From an uncultured Verrucomicrobiales bacterium (GTDB lineage Bacteria > Verrucomicrobiota > Verrucomicrobiia > Verrucomicrobiales > Akkermansiaceae): a stretch of DNA of 34,016 bases. Position numbers and translations under genes: made by a program. The stretch is from positions 1 through 34,016 of the forward strand of contig CAKZMG010000043.1 in the NCBI GenBank assembly GCA_937128235.1, written 5' to 3'. The notes beneath the pieces were generated by a model, which was given only the letters and a program-made list of their open reading frames with translations, ran no database searches and was not told the origin of the DNA. This document shows positions 1 to 34,016 of this stretch, one piece after another. How positions within the stretch are numbered: the stretch's first letter is position 1; every line of letters starts with the position of its first letter.

Positions 1-71
1 AGCAATCCTGGATAATTTTTGAAAACTAGATAGAGGATAATACCAGCCAATAGGATAAGAGCGATACGCAT
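1..71 (-). CDS. N-terminus of a membrane-anchored protein (cut by window edge)
   Basis: Reading the minus strand from the ATG at 71 gives an open frame to the window edge beginning MRIALILLAGIILYLVFKN. This is a typical N-terminal membrane anchor or uncleaved signal. A GAGAGG purine box lies about 9 nt upstream of the ATG, a reasonable ribosome binding site. Only 23 codons are visible, so the family cannot be named. It is too short for the ORF track. Confidence 0.55.
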   Translation of the reverse strand, partial: MRIALILLAGIILYLVFKNYPGL

Positions 72-182
72 GTAATGAACCTCTCAAATTTAACTTGTCG
101 ATGTCAAGATTAGAGCGGATTTCAAGAGATATGATATAATTAAGCGTTACAGATGTGTTTTTATTCCTCTCGGAGTATAGAA

Positions 183-632
183 TTAAGCAGAGGCTGTGGT
201 TTTCCAAGGCTTGTTGCGTAATATCTCGAATGCCTGTGGGACGGCTATGAGGGTGCGGATGTAGTTGCTCATGGAGGCGGAGACACGCTGTCTGCCGTTG
301 AGCCAGCGGGAAAAGTTTTTCTCACCGATGCGGAGGATCTCGGCGGCTTGTTTTTGGGTGAGCTGGTATTGGTCGAGGAATTGCTGGAGTTCCTCAGTGG
401 TGATGGTTTCTGACTGTTCGTCTAACCATGCGTCCACTTGTCGGCTTCCAGCCGGGGTGAGGAAGGATTCGTTGCATTGGTCGCAGCGTTCCATTTCTAC
501 CTTCGGCACGGTGACGGTTTTGCCTTCAAGGGTGGTTTTGAAGCTGGCCTTGAGCACGATCATTTGCTCGCTCTCGCAACAGGGGCAAGGTGTGGTGCTA
601 TCACTGGCTTTGCTTGGTAGATGTTGTTTCAC
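183..632 (-). CDS. MqsA/YgiT-type antitoxin-like zinc-finger HTH regulator (orphan)
   Basis: The protein has two zinc-binding CxxC knuckles (CPCC at about residue 34 and CDQC at about 68 of the 167-aa ORF), then an Xre-type helix-turn-helix around residues 107-135 with the family-like stretch FSRWLNGRQRVS. This order is that of MqsA/YgiT antitoxins, DNA-binding repressors of their own TA operon. The longest ORF starts at ATG 686, but its first 12 codons are formed by a perfect 15-bp inverted repeat and read as unlikely protein. I prefer the GTG at 632, which begins VKQHLPSK shortly before the first zinc knuckle and leaves the palindrome as an upstream operator. No Shine-Dalgarno sequence supports either start. 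No MqsR-like toxin is adjacent on either side, so it is either an orphan or a stand-alone regulator. Confidence 0.75.
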   Translation of the reverse strand: MKQHLPSKASDSTTPCPCCESEQMIVLKASFKTTLEGKTVTVPKVEMERCDQCNESFLTPAGSRQVDAWLDEQSETITTEELQQFLDQYQLTQKQAAEILRIGEKNFSRWLNGRQRVSASMSNYIRTLIAVPQAFEILRNKPWKTTASA

Positions 633-652
633 GTTAAAAAACAAGATAAGTG

Positions 653-690
653 CTGATTGATACCTTTGCAAGAGGAAAGGTATCAATCAG
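653..690. promoter_or_regulatory. 15-bp perfect inverted repeat at the 5' end of the MqsA-like gene
   Basis: The arms CTGATTGATACCTTT (653-667) and AAAGGTATCAATCAG (676-690) are exact reverse complements separated by the 8-nt loop GCAAGAGG. The repeat lies just upstream of the preferred GTG start of the MqsA-like gene. MqsA proteins repress their own promoters by binding palindromes, so an operator is the likely role. An RNA hairpin in the leader is the alternative. Confidence 0.6.
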
Positions 691-720
691 ATTGGTGAGG
701 TAGGTTGTCGAGATAGATTG

Positions 721-737
721 TGCACTCAGTGAGTGCA
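721..737. promoter_or_regulatory. 17-bp palindrome TGCACTCA-G-TGAGTGCA
   Basis: Two 8-bp half-sites that are perfect reverse complements flank a single central base. It lies about 90 bp upstream of the MqsA-like start and downstream of the zinc-ribbon gene. The spacer is too short for a good RNA hairpin, so a dimeric protein-binding site is more likely than a terminator. It may act with the 653-690 repeat. Confidence 0.45.
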
Positions 738-792
738 ATTTTTAATTTATGCTGCTCTGGAGCGACAATTGAAAATTCTGGAAAACTAATTC

Positions 793-1149
793 CTACACCT
801 CAAACTTATGCTTCTTTTTTAATTCAGCTCCGCAGATGACGCACATGTTGCGGCGGGAGGTGGTGGGGCGGTTGCAGGATGGGCATTTCTTTTGTTGGGT
901 AGAAATTTTGCCATCTACTCTGCCGTCCCGATTATCAATTTCTAGGATCTTGTTTTCGATGTCTTGTTCATCGAGTTCTGAGTGGTCACGCAGTAGCTCC
1001 CACATGGCTTGGCATGAGAGTGAGAGGCGTTCTAGTTTCTTCTGAACGTCTGCTATGTCGTAGGCGAAGCGGTCTGCCTTTGATTCCGCGAGGTGAGCTG
1101 CTCGTTGAGCACTGTCTATCTTTACTTGTTGGTATCCTTCCCAGATCAT
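793..1149 (-). CDS. Small coiled-coil protein with C-terminal zinc ribbon, unknown function
   Basis: This 118-aa protein has an N-terminal charged helical stretch (about residues 10-75, heptad-like, coiled-coil-prone). It ends in a four-cysteine zinc ribbon, CPSC followed by CVIC at about residues 88-106, and a basic tail. I do not recognise a named family. The zinc ribbon suggests nucleic-acid or protein contact, but that is inference. It is in the same orientation as the MqsA-like gene and about 160 bp upstream of it. The intergenic space holds a palindrome, so the two are probably transcribed separately. Confidence 0.65.
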   Translation of the reverse strand: MIWEGYQQVKIDSAQRAAHLAESKADRFAYDIADVQKKLERLSLSCQAMWELLRDHSELDEQDIENKILEIDNRDGRVDGKISTQQKKCPSCNRPTTSRRNMCVICGAELKKKHKFEV

Positions 1150-1159
1150 GAGTTTGTGT

Positions 1160-1263
1160 GTTTGTGTTTGGCTTGGGTTGATGAATTTCTATTACAGAAT
1201 TTACAGAATTTTTCAGGATTAACAGAATTTTCTTTGGTTGTGGGCTTAGGTTGATGGATTTTG
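1160..1263. repeat. Intergenic cluster of short degenerate repeats (ACAGAATTT x3)
   Basis: The nonamer ACAGAATTT occurs at 1194-1202, 1203-1211 and 1222-1230. The flanking word GGCTTGGGTTGATGAATTT (near 1170) recurs as GGCTTAGGTTGATGGATTT (near 1244). A related copy, TCAGGATGGACAGAATTTT, sits next to glyQS at 7904-7922. This looks like a decayed interspersed repeat rather than coding DNA. Confidence 0.55.
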
Positions 1264-1299
1264 AGATTGGTCTGATGAGTTAGATCCGACGGATCTTGT

Positions 1300-2523
1300 T
1301 TATGGTTGTGCTGCTATGCTGGTGCCTGCGTGGTGGCCGGTGGTCCAGGCGTTTTGGAAGTTGAAGCCGCCGGTGATGCCATCGATGTCCATGACTTCGC
1401 CGGCGAAGTAGATGCCTTTGTGGAGTTTGCTTTCCATGGTTTTTAGGTTGATCTCTTTTAGCTGAACGCCTCCGCAGGTTACGAATTCGTCTTTGTTGAG
1501 GCTTTTACCATCGACGTGAAATTTTGACTGAGTGAGCTGGTAAATAAGCTTCTCTGTTAGAGGCTTGGAGAGCTGTGACCAGAGGGTGGTTTCGCTGATG
1601 TTGGCTGCTTTGAGGAATCTGTGCCAGAGGCGTTTTGGGATGTCAGGGAAGGGGCTGTAGGTGGAGACTTGTCGCTTACCTGCCTCCGTGCGCTGCTTGG
1701 CGATGATCTGCTGTGGGTCATCGTTTGGTGTCCAGTTGATGGAGATTTGAAATTTGTATCCCATGTCTGAAAGTTGGCGTGCTCCCCAGGCGGAAATTTT
1801 CAAAATGCCTGGTCCGCTCATGCCCCAATGGGTGATGAGGATGGGACCTTCGCTGGCGAGTTTGGTGCCGGGGATTTTGACAATGGTGTGGGCTACGGAG
1901 AGACCTGAGAGGTCTGTGAGGCGGGAGTCTTTTATTTTAAATGTGAAGAGTGAGGGGACGGGCGGGGCGAGGGTGTGACCGAGTTTTCCCGCGAGCTTGG
2001 CACCTGCTGCGAGGCGGGTGCCTCCGGTGGCTATTAAAATGTTAGAAGTTGTTAGAGTGTCTCCGTCTTCGGTGATGACCATGTAGTGATTGTCGCCTTC
2101 TACGAGGATGGCTTCTACTCCTGTGGAGGTGCGGATTTCTACGCCGGCGTTTTCAGCGGCTTCCATGAGGGTGTCGATGATGGTGAGGGAGCTGTCTGTG
2201 GTGGGGAACATTCTGCCGTCTTCTTCTGTCTTTAGTTCCACGCCACGTGAGGTGAACCAGTCGATGGTGTCTGAGGGTTGGAAGCGGTTGAACGGTCCGA
2301 TGAGGGATTTTTCTCCTCTGGGGTAATGCTTGCTGAGTGCGCGTGGATCTTGGCAGTCATGCGTGACATTACATCTGCCGCCGCCAGAAATTTTTACTTT
2401 TTGGAGTAGCTGGGATGATTTTTCTAGGATGAGGACTTTGGCATTACTGGAATTTTCTGCGCAGGTGATGGCTCCGAAGAATCCGGCGGCTCCGCCACCT
2501 ATTACTATGAGGTCGTAGTTCAT
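1300..2523 (-). CDS. YhiN/HI0933-family FAD-dependent flavoprotein
   Basis: The N-terminus YDLIVIGGGAAGFFGAI carries the GxGxxG dinucleotide-binding fingerprint (G9, G11, G14), followed by the family block KISGGGRCNVTH near residue 45. Near the C-terminus TCGGVQLKEI and YFAGEVMDIDGITGGFNFQ complete the HI0933/YhiN signature. Members are FAD-binding oxidoreductases, sometimes annotated BaiN; their physiological substrate is generally unknown. The length of 407 aa is normal. It is the last gene of a tight minus-strand operon, 9 nt after the 99-aa gene, which follows moeA. A short dyad (AGATCCG-A-CGGATCT, 1282-1296) lies just after the stop but has no T-tract. Confidence 0.9.
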   Translation of the reverse strand: MNYDLIVIGGGAAGFFGAITCAENSSNAKVLILEKSSQLLQKVKISGGGRCNVTHDCQDPRALSKHYPRGEKSLIGPFNRFQPSDTIDWFTSRGVELKTEEDGRMFPTTDSSLTIIDTLMEAAENAGVEIRTSTGVEAILVEGDNHYMVITEDGDTLTTSNILIATGGTRLAAGAKLAGKLGHTLAPPVPSLFTFKIKDSRLTDLSGLSVAHTIVKIPGTKLASEGPILITHWGMSGPGILKISAWGARQLSDMGYKFQISINWTPNDDPQQIIAKQRTEAGKRQVSTYSPFPDIPKRLWHRFLKAANISETTLWSQLSKPLTEKLIYQLTQSKFHVDGKSLNKDEFVTCGGVQLKEINLKTMESKLHKGIYFAGEVMDIDGITGGFNFQNAWTTGHHAGTSIAAQP

Positions 2524-2532
2524 TTTTAAAAT

Positions 2533-2832
2533 TTATAATGGGTAGGGGCCATCTGCATCTTGACCATGCCATCCTAGTTTGCGAAATGCGGTGATACAGG
2601 CTATTAAAATATCATCTTCACTTCCGTCTGGGGCTTCTTCGATGGTGGCGCGGGTGGTGAGTCCGTTGTTAGATTCGATGGAGATGACGGTTTGTTTGTC
2701 GGTGAAGTTAATCCAGTCGCCCCAAGATTGTTTGTCGTGGGTGGCGGGGAGTTTTTGTTTTTTTAGGGCAGCGACTACTTCGCGGATGGTCGCTGGTGGG
2801 TCTGATTCTGGGATATGAACTTGAGTTTCCAT
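2533..2832 (-). CDS. Conserved-looking 99-aa protein between moeA and a flavoprotein gene
   Basis: This is a small acidic soluble protein with no signal peptide or membrane segment. It is rich in Trp/Asp/Glu around residues 35-60 (SWGDWINF) and ends in LGWHGQDADGPYPL. I do not recognise the family. Its start is only 2 nt after the moeA stop and its stop is 9 nt before the flavoprotein start, so it is almost certainly cotranscribed and translationally coupled. The operon position gives no firm clue to function. Confidence 0.75.
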   Translation of the reverse strand: METQVHIPESDPPATIREVVAALKKQKLPATHDKQSWGDWINFTDKQTVISIESNNGLTTRATIEEAPDGSEDDILIACITAFRKLGWHGQDADGPYPL

Positions 2833-2834
2833 GG

Positions 2835-4028
2835 TTAATATAGGGGTAAGTTTTCTCCTGCTTTGAGATCCGAGTGAGGTGGGATTTCTGCGAAGCCATT
2901 TGTGCCTTGGAGGGAGAGGTAATCACCAGAATTTCGTGGTGGGTGGATGGTGATTTTTCCGTTGTTAGAGCGGTAGGGGAGGATGCCTGTGAGCGGGGAA
3001 TCCCATGAGAAGTCTTCTGCTAGAGGTAGGTTTTTTGGCTGGTTGTTTTTCCCTAACATTTTACGTAATGTTGGTAATACGTAAAGGTGCATGGTTGCCA
3101 TGACGGAGACGGGATTTCCTGGGAGGGCAAAAATGGTGGGTGAATTTTCGGAATTACTAGCCCAAAATGCGAATGGTTTTCCTGGTCGCTGAGCTACTCC
3201 GTGAAAGGCGGGCTTGCTTAGCAGTTTTTCTAGTAGGGGTGCGACCCAGTCAAATTTTCCCATGGAGATACCGCCGGTTAGGATGAGGATATCGTTTTCA
3301 GGATCAGTTAGGGCAGAGGTAAGTTTTTGTTCGATGAGTTTTGGGTCATCGTTTACGTGTTCTGTGGTGATATTTCCTAGCTGCTGAGATGTTATGAGTG
3401 CGCAGATAGCGGATGGATGACTCCTGCGAATCTGATAATCTGTAGGGCTGTTAGATGGGTCGATTATTTCATCGCCCGTGGTGATGAGATGAATCTTGGG
3501 TAGGCGGGTGACTTCTATCTCAGTAGCTCCCACACTGGCTGCGATGGCGAGTTCATTGGCTGTTAGAGTGGTGCCTGGGGTGAGTAGGGTGTCGCCCGCC
3601 TTGCTGTCTGAGCCTTTGGGGTGGATGTGCTGATTGTCTTCCGCTGCTATGCCATCGTGCGGGAGTGCGTAGCCATCAATGATGTCTATTTGCTCTACGG
3701 GGATGACGCAGTTGGCATCGGCAGGGAGTGGTGCTCCGGTCATGACTTCGATGGCGTATTCGCCTTTAGGTAGCGTCATTTTCTCAGCTCCCGCTGCCTG
3801 CGTTCCGATGATCTGGTATCTCCATGAGCCGAGTTTGTGGTTGTAGGTATTGATGCAGATGCCGTCCATCATGACTCGGTCAAATGGAGGCGCATCACGG
3901 TCTGCTGAGATTTCTGTAGCAAGGACTCTGCCGTAGGCATTTTCTAATATCACCATTTCAGATCCAACCCGCAGGCAATTTTCTGCAATGATCTGGGTAG
4001 CTTCTGCTGTGGTGATGAGTGGCTGCAT
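2835..4028 (-). CDS. moeA: Molybdopterin molybdenumtransferase MoeA
   Basis: MoeA inserts molybdate into adenylylated molybdopterin, the last step of molybdenum-cofactor synthesis, in the cytosol. Visible family blocks in order are PPFDRVMMDGI (about 47-57), VMTGAPLPADANCVIPVE (about 95-112), LITTGDEI (about 181-188), TGGISMGKFDW (251-261), RPGKPFAFW (281-289) and ALPGNPVSV near residue 310. Length 397 aa is normal. The PPFDR/GKFDW variant differs from the enterobacterial PPFDN/GxxD form and resembles versions I associate with Bacteroidota. No other molybdenum-cofactor genes are in the window. It is the first gene of the moeA / 99-aa / flavoprotein operon. Confidence 0.93.
   Translation of the reverse strand: MQPLITTAEATQIIAENCLRVGSEMVILENAYGRVLATEISADRDAPPFDRVMMDGICINTYNHKLGSWRYQIIGTQAAGAEKMTLPKGEYAIEVMTGAPLPADANCVIPVEQIDIIDGYALPHDGIAAEDNQHIHPKGSDSKAGDTLLTPGTTLTANELAIAASVGATEIEVTRLPKIHLITTGDEIIDPSNSPTDYQIRRSHPSAICALITSQQLGNITTEHVNDDPKLIEQKLTSALTDPENDILILTGGISMGKFDWVAPLLEKLLSKPAFHGVAQRPGKPFAFWASNSENSPTIFALPGNPVSVMATMHLYVLPTLRKMLGKNNQPKNLPLAEDFSWDSPLTGILPYRSNNGKITIHPPRNSGDYLSLQGTNGFAEIPPHSDLKAGENLPLY
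2841..2855 (+). repeat. GGTAAGTTTT repeat, copy 1 (inside moeA)
   Basis: TAGGGGTAAGTTTTC lies at the 3' end of moeA, encoding the antisense of its last codons (ENLPLY). It is a member of the eight-copy word family described in the findings. Confidence 0.5.
3315..3328 (+). repeat. GGTAAGTTTT repeat, copy 2 (inside moeA)
   Basis: AGAGGTAAGTTTTT lies within moeA, antisense to codons for KLTSA. It is the second copy of the word in the same gene, about 475 bp from the first. Confidence 0.5.
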
Positions 4029-4133
4029 GTGGGGAGGTTAGCAGATCTCAGATAGAGGTGAACTTTATTTTAATGGCTGTGAATTTTACGCTGATCAATG
4101 AGTAATTATTCATGGTTAGATCCGGGAGTTTTT

Positions 4134-4433
4134 TTATTTCCGGTGCATGCCTAGATTTGAACGTCTTTTCTGGTGTTTCACAACTAAAATTCGTAAGCTT
4201 GTTTCATGCATTACCTTGTAAACAATTACATATGGAAAATTTTTCATTCGAGCTTTCCTTTTATTAGAGCCTGCACTCACGGGAGGCCAGCGATGAGGGT
4301 CTTTTTTTATAGCATCAATAAGCTTCATCAATTCAAGAAAGAAACGATCACCTAAATAATTTACACACCTATCATAGTAGGTGCAAATCTTATTTACTTC
4401 TCCTTGAACAAGCTTGTTATATGTTACTTCCAT
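4134..4433 (-). CDS. ParE/RelE-superfamily toxin (TA module 1)
   Basis: The 99-aa protein shows the ParE-like pattern: an N-terminal strand (EVTYNKL), two helices with YDRCVNYLGDRFFLEL, then RMKNFPYVIVYKV and a C-terminal VVKHQKRRSNLG strand with basic residues. Such toxins act on gyrase (ParE) or on ribosome-bound mRNA (RelE); the sequence does not decide which. It overlaps the upstream antitoxin gene by 10 nt, as expected for translational coupling. It is clearly paralogous to the toxin at 15611-15925: both have LGDRFF, FPY, a late His-x-KR motif and end near NxGxxRK. Confidence 0.85.
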   Translation of the reverse strand: MEVTYNKLVQGEVNKICTYYDRCVNYLGDRFFLELMKLIDAIKKDPHRWPPVSAGSNKRKARMKNFPYVIVYKVMHETSLRILVVKHQKRRSNLGMHRK

Positions 4434-4660
4434 CCTGTTCTTTTAACGCGACCTTGGAAGGAAAGAAGAAAATCTGATTCACTTATTGAATTCGTAGGAT
4501 CAATATCCATGGCCATGTTGCGCTCATCTGCCTCTTGAGAAAGATGGTCATCATCCATTGAATTGTCGATAGCGATGCTTTCTAGTATTCGTAAAGCTAC
4601 ATTTGCTCGCTCGGGGATATCAAGAGTAAGAGCATTTTCAATTAATTTTCCAGCTTTCAT
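4424..4660 (-). CDS. Addiction-module antitoxin (TA module 1)
   Basis: This small acidic 78-aa protein starts MKAGKLIENALTLDIPERA and contains an ERAxxAxxxLxS pattern seen in the short 'addiction module component' antitoxins that precede RelE/ParE toxins. It lies immediately upstream of the toxin gene and overlaps it by 10 nt, the usual antitoxin-first order. It should bind and neutralise the toxin. Compared with the antitoxin at 15400 it is clearly more divergent than the toxins are from each other. Confidence 0.8.
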   Translation of the reverse strand: MKAGKLIENALTLDIPERANVALRILESIAIDNSMDDDHLSQEADERNMAMDIDPTNSISESDFLLSFQGRVKRTGWK

Positions 4661-4666
4661 AAAGAT

Positions 4667-4695
4667 AGGTTAATCTGGCATTCAATACAAGTCAA
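4667..4695 (-). promoter_or_regulatory. Candidate sigma70-type promoter of TA module 1
   Basis: On the minus strand TTGACT (4695-4690) and TAACCT (4672-4667) are spaced by exactly 17 nt. The -10 element ends only 6 nt before the antitoxin ATG at 4660, implying a leaderless or nearly leaderless transcript. A small dyad, CATTGC-N7-GCAATG (4761-4779), lies further upstream. Confidence 0.4.
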
Positions 4696-4803
4696 CTTCA
4701 TTTGCTATTCTACATAGGCTTACGATTTGATTATTTCCGCACGGGTTTGATACATACATGCATTGCCTATTCTGCAATGATGTGGGTGGTTTCTGAGGGA
4801 ATT

Positions 4804-5301
4804 TTAAGTGATGTCTCTGGGGACTAGAAATGATTTTATTTTGCCCTGACTCCAGTCTATATTTTGCCAGGAATCTGCATCCCACTCGATAACAAATGTT
4901 GCGCCAGTGGGGTAGTCTTCGAAGCGTGGGTGGTCTGGCATTTCGCGCATCATGCGGGCTAGTCTAAAAGCGAGTTCACCGATGCCGGGGTTGTGCGCTA
5001 CGAGGAGTATGCAGTTTGCTGTAGCTTCATAGAGTGACTCCATGAGCTGATCTGAGGATGCGTGATAGAGCTCACGCAGAACGGTGGATTCTACATCTAG
5101 TCCCAAGCCTGCGAATGTTTCTTGTGTCCTTCTGGCTGAGGAAACGAGGGCTTCGTCTGGTAGAAATTCATTGTTCCGGAGCCACTCACCTAGTGCGAGC
5201 GCGGAGTCTGTGCCGCGCTTGTTGAGTGGTCGGTCATGGTCAGCCACGCCAGGATTTCCCCAGCTGGATTTGGCATGGCGCATGAGGATGAGGGTCAGCA
5301 T
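4804..5301 (-). CDS. sixA: SixA-type phosphohistidine phosphatase, copy A
   Basis: The N-terminal LILMRHAKSSWGNPG has the RHG catalytic motif of the histidine phosphatase superfamily (RHAKS is the SixA form), with the second catalytic His in LLVAHNPGIGE at about residue 99. SixA dephosphorylates phosphohistidine on histidine-kinase or phosphotransfer domains. This 165-aa copy is identical in protein to the copy at 7357-7857 apart from the first residues (MLTLILM against MPKTLILM). The DNA differs at one silent position across about 488 bp. Homology stops abruptly at 4808 and at about 5295, and the start region here has been replaced by heptameric repeats. Expression may therefore differ from copy B. 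Confidence 0.88.
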   Translation of the reverse strand: MLTLILMRHAKSSWGNPGVADHDRPLNKRGTDSALALGEWLRNNEFLPDEALVSSARRTQETFAGLGLDVESTVLRELYHASSDQLMESLYEATANCILLVAHNPGIGELAFRLARMMREMPDHPRFEDYPTGATFVIEWDADSWQNIDWSQGKIKSFLVPRDIT

Positions 5302-5309
5302 AGCTGAGA

Positions 5310-5340
5310 AGTTGCCAGTTTGCAGTTGTCAGTTGCCAGT
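5310..5340. repeat. Heptameric tandem repeat AGTTGCC (about four units)
   Basis: Successive 7-mers read AGTTGCC, AGTTTGC, AGTTGTC, AGTTGCC and then AGTTTCA. The array abuts the start codon of sixA copy A. It is absent from the corresponding position next to sixA copy B. It resembles the short tandemly repeated heptamers known from cyanobacteria. Confidence 0.6.
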
Positions 5341-5371
5341 TTCATAGTGCTTTGAAACGTAATAATTTGAG

Positions 5372-5572
5372 TTAGCGGATGCGTTCTAGTAGCCATGGGA
5401 GGAGGTCGCTGATGGCGATTCTTTCTTGCTCCATGCTGTCGCGGTGGCGGATGGTGACAGTGTCTTTGAGACCCTCGCTACCTTCTTCTTCTCCGAGGGT
5501 CTCGAAGTCGATGGCGATGCAGAATGGTGTTCCTACTTCATCTTGGCGGCGGTAGCGGCGTCCGATGGCTGC
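5372..5572 (-). pseudogene. Detached 3' end of glyQS (about 67 codons)
   Basis: The minus strand encodes [17 protein letters not shown] through to WLLERIR and a TAA stop, matching the end of the intact GlyRS at 7965-9539. About eight base differences occur over about 200 bp, nearly all silent; one changes Asp to Gly. No in-frame start codon precedes it and the rest of the gene is missing. The silent-site bias says it diverged while still part of a working gene, so it is a recombination remnant rather than an old decaying copy. Confidence 0.85.
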
Positions 5573-5573
5573 A

Positions 5574-5589
5574 TGATATGTTTATATCA
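5574..5589. repeat. Small dyad at the junction of the glyQS fragment
   Basis: TGATAT-GTTT-ATATCA starts 2 nt from the point at which homology to glyQS ends. It may mark the recombination junction; a chance AT-rich dyad is also possible. Confidence 0.3.
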
Positions 5590-5629
5590 AGTCTCGTGAC
5601 ACAATAAATTCTAATGTTTTATTTAGGAT

Positions 5630-5764
5630 TCAGTCGCCGGAGTTACATGATTTGGCATCCCAATAGATGATGATTTTTGAGCCACTTAAGTAGTCTCCAA
5701 AGCGTGAATGGTTGGTGGGTAAATTAGAACTGATCTTAGTGAAGTATATCTGGTTAGAGATAAT
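5630..5764 (-). pseudogene. Third, diverged sixA remnant (C-terminal part)
   Basis: The minus strand reads NLPTNHSRFGDYLSGSK and then IIIYWDAKS before a stop. This aligns with MPDHPRFEDYPTGATFVIEWDADS near the C-terminus of SixA, with the pattern HxRFxDYxxGxxxxIxWDAxS and a one-residue indel. No catalytic region remains. The similarity at DNA level is also visible but weaker than between copies A and B, so this is an older paralogue or came from another strain. It lies directly downstream of the 486-aa gene. Confidence 0.6.
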
Positions 5765-5778
5765 GAATGGGTATGATG

Positions 5779-7239
5779 TTAATTTTTTGTGAGTTTGAAT
5801 TTAGCGTAATATGTTCCATTTTTTTGGTTGAGTTTGACGATGTAGGTTTTTCCTAGGACGAGTGGTTGTTCATGTTGAAAATCAAATTCTGGGGTTACTT
5901 TAGTTACATCGGAATAAGTTTTTTTTGTTAGGGCGATGTTAAGTTCTTTGCGATCATTTGCAGAGTTTCTGCTGATGAATGGACCTTTGGTAGTGTGGAA
6001 AAATGCCATATCTATATGAGGTCCTCTGTAGTTTTTATTTAGAAATGTGATAACAGAATTGGCTTCATGATACCCGCCTCTATACCAATCAGCCATTTGA
6101 TTAACCTTGATTATACGTTGACCATTTAATACTTTCGCACCTGTGAAAGACATTACATTTTTTTGCGTTTGGACAGTATAAGTGATTTTATATTTTTGGG
6201 GTTTATAAAGAGGAATAATAGTTTCCTCCAGGGGCACTAGTCTTAGATTAGGATTATTAAAAAATAGTGTTTTTGAAGTAGATCCAGTGTTACTTATATT
6301 GAATTGTTGACCATTTACTTGCACATCAAAGTCATACTTGACATATCCTGGCTTGCTCACCATCAGATACATGTCTCCATTAGGTATGTTTTCTATTTTG
6401 AAAAAACCGCGTTTGTCAGTGACCGTTTCGTACTTGAAGCCTTTGTTCTTTCCGTATGGATCATGGATGAGTATCGTAACACCAGAATGGTCTTTTTCTC
6501 CCTCCAGCTTCACTTGCGAAAATGTATGATTCTGTGATTTTTTTACAGGTTTAAGCTTAATCTCTAGATGTTCTTTACTGTAGGCAGCTCCTGCTTCTAG
6601 CTGATCTAGCTTAACTTTAATGGTGTTAGATTCTGATAACAGATTTTGATATTTGATAATGACAACGGCTTTTGAGTATTTGTCTGCATCTGGAAAGCCA
6701 AACGCATAAAGGGTGTTGTCACAGACTTCATAACCTATTTGGGGTGTATGATGATCACGGCGACCAAAGGTTGATGGCCCTCCTAGTAGGCTAAAGTTTA
6801 GGTTAGTTATGATTTTTTTGAGGGGAGGGGAAGTGACTTTGGAATCTTTTTTAAATTGAGCTATAATAATCCCGGTGTTGTCTATTTTACCACCCTTTAA
6901 GAGTAGTTCGCGTCCGTGTTTGGCTTTGTTGTTGCAGAGGAGCTCTCTCCCTAGAGAGTAATATGGTTTTGAGCTGATTTTGCAATCAGCTTTGATTAGG
7001 AAAATGTAGTCTTCTCGTAGTCCACGATATAGCCTAGCATGATGAAAGTCTGAATTTATCTTAATGGCTTGGTCAAGCAATAGCCTGGACTTTTTGAATT
7101 GCTTATTTTTTTGTAATTGCGAGGCTTTTTCAAACAAGTCAATTGCTTCTTTTTTGATATGATCTTGGTAAACAACGTCAGCAAATATTGGTATAATTTG
7201 CATGAGTAATACTGTGACTATGAGGATTAATTTTTTCAT
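5779..7239 (-). CDS. Secreted protein with TPR-like N-terminus and carboxypeptidase-regulatory-like domain
   Basis: The 486-aa protein begins with a signal peptide (MKKLILIVTVLLMQIIPIFA). Residues about 27-75 look like one or two TPR helices (AIDLFEKASQLQKNKQFKK). A beta-rich stretch near residues 245-300, with TVTDKRGFFKIENIPNGDMY and KPGYVKYDFDV, has the look of a carboxypeptidase-D regulatory / CNA-B-like fold. The rest is beta-strand rich without a motif I recognise. The gene is visibly more AT- and Lys/Asn-rich than its neighbours. It sits between two copies of the glyQS-3'/sixA unit, suggesting acquisition by recombination. Function unknown; probably periplasmic or surface-exposed. Confidence 0.75.
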   Translation of the reverse strand: MKKLILIVTVLLMQIIPIFADVVYQDHIKKEAIDLFEKASQLQKNKQFKKSRLLLDQAIKINSDFHHARLYRGLREDYIFLIKADCKISSKPYYSLGRELLCNNKAKHGRELLLKGGKIDNTGIIIAQFKKDSKVTSPPLKKIITNLNFSLLGGPSTFGRRDHHTPQIGYEVCDNTLYAFGFPDADKYSKAVVIIKYQNLLSESNTIKVKLDQLEAGAAYSKEHLEIKLKPVKKSQNHTFSQVKLEGEKDHSGVTILIHDPYGKNKGFKYETVTDKRGFFKIENIPNGDMYLMVSKPGYVKYDFDVQVNGQQFNISNTGSTSKTLFFNNPNLRLVPLEETIIPLYKPQKYKITYTVQTQKNVMSFTGAKVLNGQRIIKVNQMADWYRGGYHEANSVITFLNKNYRGPHIDMAFFHTTKGPFISRNSANDRKELNIALTKKTYSDVTKVTPEFDFQHEQPLVLGKTYIVKLNQKNGTYYAKFKLTKN

Positions 7240-7273
7240 GTTGTTGTGTTTGATTATTTTGATTTAATAGTGA

Positions 7274-7298
7274 AAACCATAACTTGTTATTATGGTTT
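7274..7298. promoter_or_regulatory. 9-bp inverted repeat upstream of the 486-aa gene
   Basis: AAACCATAA (7274-7282) and TTATGGTTT (7290-7298) are exact reverse complements with a 7-nt spacer. They lie 35 nt upstream of the ATG at 7239, with a minus-strand TTGACA at 7309-7304. A good -10 box at proper spacing was not found. Operator or leader hairpin; undecided. Confidence 0.35.
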
Positions 7299-7356
7299 GC
7301 GATGTCAAGCTTGTCTCATATCGGTGTAACACCGCTTATTCGTTATTCTATTTAGT

Positions 7357-7857
7357 CTAGGTGATGTCTCTGGGGACTAGAAATGATTTTATTTTGCCCT
7401 GACTCCAGTCTATATTTTGCCAGGAATCTGCATCCCACTCGATAACAAATGTTGCGCCAGTGGGGTAGTCTTCGAAGCGTGGGTGGTCTGGCATTTCGCG
7501 CATCATGCGGGCTAGTCTAAAAGCGAGTTCACCGATGCCGGGGTTGTGCGCTACGAGGAGTATGCAGTTTGCTGTAGCTTCATAGAGTGACTCCATGAGC
7601 TGATCTGAGGATGCGTGATAGAGCTCACGCAGAACGGTGGATTCTACATCTAGTCCCAAGCCTGCGAATGTTTCTTGTGTCCTTCTGGCTGAGGAAACGA
7701 GGGCTTCGTCTGGTAGAAATTCATTGTTCCGGAGCCACTCACCTAGTGCGAGCGCGGAGTCTGTGCCGCGCTTGTTGAGTGGTCGGTCATGGTCAGCCAC
7801 GCCGGGATTTCCCCAGCTGGATTTGGCATGGCGCATGAGGATGAGGGTTTTTGGCAT
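7357..7857 (-). CDS. sixA: SixA-type phosphohistidine phosphatase, copy B
   Basis: The 166-aa RHG-motif phosphatase (LILMRHAKSSWGNP; second His in VAHNPGIGE) is the copy next to intact glyQS, in the same orientation and 107 bp downstream of it. I take this as the resident arrangement. The protein is the same as copy A after the first few residues. A typical SixA is about 160 aa, so both are full length. Whether two identical phosphatases raise dosage or one is dispensable cannot be told here. Confidence 0.88.
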   Translation of the reverse strand: MPKTLILMRHAKSSWGNPGVADHDRPLNKRGTDSALALGEWLRNNEFLPDEALVSSARRTQETFAGLGLDVESTVLRELYHASSDQLMESLYEATANCILLVAHNPGIGELAFRLARMMREMPDHPRFEDYPTGATFVIEWDADSWQNIDWSQGKIKSFLVPRDIT

Positions 7858-7903
7858 TGCTATTTATTCAGAGTAAAGTGTCGGCAGTCCTGCAGGCGCG
7901 GGA

Positions 7904-7922
7904 TCAGGATGGACAGAATTTT
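7904..7922. repeat. Copy of the ACAGAATTTT intergenic repeat
   Basis: TCAGGATGGACAGAATTTT matches TCAGGATTAACAGAATTTT at 1213-1231 in 17 of 19 positions. The neighbouring GCTTGGGTTGGTG also matches the 1171 region, but in the opposite order. Confidence 0.4.
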
Positions 7923-7964
7923 GCTTGGGTTGGTGGGGCAGAAGCTGGAAGCGTCTGGCACGTT

Positions 7965-9539
7965 TTAGCGGATGCGTTCTAGTAGCCATGGGAGGAGGTC
8001 GCTGATGGCGATTCTTTCTTGCTCCATGCTGTCGCGATGGCGGATGGTGACGGTGTCTTTTAGATCCTCGCTTCCTTCTTCTTCTCCGAGGGTCTCGAAG
8101 TCGATGGCGATGCAGAATGGTGTTCCGACTTCGTCTTGGCGGCGGTAGCGGCGTCCGATGGCAGCTGTCTCATCATAGAAGACATTCATGAATGGCTGGA
8201 GGAGGTTTTTGACTTCCTTTGCCTTGGCTACTAGTTCTGGCTTGTTCTTTAGTAGTGGTAAAATGGCTGCCTTGATCGGTGCGATGGCTGGCTTGAAGCG
8301 CATGACTGTGCGTTCGTCTTTCTTGCCGCCTTCTTTGGTGAGGTCTTCTACTTCGTAGGCTTCACAGATGACTGCTAGGCAGGTGCGGTCGCAGCCGGCT
8401 GATGGCTCGACTACGTGTGGGACGAATTTTTCTTTGGTCTCGGTGTCGAGGTATTCGAGGTTTTTCTTGGCGTGGTTTTGATGTTGGGTGAGGTCGTAGT
8501 TTCCGCGATAAGCGACTCCTTCTAGCTCTTGGATTCCGAATGGGAACTCGTATTCTAGGTCGTAGGTCTTAGATGAATAGTGGGCTAGTTCATCTGCTGG
8601 GATGTCTAAGACGTGGATTTTCTCGCGCGGGACACCGATTTCATCATAGAACTGGAGGCGTTTTTCTAGCCACTCGTCTGTGAGGCGGAGACCGTCATCT
8701 GGGTGGCAGAAGTATTCGATTTCCATTTGCTCAAATTCACGTGAGCGGAAGATGAAGTTACGCGGGTTGATCTCATTTCTAAATGCTTTACCGATCTGGG
8801 CAATACCGAATGGTAGCTTGATGCGTGAGGTGTCGAGGATGTGTTTGTATTGAACAAATATTGTTTGCGCTGTTTCTGGACGGAGGTAGGCTACATCACC
8901 ACCTGTAGCTCCCATTTCGGTCTGGAACATGAGGTTGAAATCTTTTGCTTCTCCGAGGAGTGATCCGCTATCTGGATTGTAGGAAACGGTGTCGGTTTCC
9001 TGAGTGGAAGTTTCGCCGATGAGTTCTAGCTTCTTTGCTGGGATGTCCTTGTTATTTAGGAAATCTACGTAGTAATTTTTTGCAATTTTACGTGCGTTGT
9101 TTTCACCTTGATTGGCATCTGTGATGAGCACAGAATACTCGCGATCTACTGACCAGCCAGACTCTTCGTGTTTAGCTCCTGTGTAGTGATAAGCGGTGCC
9201 TGTTTGTGGCTCTATTTGGTCTGCGCGGAGGCGTTCCTTAGTGAGTAGATCACTGCACATAGGATCAGAGAATCCACCTACGTGACCGGATGCTGTGAGG
9301 ACTTCTTTGTGGGTGAGGATGGAGCCGTCCATGCCTAGGATGTCATCGCGCTCTTGGACATTTTTACGCCACCAGTATTCTTTGACGTTACGCTTGAGTT
9401 CGGTTCCGAGTGGACCGTAGTCCCAGCAGCCATTGAGACCTCCGTAGATTTCTGCGGATTGCATGATGAAGCCTTTGCTTTTGCAGAGGGATACGATTTT
9501 CTCCATTTTTTCCGGGTCTGTATTGTCTTTGTTAGCCAT
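7965..9539 (-). CDS. glyQS: Glycyl-tRNA synthetase (single-chain, eukaryote-like type)
   Basis: This charges tRNA-Gly. The 524-aa class II synthetase starts with KIVSLCKSKGFIMQSAEIYGG (truncated here to the family block around residues 14-35) and contains GKAFRNEINPRNF with REFEQMEIEYF (motif 2 region). It also has VVEPSAGCDRTCLAV (motif 3) and an anticodon-binding domain from about residue 420 (KAAILPLLKNKPELV). The length fits the alpha2 type rather than the bacterial alpha2beta2 GlyQ/GlyS pair. It is divergent from the M20 peptidase gene. Its last 67 codons are duplicated at 5372-5572 with mainly silent differences. Confidence 0.95.
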   Translation of the reverse strand: MANKDNTDPEKMEKIVSLCKSKGFIMQSAEIYGGLNGCWDYGPLGTELKRNVKEYWWRKNVQERDDILGMDGSILTHKEVLTASGHVGGFSDPMCSDLLTKERLRADQIEPQTGTAYHYTGAKHEESGWSVDREYSVLITDANQGENNARKIAKNYYVDFLNNKDIPAKKLELIGETSTQETDTVSYNPDSGSLLGEAKDFNLMFQTEMGATGGDVAYLRPETAQTIFVQYKHILDTSRIKLPFGIAQIGKAFRNEINPRNFIFRSREFEQMEIEYFCHPDDGLRLTDEWLEKRLQFYDEIGVPREKIHVLDIPADELAHYSSKTYDLEYEFPFGIQELEGVAYRGNYDLTQHQNHAKKNLEYLDTETKEKFVPHVVEPSAGCDRTCLAVICEAYEVEDLTKEGGKKDERTVMRFKPAIAPIKAAILPLLKNKPELVAKAKEVKNLLQPFMNVFYDETAAIGRRYRRQDEVGTPFCIAIDFETLGEEEGSEDLKDTVTIRHRDSMEQERIAISDLLPWLLERIR

Positions 9540-9651
9540 GATGATTACTGATTGATTGTTTAATGTGCAAGCGATGTAGCACTTCCTAGCAGTTTGGCAA
9601 AGTCAATTTCTTTAGTGCTTGAGATTTCTCGATCTAGCGAGATAGTCAGGC

Positions 9652-10998
9652 ATGACTGAACAACTTCAAAAGCAGATTGATGATTTATTTGAGTTCCTGA
9701 GATTCCCTAGCATTTCCACTGCAAGTGAGCACGCATCTGATGTGCGGGCTTGTGGTGAGTGGCTGGTGAAAAAACTTACCTCTATGGGGCTGTCCGTGGA
9801 GCTGCATGAGACGCCTAAGCACCCAGTGGTGGTGGCTAGGAATGCGCATGAAGAGGGACGTAAGACGGTTTTGATTTACGGGCATTATGATGTGCAGCCA
9901 GTTGACCCGGTAGAGCTCTGGGATAGTCCGCCGTTTGAGCCAGAGATCAGAGGTGAGAGAATTTGGGGCAGGGGCTCTACTGATAACAAAGGTCAGATGA
10001 TGGCTCATGTGCTCGGTGTGCAGCAGATGTTAGAGGAAAAGGGTGAGCTTCCGGTGAACTTGATTTTCCTTTTCGAGGGAGAAGAAGAAATTGGTAGTCC
10101 GAGCTTGGTGCCATTTCTTGAGAAGCATAAAGCAGATCTCGCATGTGACATCATAGCGGTATCAGACACAGGGATGGTGGCGCGTGGAGTGCCTACGATG
10201 GGCTATGGCTTGCGCGGGATCGCGTGCTGTGAGGTCACGGTGAAAGGGCCATCGGGAGATCTTCATTCTGGTGTCTATGGTGGTGCGGTGGCGAATCCAG
10301 CTACGGCAGTGGCGCGGCTGGTGGCTAGTCTGCATGATGCGGATGGCAAGATCGCGATAGAGGGATTTTATGATGATGTGAAGCCACTGGAGAACTGGGA
10401 GCGCGAGATGTGGGCGCAGATACCAGGGATGACGAAGGATGATGTTTTAGAAACTACGGGATCACCAGATCTCTTCGGTGAGCCAGGCTACAGCAGTGCT
10501 GAGAGGCTGTGGGCGCGACCGACAGCGGAGGTAAATGGTATTGGTTCTGGTTATCAAGGTGAAGGGAGTAAGACGGTTTTACCTGCTGAGGCGATGGCGA
10601 AATTTTCTTTCCGACTCGTGCCAGATCAAGATCCAAAGGACATCGCTAAAAAAGTTGAAGCGCATCTCCAGAAGCACACCCCAGCAGGAGTCACGCTAGA
10701 GGTGGAAGTGGGGCATGATGGTAAGCCATACTACGCAGATCCTAACTCAGCTTTCGGAAAAGCAGGACAGGCGGCACTTGAAAAAGCCTTTGGCAAGAAA
10801 CCTGTGCTGATCCGTGAGGGTGGAAGCATTCCTATCATCAAGGATATGCAGGATATCCTGGGTGCGGATTCACTTCTGCTCGGTCTAGCCCTGCCAGACT
10901 GCCAGATTCACGCACCAAATGAGAATTACTACATCGAGAATTTCGAGAGCGGTATCAAGATGTCCCAAGTTCTGTTAGAGGAGTTGGCGAAGGTTTAG
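9652..10998 (+). CDS. M20-family dipeptidase / amidohydrolase
   Basis: This zinc metallopeptidase of 448 aa has the M20 metal ligands and catalytic residues in order: GHYDVQP (H78, D80), RGSTDNKGQ (bridging D111), FEGEEEIGS (general base and ligand at about 144-145) and SDTGM (D172). A late His sits in CQIHAPNE. GPSGDLHSGVYGG is the lid/dimerisation-domain signature near residue 205. Relatives hydrolyse dipeptides or N-acyl amino acids in the cytosol; there is no signal peptide. The start ATG follows a small dyad (TCTCG-ATCTAG-CGAGA). Its stop overlaps the convergent next gene by 4 nt. Confidence 0.9.
   Translation: MTEQLQKQIDDLFEFLRFPSISTASEHASDVRACGEWLVKKLTSMGLSVELHETPKHPVVVARNAHEEGRKTVLIYGHYDVQPVDPVELWDSPPFEPEIRGERIWGRGSTDNKGQMMAHVLGVQQMLEEKGELPVNLIFLFEGEEEIGSPSLVPFLEKHKADLACDIIAVSDTGMVARGVPTMGYGLRGIACCEVTVKGPSGDLHSGVYGGAVANPATAVARLVASLHDADGKIAIEGFYDDVKPLENWEREMWAQIPGMTKDDVLETTGSPDLFGEPGYSSAERLWARPTAEVNGIGSGYQGEGSKTVLPAEAMAKFSFRLVPDQDPKDIAKKVEAHLQKHTPAGVTLEVEVGHDGKPYYADPNSAFGKAGQAALEKAFGKKPVLIREGGSIPIIKDMQDILGADSLLLGLALPDCQIHAPNENYYIENFESGIKMSQVLLEELAKV
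9769..9784 (-). repeat. GGTAAGTTTT repeat, copy 3 (inside the M20 gene)
   Basis: On the minus strand TAGAGGTAAGTTTTTT. It encodes KKLTSM on the plus strand in the peptidase gene. Confidence 0.5.
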
Positions 10999-11390
10999 AT
11001 TCCGCTGAAATTTAAAAAAGCACCTGAGGTAGCGATCGTGAAAAACGCGGGAACTAGGGAGAGCAGGGTGCCTGAAATGAATAAAGATAGTCTGAGTGTT
11101 CTCACATCTTGGCTATTGAAAATCACACGGATATAGGTCTCAACAATAGGGCCAGCACAGAAGCAAATATTAGCAAAAATTCCAAACAAGATGGCTGGGA
11201 AAACGGCATCCTCCAGCTTGAAAAATGGAGCCTTCATGCAGAAGAAGATGGCTGTGATTCCTACGAGAAATAATAGGATGTTGTAGAGCACACGCATCCT
11301 TTCCCAGCCTATCACGATGTTGCGTAGCTCGGTATTCAGTGGAGAGTGAGCGGATACTTGTTTGCTCTCAGGAGTGCTGTATGGGTTCAT
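10995..11390 (-). CDS. Small integral membrane protein, unknown function
   Basis: The 131-aa protein begins MNPYSTPESK, a short polar cytoplasmic start, followed by about four hydrophobic segments (about residues 35-52, 62-82, 98-115, 112-130). The NPYxxP-like start is common in small membrane proteins of Planctomycetota and Verrucomicrobiota, but I cannot name a family. It ends inside the last codon of the convergent M20 gene. It starts 12 nt downstream of the 304-aa membrane protein gene, so these two form an operon. Confidence 0.7.
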   Translation of the reverse strand: MNPYSTPESKQVSAHSPLNTELRNIVIGWERMRVLYNILLFLVGITAIFFCMKAPFFKLEDAVFPAILFGIFANICFCAGPIVETYIRVIFNSQDVRTLRLSLFISGTLLSLVPAFFTIATSGAFLNFSGI

Positions 11391-11402
11391 GAGGTGTCGT
11401 TG

Positions 11403-12317
11403 CTAGAGTTTCAGTGTTTGGGTCTTTCGTCTGGAGGCGAGGCTGAGTAAGATAAGAAGTGGGATCAGCCAGTATGAAGTGTAGAAGAAGAAGTCAGTTA
11501 CAATGAGATCGACACTCATGTCATCGTTACTGTTCAAAATTTGTGCTAGAACACGGTAAATTGATGATAAGATGCCAATGGTGATGAGGACGAAGAGTCC
11601 GAGCCTGCGAGTGATGGAGAAAGCTGTGAGGAGGGCGAAAGAAATAGCGATGTATGAAAAAATAGTCATCGCTAATTCTCCAGAAGCAGAGAGCCCCATA
11701 GAAGATAAGACTTTTTCTCCAAACTGTGGAAATTTGTCAGTGTAAAAGAGAAAGGTAAGCGCGTTTCCAAAAATAGTGGTAACACAGAGGAAGTTAGCAT
11801 AATAGTTCCAGTGATCTACCTTGTTGGCTAGCCTGCGATAGCTCAGCAGCAGCAAGGGAGTAGCGATGGGGAGCAGGTAGGGGATGACAGAAATGACCTC
11901 GTAATCCGACCGCGCACATTGATGCGCCGCCGCCACTATCATGACTATTCCTGAGATAAATACTGGTAGAATATATTTCGCTTTTTTGTGTTTTCCGCAG
12001 CGAAAGCTAGTAAGCGCAGCTATGGCGAAAAATGCCGCCAAAAAGCAACGCACATAGTGCTGTAGCTCGCCAAGGGTGAAGCGACTGTTATCATTTTCTT
12101 GAAAAAAACTACCTGTAGCTTGTTCTAAAATAGCTTGAAATTGACTCGGAGTTCCCAGGGGAGAAGACGTTCTATAGACATTCCAAGCAGCAGCGAGTAG
12201 TGTCAGAAAACTCCCAATGCGGAGCAGTTGAAGCCAAGCATCTAGGTGATTACGCATCCACGAGTCGCGATGTGGATGGGGGATGTACCTAGATAGCTGT
12301 GCGCGGAAAAGTTGCAT
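11403..12317 (-). CDS. Multi-pass membrane protein, unknown function
   Basis: The 304-aa protein has roughly seven to eight hydrophobic segments from about residue 30 to 297. A polar N-terminus and a long loop of about 50 residues follow the first segment (SSPLGTPSQFQAILEQATGS). A basic tail RRKTQTLKL ends it. No transporter, enzyme or sensor motif was recognised. It is the first gene of a two-gene minus-strand unit with the 131-aa membrane protein. Confidence 0.65.
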   Translation of the reverse strand: MQLFRAQLSRYIPHPHRDSWMRNHLDAWLQLLRIGSFLTLLAAAWNVYRTSSPLGTPSQFQAILEQATGSFFQENDNSRFTLGELQHYVRCFLAAFFAIAALTSFRCGKHKKAKYILPVFISGIVMIVAAAHQCARSDYEVISVIPYLLPIATPLLLLSYRRLANKVDHWNYYANFLCVTTIFGNALTFLFYTDKFPQFGEKVLSSMGLSASGELAMTIFSYIAISFALLTAFSITRRLGLFVLITIGILSSIYRVLAQILNSNDDMSVDLIVTDFFFYTSYWLIPLLILLSLASRRKTQTLKL

Positions 12318-12655
12318 AGTTCACATAATAGAAATTTTTATCTGCTTAGTGAAGACTAGACTGAACAAGCTCAAGCGCAACCTAATTTCTGGGGGAGTTC
12401 TGGGGGTACTTCAAGGGGCTTAGGTAAGGGCTTCTAGTTAGTGAAATGGCTGATCATTTTAGAATGAAACCCATGGTTGTGCTTATTTTCGATGAACACC
12501 GAGCTTCACACTAACTGATGAATGTCACTCATATAGATCAGTTTAAAATCAGTTTAAATCAGCGGAAAAAAAATTCTATCTCCTGAGCTGGATACCTCTT
12601 GTAAAATACTACCGTAGATTTTCCTTGCTAGGCTTAGTGATTTATCTTAAGTTAT
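12318..12655. other. Intergenic region, 338 bp, between divergent genes
   Basis: No convincing gene was seen. It contains a short direct repeat (ATCAGTTTAAA then ATCAGTTTAAATCAG near 12537-12565), a poly-A run, and a candidate plus-strand promoter for the entericidin-like gene. That promoter is TTGCTA (12625-12630), a 17-nt spacer and TAAGTT (12648-12653), about 30 nt before the ATG at 12683. The promoter is weak in sequence and given low weight. Confidence 0.35.
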
Positions 12656-12682
12656 TTGAGTATTAATAAATGCAGAATATAC

Positions 12683-12901
12683 ATGAAAACTAAATTAACT
12701 AAAATCATTGTAGTTGCGGTTGCAGGTCTGGCCTGTTCATCCTGCGGCACGATGTCTGGTCTCGGGCAAGATTTCCAGAAGGTAGGTAGAAGCGTTCAAA
12801 GTACTGCCCAAGGCGGACTTTGGAGAGCTCCAGCTTACCAAGCCCCTGCCTACCGGGCACCTGCCTACACCGCTCCTACTGCTTACGCGCCTCCTCGATA
12901 G
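12683..12901 (+). CDS. Entericidin-like small lipoprotein with APAY repeats
   Basis: From the ATG at 12683 the 72-aa product has a lipoprotein signal ending LACSSCGTMSG, then GLGQDFQKVGRSVQSTAQ. This matches the entericidin EcnA/B pattern (Cys-x-T-x-SG-x-GxDxQKxGxxxxxxA). A C-terminal low-complexity tail repeats APAY (APAYQAPAYRAPAYTAPT). The ORF-track start (TTG, 12656) adds nine polar residues ahead of the signal and is unlikely. Entericidins are outer-membrane-associated small lipoproteins linked to stress and lysis; the role in this phylum is unknown. It is monocistronic, followed by a strong terminator. Confidence 0.75.
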   Translation: MKTKLTKIIVVAVAGLACSSCGTMSGLGQDFQKVGRSVQSTAQGGLWRAPAYQAPAYRAPAYTAPTAYAPPR

Positions 12902-12949
12902 GGACTCTCTAACAACGTTCCAGCGTAGTTGATGATCCCCGGTTGGCTC

Positions 12950-12977
12950 CACCTCTATTCAGTTAGAGGTGTTTTTT
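12950..12977 (+). terminator. Rho-independent terminator of the entericidin-like gene
   Basis: A perfect 8-bp stem CACCTCTA / TAGAGGTG with loop TTCAGT is followed directly by TTTTTT, 48 nt after the stop codon. Confidence 0.85.
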
Positions 12978-13027
12978 AGTGTACGGGCATTTCTATTTAA
13001 AATGCACTGTTGGACGATAGCGAGAAT

Positions 13028-14188
13028 TTATCTAGATGGCGTCAGTTGAAATGTGAATCCCTTGAGATACTCTGTCTCAGGGATGGCAGGTAAGATAGGG
13101 TGATCTAGCCTCTGGTTATGATTCTGGATTAGTCTAACAGTGCGCTTGGCATCCACTGATGCGCTCACCACATTTTGTATAAACAGCTCTCTGCTGGCAT
13201 GATGCGAGCAACAGAAAGTGGACATAATTCCATCTCTATCCAGCAGCTTTAGCCCACGTAGATGAATTTCTTTATAGCCACGCATTGCATCGTTCAGCGT
13301 CTTTTTATTCCTGGTAAATGATGGTGGATCGAGGATGACGAGATCATACTTATCTTCGCACCCCTTGAGGAAATCAAAGGCATTCTGTTTGACTGCATGA
13401 ATATCTAAGCCATTTAGCTCAGCATTCCGTTTTGTGGCATCGATGGCAGATTCTGAAATATCTACCGCAGTCACACTCTCCGCGCCAGCCATCGCACAGG
13501 CGAGAGCGAAGCCTCCTTGATTGCAGAAACAGTCCAGCACGCGCTTTCCTTTAGCTAGTTTAGCCACAGCCGCGTGTGCATCTAACTGATCGAGATACAG
13601 TCCAGTCTTCTGTCCATCTAACAGATCTATTTCAAATTGAATACCGTTCGCTGTAACAATAAATGCACCGGGATTATCACCATACACCATCGATATATTC
13701 TGCTCTATTCCCTCAGCCTTCAGCATAGGCGAATCGTTGCGTAGGATGATGGATTTTGGTGAAAGTTGGTCTATTAGAGCATCGATGATGAGCTGCTTAT
13801 TCAGCTCCATCGCCAGTGTCAATGTCTGCAATACGAGATGATCTCCATAGCGATCTACGATGACTCCTGGCAGCGCATCTGACTCACTCCAGACCATCCG
13901 GCTGAGCTGCATATCCACTCCAGAATCTCTGCGTAGCTGGATAGCTTGCGAAATTCTGCGGTTAAAAAACTCCGCCTCTAGCTTTTGTTTACGTCTAGAA
14001 ATTCGGCGAGCCACGATCTGTGAAGCGGGGTTATAAATAGCCGTGCCTAGCGGACGATCTCTATAGTCCTTCATAGAGATAACTTCTCCTGGTTCAGGAT
14101 TTCCAAAGGTCTTGAGGATTTCAGATGAATAAACCCAGTCGTGACCTTGGTAAATTCTTGAGCGTGGTTTGATAATGATGCCTGCCAT
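13028..14188 (-). CDS. rlmI: RlmI-like class I rRNA (cytosine-C5) methyltransferase
   Basis: This SAM-dependent RNA methyltransferase has an N-terminal PUA domain (about 1-75: PRSRIYQGHDWVYSSEI), the family block GQKTGLYLDQ (192-201) and SAM motif I VLDCFCNQGGFALA (217-230). DPPSFTRNK (287-295) and a Cys-containing TFCCSHH (324-330) complete it. E. coli RlmI makes m5C1962 in 23S rRNA; the same target is likely but not proved. At 386 aa it is full length. It is transcribed alone. Copy 4 of the GGTAAGTTTT word lies 39 nt upstream of its ATG. Confidence 0.88.
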   Translation of the reverse strand: MAGIIIKPRSRIYQGHDWVYSSEILKTFGNPEPGEVISMKDYRDRPLGTAIYNPASQIVARRISRRKQKLEAEFFNRRISQAIQLRRDSGVDMQLSRMVWSESDALPGVIVDRYGDHLVLQTLTLAMELNKQLIIDALIDQLSPKSIILRNDSPMLKAEGIEQNISMVYGDNPGAFIVTANGIQFEIDLLDGQKTGLYLDQLDAHAAVAKLAKGKRVLDCFCNQGGFALACAMAGAESVTAVDISESAIDATKRNAELNGLDIHAVKQNAFDFLKGCEDKYDLVILDPPSFTRNKKTLNDAMRGYKEIHLRGLKLLDRDGIMSTFCCSHHASRELFIQNVVSASVDAKRTVRLIQNHNQRLDHPILPAIPETEYLKGFTFQLTPSR

Positions 14189-14226
14189 GGCAAAGCTTCT
14201 AGTCCAAGCCAGCCACTAGGTCAATG

Positions 14227-14242
14227 CTAGGGGTAAGTTTTC
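14227..14242 (+). repeat. GGTAAGTTTT repeat, copy 4 (intergenic)
   Basis: CTAGGGGTAAGTTTTC lies between rlmI and the 165-aa secreted protein, outside any gene. Confidence 0.5.
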
Positions 14243-14297
14243 AAATGGAGCAGCCTCTGAAAGTGCGATGAACTGGGGAACATCTCTCTTTATAAAA

Positions 14298-14335
14298 TTA
14301 TCCATCACCCGCTACGTTATCCATCACCCGCTACG
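14298..14335. repeat. Perfect 19-bp tandem duplication
   Basis: TTATCCATCACCCGCTACG is present twice head to tail (14298-14316 and 14317-14335) in the intergenic region upstream of the 165-aa secreted protein. Confidence 0.7.
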
Positions 14336-14461
14336 TATTCACATTATACCAATCTGAAAACAAAAGAGACGATAGTGTTTATCCAGCATAGTAATACCAC
14401 GGCGCATGCTAATCCCCTACGAAAATGAAAGATTTGAAGTAAGAATCACGTTTGAATACAT

Positions 14462-14959
14462 ATGAAAAAGCTTATCCTAATACTGTTTCCCTTCTTTACG
14501 CATTCATTAATCGCAGCAGATACGAAGACCATTATTCATGAAGACTTCACAGGTGATGGAATCCGAGACCTTGCTATTTGGAAGATGGATAATGGAAAAG
14601 TCGCAACATGGGGAATATATCGCGGTCAGAAAGACGGGAAGTTTCATTTCGCATACACTCTAGATTTTCATCCGAAGGCGTTCAGAATATATAGCTCACA
14701 GCAAGGAACAGAGTTTGTAATGTATCACGCTGGTGGAGCAGGTAAAGGAATGCTAGTTACGTTTCAGCTAAATAATCAACAAGCGACACAGACATCCAAG
14801 CTAGAAATCGAAGCTGGTGACGGAGCTGGAGAAGCCCACAAAAAATTATACAAGGAGCATTTCGGATACTTATGGATTGATCCCAGAACTGAAACGATCA
14901 ACTCATCTAGGATAGTTGATTTAGATGGTGTGATCACATTCAAGCCTAAACCCAACTAA
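14462..14959 (+). CDS. Secreted protein with FG-GAP/VCBS-like calcium-binding motif
   Basis: This 165-aa protein has a signal peptide (MKKLILILFPFFTHSLIAAD). Directly after it comes HEDFTGDGIRDLAIWKMDNG, a D-x-T-G-D-G-x-x-D-L loop typical of FG-GAP/VCBS repeats, which bind Ca2+ within beta-propeller blades. Only one such repeat is visible, so a full propeller is excluded. A second D-x-D-G pattern (DLDGVITF) ends the protein. Periplasmic or extracellular location is likely. No partner is evident; it sits alone in an accessory-looking region. Confidence 0.65.
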   Translation: MKKLILILFPFFTHSLIAADTKTIIHEDFTGDGIRDLAIWKMDNGKVATWGIYRGQKDGKFHFAYTLDFHPKAFRIYSSQQGTEFVMYHAGGAGKGMLVTFQLNNQQATQTSKLEIEAGDGAGEAHKKLYKEHFGYLWIDPRTETINSSRIVDLDGVITFKPKPN

Positions 14960-14989
14960 ACCCCAGTTAAAGCTAGTATAAGCGGTTAA

Positions 14990-15036
14990 CAAGATAGAAA
15001 GAAAGGGTAGTTGTGGGTCTCTGGGATTCTATCTTG
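14990..15036. repeat. 10-bp inverted repeat with 27-nt loop
   Basis: CAAGATAGAA (14990-14999) and TTCTATCTTG (15027-15036) are exact reverse complements, 31 nt after the stop of the 165-aa gene. No T-tract follows, so this is not a standard terminator. The right arm is part of the repeat shared with 15951-15980. Confidence 0.4.
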
Positions 15037-15057
15037 CTAAGAAAACGATAATGCATA
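15028..15057. repeat. Repeat left of TA module 2
   Basis: The 30-bp segment reading from TCTATCTTGCTAAGAAAACG matches 15951-15980 in 26 of 30 positions. The two copies flank TA module 2 in direct orientation. Confidence 0.45.
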
Positions 15058-15254
15058 GACATCTGAAGCCTCTGATTGCTATTAATCGGAGAAGACTGTT
15101 TCATGATCATCCAGCTAAAGAGATTGTAGTAATTAACCCCAGATTTGATCCGATTTCACACAGATTTCTTAGGGAAGTAGAGATAGAAAATCTACTTTCT
15201 AGCCGCAACAAATCACAGAAAACGCAAAACCAGCTGGATAGAGTTTTTTCTTGA
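15051..15254 (+). CDS. Possible small basic protein, doubtful
   Basis: This is a 67-codon ORF rich in Arg/Asn (MHRHLKPLIAINRRRLFHDH), with no ribosome binding site, signal or recognised domain. It starts inside the 30-bp repeat. It could be a decayed fragment of a larger protein: the reading frame is open upstream through KKTI. It is kept only because the frame is the longest in the 14960-15399 interval. Confidence 0.25.
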   Translation: MHRHLKPLIAINRRRLFHDHPAKEIVVINPRFDPISHRFLREVEIENLLSSRNKSQKTQNQLDRVFS

Positions 15255-15399
15255 GAATTTTGTGCCTCTTAATAGCTATAAAAAAAATGAAACATACTCT
15301 TGCAATAACAAGTTATCGTTAACTGGACTCCCCTAAGACAGGGCAATTAAGCACTAAAAATAATATCGCTTTTCGGTCATGGTATGCTAATTTATCTAT

Positions 15400-15609
15400 A
15401 TGAAAATAGCAGAAATACAAGCAGGAGCATTAACCTTACCTGAAGATGAAAGAGCGTCACTAGTCGCAGATTTATTAGCCTCTTTGCCGGCAGTGCTATC
15501 AGATGTTGACGATGGTTCTCTTGAAGCAAAAAGAAGAATTATGGAGATGAAGTCAGATCCATCATCCAGACGTTCTTGGGACCAAATCAAAGCTAGCCTA
15601 GGTCGTTGA
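15400..15609 (+). CDS. Addiction-module antitoxin (TA module 2)
   Basis: The 69-aa protein starts MKIAEIQAGALTLPEDERASL and has the short antitoxin layout: an N-terminal helix pair with ERAxLVADLLASL, an acidic linker (DVDDGS), and a C-terminal amphipathic toxin-binding helix (RSWDQIKASLGR). It matches the 'addiction module component' family paired with RelE/ParE toxins. The stop is separated from the toxin ATG by one base, indicating coupling. The start MKIAEI is preceded by an AT-rich promoter-like stretch. Confidence 0.85.
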   Translation: MKIAEIQAGALTLPEDERASLVADLLASLPAVLSDVDDGSLEAKRRIMEMKSDPSSRRSWDQIKASLGR

Positions 15610-15610
15610 T

Positions 15611-15925
15611 ATGCCAGAGGTAATCTACCACCGTTTGATACAGAAGGATCTCAAATCTGCTATTACTCATTATGATGAAGAAGGCGGATCAAAATTAGGA
15701 GACCGTTTTTTTGATGAAGTTGAAGTTGCTGTCACTCAAATTGAAAAAAATCCTACAGGGCATCATTTTTCGGATGGAGGTTTAAGACGAGTAGCGCTGA
15801 TGTCTTTTCCTTATCATTTTTTATATGAAGCAGATTCTAGCATCATATGGATTGCTGTATTAAGACACGACAAGAGACACCCAAACTTTGGTCTAAATAG
15901 AAAAAATGATAGTATGAGAAGGTGA
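15611..15925 (+). CDS. ParE/RelE-superfamily toxin (TA module 2)
   Basis: The 104-aa toxin-like protein has EVIYHRLIQKDL, the helix YDEEGGSKLGDRFFDEV, then LMSFPYHFLYEA and C-terminal VLRHDKRHPNFGLNRK. It aligns along its whole length with the toxin at 4134-4433 (shared LGDRFF, FPY, HxKR, NxGxxRK). The molecular target, gyrase or mRNA, cannot be decided. It lies one base after its antitoxin gene and is followed by a bidirectional terminator. Confidence 0.88.
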   Translation: MPEVIYHRLIQKDLKSAITHYDEEGGSKLGDRFFDEVEVAVTQIEKNPTGHHFSDGGLRRVALMSFPYHFLYEADSSIIWIAVLRHDKRHPNFGLNRKNDSMRR

Positions 15926-15950
15926 TTGATATAGCTACAACGATTTGTAA

Positions 15951-15980
15951 TCTACCTTGCTATGAAAACGATAGTGCACA
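15951..15980. repeat. Repeat right of TA module 2
   Basis: The segment beginning TCTACCTTGCTATGAAAACG is a 26/30 match to 15028-15057. A 27-codon ORF (MKTIVHTQQLEK...) starts here but runs through the terminator stem and is not considered a gene. Confidence 0.45.
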
Positions 15981-15992
15981 CGCAACAACTTG

Positions 15993-16034
15993 AAAAACTT
16001 ACCACTAGTTTACTAAGCCTAGAGGTAAGTTTTT
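15993..16034. terminator. Bidirectional terminator built from two inverted GGTAAGTTTT words (copies 5 and 6)
   Basis: AAAAACTTACCACTAG (15993-16008) pairs with CTAGAGGTAAGTTTTT (16019-16034) with one mismatch and a 10-nt loop. The stem is flanked by A5 on the left and T5 on the right, so it gives a U-tract in both directions. It lies exactly between the convergent TA-2 toxin and the SASA esterase. Both arms are copies of the repeated word found at six other places. Confidence 0.8.
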
Positions 16035-16046
16035 GGGTGGGTTGAT

Positions 16047-17108
16047 TTACTTCTTAATTTGCTTCACCATTTCTTTGCCTAAGCCGAGTCCGACGTTCAT
16101 GTAGGTCTCTGCATTTCCGCTGTAGTGTCCGTTGGAGCTGCCGCCTTTTGAGAGTGGGTGGGTGTAGAGGAAGCCTATGTTGTTTCCCAGTTCCTTGGAA
16201 TATTTTCCGCTGGCTAAGCTTTTCATGGCGTTGAGGATGATGCCGTCAGCTGATGTGGCTCCGTCTTTGGTTTGCCCTAGTGATGCTGTTACGAAGGCGG
16301 CTTTTGGTGCGTTGAAATCTTTGCGGAGTGCTTTCACTAAATTCACGAGATTCTTCTCATAGGTGGCTGCGTGTGCGGGGTTGTATCTATCCTTGTCACC
16401 CTGCCACCAGATGAATCCAGTCACTTCGTATCCTTTGGCTCCTGGGTAAAATGTATCGAGCTCTGCTAGGATTTTTTTCGCGTTAGCTACATCGTCATCG
16501 TATTGCTTTCCGGCATACCACTGGAGCATGTCTCCGCCTTTGACGTAGGGGACGATGGTTTTGTCTTTCTTGCTTTTTACGGTCTCTTTGTAGCCAGGTT
16601 CTTCTTTGCCATTATGGGTGTAGCGTGGGGTTCCTGGAGGGAGTAGATCCCAGCCGAGGCTGCGGTTGCCGATAGAGCTTTTGAGAACCATGACTGGTTC
16701 ATCAATGGCGTGCCCAAGCTGGTGACCGATACCGATTTCGATGCCGAGTTTCTTGCCGCTGATGGTCAGCCAGTCATTACGATAAATGCCTTTTCTGCCA
16801 GTCATGACAGAGACATTGCGAACGTCTTTCCGCGTGGTCCAGGCGCCTGCATCATCTACGAGGAAGGGGTAAATTTTGCCGAGCTGTGGAGTGACTTTTC
16901 CCATTTCGAGGGTGTTAGATTGCCCCATTACTATGAAGACTTTGACGGGCTTTTTCATGTTGGCTGGCTTGCCATCTGGGTCTGGAGGGTTTGGAAGTTC
17001 ACTGGTGAGTTCTTTTGCTTGAGCAGCTGTGGCAGCAGTGATGGCTGAGATTCCCATGCACATAGCTACGAGTAAGCTGGACGTTTTCTTTATGTTCCTC
17101 ATTTTCAT
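16047..17108 (-). CDS. Secreted SASA/DUF303-type carbohydrate esterase (sialate O-acetylesterase-like)
   Basis: The SGNH-type hydrolase blocks are FIVMGQSNTLEMG (catalytic Ser about residue 87 of the longest ORF), FIWWQGDKDR (about 255-264) and a C-terminal NGHYSGNAETY with the expected catalytic His. Family members remove acetyl groups from sialic acid or xylan-like glycans. The longest ORF begins at 17177. I prefer the ATG at 17108 (or 17102) because it places MKMRNIKKTSSLLVAMCMG as a normal signal peptide with cleavage near AQA. It is probably exported. It is monocistronic, convergent with TA module 2. Substrate unknown. Confidence 0.85.
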   Translation of the reverse strand: MKMRNIKKTSSLLVAMCMGISAITAATAAQAKELTSELPNPPDPDGKPANMKKPVKVFIVMGQSNTLEMGKVTPQLGKIYPFLVDDAGAWTTRKDVRNVSVMTGRKGIYRNDWLTISGKKLGIEIGIGHQLGHAIDEPVMVLKSSIGNRSLGWDLLPPGTPRYTHNGKEEPGYKETVKSKKDKTIVPYVKGGDMLQWYAGKQYDDDVANAKKILAELDTFYPGAKGYEVTGFIWWQGDKDRYNPAHAATYEKNLVNLVKALRKDFNAPKAAFVTASLGQTKDGATSADGIILNAMKSLASGKYSKELGNNIGFLYTHPLSKGGSSNGHYSGNAETYMNVGLGLGKEMVKQIKK

Positions 17109-17300
17109 TGGTTCATTTTTTATGGTTAGTGGTTCGCTTGTTGCTCCTGCATTTTTCATAAATGTACACGAGTGCATTCATCATCAATACTTAAGCTAGA
17201 TAGGTATTGTTGCAAAGAATATTCATATTACGGCTAGAATGGGAGCGGTGAGTTAAATTATTTCTGCCTGCTTAGAAAATGATGCTAGTGAGTTTCTTAT

Positions 17301-17317
17301 CTAGAGGTAAGTTTTCT
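17301..17317 (+). repeat. GGTAAGTTTT repeat, copy 7 (intergenic)
   Basis: CTAGAGGTAAGTTTTCT lies in the 285-bp interval between the divergent esterase and PhoH genes. No other clear signal was found in that interval. Confidence 0.5.
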
Positions 17318-17462
17318 GTTGCCATCCGGCAGTGATGTGTAGATAGTAAGGATAGATTGAATAATTTTTTCCATAGTGGGCAGAGGAGATTTCAGGGGAG
17401 AGGTGAGTTGTTGTGTGCGGATTCAGGTGGGATGTTAGATTTTTATGTTAGAGTAAGATTTT

Positions 17463-19019
17463 ATGATAGAGACGGTGAAACAACAAACTGAGAGTGCTAC
17501 GGAGGGTGCTGATTTAAGCACAGGTTCTGGAGTAGAAACTAAGGCTGCGAAGTCTGAGGGAAATAAGAGGGCTACTAATCTTCAGGAGTTCGGGCTGCAA
17601 TCGCCGCTTAACTCAGAGAATACGGAGGCGAAAAACTTTGTGCTGGATACGAATGTCCTCCTGCATGATCCTAGTTGCTTGAATCGTTTTTCAGATAACC
17701 ATCTCTGCATCCCTGCGGATGTACTCAGCGAGCTAGATAAATTTAAAACAGAACAGAGTGACCGTGGTGCGAACGCGAGACAGGTTCACCGTAAGTTGAC
17801 CGAACTATTTTCGAATGAAGGAAGCGTGACGCAGGGAGTGGCGACTGAGGGTGGTGGGACGATCCGACTGGTGATTTATGATCCTATTTTCTGTATGGAG
17901 AATAGTGAGATGCTGGCGCAGTTCTTGAGGATTTTTCCAGACAAGGCGCGCGTCGATCACCGCATCATGGCAGTGACTCTTCTGATCGCAGAATACAATG
18001 ACTCACCTGTAGTTCTAGTGACGAAAGATCTGAACATGCAGCTAAAGGCACGCGCGGTGCACATTACTTGTGAAGATTATCAGAACGATAAAGTGGATCC
18101 GCGAGAGGTGAGTAATTACGACATTTTCCCGGTGACGGTGAATCCTGCGGAGTTGCAGAGATTTGCGAGCAGTGGGCATTTGGAGCTCCCGCACGAGAGG
18201 CGTGAGGGAGTGGTGCTGAATCAATATGTTCTTCTAACAGCTGGTGAGAAACAGACCATGCCAGCGCGTCTGGACACGGAAGGATTCTTTGTTAGATTAC
18301 AAACACCCGAGGTGCTACGCATCCCGGATGGGCATCATTTGAAGCCGCTAAACCTGGGGCAGAAATGTCTGATAGATGCGCTGCTGAATCCAGATATTTC
18401 CCTAGTGACGTGCTATGGGCAGGCTGGAACTGGTAAGACGCTAGTGGCTGTGGCAGCGGGTCTGCACGAGATGTTTAATAGACGCTATAATGGAATCACG
18501 ATCAGTCGCCCAGTGGTGGCGATGGGAGATCAGCTAGGTTTCCTACCGGGTGATCTGGATGATAAAATGAGACCTTGGTTGCAACCTATTTATGATGCGC
18601 TAGAATTACTGATGGCACCACCAAGTGGAAACCAGGCACCGAAGAGGAAGCAGGGTAAAAAAGATGATGATGTAAAGAGTGTCAAAGCATATGACCATCT
18701 CATAGAGCAAGGTGTGGTAGAAATAGAAGCACTTTGCTATATTCGTGGGCGTTCTATTCCTAACAGATTTTTCGTGCTAGATGAAGCTCAGCAGCTCACG
18801 CCACAGGAAGCAAAAACCGTGGTCACACGGATGTCCAGAGGTTCTAAACTAGTGCTAGTGGGTGATCCTGCACAGATAGATAATCCGTATGTGGACAGCC
18901 GCAGTAATGGATTAGTTTATACAAGAAATCGTCTAAAAGGTCAGCCGTTTACGGCTCATGTTTCGCTTAGTAGAGGCGAGCGTAGCCCATTAGCAGAGGC
19001 TGGTGCGCAGTTGATGTGA
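17463..19019 (+). CDS. phoH: PIN-domain PhoH-like ATPase/ribonuclease (YlaK/PhoH2 type)
   Basis: The 518-aa protein has a polar 55-residue N-terminus, a PIN nuclease domain (FVLDTNVLLHDP at about 59-70 with catalytic D62; VLSELDKFK with E90; VTKDLNMQLKA). A PhoH P-loop ATPase domain follows, with GQAGTGKTLV (about 320-328) and Walker B FFVLDEAQQL (about 435-444), plus VGDPAQIDN. PhoH2 proteins of this layout couple RNA unwinding to RNA cleavage. It stands alone; the following gene has its own candidate promoter. Confidence 0.92.
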   Translation: MIETVKQQTESATEGADLSTGSGVETKAAKSEGNKRATNLQEFGLQSPLNSENTEAKNFVLDTNVLLHDPSCLNRFSDNHLCIPADVLSELDKFKTEQSDRGANARQVHRKLTELFSNEGSVTQGVATEGGGTIRLVIYDPIFCMENSEMLAQFLRIFPDKARVDHRIMAVTLLIAEYNDSPVVLVTKDLNMQLKARAVHITCEDYQNDKVDPREVSNYDIFPVTVNPAELQRFASSGHLELPHERREGVVLNQYVLLTAGEKQTMPARLDTEGFFVRLQTPEVLRIPDGHHLKPLNLGQKCLIDALLNPDISLVTCYGQAGTGKTLVAVAAGLHEMFNRRYNGITISRPVVAMGDQLGFLPGDLDDKMRPWLQPIYDALELLMAPPSGNQAPKRKQGKKDDDVKSVKAYDHLIEQGVVEIEALCYIRGRSIPNRFFVLDEAQQLTPQEAKTVVTRMSRGSKLVLVGDPAQIDNPYVDSRSNGLVYTRNRLKGQPFTAHVSLSRGERSPLAEAGAQLM

Positions 19020-19024
19020 TGAAG

Positions 19025-19053
19025 TTGCGATTCTCCTAAACGCCGAATTAATA
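19025..19053 (+). promoter_or_regulatory. Candidate promoter of the sugar-catabolism operon
   Basis: TTGCGA (19025-19030), a 17-nt spacer and TTAATA (19048-19053) lie about 50 nt upstream of the ATG at 19105. Confidence 0.35.
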
Positions 19054-19068
19054 CAAAAATACTCATAC

Positions 19069-19091
19069 TTGATGCAAGACAAGATCATCAA
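19069..19091. promoter_or_regulatory. Dyad in the operon leader
   Basis: TTGATG-N11-CATCAA forms a 6-bp dyad just downstream of the candidate promoter and 14 nt before the start codon. It is well placed for an operator but short enough to arise by chance. Confidence 0.25.
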
Positions 19092-19104
19092 TCGGGCATA
19101 AGAT

Positions 19105-22100
19105 ATGTCTATGTTGAATGATAAGATCAAAAATTTTCTACTCAGTGGAGCTTGCCTAGGTTTGGGGCTTTTGAGTTTAAATACCAATCTAAGCGCAGAC
19201 ACGATCACGCTTTTTGAAGGGGAAATTCTAGAAGGGTGGAAGGGTGATCCTAAGTTCTGGAGTGTCCAAGATGGTGCCATCACTGCCAAATCTACCGAGG
19301 CGAATCCGTGCAAGCAAACGACTTATTTAACCTACACAAAAAAGCAGTTTGCTAATTTTGAGCTTACTGTATCGTTCCGTTTTCTCTCTGAGAAGGGGAA
19401 TGGTGGAATCCAATACAGAAGTCAGTGGGCAGATGAGAAAAAATTTATGATCAAAGGCTACCAGGCTGACATGGAGACTGGTAAGAATTACAGCGGTATA
19501 CTTTATGAGCAAGACGGGCGCGGAATAGTAGCTAAGCGAGGGCAGAAAATGGTCATCGCTACGAACGGTAAAAAAGCGATAGATGCCAAGCCTCTCCCAG
19601 ACGCACAGAAAGCGCAGGAATCATTGAAGCGAGGCAAGTGGAGCAATTACAGAATAGTGGCTGATGGGCAGACGCTTCAGCACCAGATCAATGGCTTCAC
19701 AACCATCGAAGTAGAAGATAACGACAAAAACCGGAGTGCCGCAAAGGGATTTCTCGCTCTCCAAATGCACGCTGGACCTGCCATGACAGTTCAATATAAG
19801 GACATAAAGATTCTTGAACTTCCCGACTCAGAAAAAAAGAAAGTTGCCACAAAGAAAGGTGCTGTTCCTGAGTGGATCTGGGGTGGTAGGTTAAAGCCAA
19901 ATCAGAAGTTATTTTTCTCTAAGGAATTTCAGATCAAGAAAGCTACTAAGCCTGAGAAGTGCGAGCTCATTGTGAACTGTGATAATTCCTGCATCGTGAA
20001 AGTGAATGGCAAGAAAGTGGGGTCTTCTAATGATTGGAAAAAATCAGTCAAGGTAGATGTGGCTGGTCATCTCAAAGTAGGAAAAAATGTCATTGAAGTC
20101 GAAGCCAATAATGAAGATGGAATAGCTGGACTTGTAGTGAAATTATCTAACATTCTTGTCTCTGATCAATCTTGGTCATGTTTCGATAAGGATAAAAATA
20201 GAGTAGCTACTCATTACCTAGGTGATCTTGGAATGAACCCGTGGGGCATGGTCATGGGAGGTAATGCAGAGCCAACTCCAGACACTCTCTCGGTGATGGA
20301 TGGCTTTGAAGTAGAGAAGATTTATGATGTGGATAAAAAGACCGAGGGCTCATGGGTCTCGATGTGCTTTGATGATAAGGGAGCTCTTTTTGTGAGTGAT
20401 CAATATGGAAGTTTATTTAAACTCGAAATCAAAGAGGGGAAAGTTGTCAGCAAGAAAAGAATAGAGAGCATGGGACACGCGCAAGGCATTTGTTGGGCGT
20501 ATGGGAGCCTCTACATCGTTTCTTCAAACAAGCAAAAACCTGGAGTTTACCGACTGACTGACACAAATGGTGATGAAGCCTTCGATGAACAGGAACTCAT
20601 CTTACCTATTGTGGGTGGCGGGGAGCACGGGACGCATGGACTGATAAAAGATCCTAATTCTAAGAATAAGGGATTATATTTTGTAGTTGGGAACCATACG
20701 GGTCCTCCGAAAGAGGCGAGTCATGTCTCAAACAAAAACTGGGCAGAAGACACGCTTCACCCTCATATGAATGATGCGAGTGGTCATGCTGTGGGGAAAA
20801 AAGCGCCCGGAGGTACATTGATTTGGCTGTCAGCTGATGGAAAGAAATCAGAGATTATAGCCACAGGGATGAGGAATACTTATGACATTGCTGCTAGTCC
20901 TAGCGGAGAGATTTTTGGATATGATTCTGACATGGAGTATGATGTCGGCACTCCATGGTATCGCCCTACCAGAGTGTATCATTACATCAAGGGTGCGGAG
21001 TATGGCTGGCGCACTGGCACTGCAAAATGGCCAGCGTATTATGCAGATAGCCTAGGCTCAGTGATCGATATTGGGCCAGGTTGTCCTACGGGAGTAGTCT
21101 TTGGAACGAGAGCTAAGTTTCCTGCTAAGTATCAGAAATCTTTATTCATCTGTGACTGGACGTTTGGCAGAATTTACGCGCTTCACCTGGAGCCAAATGG
21201 AACTACTTATTCCGCTACGAAAGAAGTGCTAGTAGCAGGGAAGCCGCTGCCTCTTACCGATGTAGTGATAGGTCCAGATGGAGCCATGTATTTCCTTAAA
21301 GGCGGTAGAAGGCTAGGTTCAGCACTCTATAGGTTAACTTATACTGGCACAGAATCCACCGCTCAAGTTTCTCCTGAGCCTCTTAGCTCGGCACGAAAGA
21401 AGCTTAAGGTCATACAAAATTCTCAAGACTCAAAAGACATCAATGAGATATGGAAAAGCCTAGGTAGCTCTGACCGAACACTTCGCTACGCAGCGAGGGT
21501 GTCTCTGGAGCAACTTTCAGTGGAGCAATGGATGGCTAAATTTAAATCTGAAAGTGATCCGCAGACCATCGTTACAGCTAGCCTAGCGTTGGCGCGGAAT
21601 AAAGCACCAGCAAATGCGGTCTTTAAGAAGTTGCTCGCATTAGACTTTAATGGAATGGATGATCCGCTGAAGTTAGAATATCTCAGAGCAGTATCGCTGC
21701 TATGTATTAGAACAGGGAAGCCTGATGAGAAGATGAGAGTGGCTTTACTTCAGAAATTTGATCGCTACCCAAGCTCAAATTCTAACGTGAATAGAGAGCT
21801 TTGCAGAATACTAGTCTATCTGGATTCTAACACGGTTACCACGAAGACACTGCAAATGATGAATAACTCGATTGTAGTAAAAGAAGATATTTCTCAAGAG
21901 CTGTTAGATCTAAATGATAGATACGGACAAGATATAAAAAGAATGCTCAAGAATCAGCCTGATAGCCAAGCTCTTCACTACGCGCTGATGCTCAAGAACC
22001 AGAAAAGTGGCTGGAATGAAGTAACAGTGAAAGCTTACTACGAATGGTTAGCTATAGCTGAATCTAAAACTGGAGGCAGGAGTTATGCGGGGTTCATTAA

Positions 22101-22689
22101 AAACATTCGTAAAGACGCAATGAAAAATCTTAAATCAGATGCAGCCTTATTAGCTCTGGCGAAGGAGGCATCAAAAGTAACTCCAGCCGCTCAGCCTACG
22201 TTCACCGCTGAGGGACCTGGAAGAAATTGGACTCATAAGGATGCGGTCGCAGCTACTCAGGATTTATCTGGTGCTGATGCAGCTAATGGTAAAAAAATGT
22301 TTCAGGCTGTGATGTGTGCTAGATGCCACATGTATTCTGGAGAGGGTGGAAGTTCTGGACCGAAGCTCACCTTGCTAGCGAATCGTTTTAATAAAGAGGA
22401 TATTCTTAAAGCGATTATTCATCCTTCAGAAGTGGTTTCTGATCAGTATCAGAATACGGTCCTGCATCTCAAAGATAAATCGACTTTGGAAGGAAAGATC
22501 ATGAAGGAAGATGAAAAAAATGTCTATCTGGCGATTAATCCATATGATCTATCAATGCAGTTTCCAGTTCTAAAATCTACGATCATTAAGCGCGAGAAAT
22601 CTAACACTTCTGCAATGCCGCCATCGCTCATAAACGCACTTAACCCAGATGAACTGAGAGACCTGATGAAGTTTCTTACTAATGAATAA
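19105..22689 (+). CDS. Secreted DUF1080 / beta-propeller dehydrogenase-like / cytochrome c fusion protein
   Basis: The 1194-aa exported protein has at least four parts. After a signal peptide (about 1-31) comes a DUF1080 (3-keto-disaccharide hydrolase-like) domain, about 33-235, with ITLFEGEILEGWKGD and FRFLSEKGNGGIQYRSQW. Next is a jelly-roll carbohydrate-binding-like segment (about 255-355). A PVC-type beta-propeller related to sugar dehydrogenases spans about 395-750 (MDGFEVEKIYDV). HEAT-like helices follow, then a C-terminal cytochrome c domain with CARCH (C1071, C1074, H1075) and a late Met-containing SAMPPS. Expected location is the periplasm. It leads an operon with two TIM-barrel enzymes, 11 nt before the next gene. 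Oxidation or hydrolysis of keto-sugars with electrons passed to the heme is inferred, not shown. Confidence 0.88.
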   Translation: MSMLNDKIKNFLLSGACLGLGLLSLNTNLSADTITLFEGEILEGWKGDPKFWSVQDGAITAKSTEANPCKQTTYLTYTKKQFANFELTVSFRFLSEKGNGGIQYRSQWADEKKFMIKGYQADMETGKNYSGILYEQDGRGIVAKRGQKMVIATNGKKAIDAKPLPDAQKAQESLKRGKWSNYRIVADGQTLQHQINGFTTIEVEDNDKNRSAAKGFLALQMHAGPAMTVQYKDIKILELPDSEKKKVATKKGAVPEWIWGGRLKPNQKLFFSKEFQIKKATKPEKCELIVNCDNSCIVKVNGKKVGSSNDWKKSVKVDVAGHLKVGKNVIEVEANNEDGIAGLVVKLSNILVSDQSWSCFDKDKNRVATHYLGDLGMNPWGMVMGGNAEPTPDTLSVMDGFEVEKIYDVDKKTEGSWVSMCFDDKGALFVSDQYGSLFKLEIKEGKVVSKKRIESMGHAQGICWAYGSLYIVSSNKQKPGVYRLTDTNGDEAFDEQELILPIVGGGEHGTHGLIKDPNSKNKGLYFVVGNHTGPPKEASHVSNKNWAEDTLHPHMNDASGHAVGKKAPGGTLIWLSADGKKSEIIATGMRNTYDIAASPSGEIFGYDSDMEYDVGTPWYRPTRVYHYIKGAEYGWRTGTAKWPAYYADSLGSVIDIGPGCPTGVVFGTRAKFPAKYQKSLFICDWTFGRIYALHLEPNGTTYSATKEVLVAGKPLPLTDVVIGPDGAMYFLKGGRRLGSALYRLTYTGTESTAQVSPEPLSSARKKLKVIQNSQDSKDINEIWKSLGSSDRTLRYAARVSLEQLSVEQWMAKFKSESDPQTIVTASLALARNKAPANAVFKKLLALDFNGMDDPLKLEYLRAVSLLCIRTGKPDEKMRVALLQKFDRYPSSNSNVNRELCRILVYLDSNTVTTKTLQMMNNSIVVKEDISQELLDLNDRYGQDIKRMLKNQPDSQALHYALMLKNQKSGWNEVTVKAYYEWLAIAESKTGGRSYAGFIKNIRKDAMKNLKSDAALLALAKEASKVTPAAQPTFTAEGPGRNWTHKDAVAATQDLSGADAANGKKMFQAVMCARCHMYSGEGGSSGPKLTLLANRFNKEDILKAIIHPSEVVSDQYQNTVLHLKDKSTLEGKIMKEDEKNVYLAINPYDLSMQFPVLKSTIIKREKSNTSAMPPSLINALNPDELRDLMKFLTNE

Positions 22690-22700
22690 TACCATAATAG

Positions 22701-23714
22701 ATGATGATAAAGTTACATAATGCCATGTGGCCAGGAGTCGTCGGTAAGGATGATTCTTCTGACCAGCCTACTATTTCTCTCGCTAAAATGTTAGACCTCA
22801 CTGCAAATGCCTCTGTCAATGGGCAGGGATACGATGGTGTGGATCTATTTTTATTTAGCCCGCATTTAGATACTAATGGCACTGATGATGATATCCGTAA
22901 GATGGCAGATGAGATCGTTAGCAAAGGGCTTAACATAGGATCGATTGTAGCTCCTGTCTGGCAAGGGACGATGGGTGACTCAGCGTTTGGTCCAGCGGAA
23001 TCTCGTGAGAAATTTCTCAGTGCCATTCGGTATGCCTGCCGGGTTGCTGGTGTTCTAAAAGAGCATGGAGCGCGTCAGTATGGAGTGATCAGAATGGATT
23101 CTGCGGGTAGTCCGGAAGAATTTTCTAAAGATGAGCTGGGCAATACTAAGCTCTTAGCAGACACCTTTAGAGAAGCAGGAAAGATAGCCGGCGGCCACGG
23201 CGAGAGACTCGCAGCTGAAGGTGAGATCTGCTGGGGAGGGATGCACTCTTGGAAGCACATGTTAGATACGCTGGAGGAGACAGGAACACCTGACACAGTA
23301 GGGTTTCAGGCAGATCTGGCACATACCTATCTCTATCTGTTAGGTTATAATGCTCCTGAACATGCGCTACTGAAAGAAGGACATAGTGATGAGGAATTCT
23401 GGGCAGCTTATAAAAACCTAACAGATAAGCTTCGTCCATGGACAATAGATTTCCATGTAGCTCAGAATGATGGATCAGTGCATGGATCTGGCTCACATGA
23501 TAAGACTGGTCGGCATTGTCTGGCAAATCACCCGAATGGTAAGTTAGACATCACGCGCTGTTCGGAGATGTGGCTGCGGGATTATGCAGAGAGAGGGATA
23601 GAGCATATTTGTTGGGACGGATGTATGTTTGATAATAGTGTCCTAGAAGAAGGTAAGACATGGGACACCATTCTAGGCGCGATGCTTGATGTCCGCGATC
23701 ATGTACAAGGATAG
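22701..23714 (+). CDS. Xylose-isomerase-like TIM-barrel protein
   Basis: This 337-aa cytosolic protein of the AP-endonuclease-2 / sugar isomerase superfamily has acidic and histidine residues in the expected places: [47 protein letters not shown] and a late HICWDGCMF. Relatives are sugar isomerases, epimerases or C-glycoside 3-oxo-deglycosidases. It is 11 nt after the DUF1080 fusion gene and 33 nt before a second barrel gene, so all three are probably cotranscribed. ATG 22704 (second Met) is an alternative start. Substrate not known. Confidence 0.82.
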
Positions 23715-23747
23715 AAGGATAGAATTTAAAATAGAAAATACAAAGTA

Positions 23748-24587
23748 ATGAGTGAGATAAAATTTGGAGCAGAAATATACACGTGGTTCATGGATGGCTA
23801 CGGTGAGGGTAATAAAAACAAGCTCGGGCATATGGCGGAGGTCGTAGGTAAGGCGGGATTCAAAGGCATAGAGCCGATGGTGCTGGAACCCTATGATGAC
23901 TACTGGATGGGCGATTATAAGGACCCGGCTAAGTTAAAAGATGCGCTGGATGAGGCGGGTATTGAGCTCGCGGCATTGGCTCTTATTTGTAAATGGGATG
24001 GTGAAGAAGAGACAGAAGCTGAGCGCGCATGTGCTGACTGGACGATAGAGATGCTAAAGCATTTTCCTGGAGCCGCGCTCGGAACAGTCCCGCTTCCAGA
24101 TGGTAGGCATGATCTTCAGCAGCGTAGGCTTAACTTAGTCAATAACGTCAACCGTGTTTCGCGCAGGGCGGCTGAGGCGGGACTAAATTGTTCATTTCAC
24201 CCGAACTCACCTCCGGGATCCATAGTCCGGATTCAGGACGACTACGATGTGGTGCTGAACTCACTCGATCCATCCGTGACTGGCTGGACACCAGATGTGG
24301 GGCATATCATTAGAGGAGGGATGGACATCATAGGAACCATGACGCGCTGGCAGCATCTGATCAATCACGTCCACTACAAAGACTACTCAGGAAATGGACC
24401 TGAACCATGGGCACAGATGGGCGAGGGGAAAGTAGATTTCCACAAGATCACGGAATTTCTGGTAGCGAGAAACTACAAAGGGTGGATCATCTGCGAGGAT
24501 GAATGTGAGCTAGCGATCACTCAGCCAGATGAGGTCACACTTCAAAACGGGCAGTGGTGTAATGAGCAGTTAGTCCCTCTTTTATAG
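23748..24587 (+). CDS. Sugar phosphate isomerase/epimerase-like TIM-barrel protein (IolE/Hyi-like)
   Basis: The 279-aa barrel has the usual metal-site strands: GIEPMVLEP (Glu near 42), CSFHPNSPPGS, GWTPDVGHIIRGGMD (Asp/His), HVHYKDYSG (His) and a C-terminal IICEDECEL (Glu). This pattern is that of the AP_endonuc_2 sugar isomerases and of inosose dehydratase-like enzymes. It is the third gene of the DUF1080 operon. It is distant from the 337-aa protein but the same fold, so the two may be successive enzymes of one keto-sugar route or form a pair. Confidence 0.85.
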   Translation: MSEIKFGAEIYTWFMDGYGEGNKNKLGHMAEVVGKAGFKGIEPMVLEPYDDYWMGDYKDPAKLKDALDEAGIELAALALICKWDGEEETEAERACADWTIEMLKHFPGAALGTVPLPDGRHDLQQRRLNLVNNVNRVSRRAAEAGLNCSFHPNSPPGSIVRIQDDYDVVLNSLDPSVTGWTPDVGHIIRGGMDIIGTMTRWQHLINHVHYKDYSGNGPEPWAQMGEGKVDFHKITEFLVARNYKGWIICEDECELAITQPDEVTLQNGQWCNEQLVPLL

Positions 24588-24592
24588 CTAAT

Positions 24593-24810
24593 TTGTATAG
24601 CCGATTTGAAGAGATGATGGAGGAGACATTAGCAGAATCCATCAAGAAAATTTCTGAAGCCGCAACCGCTGGAAAAGAAGCTAGCAAAGCGATGCTCGCA
24701 ACCATGGGAAGAAAAACACGCATGAAGAAAAAACCATAGGACTCCCAGATGCAGTTGCCATCTCAGTATCCATCATCCTCTCCACCATGCATGAGTTTAT
24801 CACTCAATAG
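24593..24810 (+). pseudogene. Decayed C-terminal end of a dihydroxyacetone kinase (DhaL domain)
   Basis: A short frame reads EAATAGKEASKAMLATMGRKTRM and stops at 24739. In the +2 frame it continues as KKTIGLPDAVAISVSIIL to a stop at 24810. Joined across the run of A residues at 24726-24733, this follows the end of DhaL, whose conserved tail has an M-x-A-x-x-GRAS, then S-IG and D-PGA-x-SV pattern. Only about 70 codons survive and the rest of the kinase is absent. It lies 6 nt after the last TIM-barrel gene, so the operon probably once ended with a triose/keto-sugar kinase. It is absent from the ORF track as such. Confidence 0.6.
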
Positions 24811-24901
24811 CAGAGTTTTAATAGGGATTTTAAAGTCAAAGAAAGGTTGTGTCTAGGATGACAATCTTTACCGTAGTTACAGTAATCACTCCTTAGCAAA
24901 A

Positions 24902-24918
24902 ACTCCGTTCACAGGAGT
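24902..24918 (-). terminator. Weak terminator-like hairpin, minus orientation
   Basis: ACTCC-N7-GGAGT is followed by a T5 tract when read on the minus strand. It could stop minus-strand transcription coming from ribE, but the stem is only 5 bp and lies in the leader of the 76-aa plus-strand gene. Confidence 0.2.
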
Positions 24919-24938
24919 GGTAGTTTAGATCTTAAAAA

Positions 24939-25169
24939 ATGAAACAAGAGCATCCTAGGTTTAGAAAATTGAATTGGAACCCATTCGTCGTGGTCTTCCC
25001 TTTAGGCTACTTTATCTACAGATGCTTTTTCGTAGATGCAAGTTGGTTCAGGATATCAGCATTGGCATTCATCTCGCTCTGGTTCCTAATGTCTGTTTAC
25101 GATTATTTCTCTAGCCATAAACTCCTAGACTGGATGTATTCCGATGAGCACGATGATGAGCGTGAGTAG
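24939..25169 (+). CDS. Small two-segment membrane protein, unknown
   Basis: This 76-aa protein has a basic N-terminus (MKQEHPRFRKLNWNP), two hydrophobic segments (about 17-29 and 38-53) and an acidic tail (DEHDDERE). No family is recognised. It is isolated between the DhaL remnant and the convergent ribE, with 31 bp to the latter. Confidence 0.55.
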   Translation: MKQEHPRFRKLNWNPFVVVFPLGYFIYRCFFVDASWFRISALAFISLWFLMSVYDYFSSHKLLDWMYSDEHDDERE

Positions 25170-25200
25170 GATCTAAATGAACCGATACATCCGTTAAGTT

Positions 25201-25821
25201 CTAGCGTTTAGCCAGAAGCTTCTCCGCATATTTAGCTAGGAGGTCTGCTTCTAGGTTGATGGTGTGACCTGTTTTTAGGCTGTGCAGATGGGTCTCTCTG
25301 AAGGTGTGGGGGGTGATCCAAAATACGGCACTTCCTAGGGCTTGCACTTCCTCACGGTCGTCCGCAGGTTCTTTTAGCTCGGCGATGGTTAGGGAAATTC
25401 CATCGATGGCGATGCTGCCTTTGTCGATGCAGTATTTTTGGATTTCTGGGGGGAGGGAGACTTCTAGGCGGTGGTCTTGACCGTGGACTGAGAGGTCGAT
25501 GAGCTTGCCTTTTCCATCCACATGCCCCTGCACGAAGTGCCCACCAAGACGCTGAGTGGGGAGAAGCGCGCGTTCTAGATTGACTATGGAGCCTTCTGTT
25601 AGAGTGCCGAGTGAGGTGACTTTGAGCGTTTGCTGAAGGAGGTCGAAAGATGCTGATTCTTCACCGAGTTCCGCTACTGTTAGGCAGCAACCATTGGTGG
25701 CTACTGAGTCTCCTAGCGCGAGTTCTTTAGCGAAAGGTATGGCTATTTCGTAACGAGCCTGCTCACCGAGATCAGTGATTTTGGTGATGGTGCCTGTTGC
25801 TTCTACGAGTCCGGTGAACAT
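25201..25821 (-). CDS. ribE: Riboflavin synthase, alpha subunit
   Basis: It catalyses dismutation of two 6,7-dimethyl-8-ribityllumazines to riboflavin, in the cytosol. The 206-aa protein has two lumazine-binding barrels: MFTGLVEATGTI with SVATNGCCLTV in the first and GGHFVQGHVDG with SIAIDGISLTI in the second. Length is normal. It begins 10 nt after the DUF1016 stop. The intergenic space and the DUF1016 stop codon are formed by a heptamer tandem repeat. No other rib genes and no FMN riboswitch were seen nearby. Confidence 0.95.
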   Translation of the reverse strand: MFTGLVEATGTITKITDLGEQARYEIAIPFAKELALGDSVATNGCCLTVAELGEESASFDLLQQTLKVTSLGTLTEGSIVNLERALLPTQRLGGHFVQGHVDGKGKLIDLSVHGQDHRLEVSLPPEIQKYCIDKGSIAIDGISLTIAELKEPADDREEVQALGSAVFWITPHTFRETHLHSLKTGHTINLEADLLAKYAEKLLAKR

Positions 25822-25829
25822 GGGGTGGT

Positions 25830-25850
25830 GGTTATTGGTTATTGGTTATT
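25830..25850. repeat. Heptameric tandem repeat GGTTATT x3
   Basis: Three perfect GGTTATT units span the DUF1016 stop codon and encode its last residues (ITNNQ on the minus strand), 8 nt from the ribE start codon. Confidence 0.65.
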
Positions 25851-26962
25851 TGTTGAATTTCTGATGTGAGTTGTTGCTCGCTTGGGAGATGAAGTTGGTA
25901 GCGGGTGGTGAAGATAGACTGCTGGTTTTCTGCAAGTGTGTATTTTACCATGGTGTCATTTTTATCTGTGGCGAGGATGAGTCCTATTGTAGGGTTGTCA
26001 TCGACTGCGCGGCGTTCTCGATCATAGTAATTTACATAGAGTTGCAGTTGTCCGATGTCTTGATGTGCAAGTTTGCCAACTTTTAGGTCAATGAGGACGT
26101 AACATTTAAGAATAGTGTGGTAGAAGACGAGGTCGATATAAAAGTGATCTCCTTCGAGAGTTAGGCGTTGTTGCCGTCCAACAAAAGCGAATCCGTTACC
26201 AAGTTCTAGGAGGAAGGATTGGATATTTGCGATCAATGAAGATTCGACATCATTTTCTACTAGTTTCTCAGACTCAGGGAGATCTAGAAATTCTATTACT
26301 AGCGGATCTTTGAAAATTTGTGAAGGAGTCTGAGGTTGGTGTCCTTTATTAGCCAGAGTGATGAGCTCTTCTTTGTCTGAAGATTTGGCAAGACGTTCGT
26401 AGAGTAGAGAGTTGATTTGACGCTCTAATTCTCTGGCTGACCATGAGCTGCGGATGGTTTCTATTTCGTAAAATGAGCGGGCTTGGAGGGAGGGAGTTTT
26501 AAGAAAATAGCGATAATGAGTCCACGATAGATTAGGTGAGAAGTGACCGGGTTTGAATTCATCACTCGGCGCGTGATTTTTTCCTAAGTTATTGTTATTT
26601 AATTTTTTATGTAATTCATCACTCGGTGCGTGATTGATTGAGGAGGCAAGAGGAAGTTTGAATTGATCGCGTAGTGAATGGCTGATTGAGCCGTGGAGAA
26701 GTGCGGGGTATTCAAGGTGGAATTGCCGGCATAATCTGAGATTGGTAGCGCTAAAGCCCTTGATGTTTTTTGACTTAAGTTTTTTAGCTAAGTTGGTGAT
26801 GATGTTTTGCCCGTAGGAGGCTCGCTCTTGTCCATCTTGTTCTTCATTAATGATTTCTTTACCAACTAGCCAATTTGCTAAAACTTGAGCTGAGTTTACC
26901 GATCTAGCCGCATGGGTTTGAGCAGATTCAAGGATGGTGGTGATTCGATCGTCTAGCGGCAT
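25832..26962 (-). CDS. DUF1016/YhcG-family PD-(D/E)XK nuclease-like protein
   Basis: The 376-aa protein has the N-terminal DUF1016 helical domain (ANWLVGKEIINEEQ and LRLCRQFHLEYP). The C-terminal nuclease core includes the motif FYIDLVFYHTILKCYVLIDLKVG (seen here in two parts, IDLVFYH and VLIDLKVGK), followed by YVNYYDRE. YhcG proteins are predicted DNases, found as orphans or beside restriction systems; no such system is present here. An unusual in-frame insertion near residues 110-140 carries NHAPSDE twice, joined by an Asn/Lys-rich linker. It is likely cotranscribed with ribE. Confidence 0.85.
   Translation of the reverse strand: MPLDDRITTILESAQTHAARSVNSAQVLANWLVGKEIINEEQDGQERASYGQNIITNLAKKLKSKNIKGFSATNLRLCRQFHLEYPALLHGSISHSLRDQFKLPLASSINHAPSDELHKKLNNNNLGKNHAPSDEFKPGHFSPNLSWTHYRYFLKTPSLQARSFYEIETIRSSWSARELERQINSLLYERLAKSSDKEELITLANKGHQPQTPSQIFKDPLVIEFLDLPESEKLVENDVESSLIANIQSFLLELGNGFAFVGRQQRLTLEGDHFYIDLVFYHTILKCYVLIDLKVGKLAHQDIGQLQLYVNYYDRERRAVDDNPTIGLILATDKNDTMVKYTLAENQQSIFTTRYQLHLPSEQQLTSEIQQITNNQ
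26556..26635. repeat. 23-bp direct repeat inside the DUF1016 gene
   Basis: AATTCATCACTCGGYGCGTG followed by ATT occurs at 26556-26578 and 26613-26635, 57 bp (19 codons) apart, with one base difference. It encodes NHAPSDE both times. Confidence 0.65.
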
Positions 26963-26980
26963 GAAGAATGGATTTGGTGA

Positions 26981-28660
26981 CTACTGGTTGTTTTTGATAG
27001 CTTGCTTACAGGTAGGGCAGAGTTCCTCAGTTTTTACCTCAACCGCCTTTTTCGGGTCATTGGTCATGCCGTCGGTCTGGAATAGCATGAAGCATGCGCC
27101 CATGATGATAGTGGGGATGATGGCGGATATGGCGAGCTTGGCTGGTGAGACTCCACCTTTGAAATATTTACCCAGCACGGACTGACCGGCAGGGTTAGGT
27201 GCATTGGCGATGACGGTGAGTCCACCGCCTGTGACGGCTCCAGCGAGGACTGCGTATTTGGCGGTGATGCCTAGACCTGGTGCTTGTGATGCTAGGTAGG
27301 TGATGGCGGCGTTGTCATTAAATGCGGTCAAGACTGTGGCTCCGGTCATGAGGATGAGGCTGTTGTCTTGGAATGCCATCAGGAGTGGCTCGATCCACCA
27401 GCCTTGGCAGCCTCCGTGAATGACGAGTCCGCCGAGGAAGAAACCTACGAGGAGTGGAGACTTCATGGAGACATCGTTCTGGTGATGACCTGTAGCCTGG
27501 GTGAAACCGATGAAGAACATAAAGCCGCCGATGAAGAGTGCAGGGTAGTGTGCGGTGAGTACGGTGAAGGCGAGGAAGCCGAGGTGAGTGAGAGTGACTG
27601 CGAGCGGGATGGGGTCTTCGCGTTCAGCCCAGCGGATGCTTTTGCTGATGTCTGTTTCTGCATTCGCGAGTGATGCGAAGTGTTTGCGGAATGCCGCGAA
27701 GTAGAGTGCGTTAGCGGTGAGAATGCCGATGATGGCTTTCCAGCCGAAGTTGAGGAACATGTAGCCCATGCCGAAGTTCCATTTCTCCGCTATCATGAGT
27801 ACTGGCGGTGCTGCGAAGTGAGTGAGTGTGCCGCCTACAGAGATGTTTACAAAGAGCAGACCGAGTGTGGCGTAGGCAAATTTAGCAGGAGGGTTCTTAT
27901 CATAAAACCATTTCGCTAGTAGCATGGCTGCGATGGTCATGGCTGCTGGCTCGGTGATGAATGAGCCTAAAAGTGGAGTCACTGTGAGGACTGAGAGCCA
28001 CCAGGCGGCGGCACCTCCGCCCATGAGTCCGGCTATTTTCCCTACGATGGCTTCTGCGAAGCGAATGACTGGGCGAGTGGCTGAGATCGCCATGATGACG
28101 ACTACGAAGATGGGTTCGGTGTAGTTGACATCGTGTCCGAGGTATTGGACAGCTTGATCGAACCCGAAGAAGTAAACGATGGCTCCTACGAGTGCGACGA
28201 CCCAGATGCCGAAGATGGCCTCGACTTCGCCTAGGAAGTGAAAGAGGTGTGCGCGGAATGAGACGTCATCCTTGGCGTCATCGTGAGGTTTGGCATGGGC
28301 GGTTCTGCCTAGTTTCTCATTTTTTTCCTTTTGTCTGTGCTCATGCTTGTGCGCCATTTCTAGGAAATAACCTGCGAGGAATGTGTGGATGATGGCACAG
28401 AGGAAGATGATGCTGGCTACGAGGTTGAAACCACGGTGCTCGAAAGCTCTGTATTTGAGAGTTTCCCAGAGATCCATTTCACCAGAGGCATCGTTTTTTT
28501 GTTCGTATGCCGGGAGTGGCTTAGGGAATTTAGCGTATTGGTCTTTGGTTAGTCCGTATTCGCCTTTTTCATAGCTAGGTTCCTTAGAGGCGGCATGGAG
28601 CTCGGGAGTGAGGAAAAATGCGGTCAGAATAAGAGCGAGGCAGGCTAGAAATTTTCTCAT
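26981..28660 (-). CDS. Putative Na+/H+ antiporter, large membrane protein
   Basis: This 559-aa inner-membrane protein has a cleavable-looking N-terminal signal (to about residue 23). Residues 24-75 look periplasmic, a His/Lys-rich cytoplasmic stretch (MAHKHEHRQKEKNEK) follows the first true membrane segment, and about ten more segments follow. Conserved polar blocks within membrane segments (SFITEPAAMTIAAML, GGTLTHFAAPPVL, TAFNDNAAITYLAS, IANAPNPAGQ) fit the Na_H_antiport_3 / arsenite-permease-like superfamily. The soluble C-terminus ends in a CPTC knuckle. Ion specificity is unproved. It has its own upstream region and is divergent from the Trx-SHD1 gene. Confidence 0.82.
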   Translation of the reverse strand: MRKFLACLALILTAFFLTPELHAASKEPSYEKGEYGLTKDQYAKFPKPLPAYEQKNDASGEMDLWETLKYRAFEHRGFNLVASIIFLCAIIHTFLAGYFLEMAHKHEHRQKEKNEKLGRTAHAKPHDDAKDDVSFRAHLFHFLGEVEAIFGIWVVALVGAIVYFFGFDQAVQYLGHDVNYTEPIFVVVIMAISATRPVIRFAEAIVGKIAGLMGGGAAAWWLSVLTVTPLLGSFITEPAAMTIAAMLLAKWFYDKNPPAKFAYATLGLLFVNISVGGTLTHFAAPPVLMIAEKWNFGMGYMFLNFGWKAIIGILTANALYFAAFRKHFASLANAETDISKSIRWAEREDPIPLAVTLTHLGFLAFTVLTAHYPALFIGGFMFFIGFTQATGHHQNDVSMKSPLLVGFFLGGLVIHGGCQGWWIEPLLMAFQDNSLILMTGATVLTAFNDNAAITYLASQAPGLGITAKYAVLAGAVTGGGLTVIANAPNPAGQSVLGKYFKGGVSPAKLAISAIIPTIIMGACFMLFQTDGMTNDPKKAVEVKTEELCPTCKQAIKNNQ

Positions 28661-28788
28661 TTGATTAGTGTGTAAGATTTCGGGGGATTCTTGTCGGGTG
28701 GGGTAGGCTTGGCAATGAGATTTTACAATTTTATGACATTCATCATTGCTGGCTTGAGTTTACGGGGTGGAGGATTAAACTAGGAATA

Positions 28789-29763
28789 ATGAATGAAGGA
28801 ATGAAGTGGGAAAAAATAGCGATGTGCGCGGCTAAGGGAATGGTGATCATTCTGGGGGCTGGCGTGGTAAGCTGTGGGGCACTCTCGCGCTCGGCTAGGG
28901 CGGTGAGTGGGAAGGTGAAGAGCATGCAAGGTGAGGAAGGTAAGCTGAAATCTCATCAATATGCGCTGGATCAGGATGGTCCTCAGGCGCGTGGGCTGAG
29001 CGGGCTGAGAGGAAATAGAGTGGTGGCTAAGGTGGGGCAGTTAAGTACTAGGGAGGAGGACATTGTATGGGCACCGGAGGATCCGGATGTGCCTATCGCT
29101 GAGCTTGAGGGCATAGTGGTGAATGATGAGAACCCGCTAGATTCTTGGTTTGAGGACTACGGGAAGGCGATGAAAAAAGCGCGCGTGGAGGGGAAGCCGG
29201 TGATGCTGTGGTTTACTCGGTCTAGGAATAGCCCGCTGTGCCAGCAGTTGAGTGCGGAGTTATTTTCTCAGAAAGAATTTGAAGAATGGGCTGATGAGAA
29301 TCTGATAAGAATGAGAATAGACTCAAATATCCAGGAGAGAGATACGGCAAAACGCAAGGATAGAGAACGCTATGTAGCTAGTATCAAGAAACGCTACAGA
29401 GTGCTAGGTCAGCCAGTTGTTGTAGTCATTTCTCCGCGAGGAACTGAGTTCGGAAAGTATAGGGGATACACGGCGGGGTCAGCTGAGTTTTATTTCGGAA
29501 GGCTGAAAAATGCGCAGAGAACGGCACAGAAAGATCACGCAAGCTGGCAGTCTGAGATGGAGCGAAAAGGCTACCGCACCTGGCATGATGCGCGTGGTCG
29601 AGCAGTGTTCGCCAAGGTGACGCGCTACCGCAATGGAGTGATCTGGCTTGTGGAGCCTGATGGCAAAAAGTCTAGCACCAGCGTGAGCAAGCTTTCCGCC
29701 GAGGATAGGCAGTTTGTGGAGCGGAAAGTAGCAGATTCTCGGGCTAAGAAGAAATCTGAGTAG
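28789..29763 (+). CDS. Lipoprotein with thioredoxin-like and SHD1 domains
   Basis: The 324-aa protein has a lipobox GVVSC (Cys29). A thioredoxin-like domain covers about 115-245, with VMLWFTRSRNSPLCQQL at the active-site position and LGQPVVVVIS as the cis-Pro loop. A C-terminal SLA1-homology (SHD1) domain covers about 262-315 (RTWHDARGRAVFAKV, KLSAEDRQFV). The redox motif has only the second cysteine (S-P-L-C), so classical disulphide exchange is unlikely. SHD1 domains in this phylum are common on exported proteins and of uncertain role. A GGAGG box lies upstream. It is followed 19 nt later by another secreted protein gene. Confidence 0.8.
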   Translation: MNEGMKWEKIAMCAAKGMVIILGAGVVSCGALSRSARAVSGKVKSMQGEEGKLKSHQYALDQDGPQARGLSGLRGNRVVAKVGQLSTREEDIVWAPEDPDVPIAELEGIVVNDENPLDSWFEDYGKAMKKARVEGKPVMLWFTRSRNSPLCQQLSAELFSQKEFEEWADENLIRMRIDSNIQERDTAKRKDRERYVASIKKRYRVLGQPVVVVISPRGTEFGKYRGYTAGSAEFYFGRLKNAQRTAQKDHASWQSEMERKGYRTWHDARGRAVFAKVTRYRNGVIWLVEPDGKKSSTSVSKLSAEDRQFVERKVADSRAKKKSE

Positions 29764-29764
29764 G

Positions 29765-29779
29765 TTAGGGGTAAGTTTA
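29765..29779 (+). repeat. GGTAAGTTT repeat, copy 8 (intergenic)
   Basis: TTAGGGGTAAGTTTA fills the 19-nt space between the Trx-SHD1 gene and the next start codon. It is the only copy with A instead of T at the last core position. Confidence 0.45.
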
Positions 29780-29782
29780 TTA

Positions 29783-30304
29783 ATGAAACGTATGATTTTA
29801 AAATTTGGAATGTGTAAACTCATGGCAGTTCTCATGATGATGAACGCTCATGCGGGGGAGAGGCTCTATACCATGGCAGATTTTGAGATTTTAAGGACTG
29901 GGCTTCCGCAAGATAAGGGGATGATGCCTGATAGTGGGTTACTGGTTTTTGAAGGGGCTTCTGTGATCAGTCTTCCGGACGGAAATTGTTGCTTTATGCA
30001 CCATCTTGTGAAGATTGGAAAAAGTATTAAACTTACTGAGGCTAGTTCGCTGAGAATGCTTACTTATTTGAGAGATAAGGATGTTCATATGAGGGTTCTG
30101 GCTTATCTGAGTGTCAGTGAATATCTACGCGAATCAGGAGTTCCTGATCATGGAGGTAATGCTTTTGCGCTAGTGCATGCATCTCGCACTCCTGTTGGTC
30201 CGCTTGCTAAATATCAAAAATTGATCAAAAAAAACGAAGAGGAAGCGATCAATAAGCTTCTCGGTTCATATTTGAGGCTGCTAAAGAAAAAGGAGCTGAA
30301 ATAG
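29783..30304 (+). CDS. Secreted protein, unknown function
   Basis: This 173-aa protein has a signal peptide (MKRMILKFGMCKLMAVLMMMNAHA). The remainder is a mixed alpha/beta protein with two adjacent cysteines (GNCCFMHHLVKIGK) and a helical region about 95-125 (MRVLAYLSVSEYLRESGV). I recognise no family. It is 19 nt downstream of the Trx-SHD1 lipoprotein, so it is probably in the same transcript and acts in the same compartment. Confidence 0.6.
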   Translation: MKRMILKFGMCKLMAVLMMMNAHAGERLYTMADFEILRTGLPQDKGMMPDSGLLVFEGASVISLPDGNCCFMHHLVKIGKSIKLTEASSLRMLTYLRDKDVHMRVLAYLSVSEYLRESGVPDHGGNAFALVHASRTPVGPLAKYQKLIKKNEEEAINKLLGSYLRLLKKKELK

Positions 30305-30324
30305 TGTAACTGACGAATTATTTT

Positions 30325-31134
30325 CTACTCTGACTTCTGGTGCGATGCATCAATTAGTGGTTTGGTGAACTTACTGATGATTTCTGCTAGGTCTGGGGCT
30401 TCGGCGTTGGCGGCGATCTGGTTTACGATGGCGGAGCCTACGATGACTCCGTCCGAGACGCTTGCGACCATCGCGGCTTGCTCTGGAGTGTTTATGCCGA
30501 AGCCTACACAGACGGGGACAGAGGTATGTTTTTTGATCGCCGCTACGGTCTGCCCGATGCTATCTGAGGGAGCCGCCTGAGCACCAGTGACTCCGGTGCG
30601 AGAGAGCGCGTAGATGAATCCTTCTGATTGTTTCGCCAGTGACGCTATCCTTTCCTCCGGAGAGGTGGGTGCGATGAGTGTGATGTGCTTGAGAGCATCT
30701 GTGTGATTAAATTCCTCATGGCAGACGGCTTCATCAGGCGGGAGGTCTAAGAGTAGGATCCCATCCACACCAGCCTCGCTCGCGGTGGTGATAAATTTCT
30801 CATAACCGTAGGCGAAAATAGGGTTCAGGTAAGTGAAGAGAACGATAGGTGTCTGGTGGGTGGTGCGAAATTCCTTCACCATATCTAGAACTTTAGGAAG
30901 TGTGCAACCAGCCTTCAGCGCGCGGTCTGCGGCGAGTTGGTTCACTGCTCCATCTGCAAGTGGATCAGAGAATGGAATGCCGAGCTCGATGATGTCCGTA
31001 CCTGCATCCGCTAGTCCACGAATAATCCCTAAACACTGATCTAGGGTAGGGTCACCGGCAGTGACATAGGCGATAAAGGCAGCGGTGTCAGTTTGCTGTA
31101 GATTTTGAAATGTAGTGTCAATGCGGCAGCTCAT
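30325..31134 (-). CDS. trpA: Tryptophan synthase alpha chain
   Basis: It cleaves indole-3-glycerol phosphate to indole, the penultimate step of tryptophan synthesis, in complex with TrpB. The 269-aa TIM barrel has the catalytic Glu in DIIELGIPFSDPLADGA (E50, with D61), LTYLNP-like LFTYLNPIFAYG, and the phosphate-binding GFGINTPEQA and VIVGSAIV. It is normal length. No trpB or other trp gene adjoins it here, so the trp genes are dispersed or trpA is at the end of a broken-up cluster. Confidence 0.95.
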   Translation of the reverse strand: MSCRIDTTFQNLQQTDTAAFIAYVTAGDPTLDQCLGIIRGLADAGTDIIELGIPFSDPLADGAVNQLAADRALKAGCTLPKVLDMVKEFRTTHQTPIVLFTYLNPIFAYGYEKFITTASEAGVDGILLLDLPPDEAVCHEEFNHTDALKHITLIAPTSPEERIASLAKQSEGFIYALSRTGVTGAQAAPSDSIGQTVAAIKKHTSVPVCVGFGINTPEQAAMVASVSDGVIVGSAIVNQIAANAEAPDLAEIISKFTKPLIDASHQKSE

Positions 31135-31244
31135 GGAGGTGATTTACAGTGAATAGCAGAAAATGGAAATCCTTTTATTAGCCATCTCAGCTTATTCTGA
31201 ATTTTACTGATTGATTGCCGTCAAATATTGGTGATAGTGAAGCC

Positions 31245-32900
31245 ATGAAATGCTTTTTTCTTCGCTCGTTTAAAATGCTCCTGCTTCTGTGCTTGCTGCC
31301 TGTGTTGTCTGCACATGCCCAGAAGAAATTTGACTATAAGTCAGTGATCGCGCCGCCTATCCGCGCGATGTCTGCGCCTCAGATGTGGGAGGGTGTGGGA
31401 AAAAATATTGGGTCACTGAATGTCCCTATTTCAACCAATGATGAACTGGTTCAGAAGCACGTAAGGCAAGGGTTCGCGCTGCTTCATGCGCAGTGGGATG
31501 TGGAGGCGTATCGGCATTTTGCAGCAGCTCTGAAACGCGAGCCAGACTGCCTGATGGCTTACTGCGGTGTGGTGATGAGCTTGCTGAATCCTAATCATGA
31601 ATGGAAGCAATACAGGGCACGTGCCATCAATAGAATGGTGAGCCTAGCTGAGCATAAATCTGGCGAAGGTGAGGATGCGGAGTTTGTATTTCCTACGAAT
31701 GAAAGAGACTACGCAGTGGCGATAGGGAATTTGGTAGTGAATGGATTAGATGCGGGTGCGGCTTCATTTAAGGCGTTGGCTGAGAAGTATCCTAATGATT
31801 TGCAGTTGCAGTTACTGGCACCGTTTTTTAATCGGGGTAAGTATGATGTCTTTGGTAGCTCGGATGCTAAACAAGACCGAGCGGTGAAGGCGGTGAAGGG
31901 TCTGTTAGATAAACATCCTAATAATCCGTTGGTGACTAATTTCTATTTGATGATGCAAATTGAGGCTCCCTATAATGCAGTGGATCAGAGCAAGGAAGTG
32001 CTTCCATATGCGATGGTGCTAGTGAATCAGAGTGGTGAAAATTATCCTGGCTGGCAGATGATGCTAGGCTACGCAGCGTGGAGAGCGGGGGAGATGCAGA
32101 TGGCACTGAATGCTTATACCAAGGCTGTTAAGCTCTACGAAAAATGGAAGAAGGAATCTAAGGCAGGTATCTCTGAGTGTGATGGATTGATCAGAGCGTA
32201 TTCATTTCTGACGCTGATTCATTATCAGATGGGCGATACTAAGAACTTGAACATAACACTGAAGAAACTAGCAATGGGAGCTAAAGCGCGTAAGGGATCT
32301 GCTGTGTATGCGGTGAACTCATGGAGCCATCAAATGATCCGCGTGAATATGTTTCTCGCGAATGGGGATAAGGCATCGATTACGAATGCGCTCAAGAGTT
32401 TACCTAAAATAGATAGTAAAAATAAGTCCAAGGAATTATTTAATCTAGTGATCAAAGGCTACCAAGCGTATGGGCTGACACGGAGCTATAAGTATAGTGG
32501 TAAATTTAAAAAATCCATCGAGATGTCACAGCTGCTCGGAAAGATACTCAGAGAGCTAAGTGATAAGCGTGGCAAGATCAGGAGCGAGCCATATTATGCA
32601 CAGTATCTGATTTTAGTAAAAGCGCTCAAGGCGTATCACGCAGAGTTATCTGCCGAGATAGTGGGTGATGTGGGTGCGTATAATTTCTTTCAAGAGGCCA
32701 TCGATCAGCAAATGGAAGCAACGAGATATTACCCGCCGAATATCCTGTATCCGATGGAGTATAAGTTAGCGAAATTTTACGAGAAAAAAGGCAACCTTAA
32801 GAAGGCGAGAGAGACTTATAAGAAGGCGATGCAACGGATGTCTAGTCATCCGCAGAGCAAGGCTGCCTATGAGAGGCTGATGAAATTGTTAGAGGGCTAA
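31245..32900 (+). CDS. Exported TPR-repeat protein
   Basis: From the ATG at 31245 the product is 551 aa with a signal peptide (MKCFFLRSFKMLLLLCLLPV...AHA). The ORF-track start at 31215 is a non-ATG codon ten residues earlier. Helical repeats follow: VRQGFALLHAQWDVEAYRHF (about 75-95) is a typical TPR pair, with further TPR-like units near 285-300 (GYAAWRAGEMQMALNAYTKA) and at the C-terminus (LAKFYEKKGNLKKARETYKK). It probably is a periplasmic scaffold. Nothing links it to a pathway. A native start codon of another gene follows within 20 nt. Confidence 0.75.
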   Translation: MKCFFLRSFKMLLLLCLLPVLSAHAQKKFDYKSVIAPPIRAMSAPQMWEGVGKNIGSLNVPISTNDELVQKHVRQGFALLHAQWDVEAYRHFAAALKREPDCLMAYCGVVMSLLNPNHEWKQYRARAINRMVSLAEHKSGEGEDAEFVFPTNERDYAVAIGNLVVNGLDAGAASFKALAEKYPNDLQLQLLAPFFNRGKYDVFGSSDAKQDRAVKAVKGLLDKHPNNPLVTNFYLMMQIEAPYNAVDQSKEVLPYAMVLVNQSGENYPGWQMMLGYAAWRAGEMQMALNAYTKAVKLYEKWKKESKAGISECDGLIRAYSFLTLIHYQMGDTKNLNITLKKLAMGAKARKGSAVYAVNSWSHQMIRVNMFLANGDKASITNALKSLPKIDSKNKSKELFNLVIKGYQAYGLTRSYKYSGKFKKSIEMSQLLGKILRELSDKRGKIRSEPYYAQYLILVKALKAYHAELSAEIVGDVGAYNFFQEAIDQQMEATRYYPPNILYPMEYKLAKFYEKKGNLKKARETYKKAMQRMSSHPQSKAAYERLMKLLEG

Positions 32901-32916
32901 TGTGCTGGAGGAAGAG

Positions 32917-33855
32917 ATGAATGATGAGTCAGCTAGTGGCGAAATAGTGGATGATTTTGTGGCTCCGAAATGTGGCGGATTTGTCGAAATTTTGTATCAA
33001 GCAGGTTTACCAAAGGACTGGTGTCAGGCAATTGTTTGTCAAAACGAGGCAGCAGAACAATTAGTTGTTGATTCTAGAGTAAATTATTTTTCATTTATTG
33101 GCTCGGCAAAAGTAGGTTGGTATTTGCGTTCCAAACTCTCAGCAGGAACACGCTGTGCCTTAGAACATGGAGGTTCTGCCCCTGTGATTGTGGAACCAGA
33201 CGCTGATATTGAAGAAATGCTACCAGCCCTTGCCAAAGGAGGATTTTATCATGCAGGGCAGGTTTGTGTTTCGGTGCAACGTGTGTTTGTTCATCAAAGT
33301 ATTTGTGAGGATGTTGCCAATCGTTTGGCTCAAATTGCAAAAAAATTAGTTGTTGGTAATCCAATGGACGAAAAAACAGAAATAGGTCCTTTGATTTTGC
33401 CAAGAGAAGTAGATAGAGTTGAAGAATGGGTTCATGAAGCCTTAGCCGCTGGAGCAATAGTATTGACTGGAGGAAAACGAATTTCGGATACTTGTTACGA
33501 ACCTACAGTTCTGTTAAACCCTCCTACAAACGTTCGTGTGTCAAATCAAGAGATTTTTGGTCCTGTGGTTTGTGTTTATGCTTATTCGGATAGAAGTGAA
33601 GCTATCAAAATTGCAAATAGTTTAGATGTCCATTTTCAAGCAGCCGTTTTTACCAAAAATATTGATATTGCCTTAGAATGTGTTAAAAAACTGAATGCAA
33701 CTGCTGTCATGGTCAATGATCATACTGCATTTCGAGTAGATTGGATGCCTTTTGGTGGGCGAGATAGTTCTGGAATTGGCATGGGAGGAATACAATATTC
33801 TATGCATGAAATGACAAGAGAAAAACTAATGGTTTTTAAAAGCAAAGTAATTTAA
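32917..33855 (+). CDS. Chimeric ORF: native N-terminus fused to a truncated aldehyde dehydrogenase
   Basis: The ATG at 32917 has a good GGAGGAAGAG box; its first ~20 codons (MNDESASGEIVDDFVAPKCG) have native codon use. From about 32975 the frame becomes an aldehyde dehydrogenase in AT-rich DNA: FVEILYQAGLPKDW, SFIGSAKVGWYL, LEHGGSAPVIV (general-base Glu), HAGQVCVSVQR (catalytic Cys) and EIFGPVVCVY, then a complete C-terminus. A full ALDH is about 450-500 aa, so roughly 150 N-terminal residues, including much of the NAD site, are missing. As it stands the protein is unlikely to be active. I read this as a join between two genomes (assembly or transfer), not a designed fusion. Confidence 0.75.
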   Translation: MNDESASGEIVDDFVAPKCGGFVEILYQAGLPKDWCQAIVCQNEAAEQLVVDSRVNYFSFIGSAKVGWYLRSKLSAGTRCALEHGGSAPVIVEPDADIEEMLPALAKGGFYHAGQVCVSVQRVFVHQSICEDVANRLAQIAKKLVVGNPMDEKTEIGPLILPREVDRVEEWVHEALAAGAIVLTGGKRISDTCYEPTVLLNPPTNVRVSNQEIFGPVVCVYAYSDRSEAIKIANSLDVHFQAAVFTKNIDIALECVKKLNATAVMVNDHTAFRVDWMPFGGRDSSGIGMGGIQYSMHEMTREKLMVFKSKVI

Positions 33856-33890
33856 ACTCTTTATACTAAAAAAAACAATAAGGAGTTTTA
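33854..33890 (+). terminator. Terminator-like hairpin after the aldehyde dehydrogenase
   Basis: AAACTCTTTAT (33854-33864) pairs with ATAAGGAGTTT (33878-33888), with one G-T wobble and a 13-nt loop, followed by TTA. It overlaps the stop codon and belongs to the AT-rich segment. Confidence 0.5.
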
Positions 33891-33959
33891 AACTTGTAAG
33901 TAATTGACTACCAATTAGTTAATTTATTTTTTTTTACTTTAAATTTAACAAAATAGAAA

Positions 33960-34016
33960 ATGAAAAATCACAAAATTTTATCTTTGATTCTACTTGCTTT
34001 TTTATTTTTGTTTGGT
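33960..34016 (+). CDS. N-terminus of an exported protein (cut by window edge)
   Basis: The ATG at 33960 opens a frame MKNHKILSLILLAFLFLFG that runs off the window, a clear signal peptide or membrane anchor. It is in the AT-rich, Bacteroidota-like segment, about 105 bp after the aldehyde dehydrogenase. It is too short for the ORF track and the family cannot be named. Confidence 0.55.
   Translation, partial: MKNHKILSLILLAFLFLFG

Follow-up and report, generated by a model that had tools for sequence, protein, structure and literature searches.

The window, the whole stretch of 34,016 nucleotides that was analysed, holds a gene cluster common to Bacteroidota and Verrucomicrobia, in a copy that is shortened and has partly decayed. 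The initial annotation had described a fusion protein, two TIM-barrel enzymes and a lost kinase at this locus, and all of these parts were found where it had placed them. The fusion runs from a signal peptide through DUF1080, CBM67-like and propeller domains and a helical linker to a c-haem domain. The features, with the evidence for each, are:

19105..22689, + strand: fusion protein, 1194 aa (ORF and domains; AF2 mean pLDDT 86; purifying selection)
19105..19197, + strand: putative signal peptide, residues 1-31 (judged from the residues: basic N-terminus, then a hydrophobic core and LSA/D; low pLDDT)
19201..19812, + strand: DUF1080 (PF06439) domain, residues 33-236 (Pfam E = 3e-35; fold matches; family motifs retained)
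19858..20280, + strand: CBM67-like, jelly-roll domain, about residues 252-392 (profile matches to 3w5m and 6kbj)
20287..21354, + strand: propeller domain, residues 395-750 (TIGR02604; Foldseek; alignment)
21385..22194, + strand: all-helical, HEAT-like linker, about residues 761-1030 (AF2 secondary structure)
22273..22686, + strand: c-type haem domain TIGR02603, residues 1057-1194 (NCBIfam, 90 bits, above cut-off; relative of Kustd1711)
22315..22329, + strand: CARCH haem-binding motif, C1071-H1075 (invariant in 35 homologues)
22615..22617, + strand: M1171, probable axial haem ligand (invariant; aligned to M292 of Kustd1711)
22701..23714, + strand: barA, PF01261 TIM barrel, 337 aa (Pfam; AF2 pLDDT 93.5)
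23748..24587, + strand: barB, PF01261 TIM barrel, IolE/LgdB1-like, 279 aa (Pfam; profile matches to 3cny and an LgdB1-like barrel)
24611..24804, + strand: frameshifted relic of a DhaKL kinase C-terminus (tblastn E = 3e-15, two frames)

Intact and conserved, the fusion, barA and barB are members of a single gene system, which forms a longer operon in Bacteroidota. For the ORFs of the locus, pN was 0.04-0.22 against a near-saturated pS of 0.73-0.80, indicating strong purifying selection. Scanning the locus for promoters and terminators gave matches at chance level only.

Domains of the fusion protein

The DUF1080 domain matched PF06439 with 122.4 bits (gathering score 26.8), and structure prediction of the fusion, proposed in the initial annotation as a check, allowed both this domain and the propeller to be matched by fold using Foldseek. 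The DUF1080 matches were 3osd, 9fbe, 8rr2 and 8tda, and the fold is that of solved 3-keto-glycoside eliminase/hydratases. Family-wide motifs are retained. The closest protein is the uncharacterised BT3469, and BT2157 could be aligned over the N-terminal part only. The following domain, previously called carbohydrate-binding-like, was refined to CBM67-like by its profile matches (3w5m residues 135-301, E = 6e-24; lectin 6kbj, E = 1e-27); fusion residues 266-336 also gave weak GH2-N-like matches. This domain is missing in the two closest relatives, G005 and G002.

The propeller matched TIGR02604 with E = 2e-20 and 73.5 bits, below the cut-off of 122.2, and its profile gave chance matches only against the PDB. 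By fold it was of the PQQ-dehydrogenase type (Foldseek matches 2ism, 3a9g, 1qbi and 3das; TM to target 0.57-0.70). The PQQ ligand positions in propellers of the sGDH/Asd type, which we take to be a Lys and an R-x-R pair, were compared in an alignment with YliI, for which the hhalign probability was only 6.8%; here Thr stands in place of the Lys and P-L-T in place of R-x-R. From the residues aligned, the propeller seems to be without most PQQ ligands. Its earlier description as dehydrogenase-like is matched by the fold of a PQQ enzyme, but a role as dehydrogenase was not clearly supported: the Lys and two Arg that would bind PQQ look replaced. The C-terminal domain, with CxxCH and axial Met, scored 90 bits against the TIGR02603 cut-off of 68, and C1071, C1074, H1075 and M1171 were invariant in 35 homologues, giving probable His/Met haem ligands.

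TIM barrels, kinase relic and gene neighbourhoods

The PF01261 matches of barA and barB both exceeded the Pfam cut-off, and no relation between the two barrels was detectable using hhalign. barA was present in 76 of 98 relatives and in 66 of 149 relatives of Persicitalea. Sequence and profile searches found no relative of barA in the PDB, and none was found on plasmids; its AF2 fold lay at similar distances from epimerases, isomerases and one hydratase and is not diagnostic. A relation of barA to the C-glycoside deglycosidases (DgpB/C) or to IolE, raised in the initial annotation, found no supporting match and was rejected. barB, in contrast, does resemble IolE: its profile matched 3cny (E = 5e-15), and it scored 75 bits against TIGR04379 (myo-inosose-2 dehydratase IolE; cut-off 290), and also matched a barrel of a Klebsiella levoglucosan locus, presumably LgdB1 (hhalign 98.7%, E = 3e-16), which lies beside a true levoglucosan dehydrogenase.

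Downstream of barB, positions 24611-24804 correspond to the C-terminal ~65 residues of DhaKL kinases, read in two frames, and are all that the window retains of DhaK and DhaL. They are also the only DhaKL matches in the window genome. The annotated DhaL tail of a lost kinase was thereby confirmed, and an intact DhaKL of ~600 aa directly follows barB in the same-genus genome G005. Kinases (DhaKL, ribulokinase), AraD and aldolases adjoin barA or barB in relatives, which suggests that carbon leaves as a ketose, an outlet that had not been foreseen. Since the kinase is a relic, this putative final ketose step is broken at the window locus.

All 20 Bacteroidota barA neighbourhoods examined formed one same-strand operon (ends incomplete in some), with the order SusC, SusD, propeller/cytochrome, DUF1080, optionally barC, ThuA, barB and alpha/beta hydrolase, then DUF4432, cupin, barA and Gfo/Idh/MocA. 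Cupin, DUF4432, barA and Gfo were present in 20, DUF1080 in 19 and the propeller-cytochrome in 15. In Verrucomicrobia the propeller-cytochrome and DUF1080 make up one fused protein; in Lentisphaerae they are adjacent. Among 76 Verrucomicrobia genomes with barA, barB was found in 49, the Gfo of this operon in 24 and both in none; barA with Gfo and either DUF1080 or the fusion recurred in G032, G039 and G023. The Bacteroidota operon, together with the fusion and the partition of genes in Verrucomicrobia, supports a link between DUF1080, barrels and oxidoreductase. The claim that the locus is one functional unit, and the neighbouring Gfo/Idh/MocA and DUF1080 genes that were to be looked for, were thus corroborated. 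In the window genome itself, no Gfo of the operon clade was found (best match 33% over part), and the best match to the BT_2158 family of glycoside 3-dehydrogenases was 58 bits (cut-off 750).

A putative keto-glycoside route and its alternatives

The cluster, which pairs two sugar-converting enzymes with an exported haem protein that also carries a sugar-cleaving domain, appears to be undescribed and probably serves the breakdown of an oxidised sugar. We consider it about evenly balanced whether the locus represents a conserved sugar-catabolic operon, compact and in part eroded, with a four-step keto-glycoside route. A glycoside would be bound outside the cytoplasm by the CBM67-like module and propeller and oxidised, with electrons exiting via the c-type haem; DUF1080, by analogy with its solved relatives, would cleave the keto-glycoside by elimination and hydration. 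The keto-sugar would enter the cytosol, where barA may dehydrate, isomerise or reduce it toward a ketose with barB and the alpha/beta hydrolase, or else with the Gfo/Idh/MocA enzyme; the ketose would be phosphorylated by DhaKL or ribulokinase and pass to aldolase or AraD. Precedents are DUF1080 acting after a periplasmic cytochrome-linked 3-dehydrogenase (PMC9007349) and the barrels of the levoglucosan pathway (PMC7676230). Counted for this route were the ordered Bacteroidota operon, the fusion or adjacency of DUF1080 and propeller-cytochrome in the other groups, the grouping of barA and Gfo with DUF1080 or the fusion in G032, G039 and G023, the DUF1080 fold, the invariant His/Met haem ligands, the matches of barB to IolE and to an LgdB1-like barrel, and the kinases, AraD and aldolases near the barrels. 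Counted against it were the uncharacterised closest protein and partial BT2157 alignment of DUF1080, the apparent loss of PQQ ligands, the undiagnostic fold of barA and the occurrence of barA and barB mostly alone in families f2-f4.

A more specific proposal is tentative and less likely than not: that this is an undescribed respiratory-chain-linked sugar pathway of Bacteroidota and Verrucomicrobiota, in which a PQQ-fold propeller-haem protein without the usual PQQ site would oxidise an extracytoplasmic glycoside and pass it to the adjacent or fused DUF1080, barA being the founder of a new enzyme family. If the four-step route above is right, keto-glycoside cleavage would have another way of being coupled to electron transport, beyond LacABC-type and NAD-dependent enzymes. 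An operon joining DUF1080, a haem propeller, two uncharacterised TIM barrels and Gfo/Idh/MocA makes a testable pathway, with Bacteroidota that carry the full operon as test hosts.

Plain glycan depolymerisation is rather unlikely as an alternative. DUF1080 would then be a secreted glycosidase, the propeller and CBM67-like domain would bind substrate, the haem would serve something other than sugar oxidation, and barA and barB would be isomerases of a downstream ketose pathway. The DUF1080 protein THTE_1561 reportedly hydrolyses xanthan, lichenan and other glucans (PMC5673643, PMC10881899), an endo-glucanase activity on unoxidised glycans that also speaks against the keto-glycoside route; the apparent lack of most PQQ ligands is also in its favour, and SusC/SusD and the CBM67-like module are partners in keeping with glycan use. 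However, without redox chemistry it is difficult to account for a covalent haem that has invariant ligands and always lies beside DUF1080 or is fused to it, and the neighbourhood constantly includes a Gfo/Idh/MocA oxidoreductase.

That oxidoreductase could instead be an inositol-type dehydrogenase of a cyclitol pathway, with barB as inosose dehydratase, the alpha/beta hydrolase opening the ring, barA, barC and cupin isomerising, and the fusion freeing the cyclitol from a glycoside. We regard this as improbable: the scores that recommend it (barB to IolE as above, Gfo to IolG at ~120 bits, barC to IolO at 100-117 bits) lie far below the equivalog cut-offs (75 against 290, 123 against 355 and 117 against 300, respectively), Gfo is nearer levoglucosan dehydrogenase (335-347 bits), and ribulokinase, AraD and DhaKL misfit the known inositol route. 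Outside the genus, the majority of Verrucomicrobial homologues of the fusion are sited away from barA, which is often alone in f2-f4, as would be expected if the fusion and barrels were chance neighbours; this was rejected as very improbable, being largely refuted by the ordered operon of the same gene types in a second phylum and by the recurrence of barA, Gfo and the full fusion in G023.

Comparison with known systems

By analogy, the gene set resembles the 3-keto-glycoside and levoglucosan pathways and may share their chemistry. With BT2156-BT2160 of Bacteroides thetaiotaomicron it has in common a Gfo/Idh/MocA and a DUF1080 protein (BT2157, whose structures show the same fold), but the operon Gfo scored only 31-36 bits against NF058561 and NF058563 (cut-offs 750 and 650), and propeller-cytochrome, barA, cupin, DUF4432 and barB-hydrolase are additional. 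As in the levoglucosan pathway (LgdA, LgdB1, LgdB2, LgdC), there are two PF01261 barrels, of the 30 and 36 kDa class, and an LgdA-related Gfo, and barB resembles a barrel adjoining a true LgdA; in contrast, Gfo fell short of the LgdA equivalog NF052479 (cut-off 650), an hhalign comparison detected no relation between barA and the 352-aa barrel encoded at a levoglucosan locus, and the known pathway lacks DUF1080 and the haem protein. From the inositol pathway, IolE and IolG are distant relatives of barB and Gfo.

PVC-type haem-binding CxxCH proteins (TIGR02604/TIGR02603) likewise have the propeller and helical linker and end in the haem domain. What sets the fusion apart is the DUF1080 and CBM67-like domains at its N-terminus, its linkage to barrels and a propeller that scores below the TIGR02604 cut-off. 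Several such relatives occur per Verrucomicrobial genome; Verrucomicrobia have many DUF1080 proteins and many PVC-type haem propellers, most without an assigned role. In the collection of papers searched, none was found on a DUF1080-cytochrome combination in this group, nor on glucal hydratase/eliminase work. Soluble PQQ glucose dehydrogenase and aldose sugar dehydrogenase YliI share the propeller fold and a G-x-R-N motif, but differ, in a weak alignment, at the Lys and R-x-R positions. The lactose 3-dehydrogenase LacABC of Caulobacter also ties a periplasmic redox step to electron transport, and DUF1080 has been proposed as the next enzyme in line (PMC9007349); here a propeller-haem protein, joined to DUF1080 in one chain, would take the redox part instead. 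We take the system to be a variant, apparently undescribed, of a known kind of pathway.

Gene layout and domains of the encoded proteins

Three open reading frames follow one another at the locus, at the coordinates proposed in the initial annotation:

19105–22689, + strand: fusion, an ORF of 1194 aa
22701–23714, + strand: barA, an ORF of 337 aa, TIM barrel with PF01261 above cut-off
23748–24587, + strand: barB, an ORF of 279 aa, TIM barrel with PF01261 above cut-off

The spacing is 11 bases between fusion and barA and 33 bases between barA and barB. Purifying selection acts on each of the three genes: in comparisons of the window with its nearest relatives, pN was 0.04–0.22 despite near-saturated synonymous sites. 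A PIN-PhoH protein is encoded directly upstream of fusion (17463–19019, +) and is the same neighbour in G005, a genome of the same genus; the position of the locus is thus conserved. Also upstream is a secreted SASA-family carbohydrate esterase (PF03629; 16047–17177, −), and an ORF start similar to it lies close to barA in genome G057 (L210:2911–4023). A protein with thioredoxin-like and SHD1 domains is encoded at 28789–29763 (+).

Pfam placed DUF1080 (PF06439) at residues 33–236 of fusion (E = 3e-35) and also gave a cytochrome c domain, while GH2-N-like matches at 266–336 were weak; with NCBIfam, the CxxCH domain (TIGR02603) scored above cut-off and the propeller (TIGR02604) below. In the AF2 model (mean pLDDT 86) we see beta domains, a series of strands resembling a propeller, a wholly helical region and the haem domain. 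Judged by profile matches, the second domain is CBM67-like: it matched residues 135–301 of the Streptomyces alpha-L-rhamnosidase 3w5m (E = 6e-24), which we take to be the CBM67 of that enzyme, and the Pleurotus lectin 6kbj (E = 1e-27). Because this domain is missing from the two closest relatives, the core function does not depend on it.

Foldseek matched the DUF1080 domain to 3osd, 9fbe, 8rr2, 8tda and 8v31, with BT2157, 3-keto-glycoside eliminase/hydratase and 3-keto-2-hydroxy-glucal hydratase among the titles; by sequence BT3469 (4jqt) was nearest (E = 5e-34) and the BT2157 alignment was partial. The propeller was matched to the PQQ sugar dehydrogenases 2ism, 3a9g, 1qbi and 3das. When it was aligned with YliI, the G-x-R-N motif was kept, the position of the PQQ lysine was threonine and the R-x-R pair was P-L-T, replacements conserved family-wide; the lysine and the R-x-R pair are PQQ ligands of sGDH. 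We lean towards a propeller that does not bind PQQ in the usual way, a lean and not proof because the YliI alignment is weak. None of the haem ligands (C1071, C1074, H1075, M1171) varies among 35 sequences, and M1171 aligns with Kustd1711 M292, the residue altered in deposited Kustd1711 mutants.

IolE (3cny, E = 5e-15) is a relative of barB, and hhalign (98.7%, E = 3e-16) also relates barB to a 271-aa barrel on a Klebsiella plasmid, which from its size and its proximity to a genuine levoglucosan dehydrogenase (749 bits against a cut-off of 650) would be LgdB1. For barA, sequence and profile searches found no PDB relative, and no relative was found among plasmids. Its AF2 model (pLDDT 93.5) is about equally near SCO6571, D-tagatose 3-epimerase, Art22, 8ro4 (A. 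tumefaciens 2-hydroxy-3-keto-glucal hydratase) and sugar isomerases (TM to query about 0.55–0.65), so the predicted fold leaves the reaction undecided.

Partners of barA across phyla

Relatives were assigned to taxa by kinship codes and the titles of named loci. In Verrucomicrobia, barA is present in 76 of 98 relatives, almost always as a single copy. Neighbours located within 5 kb of 76 distinct barA genes were Gfo (Gfo/Idh/MocA oxidoreductase; 23, 20 of them belonging to the close clade), cupin (16), barB (15), mutarotase-like protein (14), a further barrel, barC (14), alpha/beta hydrolase (10), DUF1080 (7), the ketose kinase DhaKL (7), ribulokinase (6), AraD (6) and LsrF-type aldolase (6). 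Three other members of the window's genus share the order AraC, barA, alpha/beta hydrolase, barB, class II aldolase/SDR (NF006196 above cut-off), DhaKL, LsrF-type (NF006081 above cut-off); the order in other genera is barA, barC, barB, alpha/beta hydrolase, ribulokinase (NF003154 above cut-off), AraD. Across the 76 genomes, 49 carry barB, 24 the Gfo clade (at least 67% identity to the query), none both and three neither (Fisher P = 8e-17, kinship ignored). On the barA tree the partner switched at least six times, four of them forced by well-supported branches.

In Bacteroidota, Persicitalea jodogahamensis encodes, on one strand, SusC, SusD, propeller-cytochrome, DUF1080, barC, ThuA, barB, alpha/beta hydrolase, DUF4432, a cupin-like protein, barA and Gfo, and 66 of its 149 relatives carry barA. 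Twenty further barA neighbourhoods were taken, 14 as the best-scoring, making the sample non-random; all 20 contained cupin, DUF4432, barA and Gfo. DUF1080 was found in 19, the twentieth (L246) being cut by a contig end, and propeller-cytochrome in 15, the other five stretches ending at or within 3.4 kb past the last gene found. Ten contained barB and the alpha/beta hydrolase; barB and Gfo therefore occur together in half of these operons and are not strictly redundant. DUF1080 and propeller-cytochrome form one fused protein in Verrucomicrobia but are encoded side by side in Bacteroidota and Lentisphaerae, a classic mark of joint function. The cupin-like protein (L209:8447–9640, L211:14277–15563), beside barA in every Bacteroidota operon examined, had no Pfam or NCBIfam match and is possibly a sugar isomerase; its identity between the two phyla is 55%.

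A kinase relic and related fragments

A lost kinase had been proposed downstream of barB. Positions 24611–24804 align, in two frames, with the C-terminal ~65 residues of DhaKL kinases (E = 3e-15); the window's genome (draft, 94.6% complete) gave no other DhaKL match. G005 has the order fusion, PAS-AraC regulator, barA, barB, intact DhaKL, so the proposal holds and the kinase was lost here. This genome may be gradually losing the cytosolic side of the pathway, since outside the window (G000:C300:15472–15764) it also carries a decayed fragment with internal stops that resembles the barB-associated alpha/beta hydrolase.

In another genus, a 76% identical DhaKL fragment (G043, L058:10482–10595) and a PAS-AraC regulator adjoin a propeller-cytochrome gene. 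In the window's genus, stop codons interrupt a propeller-cytochrome homologue (G004:C1:1758346–1759920, L075) that is closely preceded by DUF1080; this appears to be a fusion gene that has been broken. At G000:C93:294–1475 and 3113–3301 in the window's genome, a single ORF with two DUF1080 domains lies close to a Gfo/Idh/MocA-like match, possibly another keto-glycoside locus.

Proposed route and known pathways

To open levoglucosan, a Gfo oxidises it at C3, two PF01261 barrels carry out the beta-elimination and hydration, and a second Gfo performs the reduction (PMC7676230, PMC10066097). Fitness data led to the proposal that DUF1080 works in the Caulobacter periplasm, following a membrane-bound 3-dehydrogenase (PMC9007349). 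In the route suggested here, oxidation would take place outside the cytoplasm with electrons passing to haem, the keto-glycoside would be cleaved by DUF1080 and taken up, cytosolic conversion would be carried out by barA with either barB/hydrolase or Gfo, and the product would leave as a ketose via kinase and aldolase or AraD. Oxidation is the weakest link, because the cofactor of the propeller is in question. In the leading alternative, DUF1080 would be an ordinary glycosidase, the activity reported for the DUF1080 protein THTE_1561 of Thermogutta (PMC5673643, PMC10881899).

The passages on DUF1080 that we read, from a literature that took in a minority of subscription papers, contained no description of this gene combination. 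By gene content, the system may work like a keto-glycoside pathway. The gene set scored below the equivalog cut-off of the levoglucosan pathway dehydrogenase and below those of the BT2156-2160 dehydrogenases; these scores do not support membership in either pathway, and we therefore class the gene set as a putative variant beside both.
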